Positions 1 through 64,000 of a stretch of DNA of 64,000 nucleotides are shown here, piece by piece (the first letter of the stretch is position 1; every line of letters starts with the position of its first letter). Origin of the DNA: Pomacea canaliculata (lineage: Eukaryota > Mollusca > Gastropoda > Architaenioglossa > Ampullariidae); NCBI RefSeq assembly GCF_003073045.1, contig NC_037593.1, forward strand, positions 19,814,812 through 19,878,811, in the 5' to 3' direction. The notes under the pieces are model-generated. The model was not told the DNA's origin and made no database searches. It worked only from the letters and a program-made list of their open reading frames with translations. A program made the position numbers and the translations under genes.

Positions 1-3000
1 ATCAGACCTCAGGTCAGCAATGGGGAGATCACTGAGTATCAGCTGCGCGTGGACGGAACAGTAGTGTACAAAGGGTTGGAGATGGAGCACACAGTGTCGG
101 GACTTACTTCCTATAAAGATTACTCCTTCACTCTAACAGCCTGTACCCAGGGAGGATGCACGCAAAGCCCCCCGTCACAGGGCGCACCGACGATGCCCCT
201 CCCACTGACCTCGATCCTCCCGTCCTGCGCGTTCTGGGCTCCACGGGGATCGAAGTTTCATGGTCACCGCCGAGAAACCCTAACGGCGTCATCGCCTCCT
301 ACGACGTGCGGCGCGGTGGACAGTTGGTATTCACCACGGCCATCAACCCTGCGGGAAACATCCAGAACACCTACACCGACTACGGCCTGCGGCCAGGTGA
401 GGAGTACACATACACCATCATCGCCCGCAACAGCAAAGGCAGCATTGAAAGCCCTCCCGCCACGGCCCGCACCTACTCTTCTTCTCCCTCGGGCCTGGCC
501 CCGCCTACTTTGGAGCCCCTCTCCTCTACTGCCATCCGAGCATCGTGGACGCCGCCCATCAACCCCAACGGCAGGATCGCCAACTACAGCCTGTATCGTA
601 ATGACAGCTTGGCGTACTCGGGCGGTCCTGATCAGCTGACCTACACCGTGCCGGGTCAATTTCTTCACGCGCTACACCTTCCGCCTCCAAGCTTGCACGG
701 ACAGCGGCTGCGCGCTTACTGAACCCGTTACCGCGCAGACGCGGGAGGCGGCGCCAGAACTACAGGAAGCGCCCTCCCTGACAGCGCTGGCCAGCGAGGC
801 CGGGGCCCACCTGGGTGTGATGGCTACCTGGCGCCCACCTGTCAGACCCAACGGTGTCTTGCTGAGCTACCAGCTGCAGAGGAGGGCTGTTACGCAGCTT
901 GATGCGGGTAAGCCTTCCATTCCGCGGGAAGTAAATTGCTTTTTTTCAAGACTGTAATTTAAAAACAAATACAAGATATTGTGATATTGTAACCGGTGTT
1001 GGATTAAAGTTTTTTTGAGGATAGGTTGCGCCTACTGTGTGCCGTCCCATTATGAGCAGGTGAGCTGTACGGGGACCCGCTGTTGGTGTACAACGGCACT
1101 AACCTGCAGGTGACCGACACGGATCCGCGCGTGCTACCATACCACACGTATCAGTATATGGTCAGCTCGGTCAACAGCGCCGGTACGGCCTCGAGCCAAT
1201 GGGCTCGCGTCACCACCAGACAGGCGCCGCCTGCGGCACTCGATGCACCTGTCATATTGGTGAGCGTACAAGACGCAGGCTTTTGGACCTGCATCAGCCT
1301 TACATTCCAACAGAAAAATAATTGTAATAAATAGTCCCCATCCAAATATTCCTACTGAAAGACAAAAATAAAAGTTACACGAAAGGCTCAGTAGCAAAGT
1401 AACGCTGTAATACTGAGAGTGCAGATTTCTAACTCGCTGATGTTTTCCACAGAGTGTTACGACGACAACCATCACAGTTCTTATCACACCACCAGCACAA
1501 CCCAATGGCGTCGTGAAGCTGTACAATGTCTTGGTGGATGGAGAAGTGGTAAGTAGAGCACGTTGAGAATGGAAAGGAGGGAATGCTACTTACTGATTGT
1601 TTTCTTTCATTTTCGGTTTTCTCTCTCTCTCTCTCTTCCTTTCCCACCTTTGAGTTGGTCGATCGCATCTAGTGGCCACCAATAAACATATATTGTGTAC
1701 TGTCCCTATGTGTGCGTGTTTATCTTTCACGGAGCAGCGATTGGCTTCGTTGCTCGCGTCGGGCTCGCGAGTGCTTGTCGTGTGACTGTGAGTGTGCCTG
1801 TGAGAGCAACGCGTGGTCGCGTTACGCGACAGGACAACTCTGACTTTTCGTTACAAATGAGTGGGTTTTTGCCTACCAATTAATTTATAGAAATAACATA
1901 CATGACGGTTTTTAATTCCTGGAAATAACATTTTGATAATTATTGCTAAGATCAGCGTCTTGAAGACTCTAAAGTCAGGTTCAAATCTATTCGGCGTCCT
2001 GTTCACAGGCAGCTTCAGGCTTGACCCTTCAGCAGACGGCGGGAGATGCTGTGCCCTGTTTCCATTCACCTCCTACACCGTTCAGGTTCAAGCCTGCACC
2101 AGCGGGGGCTGCACCAACAGCAGCGGGGTGACTGTTAGGACGACAGCGGCCAAACCGTCAGGCCTGAAGCCCATCGTAGTAGTGGAGACCAACAGCTCTG
2201 CCATGGCTCTAGCGTGGACTTACCCTAGCAGTTCTAATGGAGTCATACTCAGGTAGGTGTACACAAGCGGGAAGGGTGGTGCACAAGGAATCAAACATGT
2301 TGATACGCGAGTGGTATTCACCGATATTACGAACGTCTTCACACATAATGTTCATTTTTGAACACCTGCGTGTAGCATAGTAGTTCTTTTTCAACTTATA
2401 CGCTAATGTTATTAGCACTGTAATCGTGTCAGAAGGAAGCGAGAAGAGTAGAGGCATCAATACAGAATCACTTTCGAAAAGATTCAAGCAAAATCAGCAT
2501 TGTAGGGAAATGTGTTGATCTGACTCCCTGCAAACTCGAATTCCATGTGATGCCTTAGTGACACTCTGTCTATGAAGTCGTTACCTTGGTGATATTCTGT
2601 TTGCAAAGTTATTACGCTTGTGACACTGTTTCCGAAGTCATTGCCTTAGTGACTGTCTACGGTCATGACCTGAACTGTCAGGACTGCAGGTGCAGCAGCA
2701 GCTGTTCATGTGTACTCTGCATGTCGCAGGTTCGTCGTGTACCGCCGTCTGGCCTGTCCCCTCGCTGAGCAACCTTTCTCTCAGCCAGCCTGCGTCCCCG
2801 GAGACGCACAGGAGGTGTACCGGGGACTGGACACGATCCTGACCACCAGCGGGCTGGCCTCCTACACGGCCTACGAGTTCCTCCTGCAGGCGGAGAACGA
2901 GCTCGGCTCCGTCGACCTCCCCGTGTGGGTCAGAGCCGTCACGGCGCCGGCAGGTATGTGTCTGGACAACCGCTTGCGTGAATGGCATGAACTGGTCGAA

Positions 3001-5598
3001 AGGATCGTACATGTCTGGTTAACATGCTAAACATAATACTTGCAATGTGTGATTGTTAAAAGAGATGACTTTGCACCGGCATGACATAGTCTGGGCATAC
3101 TAGGAGAGGAGTGAACTTTTAAAAATAATAATAAACAATAATAATAATGGAAGTAGTAGCAGCAGTAACACTGTATAGTTTTTGATTAATATGGTAACTA
3201 GGTATGTGGAAAAAGGTTTCCATAGATCCCAAATAAAACCGTGGCGATCGAGGCGACGAGGGCCCCGCACATGCCCTATTCCTCGGGCCCCGCGGGGCTA
3301 AGAAAGGGCCTGAGTGCAGTGAGCTTCATTTTCCCTTTTGATGTCCACAGCGCCGCAGTACGTGAAGGCCCCGGTGTTGACCAAGAACGGCACCCTGGCT
3401 GTGGTGGACTGGACCCAGTCATTCGCCCTGAATGGTCGGCTGCGAGACTACGTCCTCAGCGCAGACGGCGAGGTGGTCAGCAAGACCATCAGTTCGGTGG
3501 GTGGAGTGGAAAGGTTGACCAAAGACAAAAGTGAGTGGTACTATTTTTAATAATTGAGTAGTCACCGAGGGTTGTGTTCATATCGTATGGTTTTCACTGT
3601 CCTGACTGCCACGTAGTTCGCGGTGAGTTTAAGAGCAAACTCTGACTGTTGTTTCTGTTAAGGGCTGTTGAAAATGGAGCCCGCGAGTGCAGTCATGACA
3701 CTGGGACGAACTTTTATTACTTTGACAGTTGTAACATTGTGATTCGATCTTTTTCCGACAGCTATCACCTTCATCATTCAGGCCGTGACTGTGGTGGGCC
3801 AGGCTCAGTCACCTCCCATCATTTTTGATCCTAATGCTGCTAACAACACCGGTAAAGTTTATTTTGTATTCATCATACTTAGTAATTGTCAGATCAATCG
3901 GGTTTTTTTTTACTCCTCTGTGTCATTCAAGAGCTATACAACCATTCTTTGCTCCATAGTTGTTCGCCTTCTCTTTGCTAAAGAGAGAGTGTGTTTGAGA
4001 AAGAGAGTGTGTGTGAGAGAGAGAGAACGAGGTCGAGAGAATAGAGAGTTGGCTGAGAGAATTACAATAGATAATTATTAATAAATCTCTTTATTTTATT
4101 TGTGGTTGTTCAGAAGTGTTCATATCACAAGTAGTTATGACAGGTACGGAAGGGATTGTTTCGATGCTGAAATCTGTGCTTTTATTTCCTTTCGGTGCAT
4201 TGTGAGTACTCATGAGGGCGCCATGCTTTCTCTGTGGTGCAGGCGTAACGAACCCAACGCCCACTGCCTCGCCCACTACAGACGAGAATACATTTTACAA
4301 AGAAGTGTGGTTCATCATCGTAATCGTCATCGTGGGCCTCCTTATCATAGCCATTATCATCGCTATTTGCTTCCGGAGGTCGTACAACCAACAGCCCTAC
4401 ATCCGTGAGCGCTTGCCGCTGGAACCGCACCGACCAAGCGACCACGTGACCTCTACGTCATCGACGCTCGAGATGGCAGCGTCATCGACGGGGTTCGTAT
4501 GATGGTCGTCGTTATAAGTTTGTTTTAATAAACTATCAGGAGACAGGAAATGTGGTAGATTGGTTAGGGTAGGGGCACGTCGACAGTCATGACCATAAAG
4601 GTATCAGTCCATGGGACACTTTTCATGGTAATATGTTTAGAACTACACCTGCTGGTAAGATGAACAGGTCTTGAGAGATCAAAAAGGTAAAAAAAAAGAA
4701 GCTTTCATATGCTGCCATGCACATCTGATTACAAAACTAATTCATGACTGGCACTACACCTGGCCAGATGAGCAAGAATAGAAGCTGGATAGGCTCTGAT
4801 CGATGTTTCTGTAAATGAAATATAATGTGATACCTGAGTTAGCAACGATGAAGACTGGAGCAGACTGTTTCCGACGCGGTAGTTGATGGTGAGAGTGGTC
4901 GCCAGTGAAGTGAGGAAAGTTGGGGGTATGGGAGGTGTGCTGGAGGTTGATTGAGGTAATGTTACCCGCGCGCACAACAGATGCAGCCGCCTTCAAGAAT
5001 GTCCGGCAGCAGCTTCCTGTTCCAGGGCCTGGGCCTTGGCGCTGTCAACCCCGCCTTCACCGCGGACCGCGACCTGTACTCGCTGTCGCTGGACCGAGCG
5101 TCCAGCTCCTTAGAGGACGACCCTGATGCCACGTGGGAGAGAAACTACGACAGCGGGCTGGTGAGCACATAACAAAAACCACTGTCAATCGTCAATCATC
5201 CATTTTCATCATCATCATTGTGTCAGGAGTATCGAGTCAAAATATCTCCCCTGGAGTAAATCAGTTTTTTTTAAATTGTTGTTGCTCGTGCTGTAATCAT
5301 CGAAAAAGTTTCGAGACGCAATTAGTCTTTATAAGAAGTCATGAGGATACTCGTAATAGTTTATGTAACGAATGATTAGTGAGTTTAATGATTTACTCGC
5401 ATAAAGATAGTTCCCAGTAAACACACACCTGTTTTAGCTATGAAATATATTCTGAAGGTATTCTGAGTGCGGCATGTATTAATCATCAGTTTTTATCTTT
5501 TTTCCCGACAGTTCGATGACGAGGACATGGACAGCGTGAACGAACCAGCCTACAGCTACAGCAGACAGCAGATGATCTTCACAGACACGCATCTGTGA
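1..5598 (+). CDS. USH2A: Usherin (USH2A), C-terminal part, 10 exons
   Basis: Usherin is a very large adhesion protein of sensory-cell ankle links and periciliary membranes; its tail binds PDZ scaffolds such as whirlin and harmonin. Exons read here: 1-907 (begins before the window), 1060-1259, 1453-1548, 2009-2252, 2730-2953, 3351-3530, 3762-3851, 4243-4496, 4981-5160, 5512-5598. All introns are GT-AG and phases agree. The roughly 820 residues hold about seven fibronectin type III repeats with typical motifs (PNGxI.Y, SYTxYxFxLxACTxxGC). Exon 4243-4496 encodes FYKEVWF followed by one hydrophobic helix and then PYIRERLPLEP, a juxtamembrane pattern also found in human usherin. The protein ends IFTDTHL, a class I PDZ ligand identical to the human terminus. 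Reading continuity requires three single-base corrections, near 160-185, 655-662 and 2050-2058; with them the summed length is divisible by three. All splice sites are intact, so sequence error is likelier than a pseudogene. Confidence 0.93.
2553..2660. repeat. Degenerate ~30-bp tandem repeat in a USH2A intron
   Basis: Three and a half diverged copies of a unit of about 30 bp beginning CCTTAGTGACACT or CCTTGGTGATATT follow one another in the intron between exons 2009-2252 and 2730-2953. It explains the short open frames here and is not coding. Confidence 0.6.
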
Positions 5599-7000
5599 CC
5601 GCACAGCTTCACACACACACAGTTACACGGGTTCTGAGAGCGGTGTCTTAGGCGACAACTTTCAAGGCTTTGTTTGTAAACCGATAAAAAGCTCTGGAGC
5701 AGGATTAGACCATTTCAGAATGAAAAGCTGCATTTCTGTAGTTTGGGATGATGCCATCAAGTCGTCTCTTCTAGGTCTTAGTTGACATACACCCCGTGTA
5801 TTGCATAACATTCAACTTGATTTTCCACTGAGATTCTGGAAAACTGATGCCGTGTTTGTCTGCTTCTCATAATCTTGGCACTTGCGTTCTTACGGAAGAA
5901 TAAGAGGGGTATGTGAAAAAAGAATGGACGGAGAGGAGGATGACAAGATGACCCCTTCCCTTAGTGCGTATGTTGCTGAGTTCAGTTTGGGAGGGGCCGT
6001 AGTTTGGCTGGGAGTCCACGTACCTCGGAGATCATCCTACCGTGGGTATCATCTCAACTGGCATTGTAACTGTTTTGCTGATCGTATCTTAATTATGATT
6101 ATATCTTAATTATGCATATGATTTCAACAGACATCAGCTTGTACGGCTGCTTTTGAATCTCATTGGGTGTGACAGCAAGGGTCAACTTTCTTCAGATGAC
6201 TACCCTCATATCTGTCATCACAGAGACCCCGACCTTACAATCTTGTACAACGAGCGACTTTTTTTTCGCAGACGGCTTGGGCACCGTATTCTTTATTTCT
6301 GTGTTTTATGTATTTTAGGCATTTTTGCTGATATTTCACTTGTAGTAGGCTATGAAGAATCTTTCTTACACCTTGCTTGATAACTTTTGTGAAAGCAAAT
6401 TTTTTCTCCAATGGATATTCAGTATAGTTCCCTTGTCCTAGCTGCACTTCAGCGCTTTAAGCCTGGAACTGTACAGCAAGAGCAGCTGACACAATAATCC
6501 GTGGCATAGGTGTTTGTTTCACATCACAGATTTGCTGTCTCCGAGCATCAGTATACCTCATCACTAACTGTCGTTTGGACATTTATTCTGTATATGTATT
6601 TCTTGTTATGATCACACCAGTCATAGTTTTGTGTGTACTATATTTAAAAATCGTTTTACTTTTTTAACTACCGTCATTAGTAAAAGAAAATTAAAGAGAA
6701 ATAAAGACAAGGATGCCGAACTGTTTTATAGTGTGAGTCTGGTGCGCATACGTCCAAACACAACGCCTCTTATTTGTCTTGTATATCTGCTGCTTGGAAT
6801 GACTTTCGCGTTTGAGCGACTGCATGCGATGTCCACTTATGATTTATATAGTTCCTGTCTCCACCTACCCATCCTGTCACTCGTTATCTTTCTGTTTTAT
6901 CTCCTCCCTCTTTCTCTGTCTGTCTCTTTGAGTTTACTATTGTCTTTATTATTCTGCGTCATATTAACTACATTTCATTACGACGACCGAATTTGGACTG
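5599..7000 (+). other. Probable USH2A 3' untranslated region
   Basis: Non-coding sequence follows directly after the TGA of usherin. It has no exon-like coding structure or repeat I recognise. An AATAAA occurs near 6,697-6,702, so a 3' UTR of roughly 1.1 kb is possible; the true cleavage site cannot be told from sequence alone. Confidence 0.4.
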
Positions 7001-10000
7001 GAATGTTTGTGTGAGCCAGTAAGCCAGCCTGATAATAAGACTACAGCGGCGTTGGAATCCGGCCTGCGGCCACGTCACCCACTGACCGACCTGACCACAC
7101 CTCGGGGCGTCAGATGCACTACAGACAGCATGTTGACATTTAAGTACGTGGGGACCCGGTATTTTACACTCCAGCACGAGGAGAGGAAAGATGATTATTG
7201 TAACACGCTTTCCTCATTATTTGCTTACATCAGAGAATTTGTATTTGTACAGAGTAAACTGGGGGGTTGTTTCAGACCAGGTACCAGCCATGTTGAGAGA
7301 CTTGACACAAAGCGGGTTTTTTTTTAATAGAAATATTGTTTGCCTTGATGTTTTTTTTTTTTTCTTTGATTTCTCAGTAATTGTGTTATCTTTTTGGGTA
7401 TTTGCATGTCCGTCTGTCTGTGTGTGTGTGTGGGGGGGGGGGAATTTTTTTCCTTGTTACCTTTTGTTTTGCTGTCTGCTCTACTTTGTAGACGAATAAC
7501 GCCTTGAGAAATTTTTTCTTCTCCCGCTTCCCCGATCCCCCACATCCCCAAACACCCTGTCTTTTCCATCTTGCTGTCTGTCTCTACAAATGCTTCTCTT
7601 TAGTTTTTTCCCCCTTCCATCATTCTGATCGCAAACACAAAGCACCTAGCTAGTATATGCAGCTGCAGTCCTAACAGCATTCTTGGGTCTCTGACTTTAT
7701 ATGGAAATCCATCAGCATACTTGATGAGGTTGGTCAAGACTGCCAGCAAAGCCACAAAGTCCACTAAGTGACCTGTACACTAGGGCTGAGGTAAAAGCTG
7801 TCGGCATTATCACACCACTGTCATCACCTTTTCCAAATGCTAGCCTCTGGCCATAGATGGAAACACTGGTCGCCAGGGAAAATGCTTTGGCCGCGTCCTT
7901 CATACCACCTGCAATATTCTTGAACAGGACTCATACCTTGTGTGTGTCTGCGTGCGCGCGCCTCTGATTATTATTGATAATTAAGCGTAGTAATTGTATA
8001 GGTGTGTGAGATAAAATTGGATGTTGTTTAGTTTATTGCTTTGTTTAGTTCATGAGCTCCAAACAAAGAAAAATCTTTCTCTGATGAAATCTGATAAAAA
8101 TAAATGAAAAACATCAGCTTTCATATCTTATTACAAAATGTCGTTCGCAATAAGACATCCCACCTAAACTGTCAAATCGTTTACAATTTTAGACCCTTAA
8201 TACCACCCTCCCACTTGACAATTTTTCTGTAGGTGATTTATGCGGGTGTTTACACGATAATCAGCATTGCACGCAATGGCAGAGAGGCTGAAATGTGATA
8301 CCAGCCTAGGAATCCTTACGATGATGACTTAATGGTCAGCATCTTCCTTCCTTCCCACACCCTCCTGTACTGTTTTTATTTTGTTGATTTCCAGCTTTGT
8401 CTGCACTGCACGAGGCATCGCTCCTGCGTTTGAAACAAACTACAGTTGACGTAGTTGCGTATAAACAGGTAAACAAATAAAGTGACAGCGAACTTGTGGC
8501 ATTGCTTAACGCAATAATGAACTAAAAGAATTTTAAGGAATTGTGAGGGTGGACATGGGAGCAGCGTGAAGGCGTGTGATGCGGGGAGATGATGTGAAAT
8601 ACAATTTCACTTATAATAACTTTGTAAACCCATTTCCCTGTGTCGATGCCAGCATAGACGTTACACCCTAACGTCTCTGATGGCAGCTCGATGCGCTGCA
8701 CAAGAAAGACCGATTGTCAACCACACAAGAAACACGTAGTGTCAGTAAACAGATGACATCGTGACAAAAATGTGAGTTAATGGATTGAAAAAAATCCGAG
8801 GAGTGAGATGAACCATGGACTCATACCACGGACGTGTACAAGCCATACTCATACGGGTATACTCGGGGCCAAGGCCGAGACGATCTTGTCATCAGTTGGG
8901 ACAAGGCAGCCAGTGGAGCTGCTTTTCGCCTTCGGAAGAAAATACAAGCTGCATTTTTCTGGACCGTTTTAATTTTTTCCAGTATTGGGCCTCTGACTCA
9001 AACCTTGTACCCCAAACGAACACCTGTCACGTACATCTCTTACTGCACTACACACGCACGCAAGGAGCGATCAGGTTTTGTCGGATGCGTTGCACAAGCT
9101 CCCGGACCGTTATAAATAGAACGTTGAGATACCGAGAGCTCCACCCGACGATTAATTAAGTTCATCAATCAGACCATTATCAGACGTTAGCAAGTGCAAG
9201 GCGGTCGTTAGTGGCCAGAAATAGCCCCCAGGCTGTGAAGAACTACTCACCTGGTGTTTCGCTCATCGTGCTTAGTAGTCCACGTCGGCAGATTCTTGTT
9301 TAGTTGTTACCTATAGTCTGACGGCTGTTTGTCAGAAGGCTATTTTGTCCACAGGACTGTCAATGAGAACATCAGGCCTGGGCACTAAATCTTCATCAAA
9401 GTCGACTGGCGACATATCAGTTGTTGCATTCACATCCAGCAGCGTGAGTGTCCAGGAGCAGAGAGTGAGCTGCACGCACTCAACTCAGCGACATGGCGGC
9501 GAGACATGATTGTGTTCCGTGTTGTTGCTGTGGATTGCTGTTATCTGGGAGAATGAAAGATCGTTGCTTGCGTTACCTAAAAGGTGGCAGAGGATAAATG
9601 TTATTACTAAATTTTGTTTTTTTAAAACCTAGTCGTATAATGCTGTAAAGTTACTATGCAGGATGGTGGTGTCGAAAGATAAGGTAGTAACTGTACAAAG
9701 ACGATGATGTTCAAGATGAGGAATAGCAATAAGGAGTTGCACGTGTGTACCATCCAACCGTGTTGAGATTACGACCACCCCCAACTGATTATACTTGAGG
9801 AGGGTGAGGTCAAGGACCTGTGACTTTCGTCTGTACAGCGCATAGTTGCTAGCATGGCATTAAATACAAATAACAAACAAACAAACTGTACAGCGCAAAT
9901 GTGGACAATTTCAAACGATGTATTCGTCAGTCATACCGATCTTTCACTTTCTTTAACAAGTGCAGTGGTCTGTATACAACAGGGTATATATGCGTGCATA

Positions 10001-10248
10001 AAATTAACTGAAATTACTGACAAACGAGAGACATCAAGAGTATCTACAACAGCAGAATTCTGACAAGTATTTTCATTATGTCCTTGTCACCAACCGGTCG
10101 AGTGTAGGCCAGGTAAGAGAGTTGTGGATTTTTAAATGCGCACGCACTCACACAACACAAATATAACGGTGAAAACCAGGCATTGATGGCTAATAAATGG
10201 ATAAAGCATGCTCACTGTTGTTTGTGTGAGAGCTAGTGTGGTTTGCTA
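7000..10248. other. Intergenic stretch with no assigned gene
   Basis: Contains a poly-T and GT-rich tract (about 7,316-7,445), a perfect 8-bp-stem hairpin near 8,652-8,671 and scattered ORFs with no recognisable domains. A minus-strand open frame at 7,712-7,903 reads like old coding sequence (it continues sensibly in a second frame downstream) but I cannot assign it. Confidence 0.4.
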
Positions 10249-10390
10249 ATGCACTGCTCACAAGCTCGGGTGCTACCCTGGCGGCGAGCGGAGTGCACGT
10301 GCTTACCTGAGCACATGCAGCGGTCAGCACACGTTTCTGCGGCTCGTGTCGTAGCGAGTCACTGCATCTGGCGCTGCCGCCACCTTTGAT
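10249..10390 (-). repeat. Duplicated segment, copy 1 (partner at 11,079-11,215)
   Basis: About 130 bp shared with 11,079-11,215. The best-conserved core contains, on the minus strand, GCATGTGCTCAG followed by GTAAGCACGTG, a consensus 5' splice site overlapping an E-box. On that strand the frame before the splice site ends AACAQ in both copies. It may be a duplicated first exon or a repeat family; no downstream gene on the minus strand was found. Confidence 0.5.
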
Positions 10391-10584
10391 CCGCCGCCGT
10401 CCATTATCTCCAGGTGTACTCGAGACCTCACTGTGCTTCTCACAGTGCGCAGGCGCAGTGGTCAACAGATGACGCATGCGCACACACTGTCAAAGCATGG
10501 ACGTGTATAGGTTTCCGTCTGCCAAGACCAACGCTTAGCCTCTTGCGAAGTTCTCCGCTTTTAGTCTCGACGAGCCTAAACAAT

Positions 10585-10697
10585 GAATGTGACTAAACCG
10601 GAAGCTCTTGTAGTAGCATGCCTCGTTCTAGTAGTTAATCTGAAATGTGACTAAACCGGAAGTTTTGTAGTCTCATGCCTCGTTTTAGTAGTTAACT
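10585..10697. repeat. Two-copy tandem duplication, ~57 bp unit
   Basis: Copy 1 (10,585-10,641) and copy 2 (10,642-10,697) share GTGACTAAACCGGAAG, then CATGCCTCGTT and TAGTAGTTAA, with a few substitutions and a short length difference. No coding potential. Confidence 0.8.
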
Positions 10698-11078
10698 GAA
10701 AAAAAAAATCACCAGCAGTCTAGTAATACAAATTCATGGTCAAATGCAATATTATATATAAGCAATCTTGAGTATATGTCTTGAATTTAACAACATAGTC
10801 AATTGTGAAAGACTCGCGAGTAGAGGACATGTTGTGATGCAGCTCAGTGAAATGTCAACTGTACAAGTATAGAATATAATTTACATGTATTAAGTTACAT
10901 TTTTATTTTAACTAGTCGTTTAGCCAGTCTCATCGCACGGTTCGTCTGCTAATTTTGTTCTAAGGATTGTATTCGGGGTTATTTACTATTATAGCGAGCT
11001 GATATAGTACGCACAGACTGACTTTTAATTAATTTGAACAAAATGTGTAATATGAAGTAACAACCACTGCACATTCGA

Positions 11079-11215
11079 ATGCGCTGCTCAGAGGATCGTC
11101 TGCTGCTGGCGAGCGGAGCGCACGTGCTTACCTGAGCACATGCAGCGGCCACCACGCGCTCCTCCATCTCGTGTCGTAGCGGGCGAGTGGCTGCATCTGG
11201 CGCTGCCACCAACTT
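11079..11215 (-). repeat. Duplicated segment, copy 2 (partner at 10,249-10,390)
   Basis: Second copy of the segment at 10.25 kb, about 830 bp away in the same orientation. A small indel separates the copies in their 5' half on the minus strand, but both end in an identical CTCAG|GTAAGCACGTG. Both keep a CACGTG core overlapping the putative splice donor. Confidence 0.5.
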
Positions 11216-12595
11216 CCATACGCCAGCCACAGAAGTACGCGAATAGACTCATATGTACCCCCCTCTAAGCTCAACAAAACAAAATAAAAAAAGTCAAAGT
11301 CAAGTTTGGACATTGATGTGCAATTTTGCTGTTTTGCCAGACAAGGACTTCGAGCGCGCATGCATACTGATGACCGCGGGGGGCGGGAGAGAAAGTGGTG
11401 TTTGCCAGCCAGCTACTAGGCTATATCACGACAAAGCTGTATTGGTGACAGTCGCTAACCATTGGGCTACTGGTCGCCTTCCTGACCACAGAGGGACTAG
11501 ATGTGAATTGAAGTCGGTCAGAGCTGTTTATTGCCGTTTCTGTCGTTATCAGTGAATGGTATGGTCTCCACCTCAGATGTCCAGTATTCTGCTAAGAGAG
11601 TGTGCATTCAACTTGGATACACAAGCTGTAAGTTTTCTTTTGTTTTTTTTTTTTTTTTATGTCGAGAACAAGGTGTTAGTTTTCATTATTTATTCATTAA
11701 TCTCTTCAGAATTTAAACTTTTTCTTTGGGGCATCGATTATTTATTTCAGATCTTATATCCTGGTTTTCATGTTCTGATTACAATAAAACCGCTATCCCT
11801 AGACAAAGTCAAACTATTCTCAATAAAAAATTTATTTTGATAAATATTATAGCTTAGAAGGAAGGATGTTATTCTTATGCGCTGTTGCCTCACAGATGTT
11901 TATTCAACGCAAACACTTTCGTTAGCAAAATTTGAATTGATTATTTGAGTGAAAAAGGTACTGGAGGCTCATTTAAATTCTTGAAGAATAACATAAAGCA
12001 AAAGGTTTGTCCATGGCAATAAACCGGGTGACAGGTCAGGGTGGAGCTGAAAGAGGAAAAAAATCTTCCTGGTCTCTAATCCCGAGCTCCGTCATCAAAT
12101 ATGAACCCCGCAGTTTGGTTTTTAGATCTTTCCCCTCTTTCCTTCTCTGGTGGTTAGGTTGAAATAAAAGGAAAAAGGGAAATTATTTATGAGGAGAACT
12201 GTTAGCATCGAACGTTCTTCCTAAGGTAAATAATATCTACGTAAAACAGCTAAAGCTATAGCAGGCGTTGTCTTTGCAATAAATAAACAAATAAATAAAT
12301 AACCCACAAAAAATGTAATACACGTTACATGACTGAAGGGAAAGAGTGCGGGCAAAGCTTTGCTTGTCTGCTGTAACGGGATTAGCACAATGGCTGGCAT
12401 CAATGGAGGACACCACTGATGTACAGATGCTGGGGCGTAGAGTGCAACAGGGTTTGGATCGATTCTCACATCTCTCCCATGTCATTGATGCTGCACCACA
12501 GACACAAAGACGCTTTTATGTAGAATTTATTCTTCAGTTTTCATGGATACCAGTCTAGTTATCATTAGACAATTTTTTTTAACTGGAACAGTCTA
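11216..12595. other. Intergenic stretch with a tRNA-like A-box
   Basis: Near 11,445-11,475 the minus strand reads GTAGCCCAATGGTTAGCG, resembling the A-box half of a tRNA-derived SINE, but no matching B-box follows. The remainder is AT-rich with short A/T tracts and shows no supported gene. Confidence 0.3.
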
Positions 12596-13640
12596 ATAAA
12601 GGACGGCAGCTGTCGTTCTCAAAGACATCTTTGAAGAAGATACAACCAGCTGAGCTCGCGCTCTAGACCAACGGAAAGACTTTGCCATAAAAACAGTGAT
12701 TGGAAGTAAACAGCCTGTGTCCAGCCTGTAATGTTCATGGCAATGGTGGTCAAACCGTCTTTCAAATCTAACCCCAAGGCAAGCTTTCAATGCAGCCGGA
12801 AGACAAGTTGGACATCCTCAATACCAAAACAGAAAAAAGGATTTATGTTTGGTGGACAGTCACGTTCACAGTACTTCTCAACACAATTTTTAACAGCTAA
12901 GCAGATAGGTGGCTTATAGTAACAGGTGTGCTTAATTTTAATGTTTTTTCCTGCCACGTAAGGTTTTCCAGTTACGGGTAATAATATAATTGAAATACGT
13001 AATCCAACTGCCGTTGTACTTTATTTTAGGGAAAGGCCAATGCAATTAATCCAGTAGGCTTGCCATTAACCTTGTTTGTGTCACTGGAAGTCTTTATTCA
13101 AGAACTCAGTAGCCAAGCAAGAGATGAATATGAGCCAGGAAAGATGAATGTTAAACCAATTCCTTTTGTTAACCGAACAATTTATATTAACCACCTTTTC
13201 ACATCAAGCTGATTCACAAGGTTTCCAATATCTAACTCAGAAGTTCCCTAAATTAAGCAATGCAAAAATAAAGGAAGGAGTTTGTAACGGTCCACTAATC
13301 AAGATGTCCTGAAAGATCCCACATTGGAAATGAAGCTGACTAATTTGGAACATGAAGCATGGCTCTCCTTCAAAGCCGTTGTCGATGGATTTCTTGGCAA
13401 AAGAAGTCTGATGATTATAAAGATTTGTTGGCCAATATGCTAGCTGATTACGAGAAAGTAGGAGCTCAAATGTCACTGAAAATGCACTTTCTTCATTCAC
13501 ATATAGATTTCTTTGCCCCTAATTCATGTCGGTGATGAACAAGGTGAACGCTTCCATCAAGCTATTTCAGTCACTGAAGACCATTACAAATTACCATTAC
13601 AGTCCGTATATGATGAGTGACCTTTTCTTGTTCTTACAGA
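12596..13640 (+). pseudogene. Fossil of a mobile-element-type ORF, broken
   Basis: The + strand keeps pieces of an ORF resembling uncharacterised, often repetitive proteins of invertebrate genomes. Recognisable pieces: KFPKLSNAKIKEG with GPLIK (about 13,230-13,305), LEHEAWLSFKAVVDGFLG (about 13,338-13,395), MSLKMHFLHSH (about 13,470-13,502) and GDEQGERFHQAISVTEDHYK (about 13,530-13,590). The order matches the family as I remember it. It is clearly broken, with several interruptions, and probably old. I cannot name the element class with confidence; earlier sequence from 12.6 kb may be part of it. Confidence 0.5.
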
Positions 13641-14083
13641 GGGGAAGTAATATTTCTTACAGGAGGAAGTCAAGATCCCACCAACAACAATCAAATAGTA
13701 ATATTAAGGCATGTCCGAACTGTTTATCATCTTAAATAATGGAAATGGTTCGTAACTTGGAAGTGAGACGTGCTAGCTATTATTCAATTTTACCAGTGTA
13801 ATCAGAATGTTTTAATTATACAAAAACACATCAATCACTTTCTCCTATGAAATTGAAAAAATGTGTTGCACAGTGTAATCCGCTGTATTTCGCATGCATG
13901 AGTGTGTACTTCCATAAAAAAAACAAAAAAAAACAAAAACAAAACAAACAAAAAACAGAGCAGCACAGTTAATGAACTATTTGATGCTGATAATAGTACA
14001 CCCAAGAATGAAGTAAAAGAAAGCTATTTCATCCTCTCATTCCCCTTTACTTTCCCTGCGTTTGGCGGGCAGACCCATTCAGG

Positions 14084-14124
<41 letters not shown>

Positions 14125-15027
14125 ACTAAAGGTGATTTATATAGCTCATGAAGGAGCATGCTTTCAGCACTTGAGACAAGAACGAAACATGGACGGCATC
14201 TGAAGGACGGTAGAATAAACAACTGTGCAGACAAGTAATAAAAGACAAACATAGAAGACGCAAAGAGGAATCGGGGAACAATCAACAGCAAGGTTTCGTG
14301 AATCTGCAGATGAAGACGAGCAGGTGCGTCTATTCGTCCAAAGACAGAAAAAGTAAAACACCGGACTAGAAGATGGAAACGATTCACGCTGCCGTGACAC
14401 ACAACTTTGAGTCAAAGTACGCTGGAAAAGTGAAAACACTGTCAGGAATGAATACTGGAATATAATGTAAATATGCGGCCCTATGCTCCTCGAAGAGTAA
14501 CAAGGACTGAACAAGTAAAAATTGTGAATTCGGCAACGTATCCGACACAGCATGTGCTCTCCCTCAAAAACAAAAACAAAACAAAAATAAAACAAACAAA
14601 AGAATCCCGTAACATCAGCGACATATGTAAGGCTACCATGAAAAAAAGCATTTCTTCAGATTCTCGCTTTTAATTACTACTAATTTTTAATTAGTTGCAC
14701 CTAGTACTTTTGACTTTCTTGCCCTTTAAAAGTACTCCTCGTAAAAGATATGCTCACGACAGACATCAAGATTTAGTCAAAAGCTTTGTACACTTCGTTT
14801 CAGCAAACATATTTGACAAAGTTTGTACCCATGCATAATCATCCTTTTTCTCTCTCTCTCTCTCCTTCTAGTCGTTAGTTGTTACACAATTTCAATGCAA
14901 GACAGATGAAAATACTCCATGCCATTACGGTTCACCAGAAGCCTTGACATTTCATCCTCATCCCCAGTTAAATTGCCGTAGGCTCTCGACCTATAGCTTA
15001 TTTTCTTTTCTTTTTTCTGATGCAGGT
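13641..15027. other. Intergenic stretch with simple repeats
   Basis: Holds A-rich tracts (13,917-13,957 and 14,567-14,600), the GTT microsatellite and a CT tract near 14,850. ORFs on both strands here are by-products of simple repeats. No supported gene. Confidence 0.4.
14083..14126. repeat. (GTT)n microsatellite
   Basis: About fourteen GTT units in an unbroken run. The apparent poly-Cys and poly-Thr ORFs across it are artefacts of the repeat. Confidence 0.95.
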
Positions 15028-15373
15028 GTTTTTAGTGATTGGAATTCTGGACAGCTGTCTGGCACTTGGCAGAGAAAGAAGAGATCGCCTTGGAGCATCA
15101 GTCCCCACCAAAGCCTCACCTCCCAGACCCACAGAGCCAGCAGAATGGGCAGCAGAGGGGGGCCCAAGGACGCAGGAGAAATTTGAAAGACCAGTGACCG
15201 AACCTTGTGTTGAACTGGTTCCGATTCGCCGAGACAATCGCCATAGCAACAAAAGGCCTGAGACAAGACCTGACAGAGCGGCGCCATGTCCTTGCTAGAG
15301 GGGTGGCTGAACACCAAGCTGCAATGCTTCGAAGATTCTGAGCACCAGGGTTCCGTTGGACAGAGAACCAGCA
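15028..15373 (+). other. Exon-like segment of unknown nature
   Basis: A good acceptor (pyrimidine tract, then GATGCAG) precedes 15,028, and AAT|GTAAGTG at 15,374 is a good donor. Inside, one frame is open for about 85 codons from VFLVIGILDS with many Arg and Pro; a second frame is open later (GLRQDLTERRHVLARGVAEH). No known domain seen. It could be a lncRNA exon, a decayed coding exon or part of a transposable element. Confidence 0.25.
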
Positions 15374-18300
15374 AAGAATGTAAGTGTGTGACTATTCTCC
15401 AAGTCTTTTGAACTGTACGTGCGCGTGCATGTGTGAACGTGTTACCCTTTCTCTTGCATCGGGATCGCTTTGTGAGAAGTATGCAAAACACTCAAAGCGT
15501 ATTATTAGAAGCGTCAGTATCTGTACTTACACAAATAGCGCCATCTATTATTATTCACAGGTGTTCTTGTAGTACCATTCCCAGACCCACCACCACAACA
15601 ATAGCAAATGACTTTTCTCTAAAAGTAGTAGTTAATTTATCTACCTGCATCTCTCCTGTGGTATATCTCTTTTTTTTTGTGGTGGGGGGTCTGTAGGTGT
15701 TTGACAATAAACATGCTTACAGCAATCTTACAAAACGCCGAAAGTCATGGAGTGTTCATTATGCATTATCTCTCTTGTTCACCCTCCCGAATGTGATAGA
15801 CAAAAAGCTCACTGGGAATTTTCCGTCCGTGGAGTCCCAGCTGCTTCATTACTGAGCTTCAGAAGAAAATATCAGTTGCTGGTCTGTGCGCATGCTTGCA
15901 TATAAATTGTCTCAATTATGTGCGTGTATTCTCAAATGCCTATTGATATACATCAGTCATTTCTCAGCATCGGACGACAGATTATTAATGTGTGTCTAGA
16001 AGGTTGTACTGAGATTTGAAGTCTCTACATGCAATATCTTCTTTTTTTTAATTTCGTTTACACCACTTTCTGTGCATAGAGATATTTGTAGGAGGAATCT
16101 CTAAAACGGAATTAGGTATTCACTGAGATTTTCATAATGAGAGAAAATTAAAAAAAAACAATAAATAATAATTTGTTGAGCGCATTTTCCCTTGTGGAGG
16201 TGAGTTTAATGCTCTGTACACGAAAGACTAAACGAACCGACAGTCAACCGTAAAGAAACACAAGCGTCATCAAACGGGTGACACAAGGCAAATATGAACG
16301 AAGTAACAATGCTCCATCCTTTAACTAACTGTCTAATGACAAAATTTGCACCCTACTGTTGAACCCCACCTTGAAAACTTCTCTATGTAAAATCTGACCC
16401 ACCTGAACAAACCTACATGAACACGCATGCTCTCTCTCTCTCTCTCTGTGATTACTGTGAGCTTCATTATAACTGGTAGCATACTAAAACGACAAATTCA
16501 CATTTTTATTTACGAGGGTAACAACAAGCAAAAGTTATGCTTTTGCATCTAGCCTTCGGACTAAGTAGTAGAAATAAAAACATAACATAAACGAATTAGC
16601 TACTTACAGGTAATTTAGACTCAAATAACAAGGCAAAAAATATTTTTTTTATTTTTCAGACTTTACCAGAAGTATTCTCCACAACACACTATATATGACT
16701 ATCTAAATATGCCATCAACTCACAAGCGTTCATATCTCGTTTTTAAAAAGTCAGGATTTCACCAATATTCAATTTCCTGTCGATAGATGTCATTCTGCCA
16801 TCCAGTGCAGAACTTTGCTCAAAGCCGCACACAACAGGCCGAAGTAGCAAGCTGCGTCTATCCAGGCGCCACATAGCCACTAATTGTTGACAACAGATGA
16901 TGATGATGATAATGATGCTGATGATAATGATGATGATGAAGAATAATTTTACTCTCGTTCTCTTTTTTGAAAACGCTGAAAATGGTGGGGGGAGAGCCAA
17001 GCTAGGAAAGTAAGGGAGATAAAAAGACTGGTCTATATTGGCTTTATCTGACAGTAGTTACTTCCCTTGGTCTACAGAAGACTCCGGGTGTCTCAGCTGT
17101 ACTCTGTGTGTGTGTGTCGGTCAACTCTAGCGCAGGAGACCAGCAACTCGATCGTGATCTTAACCAAAAGGGACGATTTGACAACTACCCAAACACAAAT
17201 CGACCACCGCCAAAAACCTATTCGACCACAACCTGGATACAATTCGACAACAAAAGAGAGAGGTTGCCAACCTCACCCTCGCCCCCCACCCGCGCGCGCG
17301 CGCACACACACGGTCACACAGTATGGGCGCTATAATTTGCCACAACAAAGACACTATTTTTAACTGAAGCTGTCGGCCAAGCTGGCAACCCAGGCAATGT
17401 TTGGGCAAACCATGTCTCGAAGGCAGTTCTCCACTCTCTTGGTTTCTTTGATTTTTTTTTAATTTTTTTTTTACAGTCGCTAGCACGTTCCCTTTTTTCC
17501 AAGAGCAATTAAATCATAGAGAAACCCACATAATCAAAAACAGCCTGGCTGCCCATCTCGTTGGGAAATCCGGCTTCGCGCATGTTCAATGTGGTAACGA
17601 GCTCTTACAAAGTGTTTACTCTCACGTGTGTGACTGTGTGCGTGCGTGCGAGATTGGAAAGCGAATGGCATGTGTCCGTTATGAAGAGGAAGCGAAAGAA
17701 TGAATCGATCAAATAATTGACCGAACAAAGAGGGAAGAAAAACAAAGTAATGATATATATATATATACACACACACACCTATATTTTACCATTCTATGTA
17801 CACTCTACCACTGACGTCATCATTAGCAGCAGCAGCAAGTGACATGATTTTGTTGATCCTACATTTGAAGCGACCTGATCGAGTGATTTAGAGATGGAAA
17901 TAGACGTTTTTTAACTTCACATATCAGTAAAAATATCGTTAAATTAGGAACACGAAAATCACAGACATCATTCCAGGATAGGAACTATTTTATTATTTAT
18001 GTAAAATAATAGCTCTTGCGTATTCATTTTAAAGACGTGCGCTGTCGTATGGTGAAGACATTTTTGTTGGTCTTCCATTTATAACATCAGTGCGTAAAAT
18101 CCGCCTCTGAAGCATCGATTACCGCAGCCTCTGACGCAACCCGGAAAACGAGGGTTTAGAAGGTGATCGATGACAGGCGGCCACTCCCTTGACTACAAAC
18201 ATCGTCACTACTCGGCTAAAAATGGCGCCAGGCATGATACAGAGAGAGAAGCTCAATACCTAGTGTAGTCTTACCCTTTTCTTCCACATCTTTATCAAAA

Positions 18301-20001
18301 GCAGTTTTGTATTTCATGCAAGCAGGCGACATCTTTGCGCATATATTTGCTTGGGGGTGTATAACTGTGTGACTTATAATTATTATGCGGGTGCTAATTC
18401 CGTGGAAAGAGGGCTACCCGTGCTTTATAGCGACTATTGAGTGTGTGTGTGTGTGTGAGGTGTGCGAACACGTGGAAAGCAGGTGACGTGATGACAACTA
18501 CTGACATCGTTTGGCCACAGGTTAAACATCTGGCCTTTCCTTTGTCAGCAATGATCACTTAAGAATTAATTTTATTTCAGAGGATAGCAGATCCACATCC
18601 ACGTCTTCCAAGTTTAATTTAACACTTGTACCTCGCAGCACCACAACAAACACAGGTTCCACTCTCTGCGCTCACCAAACGATAAGAAAGGACACGTGGA
18701 ATAACCTCCCCCCACCCCCGAAAAAAAAATAAAATCAAACAAACCACTAGCTAACAATGAAATTACAAAAACATGACCGCATGGTTGATAGGGAGCTTAA
18801 CATGTTTCCGGATGAATTACTGAAACGTGTTTAGGTATATTCTGATGTTCTGAATTCTCTGGAGTCGTTAGCGTTAACTCTACGGTGATCACACTTTACA
18901 GCCGGAAAGCAATGAGTCCTCGCATTGTTCTTCCCTCTACATCTTTGTTTTACATCTTTGTTACTATTTTGTGATCTTGCTCAGCGCAGTGAGTCCGCCT
19001 TTGGCTGAGATATTGCGCTTTAATAATTCCCACATGATGATGATGATTATTATTATTGACATATGTAACATTTGAAGTCTTCACTTGCCGCGTACCCAAG
19101 AAGTCAGTCTGTCGCTACTTCAGACATCCCCTCCATGGTCTTCTGCAGACACATGTGTCACATGTCACTCGCTTGTGATTGTTTTTAGGTTAGTGGGTCA
19201 GTGTGCCAAGCTTGATCTAAATAGTGCAAAGAGCGATACCAATGTTACCCCAAGAAATGTACACCGTCGGCTGAGGACTTTTCAGGCTTCATCGATGCCA
19301 GCACTTTCTGGTTTTCTGGAGCTGCAATACTTAGTGGTTTCTGGTGTTTGTTCGAGCTCAGACTGGAGTTACCAGACGACGTTCTAGTGACGATTCAACA
19401 GCCCGACCTCCTCGCCGTCTGGCCCTTCTCCTCACATTGAATCCCCCGTTAAAATATTATTTATATATTATTATATCAAATATTACTAGTACGAAGTCAC
19501 ATACTTTATAAGAAAATACACTTTTTTCTTTCATCTATTCTTTGTACTTATGAGAGTTTCCACAGCTGTAACGTTTAGTAGGTATTTTTGTCAGTAGTGT
19601 CGATCACGATGGCATCCCAACCTTGTCATTGCCGATATTTCAAGACAGTCTCAACTAAATTAAGTCATCCGATTTTAAAACAGAGGTTCAGTCGTGATGG
19701 ATTTAATGGAGTTAAATGAAAATATAGTAATAATAAGCAGATAAACTTTGAAAATACGGCAAATCAACAAAGTCAGGAAAATGTTATAAAGACGTGACTC
19801 TTGACAAGCTACTTACAAAGTAGACACAACTTTCATTGTGCGTGTTGTTTGCCTGCATCAAGAAACAAACTTCCCGAAATCAAAGAGGTGTAGAGTGAGT
19901 GGTATGGCCCAACTTCTCGTTAAATGGATCTTTTTGTGATCAGTCGTGCTTATTATTCCGGTAGACATTCTCTCATACTTTGATTCAATATTTGGTTTCA
20001 G
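15374..20001. other. Intergenic stretch, mostly simple sequence
   Basis: AT-rich, with CT, GT/CA and GATGAT microsatellites (16,434; 16,898-16,940; 17,764; 18,440) and a CRE palindrome TGACGTCA at 17,812-17,819. A short open stretch at about 19,274-19,438, + (FIDASTFWFSGAAILSGFW), follows TTTTCAG but could not be tied to any family. No supported gene. Confidence 0.35.
18970..19058 (+). repeat. Retroposon 3'-tail-like sequence
   Basis: CAGCGCAGTGAGTCCGCC and GAGATATTGCGCTTTAATAA followed by ATGATGATTATTATTATT resemble the widespread tail pattern (GCGCTTTGAG..., GGAAA-GCGCTATATAA, then ATT repeats) seen at the 3' end of many SINE and LINE families. Related tails lie near 40,022, 40,700 and 51,376. 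Confidence 0.35.
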
Positions 20002-21541
20002 GTTTTCCCAATTGCGAGCTCCCATATGAGCTATCCCCCAGCATCAACGACATTCTAGATGTCAAAACAGCTGCAAAACTAATTCGAGCTGACAATGCCT
20101 TTAAGAACGTATACACCGACTATGCAGCCAAAAGCAGTGACCTCCTCGGAACCCCAAACAAAAAGATCCCACGTGACCAGCGGAACCTCTCTTCCCGACG
20201 AATGTCGGGAGTCGGTGAAGACGATACTCGGCAGCATCAGGTCGACGACAGTCGTATGCTCGGCAGCAACTCCAGACATAGTGTGTCCTCCTGGATACGG
20301 GGGCTTCTGACAGCAAATGTCTCGACTCACCAGCGGCGCCTAAACTTCTGTCAGGGTTGACGTGGGTCCACTCGACTGACTCTTGCCCTTGTACACACCA
20401 CCGGACATGGTCCCATGGGTGTGGTACAGTCCAGTCCAATGAAGACCCAATTTCAGCGTTTAAAAGAAAAGGTGACGGCAGGCAGATTGGCTCAAGAGAC
20501 GTTGCTGACGATTCTCAACAATTCCTTGATCTCTTTCCTACGGACACTACTTTCCCAATGGAAGTCAGCATGCCGTCTCTGTCCAGAACAGATGGTTTGT
20601 GTAGTCGGGACACTAACCCGCCAATGCACTTTTCCAGGGCAGGTCATCATCTTCAGCGCGGAATGCACTATCCGCCTTCCCAACACTACCCGAACTGACC
20701 TCCACATCCGCATCGCCTACGCCAACCTTGATTCCTACACCCGGTGTCAGAGCCATACCTTTGTCTCATTCCTCCACCTTCCCAACATCCTCCACGATTT
20801 TCAGTCAGCCCCCTGGGTTTTGTTTCTTGCCCAGCGCCAACCCTAAATCTCTTAAAAGGACGTTCAGGTCTGATGGCCTGGACAGTTTGTCTACGACGTC
20901 TGACAGCGTCGACGTCCGGTCTAGCTCGCCAATCTCTTCGCCATCCTGCATTCGAGACCCGCAGAGGTCCTCGCGCCCACAGGCAGGAAAAATAGCGGTC
21001 CACAGCAGAACATCAGCGGTTGAGGCGAAAGTCATCGATGTTCAGAAGAGAACCAGGTCACCACAGACTCCTCTTTCTCGTCCTCATCAACAACAGCACG
21101 CTCTGAAGATTCTGCCTCCCTGCAGCGGTCCTTCAAGAGGCAGCCCACAGCAACTCTCGGATTTTCACCCAACGAACTGGCATCGCGGCCTCAAGAACGA
21201 CAGCTGCATCTGGTCTCTGCGTCATCCCAACACCCTTTTATCGGCCTCTAGACTGCCGTTCCCCTCGCACAGCCAGCTACACCGGGATCGACGAAAGCAT
21301 CATCGCATTCAGAGACGAAGACTTTGGCCATATCCAGACCACCAACAGATGACAATGTCACCGCGTGGCCAGCTTCATCGCCGGCATGACGATGAGGACG
21401 GTGGCTGGTCGACGTATGTTTGCCGCCGAGGCTGTCGATCTGGTTCTTCGTGTCCATCATCGGCCGGTTCGTCAAGAATGTCTTCGTCGCCCCCATCATC
21501 TTCAATGAACAACGATGGGGAGAGTTCGGTGAATGATGAGG
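20002..21541 (+). CDS. Unassigned exon-like coding block
   Basis: A clear acceptor (TTTGGTTTCAG) precedes 20,002, and G|GTAAGT follows 21,541. Protein-like sequence is present but in three frames in turn. First, from 20,002: GFPNCELPYELSPSINDILD, continuing with KTAAKLIRADNAFKNVYTDY. Next, about 20,405-20,695: DPISAFKRKGDGRQIG, then QQFLDLFPTDTTFPMEVSMP. Last, about 20,630-21,541: ALSAFPTLPELTSTSASPTP, then RTFRSDGLDSLSTTSDSVDV and further Ser/Pro-rich sequence. Composition suggests a largely disordered C-terminal region. Frame changes may be sequence errors like those in USH2A, hidden introns, or pseudogene decay. I recognise no family, and no upstream exons could be linked. Confidence 0.3.
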
Positions 21542-21679
21542 GTAAGTTACTTGCTTTGACATTACTTGTTCTGTTGTACAGAGCTCGTGATGCAGGCGGT
21601 CTCTGGGTTACCACCGAGTCATGTACCTGGCCGTCTGAAGTAACCTCTTACGATTTGTCTGTAATATCAGTCCGTTATC

Positions 21680-21703
21680 TTTAATAATATAATAATAATA
21701 ATA

Positions 21704-21771
<68 letters not shown>
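21680..21771. repeat. (AAT)n microsatellite
   Basis: Nearly perfect AAT array of about 30 units; produces a poly-Ile ORF on the minus strand that is not real. Confidence 0.97.
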
Positions 21772-21962
21772 AAATACATAACAAACTAGTTCCAGTGTTC
21801 ACTAGTCACTACTACTGTAACGTTTTTTTATTACTCGGATTTCTAAATCAACAGGCTTTCTGGAAGTTCGATCGTAAATATGGATGTCCGTAACTCGGAC
21901 GTTTCTTAGCCGGGGCTGCCTGTATCAACAGAATTCGTCTCATGCAGTTGCCAACATCAGTA

Positions 21963-21965
<3 letters not shown>

Positions 21966-21994
<29 letters not shown>
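21966..21994. repeat. (GT)n microsatellite
   Basis: Uninterrupted GT run of about 14 units, followed by a short CG alternation. Confidence 0.95.
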
Positions 21995-21997
<3 letters not shown>

Positions 21998-22485
21998 CGC
22001 GCGTTAACGTTAACATAGAGTGATAATAAGGAGTAGAAGCCACAGTACAAAATTCCCCCTTTCATTCCAATGGTCAGCGACCTATGTAAACAGCAGTCAC
22101 CCGTGAAGTAGAAAGTACAGACTAAAATATCTCCCTCGTCAAATAATTGTTGTAATATTTTCATAGTCAACAACGATTTTCAGCTTTTGATATTGTGTGT
22201 GCCTGGTTGGTATGGTTACGGATGATAATCTCCATGAATAATTTATGTTGGACATTTGAGCACGTGCTGTCGATTTTTCAAAGAACCGGCACGTGCAGCG
22301 TGATGATGACTTCAAGTGCGAGGGCGGGCGGCACAGCCAGCAAGAGGAAGCGGAGGAATGGGTAGTGGTGGTTCGATTGTCCTGTTTGGAGCTGTGCAGG
22401 CCTATTTTAGTCTTCTACTCGATTATCGTTATTTTTGTGTCAACACAATGTCTGATGACAAAAACCCAGATCTTGACCCCCCTTC

Positions 22486-22551
22486 CCACCACCACCATTA
22501 TCACTACCACCATCACCACCACCACCACCACCACCACCACCACCACACACA
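22486..22551. repeat. (CCA)n microsatellite
   Basis: CCA/CAC array with a few ATT and ACT interruptions at its left side. Gives artefactual poly-His, poly-Thr and poly-Trp ORFs. Confidence 0.95.
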
Positions 22552-23700
22552 ATAGCGTATTTTAAGCGTGCTTGAGTGACAGAAGGGAATCAGACTTTTG
22601 CTCTTACCGTGCGAACGAAAAAATAAAATGTTGACGCAACTAGGATGAGAGGGAAGGCTGAGCGCAGAGAAGGAAGCCAAAGACAGAAGTGCGTAGGAAG
22701 CAGGGTGCAGATCAATGACACTGTTCACGTGCCTGTCACTTGTCTGGCTTCATTGTGCAAGGCACGTGGGGGTGGTTTTCAAGTTCACGGCGAGACAAGT
22801 GGGGCAAACACGTGAGCCTTCGCCGTTTAGGTTGTTTGCGTGAACCAGAGTTTTGCTGACCACCCTCGCGACAGATGGTCTTCGGGTCAGCTTCCTTGGT
22901 CCTTCAGGACGTCCGTCTGTCTCAGTCCTGCTGCATCTGCTGAAAAAAACAATAGTTCAGGCTGGACAAGATTGGCTTTCTGTGACAATTTTATCAGTGA
23001 TATCATCTGATGTCGATAACCTTAGGCAGACGCTGGTCACCAGCTTCTGAAGCTGTCTCCCAAGTTTGTTTACCTCACAAGGAATAACACCGTCTGATGA
23101 CCCAACAGTAGTTGCAGATGTTGTTGTCGTGTGATATCGACACAGATGCAAAGCTCTGTCTGATGAACTGTTTTGCCTCACATTTCGCGGTGTACCCGAT
23201 CACGAATTTGAAGAAAAAAATTGTGCTCTTGGTTAATTGAGGACAGAGGAAGACTGAATGCGTTCTGTGTCTTAGAAAATAGTTCTGGATCTTTTTTGTT
23301 GCCTTGATCTTGCAACTGGATCACAATGACCTGTATCTCTGGTGGTACATTTCTTTTCTCGGACTGCTGGTAAGCGGGACCTCAGCTGAGGCTAAATCAG
23401 CTTTATCATTGTCTTTGGATTTGCACGCTCGTTCATTCAGTCTGTGTAGTCCGGCCAGCGAATAGAAGTCAGTCGTCGCTGGCATCTCGAATATGGTGAC
23501 GGCATACATCTCAATTAAACTCCCGGCTCACCTCTTACAGCAGGATGAAGGCGAGCCAGGCCTGGCCGGGGGGATGGACTTTCTGGTTGTGGGTACCGTC
23601 CGCACAGAGACCATCAGCGGCTTGGCTTTGCTGACCAAAGCTGGAGGCAGCTTTCTGGAGGGAGAGGGAGGTAAGGGTTATGTGCAGTGTCGTTACTGCA

Positions 23701-23772
23701 ACACACACAATGCACACACACATGCACACACATATGCACACACACATGCACACACACACACACACACACACA
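23701..23772. repeat. CA microsatellite with ATG-interrupted units
   Basis: Repeated CACACA blocks separated by TGCA or ATGCA steps, ending in a pure CA run. The His/Thr-rich ORF through it is not a gene. Confidence 0.93.
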
Positions 23773-24716
23773 ATGATTTGGGACAAAACTTGAAAAAAAC
23801 AGGGCATCGTCTTTGGGAATTAACAATTGAGAAAGCAAAATTAGTTTAGAGAATCCTGCCTCCTGGTGGCGGCTATGCTAGACAGCGTTCTTGTGGTTTG
23901 GTGAGAAGGACACTGACAGACATCTGTAACTAATTGTAACTAATTGTTTATCATAATAGACTGACAGATAGCTGTCATTTGTTTAGCAAGTCATGTCTGC
24001 AGTGACAATGAATCCCAGATTCCTGACGGAGGACGCAAAAGGTGATGTTGGTTTCATCCACCTTGATGTGACTTAAGGTGGACAATGACATTAACTAGTA
24101 CACTTTGATCGCGCCGACGCTGATCCTAATTCTGACGACCATGCAGTTAGAGGATCTTTACAATAGCTGTGAATGTTCAAAGTACTACACACGTTACAGA
24201 AAGGAGTGTTCACATGACATGTGGAGGAAACATGTGATCCTGTAGAGAGTTGACAACACAGCGACCTTTCGGCAGATAAGCAGAATCTGTTTATAGTCTC
24301 ATTGCGTCTTGTTTTTTTTTTAATGGACTATATAATACTGATCATCGACCACAAATAAACAATCCCGAAAATACCTGTATTTCACAATTATTTTGATGTC
24401 AGCCATTTCTGGGGTAACTTTTTCATTAATTTTTAAAACTGATTAATTATGACTTACATAACCTGTCTTTTTTCTGAATAACCTTTGAAAAAAAAAAAAA
24501 AGATTTCAACTAAAACTTGAAGACGCATGTCGAGAGCTCTGTGTGTGCGAGAGAGAGCTTGGATAAAAACAGAAATTGTCACGCGAGTTTATTTTTTGGA
24601 AATGTTTTTAATTGTTCCCAAGGCACGTAGCCAGCAGGCTGTACGCCATAGCGCGCTAGGGGGTTTCCATTCGGAAATGGCTCGGAGTTATTCGGAAGTA
24701 GTTCCGAAGGCAGCAG

Positions 24717-24791
24717 CCAATGGGATGTCGACATGGTTCGGGCTCGTTACCGTGTCACGTGCGGCAGGCAGTAGTAGCGTACAGACACGTG
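24717..24791 (+). promoter_or_regulatory. Probable CIPC promoter: CCAAT box and paired E-boxes
   Basis: A CCAAT at 24,717-24,721 is followed by two perfect CACGTG E-boxes at 24,756-24,761 and 24,786-24,791, 30 bp apart start to start. The region lies about 0.9 kb before the first coding exon of the CIPC homologue, whose exon begins with a splice acceptor, so at least one 5' non-coding exon must lie upstream. CACGTG is the CLOCK:BMAL1 (cycle) binding site. The promoter role is inferred from position and motifs; the first exon was not resolved. Confidence 0.5.
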
Positions 24792-25667
24792 AGTGGCCGC
24801 GTTGAACGGCGTAACAACATGGAGGCCTTCTGCTGCTCGACGCACGTACAGCGATAACTTTCTTACTTTGCAGCAATGGATCGGGAAAGACTGTTAGTTA
24901 CTTTTTGTTTAACTTTGATTCTATGCTTGCTACATTAAGATTCGTATATATCATAATCTGCAAAAGTTTGAGAAGCTAGTAAGACTTCCTGTCGGGGCAT
25001 TGCCATGGTTTCCTTGAGTCGAATATTCAGCCCAGCAGAAGTAGAGGGCAAGTCCAACAAATTTTCGGAATTATAATCTAGTATCTGTTACTGTTGAGCA
25101 ACGTATCATCGTGCATCTGTATTTTCAGTTTGATAACCGCTACTGTTGTCTACTGAATGAGACGTATCTCGACATAGCTTCTGATAACTTGTTATTTAGA
25201 CGTGAAATTTTTAGTTACAGGGTCTTATGACGTTTGTCGTTGATTTCTCCAGTTTCTTGTTTATCACCTCTGTTAATTAGAATTATTTGAAGACTGACAG
25301 CTTTATGGATCCTTAATAGGTCTTTTGGCTTTAAACAGCGTGTGCCTATGGGGTACATACATAAGATTGTATTGATAATCTAACATAAATCATGTAAAAG
25401 AGGCATGCAGTCTATCCACATTTGTGATTTTTGACACTGAATGCCATAAGAACGTAAGTATAATAACTGTGAGTTATGTAATTGTTTACCCAGCCAATCA
25501 TAAATGTTACACATCTTTATACCTATAGCATTTACAGACTTTTAACACTTCCAGTAAGCCCGTGGGTACTTAACTACTGAATACAAAATAATTATGTTTT
25601 TGTTGATGAAATGTATAGAGCTTTTTTTTTTTAATTTTCAGAGCTGTGTCATTTTGATGGATACAGA

Positions 25668-28058
25668 ATGGCACCTGCACAGAATAACTCCTTTGATTTC
25701 TACATGGCTGAAAATATATACAGTGATGTTCCTAGTGACACAGAAGAGACAAACTTTGATTCTCTTTTGGACCAATGCAAGATTCCACCTTACCAAGATA
25801 CGCAGCAACAACAGTGTATGTCTGACACTGGTGGAATGGGTGATGTGGGTGAGGGGTTTGACCTTATGTGTGATATCAGCTCTTCACACCTCACCTTGGA
25901 GGAGGATGTGGAGCAAAGTGTAGCAAGCTCTGTTTCAGGTATTGTAAATGTTGTCATAAAAGTTTTTAAAAATAGGCGCTGAGATTGTGAGTTTGACAAA
26001 GGATAACAGAAAAGACTGTGGTTGGACTGGCGACAAATTTGCAGTTTGGATGAATGTTTTTCTTTTCAAGATATTGCACCAATTTCTGTGATAAAATCAG
26101 AACAACAAATCATTAGAATGTACTTACTAATATGCTGAGACTTCTGTCCTGTACGTGTGGCATGAATAGGTTAGGTAGCGCACATGTTGCCGATACTGAC
26201 ACAGTTGTAAAGAGTCTTTCATAATTCATATCTATTAATCAGAATGTCTTAGGGTTAATTTTTTTTTTTATCAGCATTAGTTATATTTTACCTTTTGTAG
26301 GCAGTCTTCAAACATCCATTTTGGCAAGGTTGAAAGATCCATTACCTCAATTATATTGGTGATATAATAAGATATAAGTACACAGTCAAGAGACTGAAAT
26401 ATTATCAATGCTGAGAATAAATTTGAAATTATTGGTGTATTCATAACACGCACTTCTAGTGTATTTTGATAAAGCAGTTCATGTATTTAAGTTAAAGTAT
26501 CGATTGAAATAGGCTGTTTTCTTTATGTTTGTCTTTAGCAAGGTGCGATGTGTCCTTGGGTCCCTCCAGCACGTTTGTTAATGTTAGTCACAGAAGTCCA
26601 AGTCCACTCTCAGCTGTTTCACAGGCAGCTACTGCTGGTACACATTTTGACTCCAACTGGCCAAGTGTTTCTGATGGTGAGCAATTATCAACCACATTCT
26701 AGCTCAGGGGCGGGCAATTAATTTTCCCAAAGGGCCGCATGAGAAATTGGGATGGTTTTAGAGGGCCGGACTAATATAGTTAACTCAGTTTTACCCAATA
26801 CTGTATATATAGTATATATAGTGGACGGGCTGGCCGGATCCTGCCTGCGGGCCGGCCTTTGCCCAGGTCTGTTCTAGCTGGTCATTTATTATATTTTTGT
26901 AGATTTTCTATCATTCCTGTTTTTGCAGAATTTTTAGTTTATTAAAATTTCTGCATTTGTACAAAAGGTTAAATTATTATTAGTATTATAGAAGGAAAAG
27001 AGAACTTTTCTTTCAAAGAATATGACTACTTCTTAACAAGATCTGCCAAATTAGAGGTATCAAAATTATGGAAATGAATAATATGATGTTCACATAATAG
27101 GCCTTGGATTTTACAGATGATGGTGACAGTTGTTCCATGCAAAAAGAAGAAAAGGAAGTGAACAGTACTGTTGGCCAGAATAAAGTAAGCAAAACTGGAA
27201 AATATGCTAAGTGCATCCCTAACATTATTGTATACTTCATATTTATTATCTTGATTGAAAGTTTTTCTTACGGTCTGTAGTAGTATGTTAAATATATTCA
27301 TATACCAAGAGAGATATATTTTCTAATTAACTTTTTTAAAACAGGAGTCACCTGTTGAAATTCCAAGCCGACGACAGCCTCTGCCTGATTACCAGACCAT
27401 GACACCATGGACCAATGACAGCTTACGTCAAGCCAGTAGCATATTTTACCCTCCAAGTCATGAAATTCCTTGTTTCATGTTGAATCCAAATGTTTTGGAG
27501 GGTCAAGAGAGGACCAAAAGTCCAAAAGCCTCACCACCCCAGCACTCTCCATCTGTTAACCGATCTTCTACAGCTGTCACCACAACAGTAGACAGCCCGA
27601 CTCTTAGGCAGCCCAGTCTTGTCTCTCGCATGTATGCTTCAAAGGCATCGCTTCCTTCATTAGCTGCACAACGTCTCAGTAGAGAAAAACGGTTTAGAAA
27701 AACGGCTGAAGCCTTGCATAAATGTGGTTTGTGGGACATAGCGATGAAGACAGGCACCTTGGTGAAACGCAATTCTGAACTGCAAAAGGAGATAGATGCA
27801 TTTCGGGCTGAGGCCATGGCATTCCTAAAATCTGTGATCAGAAACCCAGAGAACAAAGATCTGAGACTGTCTTCTGCCTCTACATACAGCTTACCCACAA
27901 CACAAAACTGGTCAGTCAAAGGCACAGATAGTGGAGATTCAGACATGTCCACTGTGGGTGGCAATAAAATTTCAAGCAGCTGCAGCTCCACTACCAGTGG
28001 CTACACAACATGTCACACTGGTAGCAGCATCAGGCAGTCTAGTCCAAGCCTGAAGTGA
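25668..28058 (+). CDS. CIPC: CLOCK-interacting pacemaker (CIPC) homologue, 396 aa
   Basis: In mammals CIPC is a nuclear protein that binds CLOCK and represses CLOCK:BMAL1 transcription. Coding exons: 25,642-25,938 (ATG at 25,668), 26,539-26,676, 27,117-27,184, 27,345-28,058. Phases agree and give 396 residues, close to human CIPC (about 399). The diagnostic part is residues 274 to about 325, beginning KRFRKTAEALHKCGLWDIAM and continuing KTGTLVKRNSELQKEIDAF. The human region, as I remember it, has the same skeleton: RRF..T...LHK.GL..I..KT..L...N, then an amphipathic helix. The rest is Ser/Thr/Pro-rich and low in order, with acidic patches near the start (SDTEETNFDSLLDQ) as usual for the family. 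ATG 25,668 is preferred over 25,657 because only its frame joins the later exons. A hAT-type MITE sits in the second intron. Confidence 0.75.
26705..26871. mobile_element. hAT-type MITE, 167 bp, with 8-bp target duplication
   Basis: Ends are CAGGGGCGGGCAA and, reading in from the other side, CAGACCTGGGCAAA. The perfect 8-bp direct repeat TTCTAGCT flanks it (26,697-26,704 and 26,872-26,879). CAG..CTG ends plus an 8-bp duplication are hAT hallmarks, and GGGCCGGA / GCGGGCCGG blocks are typical of non-autonomous hAT elements. It carries no ORF and lies in a CIPC intron. Confidence 0.88.
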
Positions 28059-31000
28059 CAAAGTCAGCACATAGCTTTTAACTTGGCCTGTTTCTTTGGG
28101 AGTCATGTGGGGTCAAGCTTATTACTGCAGAAAGTGTGCTATCAGACCCACCAGCAATTTATTAACAGTTTTAATTAAGTCTTGCTTTCTTTTTGCCTGA
28201 AAATTTATACAGCATCCCCTATAAAGCTAATAATTTAGAGGGGAACTGGACTTAACCCTATCAAAGTTCTAAACTAATATGGTTAAATGTCTTTAAGAAT
28301 GTATGCAGTGAGATACTGTCATAACAGGATCTTATGAGAGCAATATTTTGAGAGAGTGTTGTACTACAGAATCAAAATGCATCACAAAGATCTAGTTTAA
28401 TTATGTGTATTTATGCTGTCAAAATAGGCACTACTAATTTAAACATTTATCAGGTCTTTCATCATTTACAGTTTGTTGGGTAGGAACCACAGTTCAAGGT
28501 TTGATAGTCTTAAAGTGCTGTCTTCTATAAAGCAGAATGCAGTATGCTTTTTATGATAGCTGCCAGTGAAACAGAAAAGCTTTTATCTCAACTAAATTCT
28601 TTGGGTTAAGTTTTTTCTGATAGCTGAGTTTCACTAACTTCAAAGTATGTTCCTGTGTCACTCCGAAGAGATAAAAAGTTGATTAGACTACCCTTACCCT
28701 TCTCCAAATTTATTTGAAACTGGGAGAGACTTGCGCATCTCTATATTAATATATTCTACTAGACTTTTGTTGAATTGGCTATGGAGTGCTCTTTATCCAC
28801 CAAGCTTTGCAGAGATTCAGTGTAGCTGCTGACTTTGCCACTACAAACTTTCTTTACAATAATTACCAGCCACAGATGGTAAACTCTTTGTGTCTGTGAT
28901 GAGACCAGTTTAGGGAGTGTTGCCTGTATTGAAACACTTAGCAGCAAGCATATCATGTTTCATCACTTGCTTATCATAAGCCACCACTGTAGCAAAGATG
29001 ATTTACTACAGTGTTTGCTGTCAAAATATGTTTTCTAAGGTGTAATATTTTTTTTGGCATGCTCAAAATATTTTTTAAAAAGTAAGTTGTTTTACAAAAT
29101 GCACAAATTATGTTTCAGTGCACAAACACAGAGTTGCCATAACACAGAGTGATAGGATTAATGATGTAAATATTCTTTGTTCATTGAGTTCTTTTAAGAG
29201 GATCTTTGCAGCCATCGCAGAATTTCTCTTAGTGATGTTAAGTTTATCAGTGCTGTTTTGACTAACTGCCTAGTGCTTTTGCTTTAGTTAGAAGATGTAA
29301 GAGATGTATCTGATTAGATGCTGACACAAAACTTAATAGACTTTCCTCGAGAGTAAACTTAAGTTAGGGAGTGATTGTTTTTCAGGTTGTAATCTGTTCT
29401 ACATATCACTTTTACGGGGCTGTAAAGCAGCATCCAACATCATTTCTGGTGTTTCTTTGAATGAGGTGTTCATCAGTGCTACATGTGGAATCTTTAGAAT
29501 GCCATATACTTTTGCATTGTTTTTGTATTTAAAGTTATTACCAATATTTCTTTAATAAGATTAGTTTTATGGGAAAAGTAATAAAGGGTATAACAGAAAT
29601 ACCTCTATATCTATTATGTACAATCACATGTATACTTCTGAGCAAACACGTTTTCTCGCGTCTTATTATATCATGAATTTGTGCATTTTTAAGTGACCTG
29701 TATTATGTTGATTATTGAACTTAAAGCTCCCGATATATAAATTGAGCATTTGTTAGAAATTTTTTCATTTCTTTAAATTTAACAACTGTTGTAGATGTTG
29801 TTTAAAGTAGACTATCTCCAGTGGACCAGATGGGGAGACAGATTTCTCTTGATGCTAAATAGCATTAAGAGTCTAAGTTCATTGAACAAACTGGATGATC
29901 CATTGTGCCTAAGACTTTATGATACAATCACAAACTGTTCAAAATGTTGGCATATGAACTATATTTTATCTTGAGAACTCGCCATAGTGACAGTGTGTAA
30001 AATGATCAAGTTTATTACATGATGCTAAATCTGAGTGGACAACTCCCTTTCCTTTACGAGATTTAACTCATGATGATCTACATAAATGTTATGGGTGTGA
30101 CCTCATTCTGTGCATACTATTGTCAAAGTTTGAGAATATGAATATGCTTCATTTGCTGTTTACACGACTGTCATTTTGTCTGGTGTGACATCAGAGAGTT
30201 TACCTCTTTTTGTGAATGTTGCATCTCACAATCAGAAAATGGGCTATTGTCCAGACATGGAAAATTAGTGTCTAGTAATGATTCAAGTCATTTTCTTTAA
30301 AACTTCTTTGTTTCCAGTGTATTAAGTAAAACTAAGCTCACAGCAAGAAATACCCTTTACAAACACTGTGTTTTCTGTTAAAGTTGTTTGTTACGGGGAG
30401 GGGTAAAAAAATTTATAAAAGCAGTAATAACTGGCTGGAAGTTTAGTATGTTCTCTCAGTTTATAAGTGTCTTAAATGAGCTATCTGTGTATTTTCTGAG
30501 TGAATCTTTTTAATGGCATGTCCTTGTTAACCAATGGTATTTGAATCTGTGGTGTAACAGCAGTTTGAGAGCTTTTATGAATTGTAAGTCTTTGGCATGG
30601 AGGAAGCATATGGTTTGTAATTAAGCTATTATAATTATTCAACTGTTAGCACTTATTGATTTACGCAGTTTCAAAAATGAGGGCAGTTGAAGCAAACATG
30701 ATACATCTCTTATGCATGAATAGGGCTAACTCAGCATGTTGTCACTTTGTGGCAACAAGCATCTCAAGTAGTCTTGTGTGCGACTGCACTTCTGACAGAA
30801 AACAAGGGATGACCTCAAGCAATCACGTTGTAGGTTTAGCTACAATTCTAAAATATGTCCAATCATTCAAATGCTGTCAAATTTGGAATAAAAAGTGTTT
30901 TCATGTACTAACATTGAGCAACTATCATAGGAAATTCCCATCTGGTTACTTTTTCATTTAGTCTGATTAAGGGGCAAAAGTTTGACATTTCAGTTACAAA

Positions 31001-31400
31001 GATTGATACATGTACTGTACTAATCAAATATTCGGTCACTTTCAGAGTACATGTGCATTTGCTGTCAGAGTTTCTGAGTTAGCTGCTTTTCACATGGTCC
31101 AGACTTGTAAATTAGCCATCTTAGGTGTAGCTTATATATCATTTTTGGTTAAAATAACTATTCATCTTTTACAAAAGTTTAAGAATGTTCTTAAAAAATG
31201 TAATTTGCAAATCCTATTTATCAAATGAAAAAAAGCAAGAACAAGTTTATACTTCTGAGATGTAGTAAGTGAACTCAAATGGAGAGTGCTTTGTAGGCCT
31301 TTTTATCTCCCAAGCTTTTATGACTGAAAGGTCATTTAGCTGAGCTGATGGTATGCCTGTCTCCATTTTTTTGGTTAATGTATAGTTGTGAAAATAAAAA
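28059..31400 (+). other. Probable long CIPC 3' UTR
   Basis: About 3.3 kb of AT-rich, repeat-poor sequence follows the CIPC stop. AATAAA signals occur at 29,580-29,585, 30,887-30,892 and 31,393-31,398, the last followed by an A-rich run. The next feature is the stop codon of the convergent PPC gene at 31,744. ORFs of 60-100 codons here lack any coding character. Confidence 0.45.
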
Positions 31401-31743
31401 AATAAAAAAAACTGGTACCTCAATTTGTGTCCACCATTTTTCTTTTATCAACTGACAAAGCATGCAATTTTTTTTTTATTACAATGACTACGTAAAGAAC
31501 AGTGCTACAATCTGGATGAATATACCCCCTTTCAGTCTTGATGTGCACACCTACAAACATCAATGTGGACAGGAGGAGGTCAACAACACATACATCATGG
31601 TTGTACATGATGTGTTTATAATGTCAAGGCTACAGCCTGTTGGGTCTCATGTTAATTAGGCATACCTGCAAGCAAATGTGATCTCACACGTATTCTCTGG
31701 TTATTGTTAATTCCTGGGTAAACATTTTGACTGGATCTAACAG

Positions 31744-32389
31744 TCATGCAGTGGCTTTTTCATCATGATAGACTACAAGTTCATCATATCCAGTTTCACT
31801 GTCATATTCTCGCAGAAAACTAGTATTTTCGCATTCCCCTAACACTATTTCAGCTGTGGTGTAAATGTCCAGGTCACCAATAACATGCCCGCCAATAACC
31901 TTTCCATTCTTGTCACTCAAGCTGATGTGCAGATGGCCTTCTCCACCACTTAATGTTCCCACAAGGGAAACTATTTCAAATGGCCCTTCAAATGTTGTAA
32001 TCTGTAAATCAGAGAAGTGATTATTTTCTTGCCAAAATTTTGATGATGGCTGTAGAATACTATGTTTAGAAAGGGAATACTGAAGTAGCTAGAAAGCAGA
32101 TAATTTGATACCAAAAAATGACTGGCTTCCATCTTGCCTGCATTTGCAGTTAAAGAATATTACAGCAAGCAAGAGGACACTTTAGTGTGTGAGACATAAA
32201 GAATTAAAAGAGAGAAAGAGACTGATCTTACAGTTTTGGAATTGGCCATACGAAGGGTTGCCCTCAAGACACTCCCAACGCAGGTAACAATGAATGCAGC
32301 TTTTAACTTTTGATCCTGGACATAGTGCATGAGCGTTGTCTTCAACTCCTGGCCAGGCTTCAGCCTCAGTGGCATGCAGCGCATGGGCA
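31744..32389 (-). CDS. PPC (DUF296) domain protein, first exon not found
   Basis: Exons on the minus strand: 32,389-32,232 and 32,001-31,744, joined in phase 0 (donor GTAAGA, acceptor TTTACAG). The 137 residues include PLRLKPGQELKT, AAFIVTCVGSVLRATLRMAN, TFEGPFEIVSLVGTLSGGEG, HLHISLSDKNGKVIGGHVIG and YTTAEIVLGE. This is a complete PPC fold of the short bacterial/animal type, which in plants is fused to AT-hooks. The conserved His residues (HLH, GGH) may bind metal; function in animals is not established. The exon begins at CTCTAG|TG in phase 1, so a short upstream coding exon is likely; alternatively translation starts at the ATG at 32,385. It is convergent with CIPC and divergent from UBR7. 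Confidence 0.85.
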
Positions 32390-32399
32390 CTAGAGAAGA

Positions 32400-34027
32400 C
32401 TAATAAACATCGAGTATTAATTTTGGCAAATATCACAAGCATTCTTTACTAATGCTATTACAAGCAGTTAAAAGTGAGGTTCTGTAGACTAATTGTCAAT
32501 GTGTCCAGCTGCTTAGTAGGTTGCTAGTTTCAGGGCCCATGGCTGACAACTCCCTCACTGCCCATCCAGCAGCTGCTTAGCAGAAATGGGTGCTTGATGC
32601 ACCAGGGAAGATAAAGGTGGTGAATCAAAAGTTTGTGCCTCCCGTGCTGTGCCCGTGAGATGGTGAATCACTAATATTCCTTGTTTCTCTTACACTCATT
32701 AGGACATGGGATGCTACCTCTTTTATCACAAATCATGGGAGGTGTGACCCTTTGCATAGTTAAAACATTTTTTCTAGTGCAGGCTTTTGACTGTTGCAGA
32801 ATAAAAATCAATATTCTAGGTCAATCTAGGATATTGTTTCCACCAAAAGGCCATTTATTTACAAATCCTTAGACGCTAGCCCGATTAATATACGCAGAGA
32901 ATAATCTAGTGGTCAAAGTAAGACATGAAGTTTTCTTCAGTTAAATTACTCTTCTTCCACAGCTTGAATCAATATACTCTTCTAGGGGAGAGAAAGGGAG
33001 ATAATTTCATTTAGTAAAGCCATGGGAGGCTTGCTATTTAACTTCTTATTTAGATGAAAAGGGTAATAATTTTTGGTAAGTAGTGCATAAATTTAGAGTG
33101 TGCCACTAGACGTGTCCATTCTTCACAAGTTTTAGAAATTTAGTGCTTTAAGGTTTTTTTTTAAATTATGCTAAACAGAAGTCATTCCTCTTGTGCCATT
33201 TGCTATAACTTCCTGTGGAAATAAGATGGGGGTAAAAAAACACTATCAAAATATCAAGTGTTCATGGAAATCTGCAAGATAGAAAGCTCAGGATTTTCTG
33301 AATGCCTCTTGCACTTGCAGTTCACTGCCCATACTGCTGCTAGGTCATGTGACCCTTGACATTTTATTCTTCTCTTGTACTGTTTCCCTGCTAACTTCCA
33401 CTTTTTTTTTTTTTTTTTTTTGAAGAGTAGGGGAGGCCAAGTATCGTATAATAATATTTATATGCAGTCCGCATGATACTAGTGTTGTCTCCAATAGACA
33501 GCCTCAACTCCAATGAACCCCTGACCCATGCGAACAGTTGGTGTTTCAGTCACTGATCCTTTAGAAACTCTTTTAGAAATCCAGTTAAGAGTCATCGTTG
33601 GCTCGCATTTCAGCAATGACTCATTATGGCTGAAAAGATAATCTTAACTAAAGAATTAATAGCTCCCTATCTAGTTTCCACTTTTTACAAAAATCGATCA
33701 TTAGACAAGTTACAACTTTACCATGATTTCCAAAATGGTGCTTTCCTTTGGACCCTGTGAGAGTTCTCTCCCTTACCTTATACATAGGAGGAATCATTCT
33801 TTTTAACTTGACAATAGACTATTTTTTCTAGTTTTTAGTGCAATGCTAAAAGAAATATTGTTTTCAGCTTAATATAATTATTTTTTAAAGTAAAAGTTAA
33901 ATATGAAGTGCACAAATATAATAGATTTAAGATACCGTACTGAGTGTTTATTTACATAAAAACAGTGGTTCATTCTCCCCTTCTCTGAACGGCGGTAAAG
34001 ATTCACGGACTGTGTTAACGAAGGGAA
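32400..34027. other. Region between PPC gene and UBR7
   Basis: Probably includes the missing first exon or 5' intron of the PPC gene and the UBR7 promoter. It has a poly-T tract at 33,402-33,421, which on the minus strand could be the A-tail of a retroposed sequence extending toward 33.6 kb; no target duplication was confirmed. No other gene seen. Confidence 0.35.
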
Positions 34028-37000
34028 ATGTCGGCGGAAAATCCCAACATTGTTGATGATGACGACAGTCTGTCGTTGGTTGACGTACTTAACGAACAAG
34101 CACGTCTTCAAGCAGATGCGTCAGCTGTTTTAGGTGACAGTGATGAAAGTAACTGCACTTACGCAAAGGTTTGTAAAATACATGTTTTTATGATAATACC
34201 ACGTACGTTTATACATAACGGGCCTAGGCCACTTTGCCTTTGGTTTATCCTCTCATAACTCAATCCGTGTATGCTTAACAGTGCGCTACATCTAACTAGC
34301 ACAAGGAGAATCTTTTCATTAAATTTATATGTTATTTCATTAATAACGGCAGGTTATTCTACACCTTATTTTCAAAACAGTGGACACTATATTTATAAAC
34401 ATGAGACATAACTTTTGTTAAGTATATTGGCGGTGATATCATTTATTGATTGTATGTAATTTATTATAATCAGCTTTATAATTTTTTTCATCAACATTAC
34501 TTTGAAGATTTTTTAATCAACACATTTTAAGGAGATTTTGTTAGACTCTGAATTAAGTAGATTATACTATTGTTATTTTTATGGTATAATATGTGGGATA
34601 TTCTTTTTAACACAAATTACTACAGGGATACATTCAGAGACAGGCTCTCTATGCCTGTGCAACCTGTTCCTCAACAGAACCAGCAGGCATATGTCTAGCT
34701 TGCAGTTACCAGTGTCATGAGGGACATGAGCTGTATGAGTTGTATACTAAGCGGTAAGCAGCCAGCTGTATAATAATAATAATTTGATTGGTCAAGTGAT
34801 ACTGCACTCGGAATATGACTCGATGGAAGAGAAGACAAAACAAAACAAAACAAAAAATCAGGTCTATCCTATACACATACACATACACATACATGCACAC
34901 TACCCCTCTTCCTCATTTGGTGTCTGTTCTTCACTCCCTTTCCATCACAGACACAGGCACTATCTCACAGATTGCAAAAGGTCACAATCAACTAGTATTG
35001 GTCCTTGGCATGAGCTACACCAGAGTTAAGGAAGACTATTGCTTCCACAAAATAACTATATCTCAACAGGAAAGTTCTGGGCTGGATGAGTCTGACCTCA
35101 GAGGGTATGAGACAACAGGTCATTGGTCAGGTGAGAATCATCCACCATAATCTTGCATGCCCTGCACAGACTATGATGGGCATAGATTTCGCCCACAGGA
35201 AGTAGGTCACTGCCAATACATTGGCTAGCTGCATACACCACCCAGTCGAGTAGGACATTCTGTTTTTGGGTGGTACTGCTGTACCAGACGGTGACAGAGA
35301 ATGTCAGTACACTCTCAATCACTGCCCAATAAAACTGGATCAGAATGTCCCTTTTTATACCAAATTTCTATTTTCTGGTGGAGAAAGTAGACTTTGCTTC
35401 TTGATAGTGAAAACCACGACTTCCCAGCTCAGATCATTGGAGATGATGGAACCCAGAAATCTGAAGTGGCTGACCTGCTCAGTAGCCTAGCTGGTGAGAG
35501 CTAGAGACTCAACAAGTCCTCTGTTCCTGTGGAAATCAACTATCAGCTCTTTGGTTTTAGGTACATTGAGCTGCAGACCATTATCGCTACACCAAGCCAT
35601 GAGGTGATCCAATTCTTGGTGGTACACAGACTCATTGTTATTCACTTTAAGACTTACCACCTTGGTGTCATTGTCAAACTTCACGATCTGTATTGATATG
35701 TGAGCTGAGACACGATCGTTGGTGAAAAGGCAGAACAGAACAGAGAGGACACAACCTTATGGTATGCACCTTGTGTTCACATATAAAAAAGGGGCCTGGC
35801 AGTGGGAATGAAGGGGCAGTGGCTATCACTGGTGTGGTATTGCCCCGGTCAAATCGACCATAAAACTCATTCAGCCTGTCAGGGAGGGTGGCATCTCCAG
35901 TCCTAGATGGTAGTATCTTTGCATAGTTGGTGATGGTGTGCAGGCTGTGCCACATAGCATGAGAGTTGCCAGACTGAAACTGAGACTCGAGTTTACGCTG
36001 GAAATCCCATTTGTCTCTAGTGGCTTTCTGCAAGTTGTATTTGGCTTGCCAGAAGATGATATCATCACCAGACCTGTGAGCAGCATTTTTCGATTCCAAA
36101 TGTATATAAAATATAGTTTGAAAAATGGACATACATGAAACATGCAGCCAGAATACAATAGTAGACATTTATTTAAAAAAATGAAATGCATTCCAGTAAA
36201 TGTTTGCTTTTAAAATTGCTTCTGTAAATATGCTTTTGTTGAGTAAGCATCAGTATTACTATTTCTTTGAAAAAATTTTCAGAGTATCTCAATGCTGCAA
36301 TGTTTTTGGTTAATCCTACAGTTTCTTCCGCTGTGACTGTGGAAATAGCAAGTTTCCAGAGTCTTTGTGCAAACTTGAAAAGGTGAGAACCATTTGCAAG
36401 TCTCCAACAGAGAATAATGTGTTTTGTCTCACTGTCTCTTGATTATTACCATTTCATCATTATCATTTTATGTTTATTTGATTGCTTTCTTCTTCTTCTT
36501 CTTCTTGTTCTTCCTAATCACCCCCAGTGGAGCGTAGGGCCACAACCACACTCCACCATCGGACCTGGTTCTATGCGTCCCTTTTCAGTTGGGACCAAGT
36601 CATGCCAGCTGTCTCCGCCTCTCTGTAGACTAATCTCCTCCATGTCTGTCTGGGTCTCCCAACCCTGCGCCTCCCTTGTGGGTTCCAGCCCAAAGCTTGT
36701 CTTGTTAAATTGTCGGCTGGCTTTCGCAAGGTTTGACCAATCCAGCCCCACCTCCTCTTCTTGATGTCTTGGCTGGCAGGTTTTTGGTTGGCTGTCTCCC
36801 ACAGGTCTGTATTGGAGATCTTCTCTGGTCATCTGATGTTGAGGATGTAGTGCAGACATCTGTTGGCGAATGTCTGTATCTTATTGGTGATGGCATTTGT
36901 CACACGCCATGTCTCAGATCCATACAGAAGGACTTTACATTTGTGTTAAAGATGCAGATCTTGGTGTGTAAAGATAAAGCCTTGGAGTTCCAGATAAGTC

Positions 37001-40000
37001 ATAAGGTGTGGAATGCAAGCCTGGCTTTGTTTATTCGGCTTCTTACATCTTCATCTGTACCTCCATCTTTGATTGCTTTACTGAAGCATTAATGATACGC
37101 TTGTGTTGCATTGCAGTCCCAGCACTGTATCAGATTTTACCACATAAAATTTTAAAAGTGACTTGTGACTGGATTTAGTAGAACTTGCAGAAAGTAAACA
37201 TCATGTAAGGCTGCCATTAAAGCTAAATATAGATTTTGAATTTTGATGACTAATTTGTTAAGATTTACAATGAAATCAAGAAGAAAAATCATCTTTTCAC
37301 AGGCTAAAGATCCTGTCAACATACAGAACAAATACAGCCAGAATTTCCGTGGTGTGTATTGCACTTGCGCTCGACCATATCCAGACCCTGAAGATGAGGT
37401 GGTTGTCATCTGTTGGTGTTGATGTGACAATAGATCAAGATTAAGGCAACATAGTAACCAGAGTACATCTCATATTTGGTGGTACATTCAAAAAACAACA
37501 CTATTTTCAAGTTTTTTTTGCAAAGGCCACCAACCCCAATATCTGTTGTAAATACTTATGGACTAAGCAATGGAGAAAATAAAACATGTAGAGATTTCCA
37601 GTAAAACATGGACATGATAGATTATTAAATATGAATTACAGTTGAAGGCATCTGTTTACAGATAGAAGATGAAATGATCCAGTGTGTCATATGCGAAGAC
37701 TGGTTCCATGGCAGGGTATGTTTTGCTGGAAGAAGTAGTGGTTACTAACAGTCTTGAGATTGTGGGGCTGGATCTTCACAAGTATTTAAGATAATTGACA
37801 GATTTGTGTTCAGTAAGTCACTGAGAACAAAATGAACACAGCTACTTTTCACCTGTAGAATATATTAGTCTTGTTAAAGTTTATTAACAGTGCATAGTGG
37901 TAGGCCAGAAAGAAGATGAGCTCAGTATCTCTGTTAAAAAAATACTGAATGGTGACAAGATTAAAAGAGAAAGAATGCAAAAGTAAGATGAGTTAGAACC
38001 ATGATCGTTAAATATGGCTGATTCATGTATGCATTTCCCTATTCTGCTTCTGCAGCACCTGAATGCAACAGTGCCTGAAGATTTCCATGAAATGATCTGC
38101 ACATGTTGCATGGACAAACATAGTTTTTTGTGGGCTTACCAAGTTGACAGTCCTAGTAAGTCATTTACCTGCAAACTATTGTCATAGTGCGTGCAGAAAA
38201 ACTTGGGTGGCCTACTGATTGCAGTGGAATTGTGTCCATAGTGGTCATATGTAGTTGTGACTTGGAAAAATATTCTCTTCCTGGCTGTTAGCTATACTAC
38301 TTTACATTACCTTGCAAAAAATAATTAACCTGAGGTGGATAAGATGGGGGTGGGGAGTGGGGACAGCATTGATAAAGCAAGCTTTGGGTGGCTTTGAGAG
38401 ATGACATCAAGCAGACCTATTTTACTGGCTGTAAACTTTTCATGCCTCAAGAGCATCACCAACATGGTCCTTTAGATATCATAGAAATATTCAGGGGAAA
38501 AAATGATAATTATGAGTTCTTGAAAAAGCCAGAGGCTTGACCACTGCATGGCATATAAATGAATTCTGAGACAACTGGGATTTGTGCGAATGAAGGGTTG
38601 ACATGTTGAAGTTTGGTGTCAATGCAAAAATTAAAAATAAAAAAAAAAAAGGAAAGATTTCCCATATCAAGTGGTTAAAGGGACCGGCAAGTGAAGTAGG
38701 AAGTTTAGGTTTAATTTTAGTGGCTGGCTTTGCGTAAAACTCAAATTCCTGCCCCCCAATCATGTCAGAACTTTGTTGCAACCAACACATGTGATTGTGC
38801 TTTGTGACGGCTTTTCATTTCAAACAGCACTTATTTTTGTCTATTTTCACTTCACAGTAACTGAGTTGAAAAAAGAAGAAGCAGACATCAAAGTAGAGGT
38901 AGGGTTAGAGAGAAGAGAGCAAATTTCCAGTGAAACAAGCTCAACCATGTCAAATGATGTAACTGCCAACATTTTTGAGAACACTTGTGTGTCTTCTGAA
39001 GAGGAAACAAAGATAGAGGAAAGCGAGGTATGTTTTATTTATTGTTATTTATTGCTTTTAGGGTTTTTGTGCATTGATTTCTAATTAAATTTCCATAGCT
39101 TAGAATTGGAAGATTTAGTAACTCTTTATTTCAGTTTAGTTTGACTTGCGAATTTGTGGAAAGATCTAGTGACTGATTCATTGTGATTTAGCTTTACTTG
39201 CTAGAATTGGTAAGATTAGTTATGGAAAGATCTAGTGACTTATTATTGTGATTTAACATTGTCCTGTTGTACTTGTGAGATGGCCAGAATACTTTATAAT
39301 AGCTATTATGCACGCAGCAAATAAATACACAAAGAGTGCATGTGACTGTTGGTCATCGTAATCCTTTGTCAAAATAAAGGGTGGCAAAAATATAGTGCAT
39401 GAATACATGCAAAGCTATCTATTGGTGTAGCTATTTTGACTAAAAGTGGAACTGCTGTGTGTGAGTTGGTCTGCTTTTACTAAAGAACTATGGGGTCTGG
39501 AAACATCGACAACTTGGCACCGTGGATCTGGAAACAAAAAAAAAAATTGGAGCTGGAGATCTGAAAATCCCTATATTTAATGTGTAGTGAACACTGGTTT
39601 GCAGGTGTTCATGAATTCTGTAGGAGTTAGGATAAGAGCATCAGAAAATAAATTTTGCAAAACGAAGAGACCATAGGAGAAAACATGTTTTAACTGCAGA
39701 TGTACGCAGAAGAGATTATACTTCTCTTTGAATAACCTTTTGGTTTTTCAATTTCTGTTGAATCAGCCGATGTCCAAACGATTAAAGCGAGAAACACAGA
39801 GGGAATCGGAACTTAAAAAAGAGATTGATGGGGAGAGTGAGTGTATTCTGAAAGATCTTCAGCAACATCTGCTCTCTCCAAAACACTGTGGTACATTTTG
39901 GGAACGGACACTGGAGGACAAAGCTGTGCAGATGTGCAGAATGCAAGGTGTAAAGTTAGGTCTTTTACCTCTGTTATAAATTTTTTGTGTAAATCCATGT

Positions 40001-41981
40001 TGGATAACTACCTTCCTCTGTTTTTGTTTAAAGCACTTTGAGCTTACTGTAATGTGGGAAAATTGCTACAGAAATCTGTCATTATTACTGTTAGTTTATT
40101 TGCTGTGAACAGATGCTTAGCTTTTTTTTATTATTTATTATAGCCATTTTAGGTGGCTTACATAGTTTTTGTATATTGTAAGTGAGTTCAGTGGAAGTTT
40201 CTTATTTGTGTGCTATCAGAAACTATATGAAGAAGAAGGTGTAAGCTTCCTGTTAGATCCCAAAGACACAGTACAAGCTTATGAGGAACGAGGAAAAATG
40301 AAGACACCTTGTATGTCAGAAATAGATCTGGAGAGAAGAGCACTGTCCCAGATGAATCGTGTTCAGCAGGTTGAGTTGTTACAAGGTGAGCCAGTGATTA
40401 GGTTGTGGTGGCTGTTAGCATTTCCCATGGAACAGAATATTTACTACAGTTGTTTTCATTTTCCCTTCTGTATGTTGAAATGATCCTGTATCGTGGAGTA
40501 CACAGTCTGCTTAATTTATACACACTGGTAATCTTATCCCCAGGTGATACTGCTTTCATGGATCTGAAATCTTGAACCATGTCAGTGCAACACAAGGCTT
40601 AATAGACAAATCTGAACATCCATTGACCTTTCAGTCCACAAGATGATCACATCCTCATTTCCCAATTTTTATATCTTTGTGTTGCTCTCATTAGTAAAAC
40701 ACTAAGTGAGTGCAGTGAGGAAATTGCTATGTAAGAGCCCTTAGTATTATTTTTATTAAGAATACATCCACACATCTATTCTCAACAGGTTTCATGGATC
40801 TGAAAACAGAGCTGCAGGAGTTTCTGAAAGGATTTGCATCTAGTGGCAGGGTGGGTTATATTATTATTCATTAATTATTTTAATCCTGCATGTCTGAAAC
40901 AGAATAAACAGAGAACTATGCTTTTACTACACCTTAAATTTTTAGTGCACAGTTGAAGTTCATCAAACTGTTTTATCTTTAAAGTACAGTAAAACCTGAC
41001 ATGTGGATCCTTTTGTCAGTGAAACCTTTGCATCAATACAATACCACTGAGTTGACAACTCGCCTTTTTCTGGCTCCCCGTGATGCCAAACATTAAAGTG
41101 CATATAATGTTATATTCATATTGTTGTGACATAATTTGTGTGTATAATTCTTGTTTCTGCCTTGTATTTTTATGGTTGTTCATGTGTCAGTATCCATACT
41201 TGCTGGTATGTTTAGTTTTTGTCTATGTTACGTGCTATTACATGTTTTTGTTTGTGTAAAGCCTATTGCTAAATGCACTGTAGACTTTTATTATTAGTGT
41301 AGGTGAATTTGTTGTAAAGTTTCTTATGCACTCATTAGTTTTATTCAGAGAGTATATTGCTTTAAATACATAAGAACTGGCAAAAAGACACCATTCATGC
41401 AGAAGACAACAAAATATATTCCCACATCAGCTTTTATTTTTGCATGTACATATAAAAAGATAGCATAATCTAATTTCCTAAGCACATTCCCATTTATTGT
41501 AATTTTAATCATTCTTTCTTCAGACTTGGCATTTAGATTTTGGAAATTCTGTGGGAATTGATGGGTGCTATCTGATTAGTATTTTATAATAATTTTATTT
41601 TCAAAATGTCCATATATTTGGTTTTTTTTTTCTTTCTAAAGATCTAATGCAGTGTTTATAAGGCAGCATAAGTAAGTCAGATATCAAATCGCCCAAGTTT
41701 AAGTGCAACAGAAAATGATCTCTGAAAAAGAGTGCGTGCAGGTTGGGGACTTTTTAACAGCATAAGGTTTTCAGAGGAATATAGTATTCCAAATGTAGCC
41801 AACCTTTGCCTTTTTTATGCTTTCAAAAGGAATTGTAATTAATGGTTTTTGATTCTTTGTTGTTGTTTTTTTTTTTTTTTTGGGGCAGGTTGTTGCTGAA
41901 GAAGACATCCGTGGGTTTTTCAGCCGAATGGAAGCAAAAAGACGTGAACGTAATTTTGTGCCACAGTACTTTTGCAAGTGA
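34028..41981 (+). CDS. UBR7: UBR7, UBR-box and PHD-finger E3 ligase homologue, 416 aa
   Basis: UBR7 is a putative E3 ubiquitin ligase with an N-recognin-type UBR box and a PHD finger that acts on histone H2B. Exons: 34,028-34,168; 34,626-34,753; 36,322-36,382; 37,303-37,398; 37,662-37,715; 38,056-38,155; 38,858-39,027; 39,767-39,947; 40,220-40,385; 40,789-40,850; 41,889-41,981. The UBR box spans residues ~48-110 (ACATCSS, CLACSYQCHEGHE, FRCDCGNSKF); the PHD follows (YCTCARPYPDPEDE, QCVICEDWFHGRHL, ICTCCMD, FLWAY). Residues 195-250 are acidic and unconserved. The C-terminal part (SQMNRVQQVELLQ, LKTELQEFLKGFA, FVPQYFCK) matches the family. Exon 8 has one base too many: after GTFW at 39,899-39,901 an extra G shifts the frame. 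Skipping it gives NGHWRTKLCRCAECK, the expected family sequence, and restores all later phases. Human UBR7 has 425 residues. Confidence 0.93.
35070..36100 (-). mobile_element. LINE fragment (CR1/Rex1-like), antisense in UBR7 intron 2
   Basis: Minus-strand pieces in order: AKYNLQKATRDKWDFQRKLE with MWHSLHTITNYA and LPDRLNEFYGRFD (pre-RT linker, about 36,060-35,850); VKFDNDTKVVSLKVNNNESV with LMAWCSDNGLQLNVPKTKEL (end of RT, about 35,690-35,540); FRFLGSIISNDLSW; then AVIESVLTFSVTVWYSST, WVVYAASQCIGSDLLP and ACKIMVDDSHL (post-RT, to about 35,100). The catalytic RT core between the linker and the KFDND block is missing, so this copy is internally deleted as well as interrupted. I place it in the CR1/Rex1-like group by resemblance; a Repbase comparison would settle it. 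Confidence 0.8.
36515..37085 (-). mobile_element. LINE 3' end fragment (RTE-like), antisense in UBR7 intron 3
   Basis: Minus-strand pieces: DVRSRINKARLAFHTLYDIW, SLHTKICIFNTNVKS, IQTFANRCLHYILNI, then RRWGWIGQTLRKPADN and RQALGWNPQGRRRVGRP with TWRR. This is the C-terminal tail common to many invertebrate LINEs of the RTE-like type. It is 5'-truncated and diverged. It is a different family from the neighbouring fragment at 35.1-36.1 kb. Confidence 0.8.
40022..40092 (+). repeat. Retroposon 3'-tail-like sequence in UBR7 intron 8
   Basis: TTAAAGCACTTTGAGC, then GTGGGAAAATTGCTAC, then ATTATTACTG follows the same tail pattern as at 18,970 and 51,376. A related stretch lies at about 40,700-40,760 (GAAATTGCTATGTAAGAGCC followed by TTAGTATTATTTTTATT). 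Confidence 0.4.
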
Positions 41982-42105
41982 TGCAAACGCAGAACGCAGG
42001 AGCTATTCCTCAAACAGCAGAGACTGAAACTTTTTAACTTTTGGGAAAATTATGTTTTGAAGTGAAACATAACTGCTTGATTTTGTTCCACTAGCAGGAT
42101 GCTAA

Positions 42106-42111
42106 AATAAA
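42106..42111 (+). terminator. UBR7 polyadenylation signal
   Basis: AATAAA 125 bp after the UBR7 stop codon, the first canonical signal downstream, in a T/G-rich context (GGGGTTTTTTGG follows). Confidence 0.55.
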
Positions 42112-42759
42112 AATGCCTTAAGTTTTTTGGGGTTTTTTGGTAAATATTTTTATTTTGAAAAAAATTTACTGAAGAGAAAAGAAAACTGAACAATTTTATT
42201 ACAAAGTAATTGCAGCCATGAGGATGTTAGGACATTATTGAACAAGGTGTTCTTTAATGCCTGTCTGGGTGAATTATTTAAATAGTTTATTATTTTAAGA
42301 ACCAGAAAGTGTTCAGATATTTGATCAGTCTTGCACTTAGATATTAATAAGGATAGAGGTAACTGGGTAATATTGTGTTTCTTATAGAGTAGCTTGAATG
42401 TGGGTTTTAAATGTATCTTTACAAACACACCTTTGTTGGCAGGTTTTATTTGCATAAATTCAATAAACTATTTTACAAAGGAATGTTAGCCTGTCTGCAT
42501 TATTTGATAAGATGTGGCATGCTATGAACTAGCTACTGGCATGTTTTACTTTGATGTCTGTTTGTGAGAGACTGGAGAGGCAGGAGGGTGACATCAGTGT
42601 GTGCCCTTGTTATGTGTATTTGTTAGATACTTTGCTAGGGAGGGATGCTACTTATTTTCAGGTCTGTTGTGACAGAAGAACAATTGACATATAAAAGTTT
42701 TATTGTAGTTCTGACACGGCTGCTTGCTCTTTTTGGGAGAGGGGGAGGGGGGCTTGACT

Positions 42760-43250
42760 AATGACTCAATTCTCTAGGCCATTCTTTGCATTTCCAGACT
42801 TTGGCACAGCAATGAAGGCCTTTAATTGTTCTTTCATCCTCTCTTTGTTTGAGCAGTTCAGCTGGGATCTCCTATTAAACCACATACATCTTTCGACGTC
42901 TTCCCTTAAGACAGGTAGGTCTGCAGATTCACTGAGCAATGTTAGCGCCCGTATCAGTTGTACAGGTCAGTGTAATATTCAGTCCATCGGTTGGGCACAG
43001 CAGTGTTTTCTGTGAGAATGTGGCCATTGGTGGCTTTGAAGAGAGGTCTTGTGCTGACCTGACTTAGTGAGGGTTTTTAGTGTTTAGATTTACTTTAGGT
43101 CTTTAAGCTGTCGCCTGTGCCATTCCCTCTATGATACGGCATTGGCCTTCGATTCAGTTCTTCCTATTTAGCTGCCTTCATCCTCTCCTGATGGCACCAT
43201 TCGCTTTGTTGTACCGGTGTTGTTTATCCTTTTGACGCCCTAGCATTTCG
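42760..43250 (-). mobile_element. LINE RT-region fragment (RTE-like), antisense
   Basis: The minus strand keeps, with interruptions, STRPLFKATNGHILTENTAV, then NRWTEYYTDLYN and, further on, pieces resembling the start of an RT domain (CQKIWE/WPKEW-type). It looks like the linker and RT start of the same general family as the 3' fragment at 36.5-37.1 kb. Both ends are truncated. Confidence 0.6.
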
Positions 43251-43282
43251 TGGGCTGTTGATAGTAGTATACGTACAATCGG

Positions 43283-43345
43283 TAGCACTCAGGGCCGTGC
43301 TTAGGGGCAGGCAGACGAGGAATCTGCCTAAGGCCCCGCACTTTT
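43283..43345. repeat. DNA-transposon end-like hairpin
   Basis: CAGGGCCGTGCTTAGGGGCA followed shortly by AGGCAGA and the inverted TCTGCCTAAGGCCCC. This subterminal hairpin resembles the ends of non-autonomous hAT elements, but I could not find the opposite end or a target duplication. Confidence 0.3.
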
Positions 43346-43893
43346 GATTAATGCGGTAACTAGCCTCCAGATTAATGATCTATTGCATGCATTATCTTTT
43401 GAGCAGGATTTTAACATTCATATCCCTCCCCCCACTCTTAGCCATTTCCCTATAACTTTTGAGGAAGGTCGAGGGCTCCGTACATGCCCCGCTAGAACTA
43501 GCCTGATGTCATAGCACCTATTGGTTTCCAGAGAAGGGTCTACACTCTACATCACAGTCCACCAAGTTCAATGCGGCAAATTTAACTGCATGCCTTGAAT
43601 ATACCAGACAATAGAGTATTTTAGTTTCGGTTTATATAACTTATTATAAGCAGACGATAAGATACTGAGTGACGTCAGTAGATACCTATATGTTACAGGT
43701 AATTTTTGTAATATGGTCGTGAACTGTTACTCTAAATCAGAGCTGTACCATTGTCCAAAGCGAATGCCAAACTGTCGTCCTCGATTTCTCGTGAGCGCAA
43801 ATTCAACAGCGTAACAAATACAATTGGTATAAACGTGGATAGTATAAGCAAGTTTGAGGTATAAATAAAGTAAAATAGACACGAGCAATGTGA

Positions 43894-43967
43894 GGCCCAT
43901 TAGCTCAGTCGGTTAGAGCGTCGTGCTAATAACGCGAAGGTCCTGGGTTCGATCCCCATATGGGCCA
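43894..43967 (+). tRNA. tRNA-Ile (anticodon AAT)
   Basis: A complete 74-nt cloverleaf. Acceptor stem GGCCCAT/ATGGGCC is fully paired; D arm GCTC..GAGC; anticodon arm TCGTG-CTAATAA-CGCGA with anticodon AAT (one G-T pair); T arm TGGG-TTCGATC-CCCA. The outermost T-stem pair is C-T, a mismatch where Ile genes usually have G-T. The discriminator is A. No intron. A T8 run eight bases downstream (43,975-43,982) serves as Pol III terminator. Confidence 0.95.
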
Positions 43968-43989
43968 TGGACATTTTTTTTCCTTTCTA

Positions 43990-46900
43990 CCGCCTGGTCC
44001 AACGCATGAGATTAGTTAGGAGACTTTAAAATTGATCTGACTGCATCTCACACTAGAGATAAATTTACTAAGATTTGTTAAATCGCTGAGGGTTTATTTC
44101 AGATTTTTTTCTGGAAATGCTCCCTGAAACTAATTTTTTTTTTTATGGATACCTCTATCATTTGCATCTACTCTTACTTTGATGTATTTCTGTCCTCCCA
44201 TTGGGTGAATGCCTATTTAGCTTGTGGGTACCATTTTGTCTGTTTTGTATATACATTCCAAAATTCTGTTCTTATTTTAGTTTTGACGATTAGTGCTTCT
44301 TTCTTCTTCAGTAGCTTTTACATAGATTACACTGCTGCCTGTTGTATAATAATAATGCTAGTAAAGTGATAAATGCTTATAATGTGCATGCACCAAACAC
44401 ACACACTTGCACTCACCATCATATACCTGTGAAAACAAAATTTCATTTATAAGTACTGTATTGATGTATTGTGCATATTTTACACAACATTTGAATTGTA
44501 GGGTAGCTTAATTAGAAATAAGTTAACCTGACTCAGCATAAAAGGTTTGTAATGTGGCTAGTCATAGACAAGCATTTACAACCTTTAGCATCAACAATAG
44601 AACATGCCATCTGGGTCTTTCTGTGGTGTTCTGTCACTAACGTTTTGACTGAAAAGTAAACCTGATGCAATTATAAAGAGTGTTTCCGCCTCACAAGAAA
44701 AAATTTAATTAAACAATTTCCCCTAAACTATCAGGTGGGATGTAAGCATTTTCTTCTTTTCAAAGAATCATTAACAGTCCCATTTTCCTACTTACTCCCT
44801 GAAGTTTGAAGATTGTCAGGATTTGTACATGAACAAAGGTTTTCAGATATGAGGCTGCTTGTTTCGATGTATAGGCACTGAAAAACATGGCCAGGACATA
44901 GGTTAAAAAAAAGCAAGAACTGAGGAAGTGAGGCTGTTTTATTTTGTCTTCTTTGGGAATGGAACAGCTTTACTGACAACTCATGCTGCAATAATCAGAG
45001 AGAGGAGACAGCATTTAACACATCAGGTAAAAATGGAACTTGCATTCTTTGGATATAAAAACAGTCAAAATGTGTTTATGAGAGAGTAAATACAGCATAA
45101 GCAAGCAAATGACTGATACAGAATCTTAGCATGACACATCGGCCAAACACAAGATAAGAATTGTATATAACAAAGCACACAAGCAATCTCTACTGAAAAC
45201 AGAAAAAAAGGAATTTTTAAAATGGTTTGAGGTAACATTCAGCAAATTTCATATTCTGAAGATGATCTTCATTGCTAACAAATGAAGAGCATACAGAAGT
45301 GTGTAGGTACCTTGCTGCCCTCCATGTCAATGTAATACTGGCCTGACTAATGTAAGTGATGGGGAATGTTGTGGCTCCAAAGTAAAATTTCTAGGGTTTA
45401 ATTTTCTTTATGACTGTCTAGTAAAATTTACATTTACTAGCTGCAACATCTTTATCGAGAATCAGAAAGCCAGATTTGCAAAAGACTACTGATATATTAT
45501 TATTGACAGAATTATAAGGTTATATTTATTAGAAGATGTGACAGCAAAAACTCTCAGCAGATGTAAGTACTAGCCCTAACCACTGCCAATCCAACTGTCA
45601 TAGAAAGCAAAATTTAGTGACATTGACGAGCCCTGAGATGTACTGTGTGGCTGCAATTTATAGCAGTCCAAACTTTCATCATTGACTAAAGTGATGTGAT
45701 TGTTTAAATCAATGAAGTATACATTGGTCAAACTTATTCATTAAAAAGGATGGGAGACAACCAATAAACATTAATAAAATGGTTTATCTGTTAATCATTA
45801 AAATGGCTGTGATTTCCCAGGCTAAATCGAATATATAAACAACAGATAAATTGGAACTTTTCAAAGCCCCATTTAAATTTGAAGCATCAGTAGAATCTAC
45901 ACATTCTTGCACACAATAGATGGCTATACACAAACACATTTGTATGCATGCAAGTATATAAGGAGAGTAGATTGTCATGAACTTCATCCTGCTGCAATTA
46001 AAACCTGTGCTTTAAATTTTTTTAAGTGTTATCTGTGCATGCTTTCCCACAACATAGAAAAAGGCCTTTTAGAACTAAATTTCAAAATTGCCAACACTGT
46101 TCTAAATTCACATTTATTTGTACACAATGCAGTCTGTGCTTTGTGCTGATAAATTAACATATTCGTAGGTTGTATGATGAATGCAATTATCACTGTCAAC
46201 ATCAATTTGTGTGCAGCGCATTGGTTAAGTACAAATTCAGATAAATTGTGAAAGATTCTAATTTCAGCAATATGATAATAATAATCAACTGCCCATTCTA
46301 ACCACCATTTTGCTGTTTTATTGGAAAGGTTACATTTGTAACCTGTCTTAAATGAGTTATGCTTAGGGCATTTTTAAAGGGGGTTAAAGGTGGAGGATAA
46401 CCATTAAGTTTTATTGGTTTCTTATTTTTCTGTATTGAAAAACAAAAATTAGAATGATTAAATATAACAGTTAAAAATGACTGTCTATTCTTATTAAAAA
46501 TATATTTATTGCTCGGATTTTACAATTAATCAACTAAAAAGCACTTTCTGTATGCATAGTCTTACTGCTTCCACATTTATAAGTGAAAACATTTGTCATT
46601 TAGCGCAAAGTTTTTACAACTGTTTGAAGCTTATTAATAGCTTCAAATAAATAAAAAAGTTAAAAGAAATGCTAACTGGTTTAAGGTAATACATGAGTCT
46701 GGGGTTACAAGAAATAGGTTTTGTGTTTCAGATTCAGAATAGAGATCTGCTTTGTGGTGGACGCTTTTTGTGAAATTATAAAAAAAAAAAGTAAAGGTAA
46801 GAGCTCTCCTGCTGTTAGACTTTTTAACAAATTGTAGATCTGCCAAAGGTTAAAAAAGGAAAATGAAGCCGAAACACAAGTTGGGTTTAAATTATTTTCA

Positions 46901-48179
46901 CTCAAAATGTTGGATTGCAAAACGGTTACTTACAATCACATCTTAAACACAACCTGGAGATAATTCATGAAGGCTGCCATGTGATGATGTCTTATGCTCA
47001 AAGACACTCAAAAGTACATTTACAGCCTCATTAAAATGCTGAGAATTGTACCCTACTAATTAAAATTATTACAGTGATGAAAAGCTTGATCAAAAATAAC
47101 CCTTACTCTAAACTGTATACTAACTGTGCCTTCCAGCAGATTGCATGCTCTAAATCAGGGTCTTGCCAGTCAGATTGATAAGTTCCCTCACACTGCTTTA
47201 CAGTTTTCTTGTCAAACTATAGATATGTCACAAATTAGAGTCAGCTTGCTGTCCTTTGCAAGAGTACCTCAGTCCATGGCAGTCATGTTGTGCTTAGGAC
47301 GTGACTGTAAAAGCAATCCTTTCATAATTCAAAATCTGACAGAATGATTAATACCTATTATTTAAAGACCAATCAGAGTCTAATGTCACTGAAGGCTGCG
47401 GTCAATCCATGAGCTTTGAGCATACGTTGAAAAAGGCGTCACCACTTTGCAAGGCTGGGTTTTTTTGGCATTGTGGGAAATAAGATCCCAACCTCTTACA
47501 ATCCCAGATTTGGAGAATAAGGTATCACATTTTATTCTTGGGTTAGCCTTTAAATTCTATTTGCATTTTGGTGTTCAAAGCACTTTAATTATATTACAAA
47601 TCTAAGTACACCTTATTATTTATTGTACTGCTGTAGGTTTTTGATGCACAAAAGTTTTGAGAGAAAGCTGAAGAGTTATTCCCTAATTTATAAATTTTTA
47701 TTTTTCATTCCTCCCACAGATGATTAATGGAAGATAAGAAAGTTTTGGTGCTTCCATGGCTTTGCTTAACATGAACAAGATTTAAATTCTGAAAGTGGTG
47801 AAGTGTGGAAAATGACGACAGTACACAACATCTATCACAAGGCGAGAAGCCAGCATCTTTGCCTCAGTGCTTCTCTACAAATGTCAAGACCAGTGATGCC
47901 CTTTCTCACTGGCACTGTTAAGTAATGCAGATAACACCACGACAGCTTCCAACTGCACATACATGTGTTCTTTCCCCAGTCAGGGGCTAGGCAGTCTACA
48001 AATTGTAGTTAATATCATGTCACCAGAAATATATCCCTCTACAGAAAATATCTGTCTCAAGCTCTGAGCATACATCATTAATACAACAATGGCTGGCTGT
48101 CTGATGTTCAGCGTCTGTGGAGCTGAATTAACCAATGAAGAGATCAGGGGCAATGGGATGACAAATGACGGTCATAAAG
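43990..48179. other. AT-rich region, probably including the IP3 3-kinase 3' UTR
   Basis: Follows the kinase stop on the minus strand. A minus-strand AATAAA (TTTATT on +) lies at 47,697-47,702, about 480 bp after the stop, with several more further left. No TE or coding exon was recognised; ORFs here have no domain character. Confidence 0.4.
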
Positions 48180-51100
48180 TCAAACAGAAGAGCCATCATG
48201 GAGCTCCTGAAGAATGCATATGATATTGTCCAAGCCAAACAAGTACCCATCCTCATGGTTGCCCTCCACCCATGGTGCACGATGGTCAATAACAACTCCT
48301 TCTGGAAGAGGTTCTGTCTTTCCAAAGTCAATCATCCATACACACACATTTTCCTGTGCATCATGCACAAACAGTAATGAGCTTCCAATGACCTGCAACA
48401 AACATATATGGTTTGTAGTCAGTCAGCTATACAGCTATAACACATTGCATGGTTTGTGGTCAGCCAGCACATTGCATGGTTTGAGTTGGTTAAGTCTGTC
48501 ACAGAGCCATTTTCATTTTGATAAGAGTGACTAAAGTGAAACTTAAAGATAACATAATTCTTTAGTAATTTACCAGTTTAAAAAGGTACTTTAGCGTCTA
48601 CACATTTTTAGACAATAATATGGCTAAGCATTAATAAATTTGCACATGCAAATGTCATGTTGTTTCTCATTATCTCCCTTACCAAAATGGCAAGAATCAG
48701 ACAGCTGCTGCCAAGTTGGGAAAAGAGAGAGGAGACTAAAAGAAGCACATTAACTAAACTAAAAGACAACATATGTGCACTCTTTAATGTGTATAGTTAA
48801 AATTTCTAAATACCCCTCATGGGGTGAGCGAATGAAAAAAAAATGTCAAAATGCATGAGGAGCTCTGACCAAAGCAGAAAGGATGCAACTACACTAAATC
48901 ACACAAGTTGGCTAGAAGAGACTTTATTTTTAAGCAGTATACCTCATGGGATTGGAAAAACTTTGATGATTCTTGAGTAGCACATATGTCACGTAACCTC
49001 TGCATGTACTTTACCTGCAAAAGAATATAACTTATTTCTGACATTTTGTTTCCTCAGTCCACAACCCAATATTAAAATGTACGGAGGCTTGTCATTTAGT
49101 TTAAGTTCAGTGTATGTGTGGACAACATTATCTTAAAACAGATGTAACTCATAACAGAAATTCGGATGCAAACACTAAGCTACAATCAAGACAGCAATAT
49201 GTAGACTTAGCAAAGACAAATTTTGCTTTAAAATTAGTTGACCATCAATGAAAATCAGTCAATAAGCTTAACTGATTAACAGATTAAAATGTTTTCCACG
49301 CTAGTTTCACCGAGACAGCTGGTTGTACATACCAAAATCTTGTCATTGCTGCCGACAAACGATTTCAGGGCTTCTTTCACGTTTTCCCTTGTCTTTGTCT
49401 TCTTGAAATCTTTGCTGGAGGCACCGTCACTCTTCTGTAAAACATTCAGACATGTCATCATTCTTCTGTAATAAGCATTCACCCATTTGTGACTAACAAT
49501 TTGGGTTGTGATCCAAGTTAACACATGCTTGTTTTTAATATGTGGGGGCATTCTAATAATGATTATTGTTTATGAAAATTACTATTAATACTATTGCAAA
49601 TTAATCATACAATATCATACCATACAACAAAATCTAAATATTGTACTGCAGGAAAAAACCATTATACTTGCCTTTTTTTTAAAATCTAAAATCTAAAATC
49701 CAAGAATGAAAATACCAAATGAGTAATTGTTAAAAGATGAATAGCTCTTTAGTATAGTTACTGAAAAATGCAGATGAAACAGTTACTGGAAAATTAAAAA
49801 CAAAACACTCCTTACTTTAATGCCTTCAATGCGGAAACCAAGATCAACAGAGGAGCTCATCTCATCCCGCCACTGCATGTAACGAGGTTTGGTGACAGCT
49901 CTTTGACCATTTTCCTCAACTGTCGGTGCATTCTGGTCAATTTCCACCATTTTCTGGTACATGTCCTGTTGTCAGAACATTTATATGATATTACTCTAAC
50001 AACATTTACCATCATCAAGCTAACTACACATTAAAGCACAATTATTGTTACAAAAAAATATGAGTGCTGCTCTGAATTAGCAATGCAATTTTTGTAAACT
50101 TAAAAAATCAAAGAAAGTTTATGCGAAAGATGCTGGTTAATGTAAAGATAAATGTCCTTACTTTTCGCAGTGATGGCTTTTTGCGAGCTTTTTCCAGTTC
50201 TTCTTCCAAATAGGTACGCACTCCCATTTTAATATCCATTACACATGGTGATGAGAACTCACACAGGAGATCCTGGAGTTGGACATACCCTATGTATCTG
50301 TCAAGGAATCTAAATAATTATTTAGGTATCCATAAACGCAGAAGAGAAATGCAGCTGTTACTTGTTGGCTGGCTGTATTAACTACATAACTATCTGGGGT
50401 TAACCCGCTGTATTAATCAGAAAATTCAGGAAGTTAATTAGAGGCAAAGGACATGGAAGTGGAGTCATTTTGGTGCAAACAAATATAACAAATAAACCAC
50501 TGCTTTCTCTCCAAAGCTATAGCCCTATTCTACAGCTCTCAAGGTATGGAAGAACGAGACCAGATTAACAGGCAATGGGGATTGCTTTGAGACACCTAAT
50601 TAGTAATAACTGAGCTTGCATTTACTAGTCTAAGGATGTAAATGACAAAGTTCAAACACATGATCATAAACCAAGACAATATAATTTTTCATCTTTTTGT
50701 TGGAGTTTACTATTAAATCATTTTTTTCCAGTCCTAGATTTGGATTTGCTATGAAACTGTTAGGATACGATCACCATTCTTTTCCACAACTCCTCGGAAC
50801 TCTGGCACAAAAGGCTGTAATCGGTCATTCATAAGCTGCTGGAAACATGTATATTCTCTGTTATCCAGTTTCTTCAAGACAGATCCAGCTTCACCTGCTT
50901 GGAAATTGCCTGCAAATAAGACCACAAATGATACTTGTGGCAATTACATTTACTATAAAGGTACTTGTAAATCATTGGGTTTACAAGGGTTAGTGGTCCA
51001 CAGTCATGACTGCAGGGGAATAAATCAAACTTTAGCCATTCAGCCAGGGACTAAACCCTCTGAAGTACCCATTATGGACTTCCTAAAAAATAGGATTGTT

Positions 51101-54100
51101 ATAACCCTCTTCTATGGAAGAATCGAAACACTTAAATGAACATCAGTAAATTGCTTACCTTGGTGACCAGCCAGTTGAATCCATGGGTAGCGATGCTTCT
51201 TGAAAACTTGAATGAAGGGAGACCATCTGATGATGCTTCGAATCTTCTTCCAGGAACTTTGCTGTAAACATACAAAGTTAAATGTTATTATTTTCTTATC
51301 AAATCGCTATTATTAGTGTGTTTTAGAAGTGAGCATGTCTGTTATGCGGGTGCATGGTTGTTGATGATTTAGTCCATATATTACTGATGTAAAGCACTCT
51401 GAGTAAATCTTTGGAAAGACACTATATAAATCCTTATTACAATTATTATTATAATACGCCATGTAAGCCTCCACCCTTCTATGTGAGCTTTGTACTAAGT
51501 TGGTGATGGAATCCCTCGCCCCATACAGCACAAAACAAGTGTAAGACAACCTGTGGCAAGAAAGGAAGCAGCTTTTGTCCCATGTTGGCAGATTATGGTC
51601 CCCCTCTAACCCCCTCTTTCAAGGAGAAAATAGGCTAAGATGCTTTGTGTCCTATCTATTCATCCATCGTAAAATCTTTTCCCGTTGTCATAGTGATGCT
51701 GGTGGGGTAGGCGCTGACGTCGACCGGAAGGCCATCGTTGTCAACACCTCCTGCTTTTGTCCTGTGTTGCGTCAGTCATGTTAACAACCAAACAAGCAGC
51801 CGTGAGCGTGCATGGGGATGAGACAGTAAGCCGGACACGCCGCTACGTCCTCTCCCCGACAGCGACGACTCAAATGACACCGCAATACGTCTTGTGACGT
51901 CAAAGGCTGCTGATCACGCGCTACAAACCGTCCAGCCCACAGCAAACCCCACTCGCTCGTGAGAACATCCAACTCGGTCAGAGTAACAGAAAAAAAAAAT
52001 GTGTTTAGGCTGCGTAATCGTCATGCTTTTTTTATTTTTGGTATGCTGTAGCTATCACAATCACAACTAAATCCCAGACCCTAATATCGATGTTAAATAG
52101 ACTGCTACCGAACATGATATCTGTTCATTTGCTTTGAGCTGATAGGATGTAAGTTTTTACTGCAGGGGATTAAAGGATTCTTCATCGTGATGGAAGATGG
52201 GTTAAGGTTGTAAAAATACGCGCATGTGTTTGAGAGAGAGAGAGAATGGAGAGCTTTAGCTAGGGTGTTCAGTTGAGACAGTGGTTGAGACCCGCGCTAG
52301 TCACCGATGCAGCGAAAATAGTCGGTGCTGATATTCCCACCCCAACCGCTTTCCAACCTCTCAGGGTACATTATTTTTTCTGAATGTGACACCGGTTTTT
52401 ATCCGATGCTGACCGTTGGTGGGTTTTTGTTATTGCTGTTTGTTTTGAATACTCAGAATTAGTACCCTCTACAATCTACATCCTCTGGGTTTTGCTCGGT
52501 GCTTTCCCAATTCGCATAGTCTTCAAACGAAACAAATCTGTATTGAAGGAGCGATGGCAAAGTATGGATGTTAACCGACAGAAGGGGGCGACATGACAAC
52601 GCTAGTGGAGAAGAGTATGTAATGCGCGCTCACATTTTTTTAAAACACTTGCACGTGCGACGGAATTCAATGAACGATTAATCAGAGGTCTGACGTCACA
52701 AAATGGCGTCTGGTATAGATCCCTGTGCCGGTGTAGCGAGACAGTTTTTCCACCCAAGAAACTTTTTCCAAGTGAGGTATGCGTCTTGTTGTAAGGACAG
52801 AACCGAACTCTCAGCGACAGCCAATGGTCTGAGGATACTACAAAATGAAATTTAACAGTTGAGAAACACATGAAACTTTTATGTTCAAATTATTACAGCT
52901 TACAAAGAGATGTGGATAGCGGACTATTTTCTTTTGATATCACTGCGCGAGTGGGTGTTTGATCGTCTGCTAAAGAGTAACTACAAGTAACTACAAGTCA
53001 AATTTAAATAAAAATAACATGAAAAAGCTAAACACATACAACTAAAAATTTATTTTTGGTTAAGATAAAAAAATACCAAGAGAATGTTTGCTAAATCATT
53101 CAGCAACACTAGAAAACCCAGCTTCTGCATTCCTCGCTTGGAAAAAGTTTCTTGGGTGGAAAAACTGTCTCGCTACACCCGCACCCCAGGCTATATCTCA
53201 ACAGATACTGATCAGTCGCATATGATTGTGTACTAACGGCCCGAGGTGACTAATGGCGGACTACATCGGTCTTTCTATCATTTGCTCTGGCCTCAAAGGT
53301 ATATAGGCCCTCGTTATTTCACGTCTGTAAACTGTACGCATGTTGCAAGACAGTGAGACAGAGAGAGACAGAGTGCATGCAGTGATTGTCGCACTTCAGT
53401 AAGCGTACTTATAGATGGGTCACTTTTTATCTTTTTTGTAAAGACTTTACAAGTCGAGATGTGGCCAGTTACACCGCAATGCCCCCTACCCACAGCAATG
53501 TTGTCCCAATACTAACTCACCAAATACAAATACAGCTTCCGGATGCGAAAAGTTCAAGGGCGGGCCTCTCTACGATCTAAGGTCTGAAACCTTTACGGAC
53601 CTGTTTGAGTAATTACAGAGACACCAGAAATCAATGGTTATAACCTGCTTGTATTACATATGGCTTGCAGGGAAGCGCGCTGGGTTTCTCCGTCCCTACC
53701 TGGTAGTGCAGTTACCATGACAACAGAGCTAACGCGGGCTGACGCTTTGTTGACGGAGCGGTGCCAGTGGCAGAAACAGAAAGCTTGACAGTGCAATAGC
53801 GGTTTTCATTTACCTACGTCAGTTCTGCGCGTCAGTGAAAGATGTCGGTTGTCGAGGTTGTCGCCGGATAGTCCTGCCACCGTCATACGGACCCACGACA
53901 CACTGCCAGCACACCGTCATACACACACAGCACCGCGTCATAGGGATCCACGACACACTGTCATACAGACACACAGCACCGCGTCATACGGACCCACGAC
54001 ACACTGTCATACAGCACCGCGTCATAGGGATCCACGACACACTGTCATACAGACACACAGCACCGCGTCATACGGACCCACGACACACTGTCAAACAGAC

Positions 54101-56922
54101 ATACAGCACCGCGTCATAGGGATCCACGACACACTGTCATACAGACACACAGCACCGCGTCATACGGACCCACGACACACTGTCAAACAGACATACAGCA
54201 CCGCGTCATAGGGATCCACGACACACTGTCATACAGACACACAGCACCGCGTCATACCGACCCACAACGTCATCGGTCTTTCATGAGGTCACGGTACGGT
54301 GGTTGCTGAACACATGAACACAACGGTCTCCTGACAGTACCAATGGCATAAGGCTTTTCGAACCACCACCACCACGAACGAAAAATCTGATATGTACTAT
54401 AAATAGAAGCGGAGAGACATGTAGATGTATATCAGAGATACAAGGAAGCTAGCGTGTGTTGGGGCTAAAGGGTAGGGGGGGGGAAAGGGGCTGTCGAGAA
54501 GAGAGAGAGACTAGTGTCGACAAAGACATTCGAAGCACGCGCCTCCGTCAAAGCGCCCCCAGCGTCGAGAGGAGCCTGGTGCCTCGTCACACTGGCTGCG
54601 TGTGATAAACGCTCGTGTTGTTATCCGCTGGACTCCGCCAGTGCCGTGGGTGCCGCTAGTCTCCAGTGCCAACAAGCGGAGCAGCAGACATCTGCCACGT
54701 TTCTGTTGAATAAATTATGGGCTAGGCTGACGTGACACTAAGTGCACGCGCACCCAGGTCAATGAATCTAACGTCATCTTTGCGACTGTGTCAACACTGA
54801 CGGTTTTCCCGCAAAAGGTCGCAAGTGTATTTGTTTTCGTTGATGATAACATTACCCTATCGGCAATTTTCTACCACGAAATTAAGCACGCTTCGATTTG
54901 CGCGCGTGCGTGCTTGTGTGTGTGTGAGAGAGCTATAGCACATATTAATATTAATTAATCAATCGTCCTGTATGGGCTGCCAGAAGGGCAGTGGACCTTG
55001 AGGTCCAGGGTTAAGATTCCGTCTCAGGACCCATTAATTTTTTTTTTCCGTACGTGGCTATAAGGGCCAACCGTTAGGGATTTTCTACGGGTACTCCAGT
55101 TGCCTTCTCCCATTCTTCACCCTCAAGCAAGAAAAGAACGGGTTCGCTAACTGTGCATACTTCAGTACTTCAACGTCTTGTCAACAAGTTTAAAGACAAG
55201 CAGATGGCCAGATATCAACTCACCGACAGATGAGCTAGAAATACATGTTCACTTTATTTATTTTTGCCACAGCTTTGTAGGTTTGTGGCACGGTGGAATA
55301 AGTATTTTATTTAGGGTTGTTTGTGAGAGTATCGTGAGGTACTGAAGCAGTTACAAGCAATATCTGTGGAAATATTTACTATTTTTATGTTTACTATTAT
55401 TACTGCTTACGAACCACTCACGGGATTCCCCACTGAGACACAAGAACAATAGAACTATGGCAGGTTTCATTCTGACACGAGCGATATACGATAGTGTTGA
55501 GGCAAGATAGTCTTCAGGCCCAGTTCATCTGTAAAATAAGCTGAGTGTGTAGTGTACATGTCGACATCGAAGCTCGACAGCTGAAGGCAGCAAGCACTGT
55601 AAATTCTCAACGTGTAAGCTATTAATCCCGTTTTTTGTGCATCGGCAATGCCTGAGCTTTTGACCCCGCGCCGTTAAACGTCTGCGTGGGCGATTGAGAG
55701 CTCTCTGCCGCGAAGAGTGGTGGGTGTTTCTCGGCTAGCGAGCACCAGCAATGGCTACAACAACACTTGGCGGACAGCAGAAAGAAATACACCAAAAGGA
55801 AGTGCATAAGACTGGAAGAGAAATGAAGCAATCAGTCGTGAAAGACCGGGTCAAAAAAGCTTCCATGATCAACCTTATCTTTCAAACACGCGGCTCTGTC
55901 GCTTGCCGGATGGCCATTTTTTTTTTTTTTTTAAATGAGGTCACCATGAATAGCAATAAACGTTTCGACGGCAACATTTTTGTGTGCGTGTCCGTTCAAC
56001 GGACAATAAAATGAGGGCAGGGAGAGGAAACCACGGTGATCATTTGCAGCGATAACATAATGACAGCGATAAACACTTCTGAATTGGGCCAAATCCTTTC
56101 CCTTTTTCATCCTTTCACTTTCCAGGGTACTGGAGTGTAGAGACCCTCCCACCCATACAGCCAGGCTAGCATGGTTTCTCGAACCCATTCGAGCATTTTT
56201 ATGCTTATTCAGAAATAGTTGTTAGAGGTCCTGACTGTTGTGCCCAGTCTGGAACCAAAACCTGTGGCAGACCCCACAAGAAATGCACAGCCTACAGACA
56301 ATCACCATTAAAGTATCTTAATTAATGTTTGGTCTACCTTTCTACTCCCAACTTCTCTGACACTGTATGCTCGCCATTATCACGTCACAACAGCTGGCCT
56401 GTTAAGATGTATTGCTGTTCTTAGTGAATGAACCCGAGCAGGAAATGATCCCCCCCCCAAAAAAAAAAACAACAACACCCACCTAACAACAACAACAACA
56501 ACAACAACAACAAACCAAACACATGACACTTCCTCTAACCTCTGGAGAACAATTCCAGTTACTCGGGTATGCAGGTTTCAAAGTCCATATAAAAGAAACC
56601 TAGTTTTCTTACACAAATCAATTCCAGATTGCTACCGACTTGCTTGATAGCATTCAATCGACTGAGTAGAACAGGTCGCACTATTTAAAAACGATTCCTG
56701 TATACGTCGTCTTTGCGAACAAAAGACTGATAAGCAACTTACATCAGCGTCTAGCTACCAGCTACCTACTTTGTTACGTGGCAGCGGAGGGTCCAGCAGG
56801 TCCACTTCAATGGGTCCATCCCAGTCGCTGAGGTCATCATCTGTGTCCACTGCACGCTCCACCTCCAGGAACCGGGAGGAGGGCATGCTGCTGCTGCAGC
56901 TGTCTGCTACAGCTGCCATCAT
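48180..56922 (-). CDS. ITPK (ITPKA/B/C family): Inositol-trisphosphate 3-kinase, 353 aa
   Basis: Phosphorylates Ins(1,4,5)P3 to Ins(1,3,4,5)P4, ending the IP3 calcium signal in the cytoplasm. Exons, 5' to 3': 56,922-56,770; 51,261-51,159; 50,909-50,769; 50,289-50,162; 49,965-49,816; 49,434-49,333; 49,014-48,943; 48,392-48,180. All phases fit; total 1,062 bp. Residues 52-85 ([29 protein letters not shown]) are the calmodulin-binding and entry region. Residues 147-155, PCVMDIKMG, are the PxxxDxKxG signature of the inositol polyphosphate kinase family. [31 protein letters not shown] (287-294) and MIDFGKT (Asp305 binds Mg) follow. The 51-residue acidic N-terminus ([16 protein letters not shown]) joins by PLPRNK; frame is open back to a possible acceptor at about 56,970, so a longer N-terminus is possible. 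It is a single member of the group split into A, B and C in vertebrates. The third intron is U12-type. Confidence 0.93.
50290..50768 (-). other. U12-type (minor spliceosome) intron in the IP3 3-kinase gene
   Basis: On the minus strand the intron begins GTATCCTAAC after codon GAT plus C. Near its end it has TTCCTTGAC, the consensus U12 branch site, with AG 11 nt after the branch A. Only this AG (50,291-50,290) keeps the frame: C|GG completes Arg and gives [12 protein letters not shown], as in fly and vertebrate kinases. The nearer AG at 50,299-50,298 would break the phase. Confidence 0.85.
51370..51456 (+). repeat. Retroposon 3'-tail-like sequence in ITPK intron 1
   Basis: GTAAAGCACTCTGAGTAAA, then TTTGGAAAGACACTATATAA and ATTACAATTATTATTATAA. 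This matches the common SINE/LINE tail pattern most closely of the copies in this window. Confidence 0.5.
52718..53191. mobile_element. Terminal-inverted-repeat element, ~474 bp
   Basis: The arms 52,731-52,780 and 53,129-53,178 are inverted copies differing at only two or three positions in 50 bp (both contain GTGTAGCGAGACAGTTTTTC and CACCCAAGAAACTTTTTCCA). A less conserved outer part extends to 52,718 and 53,191, where TATA flanks both sides. The 348-bp centre has no ORF. Size, arms and TA-type flanks fit a non-autonomous DNA transposon (MITE or fold-back); family not determined. It lies in the large intron of the kinase gene. Confidence 0.65.
53879..54272. repeat. 46-bp minisatellite with 92-bp higher-order period
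   Basis: Eight or so units beginning CACCGCGTCATA, mostly 46 bp (one of 38). Two variants alternate: A has GGGATCCACG and ATACAGACACAC, B has CGGACCCACG and AAACAGACATAC in most copies. Because 46 is not a multiple of three, the array is open in several frames; the predicted 94- and 120-residue proteins are artefacts. Intronic in the kinase gene. Confidence 0.95.
54970..55125 (+). mobile_element. tRNA-derived SINE-like remnant
   Basis: TGGGCTGCCAGAAGGGCAGT followed by GGTCCAGGGTTAAGATTCC resembles degenerate A and B boxes. A T tract and then TACGGGTACTCCAGTTGCC, a phrase common in invertebrate SINE bodies, come next. Ends and target duplications were not found. Confidence 0.35.
56475..56514. 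repeat. (AAC)n microsatellite
   Basis: AAC units following a short C and A homopolymer pair, within ITPK intron 1. Confidence 0.9.
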
Positions 56923-57175
56923 TTTATCTCCCAGTCGTCGTCGTGGCGGTGGTGGTGCAGCGCAAGCTTTTCGTTTGACTGAAACGTCAGCAGTCCAGGT
57001 CTGTCATGACCCTTTTCATGTAACGTGTATGCCAACCACTCGGATCCAACGCTCGCTAAGGTCGGTCACCTGTGCCTACAGAAACAATCCTACTTGTCAC
57101 CTCCCATGGTCACGTGCAGCGAGATGGTGTTTATGAAGGTCAGACGCGTGTCAGTCTCTGGCACAGAGGTGTATG

Positions 57176-57185
57176 TATATAAAGG
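57176..57185 (+). promoter_or_regulatory. Possible TATA box for a divergent + transcript
   Basis: TATATAAAGG is a strong TATA match about 250 bp upstream of the kinase's first coding exon on the opposite strand. A plausible initiator lies about 30 bp on. There is no ATG between here and 57,391, where the first ATG lies in a good context (A at -3, G at +4). Confidence 0.35.
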
Positions 57186-57390
57186 ATAGACTATCGTTGG
57201 GCTGCGCTCACTCGGTAAGACACTAGCGCTGAAGCGTTACTCGCGCGTCATTAACGGCGACACTCGAAGCGGTTACTCTATAGGGCGCTGACCAAAGCGC
57301 GATTATCCAGAGGACTGTGACGACAGCAGCTGAGTGCTTAGCAGAGACAACTTACTGCAAGGAGCTCACACCACTCAGCACCTTCACAGA

Positions 57391-57606
57391 ATGGTCAACA
57401 ATCTGCTGCGTTCTTGGAACTGTTGTCGACGTAGACGTCGAAAGACCAGCAGGTGCGGGTCGTGGAAGATCTTGCGCACACCGTCGTTAGAGCGTCAGGT
57501 GTCCGTAGGTGAAGACGTCAAACGTTGCGTGTTGTCAACAAGGTTAATGGATCAAACTTGCTCGCATCGCACCTGTAATCACCATCTCGTTCCTGACACC
57601 ATGTGA
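57391..57606 (+). CDS. Short basic ORF, 71 aa, uncertain
   Basis: Begins MVNNLLRSWNCCRRRRRKTS, a Cys pair beside a run of Arg as in membrane-anchoring polybasic segments, then CGSWKILRTPSLERQVS. It is the first ATG after the TATA box at 57,176. No homologue comes to mind. A GTGAAG at 57,509 could act as a donor, so it might be only the first exon of a longer gene. The GC-rich region carries other chance ORFs, so this may be one as well. Confidence 0.2.
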   Translation: MVNNLLRSWNCCRRRRRKTSRCGSWKILRTPSLERQVSVGEDVKRCVLSTRLMDQTCSHRTCNHHLVPDTM

Positions 57607-60600
57607 TCCCGCGTCAGCTGTCAGTGATTACCAACAACTCAGCCGCCGCTCGGATCGCGCTGCGACGAAACCAAAGTGGCAGCGAACGGTGGATATCGCA
57701 CCTGACTTGGCAGCACCAAGTGTGGTGCGCCTGAACTGAAGGAGAAGAGCACACCTGTCCGCCCAGGTGGGATCCGCCGTCACAGACGCTGGCACGGCGA
57801 ATGGCAGGCTGGCGGCGACACGCGGAGGCCGTGCGGCGCATGTGGCGACACAGTCATTCCCAAGCTGAGAGGCGGCGAGCGTTACTGCGGATCACTGGCG
57901 GCAGCGCGCGGCGGGTGTGCAACAACACTCCCTACCCCTACCTGCACGTGCGTTGACGTTGTTAGGTTGGGGTGGAGGTGTTCGAATGGGCTCCTTTAGT
58001 GGGCCTCAAGTCTCTATAGCCAGCGGCGGAGTCGATGGAAGAATGTGTGTTGTTTTCACCTGTCCACCATCACCCCAGCTCTGTCAGTACAGTATGATGT
58101 CACTCGTAGAACGCTCGTGTTTGCAGGCCGCCGCCTTCTGCGCTCTGCTTGCTGGTGAAAAGAAAACGTAGGGTGGACCGCCCCCCACTCTTTAATGGCT
58201 GCTGTACACACTTTCTCGGCAGCAATCTCCCTCAACAACACACAAGACGTTTCACCCCGCTTGGTTGACAAACTTGTTGGTGACTGCTTGTCAGCTGTTG
58301 AGTTCGGACACGTCCCTCTACCCACCTCCAGCCAGCAACCTCAGACGCTTCGCTTTCGGTTTTGTCAACACGGTCATATCAACATTTCCGGATTCGCCTC
58401 ATGTCGTTTGTTCGCCTCGCTACACACGCCGGTTTTCGGTGCACGAGTTTGCGCCACATGGCAACACGGACGCTACTTGTTTTGCAATGCTTGCTGCCAG
58501 TGCCTTGTCCACAACTATGTCAGCAGCATTCCCCGAGCACCACTTGCAGCAAAACAAACGCTGTCGGGGAGCTGTGCGCCCTTGTAGGCGCGTGGGACGG
58601 GTGTCGAGTTGTCCGTCGTGCTTGCGGCTTTGTAGATGAGGCGTGGGCGGGTCGAGTTGCCTAGTCCGACTGCGACATGCCGCGCTTGTCGGGTTACTTT
58701 AAGACGACGAGCTGTTGCCACTGACATTATCCACGGCCTTGAGCAGCGACTCCATTATAGAAACGCCACACATTACTCAGCGAACAGCTAAAAAAAAAAA
58801 AAGCGGGGTCAGGCGAAGCGTGGTGTGTATGTGTGTCTCACTCGGACGCTATCTATCCGAGGCTACAGGAAGACCTCGTTTCTGACAGGCGAGTGAGCGT
58901 GCAGTTGGAGTGAGACAGGAACAGCCAGCAAAGTTGTGTGAGGCCGCGCGCGGTTACCCTGCTGTCAGATTTTACCAAGCCCTCGATGGTGGCGTGGGGC
59001 GGGGAAGAACGGGTCGTAGGTAAGCCACAAGTACAGTGCTACTAATAAATAATGCTTCCCTTCCCCACTCTCGTTGTTGTTTTTCTCTCTCCGACCTTCA
59101 GGGTCAACTTTTGCACAAGCTCTCCCTACGCTAACTGCGAGTGAGCGCGAGTTGTAAAGTTGAAATTGTCGCTGATGGAGGGCGAAGAAAATCGGGGTCG
59201 TGACCCACGTCAATAACGCCAACGTTTGACGAGACATCGCTCGTGTGCAGCTGCATTGCATAACGCTGCTAAGGCGTGTGCTTGTTGGTGAACAGGTTCC
59301 ATACAGGTCAGCTATCTGCCCGTTGTTGATAGATGTGCCATCTAGTTCCTATTACAAACATCAGGTGTTGAAATAAGCACAGACACGGCCACCGCCCAAA
59401 CGTTTTGACAGTACACAAAAACACTTCGTCATTGTACCTTTTTCGATCCGCCCCAACCGCCGCTTCTCCACTGCGGTTAGTATCTCTAGTCCTGTAAAAA
59501 TGCACAGACGCACACAATCGCCACCTGCGTGTACTAGGGACCACCGGTAAGTTTTCCAACATGCTTTAGCAGAAAGTGCAATAATATACAGCACGGGTAA
59601 CTTAGTAAGAACATCTCTGTTTGTTTTTTTTTTTTTTATCAACGATAATCTCCATCTAGTGCACATTTTAAATAACAAAGCTGATGCACCTATAGAACAG
59701 AGTCCACCCCCCACCCCCACTTAACCACACCCCTTGGATTGTCCTCACCTGTGTGGTAACGCCGGCTCTCTTTTCTGTCCACATTGTTTACAACTCTCTT
59801 ACCTTTTCTCAGCGAACACGAAAAGCCACTTTAGAGAGGCCTACAGCAAAATGTCATAAATGACTATCTTTGTGGACAATTTTCAAGTACATGAAAATAT
59901 ATGATCCTCAATAAAGGTGGCTGCATTTAACCAGCCGTTCAAGTCGTTTTCCCCCTAAAAAATGTTGACAGTAATACAGTTCAAAGTGACGATCAGTGCC
60001 AGGGTGTGTCTATGCTCACACTTATGGTCGCATTGTGCATAGTAACACTCCCTCCCACACACACACACACTTTTTTTTTAACCAACTTGTTCTTCCATGG
60101 GGCCAGCTTCAACCTTTAAGGACAATTAGTATTTGTTTAATAAAATACTAATTAGTCGCCATTCTCTCAAAAATGTAGTTAACTGTTAAATATAAGGCGT
60201 GTGTCTATAAAATAGTAAGCTTCACATAAAATGCTATGTACCACTACATTTTGTAATAATCATAATACTTCAATCAGCAGACCCGAAGATCCTTTATACT
60301 GTTATGTGCTAAAGCAATATATAAACCGAAATCTGGTACAAGAGAAAAATAAATGCTTCATTTCCACCAGACAACCTTTGTTTATTAACCACATTATAGC
60401 AAACACATTCTTTTATATTATATTGGCTTAGACTGATTACTCATAATGCATTTCCATAAAAGAATAATAGAAGCAACTATACTGCTGACAAATAAACGCG
60501 CTGGGTTCATTTCATGTCATTCCTTTTCTGTGAAAGCGCTGTGTGGCTATTTTCGGAACTGTAAAATACCAACGGAACAAAAAATTCCATATGTATGCAA

Positions 60601-63600
60601 AATTGACTAGCTTAGGATACCCAATATTTACATAACAATGCATGGTGTTTTGTACGGAAGAATAAGTGTGCTTTCCACTTTGAACATGCAGCTGAAATGT
60701 ATGCTTTTCCTTTTAAACAAAATGTCTCACAAGCATTTGTCGGGGAATTTAACGATTCTTCGATATGCGCCGGAAAACCGCTCAATAAAAGGGAGAGGCG
60801 AGAGGTGTGTGACAGAAATCACTCAAGTAAATAAACGCCTGCCTGTCTACTTGAACTCACTTCCCACTGTCCTCCCTAGCAAGAAATATACCAGAACAAA
60901 GGCAGAGAACCTGACCATAACTCACTAGAGTTCAGCAAGGTCTCTGAAAGTGAGGGTTAAGCAGGTGTGAGTGAAGCCAAGTGCCAGCAAGTATTTCAAG
61001 TGAGACATTCTGGCAGCTGTTGGCATGGAAGAGGAGAGAAAATTATTCTGAGAGACAGCAGGGGCCAGCACCATGTGACGTCACTCGCTGATCGGGATCA
61101 GCACAGATCGGAGTGAGGCACGGAGGGGAACTGCCCTATGGGCACCCCGCCTAGGAGTAGGTTTAGTAGGGGAGTTCAGAAGGCAGAGGTCAGGTCTATG
61201 CCAGCCGTCCCAGTGGAGCGGTTGCAAATCTTTTGTGACGCAATCCCCCAAATGGCGGGTTCAGGGAAGAATGATCGGGTCACTCAAGGTCAGGAGATGT
61301 GACCTAAGCGCTAACCTTACCTACAATTAAACCACTCAACCGTGTTGGAGATACAACACCCGGTTGGTTTTTTGAAAAAGTGTTTGAAGAAGAACACAAA
61401 CACACAGTTTCATAGGAATCAGAAGGTGTGTGTGTGTGGGGGGGGGGGGTGCAAGGGGAAACACCCGCCCCCCTCAATAAAAATACTAAGGAGACAAGAA
61501 TGTGACCGTCGTTTATTGTCAGCATAGAGTTTGCTTCCCACCCTAACTCCAAAGCCGAACATCTTCCTACACACACACACCATGTACGCTATATACACGG
61601 TATGAGGCTCCGGTCTTGTTCTGCAGGGTGAAGTCTGTAAGATAAGATCTTATTTTGAGTCCGAGTTGCTACTACAGGTCACGCAAACTTATTTGTCAGC
61701 TTCGAGCTGAACCAAAACAGCCAGATGCTGTTTGTGTGCCACAAAGGCCAAGCTGAATCTGGCCGGTCACTGCTAGTCAATGTTAAACTCCACATTTCTT
61801 TTTTTAAAAACAATAAATGTTAGGTTTTGAACATTTTTTAAAACATATTCCTTTGTTTAACAGGGTTGTGTAGGAACATCTTCATTATATAGGAGTGGGT
61901 GGGAGGAAGGTGGCAATTAAGTATTTAGAGTCTGGAGTCTCTCCACTGTAGCTGCTTGAAAAAATGTCTTGACTACAAAATGTTTTAGAGAACAAATATT
62001 TTAGGTGGACATGACACTAAGATTTTGATTCCGTTACAGCATGCTGTTGGCAATAGCTAATAGCCAAGCAACTGTACACGCTACAGAGCTAATTAAATAC
62101 TTCTTTAACATTTCATCTCATGCATACAGTGATTAAGCAAAAACTGTCTCTAATACATCCTGCCTAATTGCTGCTTAAGTATATTATGCTTTCACTGTCA
62201 CCAGCATCGCTAACAGTTCCTGAATAAATCAAATGCCTCATTGTATTTCAGTCATAATGAAAAGGAAGTCTTATTTAATACCCATATTTGTCCAAACTGT
62301 ATGTTATGCAGTGATAACACCTTAATTATAAATTGCATTCTCTTTTGTCTAGAATTTGTCAGAAAAGAAAATTAAATGAATATCTATTACAAATAATGAA
62401 GTGTTTGCAGGAGAATATGCAGTGTGTCTAATAGTGTCTTAAAGACCAGTGTCTAAACTTCACCACAGTTTGTCAGAAGCCTTCACAACTGATGTCTTAA
62501 TAGTGTCAGCCAGAGCCCTTCACAATCTGTCTCAACTTGACCTACAGTCTCAAACAAAGCCCTTCACCAACAGCATGTCAGGCTGAGTTCTTCACATGGT
62601 CATAACTTTATCTACTGAGTACAGCACTTTCCTGTTGTTGGACTAATGTTATGCTTCTCTGGGCATGCCTTAATGTCTTCCAAAGCATAATGCCTGAATT
62701 TTGTTTTTCTTGCTGCTAGAGGCTCCTTCTGTATGCTCTTAGAAACTGGGTGTGGCAATGTTGACATGACTGAAGGAAAGTATTCACACCTGATCTTCAC
62801 AATTTCAAAAGCATTAACAGCAAAATAACAGGTTTGAATATGTTATCTTTTAATGTGTTCTTAAAAAAAAATAATTACTATCAAGCTTAGTGTTAAGGGG
62901 GCTATATCTTACCAGTGTGAAATTTCTGGAATGAGATAGGTAATTAGTATATTATTCTAAAGTTACATAAATTAGCAGATTGCCTCACAAAAAGATATGA
63001 ACTGCAACAGATTATTACTGTACCTCTACAGTATTGTCTGAGGAGCAATTAAGACAGGAAGATTTGAGATCAACATGGTCCAAATTTGCTTTTCTTGTTA
63101 CTCTTTTGTGGAGATCTGCTAACCTGATGATGACAGCAGATTCCTAAATAAACACGAATGGGACTTGCCTCACAGGAACACAATGCACCAAACTCTTCTG
63201 AAGCAAAGGTAAAAGTATGAAACCAACAGCAGAGATCTGCATCTTAGACTAGTCAATGACTCCCCCTCCCCCAGTGCAAAAAAAGACCTAAGGGAGGTCT
63301 TTGATATGATGATCAAATCTCTATAAGTAGCAGATTCAGCATGCTAACATGATTATTTATTCTCAGTTATGCTTTCCACATTGCCTGTGGACACCAATAA
63401 ATACACAGTAAAGTAACTGCAGATGCAACGTTCAGTACACTATAAAATGTGAACAAGCAAATACTAGCAATATTTTTTAAGTGCTAAATGAATAGCCCAA
63501 TCAATGGGTTATTTTTCGCTTAATGTATGAAGAATTAATGCTGGTATTTTATACTGACGCGCGTGTGTGCTTGTAAACGAGTTACAGAAAGAAAAGACTG

Positions 63601-64000
63601 TGGTACATACGGGAGATAACCACTGCCTTGGAAATTTACAGCAGCTGTAACGCTTATCTCCCCTGTTGGGAAAAAAAAAACCTTGCTCAATTACCTGAGT
63701 AAAAGCGCGATTAGACATATCTGGATGCTCTCGATAGAGAAGAGAGAGAATGTAAAAGGAAGAATGTGTGTGACCCATCATATCTCCCTGCAGTCAGTGT
63801 CATGTCGACTTGTCAGAGGAAAATAGCATAAAAGTTGTTTTCTTCCCGATTAGTTTCACGCGCTTCACTCAAGTCTCAAGTGTACTCCAAGTAATCTGGC
63901 TTTCAGCCAAAGTCATTAAAGTTTTGGGGAAAACAGATTTATTGATGGGCATCACATATTAAGGCCTCTTAAACATTATTTTAAAATTTTTTTTCCTTGT
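57607..64000. other. Upstream region of the kinase, no supported gene
   Basis: 57.6-59.7 kb is GC-richer with overlapping ORFs in several frames, as expected of a promoter-proximal region rather than a gene. 59.7-64 kb is AT-rich, with a CRE palindrome TGACGTCA at 61,076-61,083, a G tract at 61,439-61,450 and degenerate CTTCACAA-containing repeats at about 62,430-62,600. A minus-strand open frame at 62,612-62,800 has no recognisable domain or good splice sites. Confidence 0.35.

Follow-up and report, generated by a model that had tools for sequence, protein, structure and literature searches.

Structure of the snail CIPC gene

The DNA analysed, a stretch of 64,000 nucleotides of Pomacea canaliculata that we call the window, carries on its forward strand a gene of the CIPC family. 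Its coding exons are numbered 2–5, with exon 1 presumed to be non-coding and the transcription start likewise presumed. Exon 2 (25642–25938) is an open frame that begins at an AG acceptor, ends at a GT donor and contains the start codon ATG at 25668. Exons 3 (26539–26676) and 4 (27117–27184) are each preceded by AG and followed by GT, while exon 5 (27345–28058), the last coding exon, follows an AG, ends with the TGA at 28058 and holds a CiPC Pfam match of 52.3 bits. When joined according to splice borders and translation, the four exons are in frame from the ATG to the TGA and encode 396 amino acids, confirming the product length given in a preliminary description of this DNA. Mammalian CIPC is of nearly the same length, which we take to be ~399 residues (about 400).

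The predicted CLOCK-binding helix of the product (residues 274–325) is encoded at 27687–27842 on the forward strand. The preliminary description had recognized in it the skeleton LHKxGLxxIxxKTxxLxxxN of mammalian CIPC. We find this skeleton in the snail helix (LHKCGLWDIAMKTGTLVKRN), of which residues 279–324 align without gaps to the CIPC chain 5vji_C.

Several other open frames lie in the surrounding DNA, which we annotated in part by searching Pfam with 15 of the 804 open frames of at least 40 aa in the window. A Ser/Pro-rich open frame of 355 codons without a Pfam match occupies 20617–21681 on the forward strand. Its donor after 21541 is a good one and agrees in phase with CIPC exon 2; the frame may belong to a gene of its own or represent an alternative exon upstream. 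The two other reading frames contain open frames at 19965–20357 and 20282–20695. Near CIPC, an open frame on the reverse strand (31747–32088) contains a PCC (DUF296) domain (PF03479) scoring 62.3 bits; the name of this family refers to plants and prokaryotes, and here it occurs in an animal genome. At the left edge of the window (1–2253, forward strand) two open frames contain fibronectin type III-like stretches, both scoring below the Pfam cut-off.

Family membership and copy number

In a search of the 396-aa product against Pfam, CiPC (PF15800) was matched with an E value of 1.6e-13 and 51.7 bits, well above the curated cut-off of 27 bits. The match spans residues 141–326 of the product and positions 151–329 of the 338 in the profile, and no other Pfam family was reported at E values up to 10. 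Among 177,635 PDB sequences, the best of four matches was 5vji_C, the CLOCK-interacting pacemaker (E 0.0011, residues 279–324), in which 15 of the 46 aligned residues are identical as counted by eye; the other three matches had E values of 0.64 or worse. A six-frame search of the whole genome (440,159,624 bases in 24 contigs) gave one CiPC match, which is the present gene.

These results bear on a rival possibility, namely that the product is a coiled-coil protein of other origin whose likeness to CIPC arose by chance or convergence. That the PDB match is confined to a short helix and that the first 140 residues fall outside the Pfam match would fit such a protein. Against it, the Pfam match extends over residues 141–326 with no competing family, and the best structural match is CIPC itself. 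A chance coiled coil is rejected because Pfam reports CiPC alone, and we regard this origin of the resemblance, largely refuted already by the Pfam match, as highly improbable. Judged by its sequence, the snail gene is thus a real member of the CIPC family, as indicated by both Pfam and the solved CLOCK-binding helix.

The preliminary description went further and called the gene a true CIPC orthologue. The family profile, the match to the solved helix and the single copy speak for this part of the claim, whereas the gene neighbourhood lends it no support. AHSA1 and SNW1, which we take to be the neighbours of human CIPC, were both located in the snail genome (two of two families) and lie on contig C8; the CIPC gene is carried by contig C4. 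Their position on another contig gives no support for orthology by neighbourhood and is no refutation of it either. The gene most likely represents an orthologue of CIPC whose product continues to dock on CLOCK. We infer strict orthology, CLOCK binding, repression and E-box-driven transcription alike.

CACGTG boxes upstream of CIPC

Upstream of the coding exons we confirmed the arrangement given in the preliminary description, namely two CACGTG E-boxes 30 bp apart accompanied by a CCAAT box. The boxes are at 24756–24761, near the presumed transcription start, and at 24786–24791, with 24 bp between them; the second is also part of a donor-like CAC|GTGAGT. The putative CCAAT box, to which a function is assigned by its motif, is at 24717–24721 on the forward strand. 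The CpG observed/expected ratio in 24500–24999 is 1.21–1.22, the highest among the bins counted over 22000–26749. At a distance of 1.9–2.5 kb from this pair, a candidate enhancer (22261–22814) contains five more CACGTG boxes, which start at 22261, 22290, 22726, 22763 and 22809.

Shuffled sequences were used to assess how often such arrangements arise by chance. Dinucleotide shuffling, repeated 5000 times for each stretch, yields a CACGTG pair within 40 bp in 0.04% of cases for 24300–24900 and 0.26% for 23900–24900. None of 5000 dinucleotide shuffles of 22200–22850 reached the five boxes found there (largest number, four), and none of 2000 shuffles of 22200–24900 reached the seven boxes found in these 2.7 kb (maximum, five). 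Eleven other palindromes counted in 22200–24900 occur no more than twice each. A local excess of CACGTG, with seven boxes in all, is therefore present upstream of CIPC. The window as a whole has 19 CACGTG compared with a shuffle mean of 10.1, a number attained in none of 100 shuffles. It also has four CACGTG pairs within 50 bp, with spacers of 23, 31, 40 and 24 bp; 300 shuffles average 0.13 such pairs and never exceed 2.

Mouse BMAL1/CLOCK prefers tandem E-boxes with a spacer of 6–7 bp, according to the excerpted text of PMC3043000. A tandem spacing of 6–7 bp is absent among the CACGTG pairs upstream of CIPC, and none of the weaker second boxes listed over 24500–25100 lies 6–7 bp away.

On the scale of the genome, the pattern CACGTG-N20-44-CACGTG occurs 5902 times in 440 Mb, compared with 1939 times for a reversed-pattern control, and CACGTG triplets number 1327 compared with 477 in the control. 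Because such pairs and triplets abound genome-wide, we rejected E-box clustering as decisive evidence. Many of the listed places of CACGTG pairs and triplets, all of them on contig C1, are minisatellites. At C1:272299-273281 and in other arrays of that contig, the minisatellite unit of ~45–48 bp itself bears a CACGTG, making these arrays of E-boxes. The five-box stretch upstream of CIPC was considered as a dispersed or tandem repeat and not found to be one: in a genome search that passes over simple repeats and the commonest words, 22230–22860 matches only itself, and the six tandem-repeat rows in 21500–25500 contain none of the E-boxes. For comparison, in 54 kb around CLOCK the richest 2.6 kb holds four CACGTG, and the 54 kb also contain one 30-bp pair.

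A candidate CLOCK docking helix in the same genome

The snail genome contains at least six PAS-domain exons. The CLOCK PAS-B exon has CLOCK as its best PDB match (4f3l_A, E 8.7e-26), compared with 3.3e-8 for the best non-CLOCK match, and other PAS exons match BMAL1/CYCLE (4.1e-17), PERIOD (2.4e-12) and ARNT. Four of the six were assigned in this way, and the genome has CLOCK, BMAL/CYCLE and PER. In the 54 kb around CLOCK we looked for a coiled coil resembling exon 19 by tblastn, with an exon 19 sequence as the query, and obtained a match with an E value of 0.002, the next match being at 0.94. The exon at C3:40225323-40225140, on the same strand as the PAS-B exon and 2.8 kb downstream of it, has AG/GT borders, is collinear with CLOCK PAS-B and encodes the predicted helix LHDHLVQKSERLQDTIRQQQEELRQITQQL. 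The best of its two PDB matches is 5vji_A, which is CLOCK, with 14 of 30 residues identical and an E value of 0.16 that is weak alone and gains weight from the place of the exon in the CLOCK gene. Against Pfam the helix gave nothing CLOCK-specific or above the cut-off (best 15.3 bits versus 27). On the 3' side of CLOCK (C3:40190602-40207487) there are two CACGTG triplets whose spacings are almost alike (248/169 bp in one, 247/169 bp in the other); the triplets are perhaps copies of a dispersed repeat.

Since the CIPC helix matches 5vji_C and the putative CLOCK helix matches 5vji_A, each chain of the complex solved for CLOCK and CIPC has a counterpart in this snail. In mammals, as described in part of PMC12424780, the exon-19 helix of CLOCK forms homodimers and assists cooperative binding where E-boxes stand in tandem. 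The presence of CIPC and of a counterpart of its CLOCK docking helix in one invertebrate genome argues that the contact, and not the protein alone, is ancient. What is added here, at the level of sequence, is this matching docking helix in the same genome together with the local cluster of CACGTG beside CIPC.

Invertebrate CIPC in the literature

CIPC was reportedly introduced as a clock protein in 2007, in a paper whose title is said to state that it has no invertebrate homologues, and the preliminary description took this as its premise. The premise is outdated. Excerpts of PMC4476465 (2015) name CIPC-like proteins of Aplysia (XP005109657) and sea urchin (XP800566), describe a night-peaking CIPC in Nematostella, and call CLOCK binding by invertebrate CIPC unknown at that date. 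A Drosophila CIPC orthologue that is repressed by CWO and has E-boxes in its locus is attributed to Rivas et al. 2021 in the portion of PMC8635995 consulted. The same Drosophila work is cited in a table of a 2025 review (PMC12285964), whose discussion, in the sections available, repeats the older claim of no invertebrate homologues. Cnidarian CIPC is described as rhythmic in PMC10188108 and as a possible CLK repressor in PMC11078541, both available as excerpts, with the latter stating that the Nematostella rhythm is lost in constant darkness. Of the papers listed in searches on CIPC and on Pomacea clocks, none has a title that concerns a CIPC gene of molluscs; a mollusc CIPC is named in the excerpts of PMC4476465. 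The preliminary description also placed the origin of CIPC before the protostome/deuterostome split. This is right and not new, because it is already implied by the mollusc, sea urchin, sea anemone and Drosophila proteins printed before (PMC4476465 and PMC8635995, in the parts cited above).

A possible feedback loop

We consider it quite probable that the data as a whole are best explained by a CIPC that docks on CLOCK and restrains CLOCK:BMAL; the E-boxes may then close the loop. In this model the C-terminal helix of snail CIPC would dock on the snail's own CLOCK, at the coiled coil equivalent to mammalian exon 19, and the docked CIPC would restrain the activity of CLOCK:BMAL. CLOCK:BMAL would in turn drive CIPC through the upstream E-boxes, and a CIPC that is driven by CLOCK:BMAL and represses it would form a closed negative loop. 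Clock control of snail CIPC through the candidate E-boxes is possible on the strength of the motifs. The CLOCK feedback loop through E-boxes, which the preliminary description had suggested, is a reasonable hypothesis to which we give somewhat less than an even chance.

The principal competitor to this loop accepts a CIPC orthologue that binds CLOCK and assigns the E-boxes to other bHLH factors (USF, MYC/MAX, MITF) acting at an ordinary CpG-rich CCAAT promoter, so that the gene would not be clock-driven. MYC and MITF read CACGTG. The excerpted text of PMC3043000 names USF1 as another binder of E-boxes. The joint presence of CCAAT and CACGTG in CpG-rich DNA, a spacer of 24 bp instead of 6–7 bp, and the 5902 pairs of the same spacing class in the genome are all in keeping with such factors. 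They are opposed by the density of seven CACGTG in 2.7 kb where none of the eleven other palindromes exceeds two, as well as by the rhythmic transcript of cnidarian CIPC (PMC10188108) and the E-boxes of the Drosophila Cipc locus (PMC8635995), each as given in the excerpts of these papers. On balance we hold a promoter served by other bHLH factors to be a tenable explanation of the boxes that has about one chance in three of being correct.

Mammalian CIPC has non-clock roles, and the main task of snail CIPC could likewise lie outside the clock, in growth signalling or the cell cycle for instance, with CLOCK binding as a side function. This would agree with a paper listed in PMC12285964 (seen in part), whose title states that Cipc inactivation left the circadian rhythms of mice unaltered. 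The retention in the snail genome of a counterpart for each half of the CIPC-CLOCK contact argues against it, and we judge a mainly non-clock function unlikely. Even if it is a true orthologue, snail CIPC may have only a minor place in the clock, because the Nematostella rhythm is lost in darkness and mouse rhythms are unaltered. For the preferred reading, in which CIPC docks on CLOCK and restrains it, the peptide pair and the upstream region provide concrete material for asking whether a loop through CIPC was among the early arms of the animal clock.

Comparison with known systems

In mammals CIPC damps the body clock. The snail protein shares with mammalian CIPC (PF15800; structures 5VJI and 5VJX) the family profile, the C-terminal helix with its skeleton and a length of about 400 aa. 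It differs in that its helix retains identity to 5vji_C at only the 15 of 46 positions counted, its first 140 residues are unmatched, and AHSA1 and SNW1 lie off the CIPC contig. With the printed CIPC-like proteins of Aplysia, sea urchin, Nematostella and Drosophila it shares, by their description, the occurrence of CIPC outside vertebrates. Nematostella CIPC is night-peaking, and the Cipc locus of Drosophila contains E-boxes, as does the region upstream of snail CIPC (Nematostella and Drosophila according to the excerpts cited above).

The promoters of oyster clock genes offer a further comparison within the molluscs. According to the excerpted text of PMC5224872, the main text of which does not contain the name CIPC (0 occurrences), CACGTG lies near the starts of oyster Cry2, Cry1 and Period, but four further genes of the clock or photolyase type were found to lack it there. 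Upstream CACGTG, within 2 kb of the start in the oyster, is thus shared by Cry1, Cry2 and Period of the oyster and by CIPC of the snail. In contrast to the oyster promoters, the boxes of the snail are seven in number and are found on CIPC.
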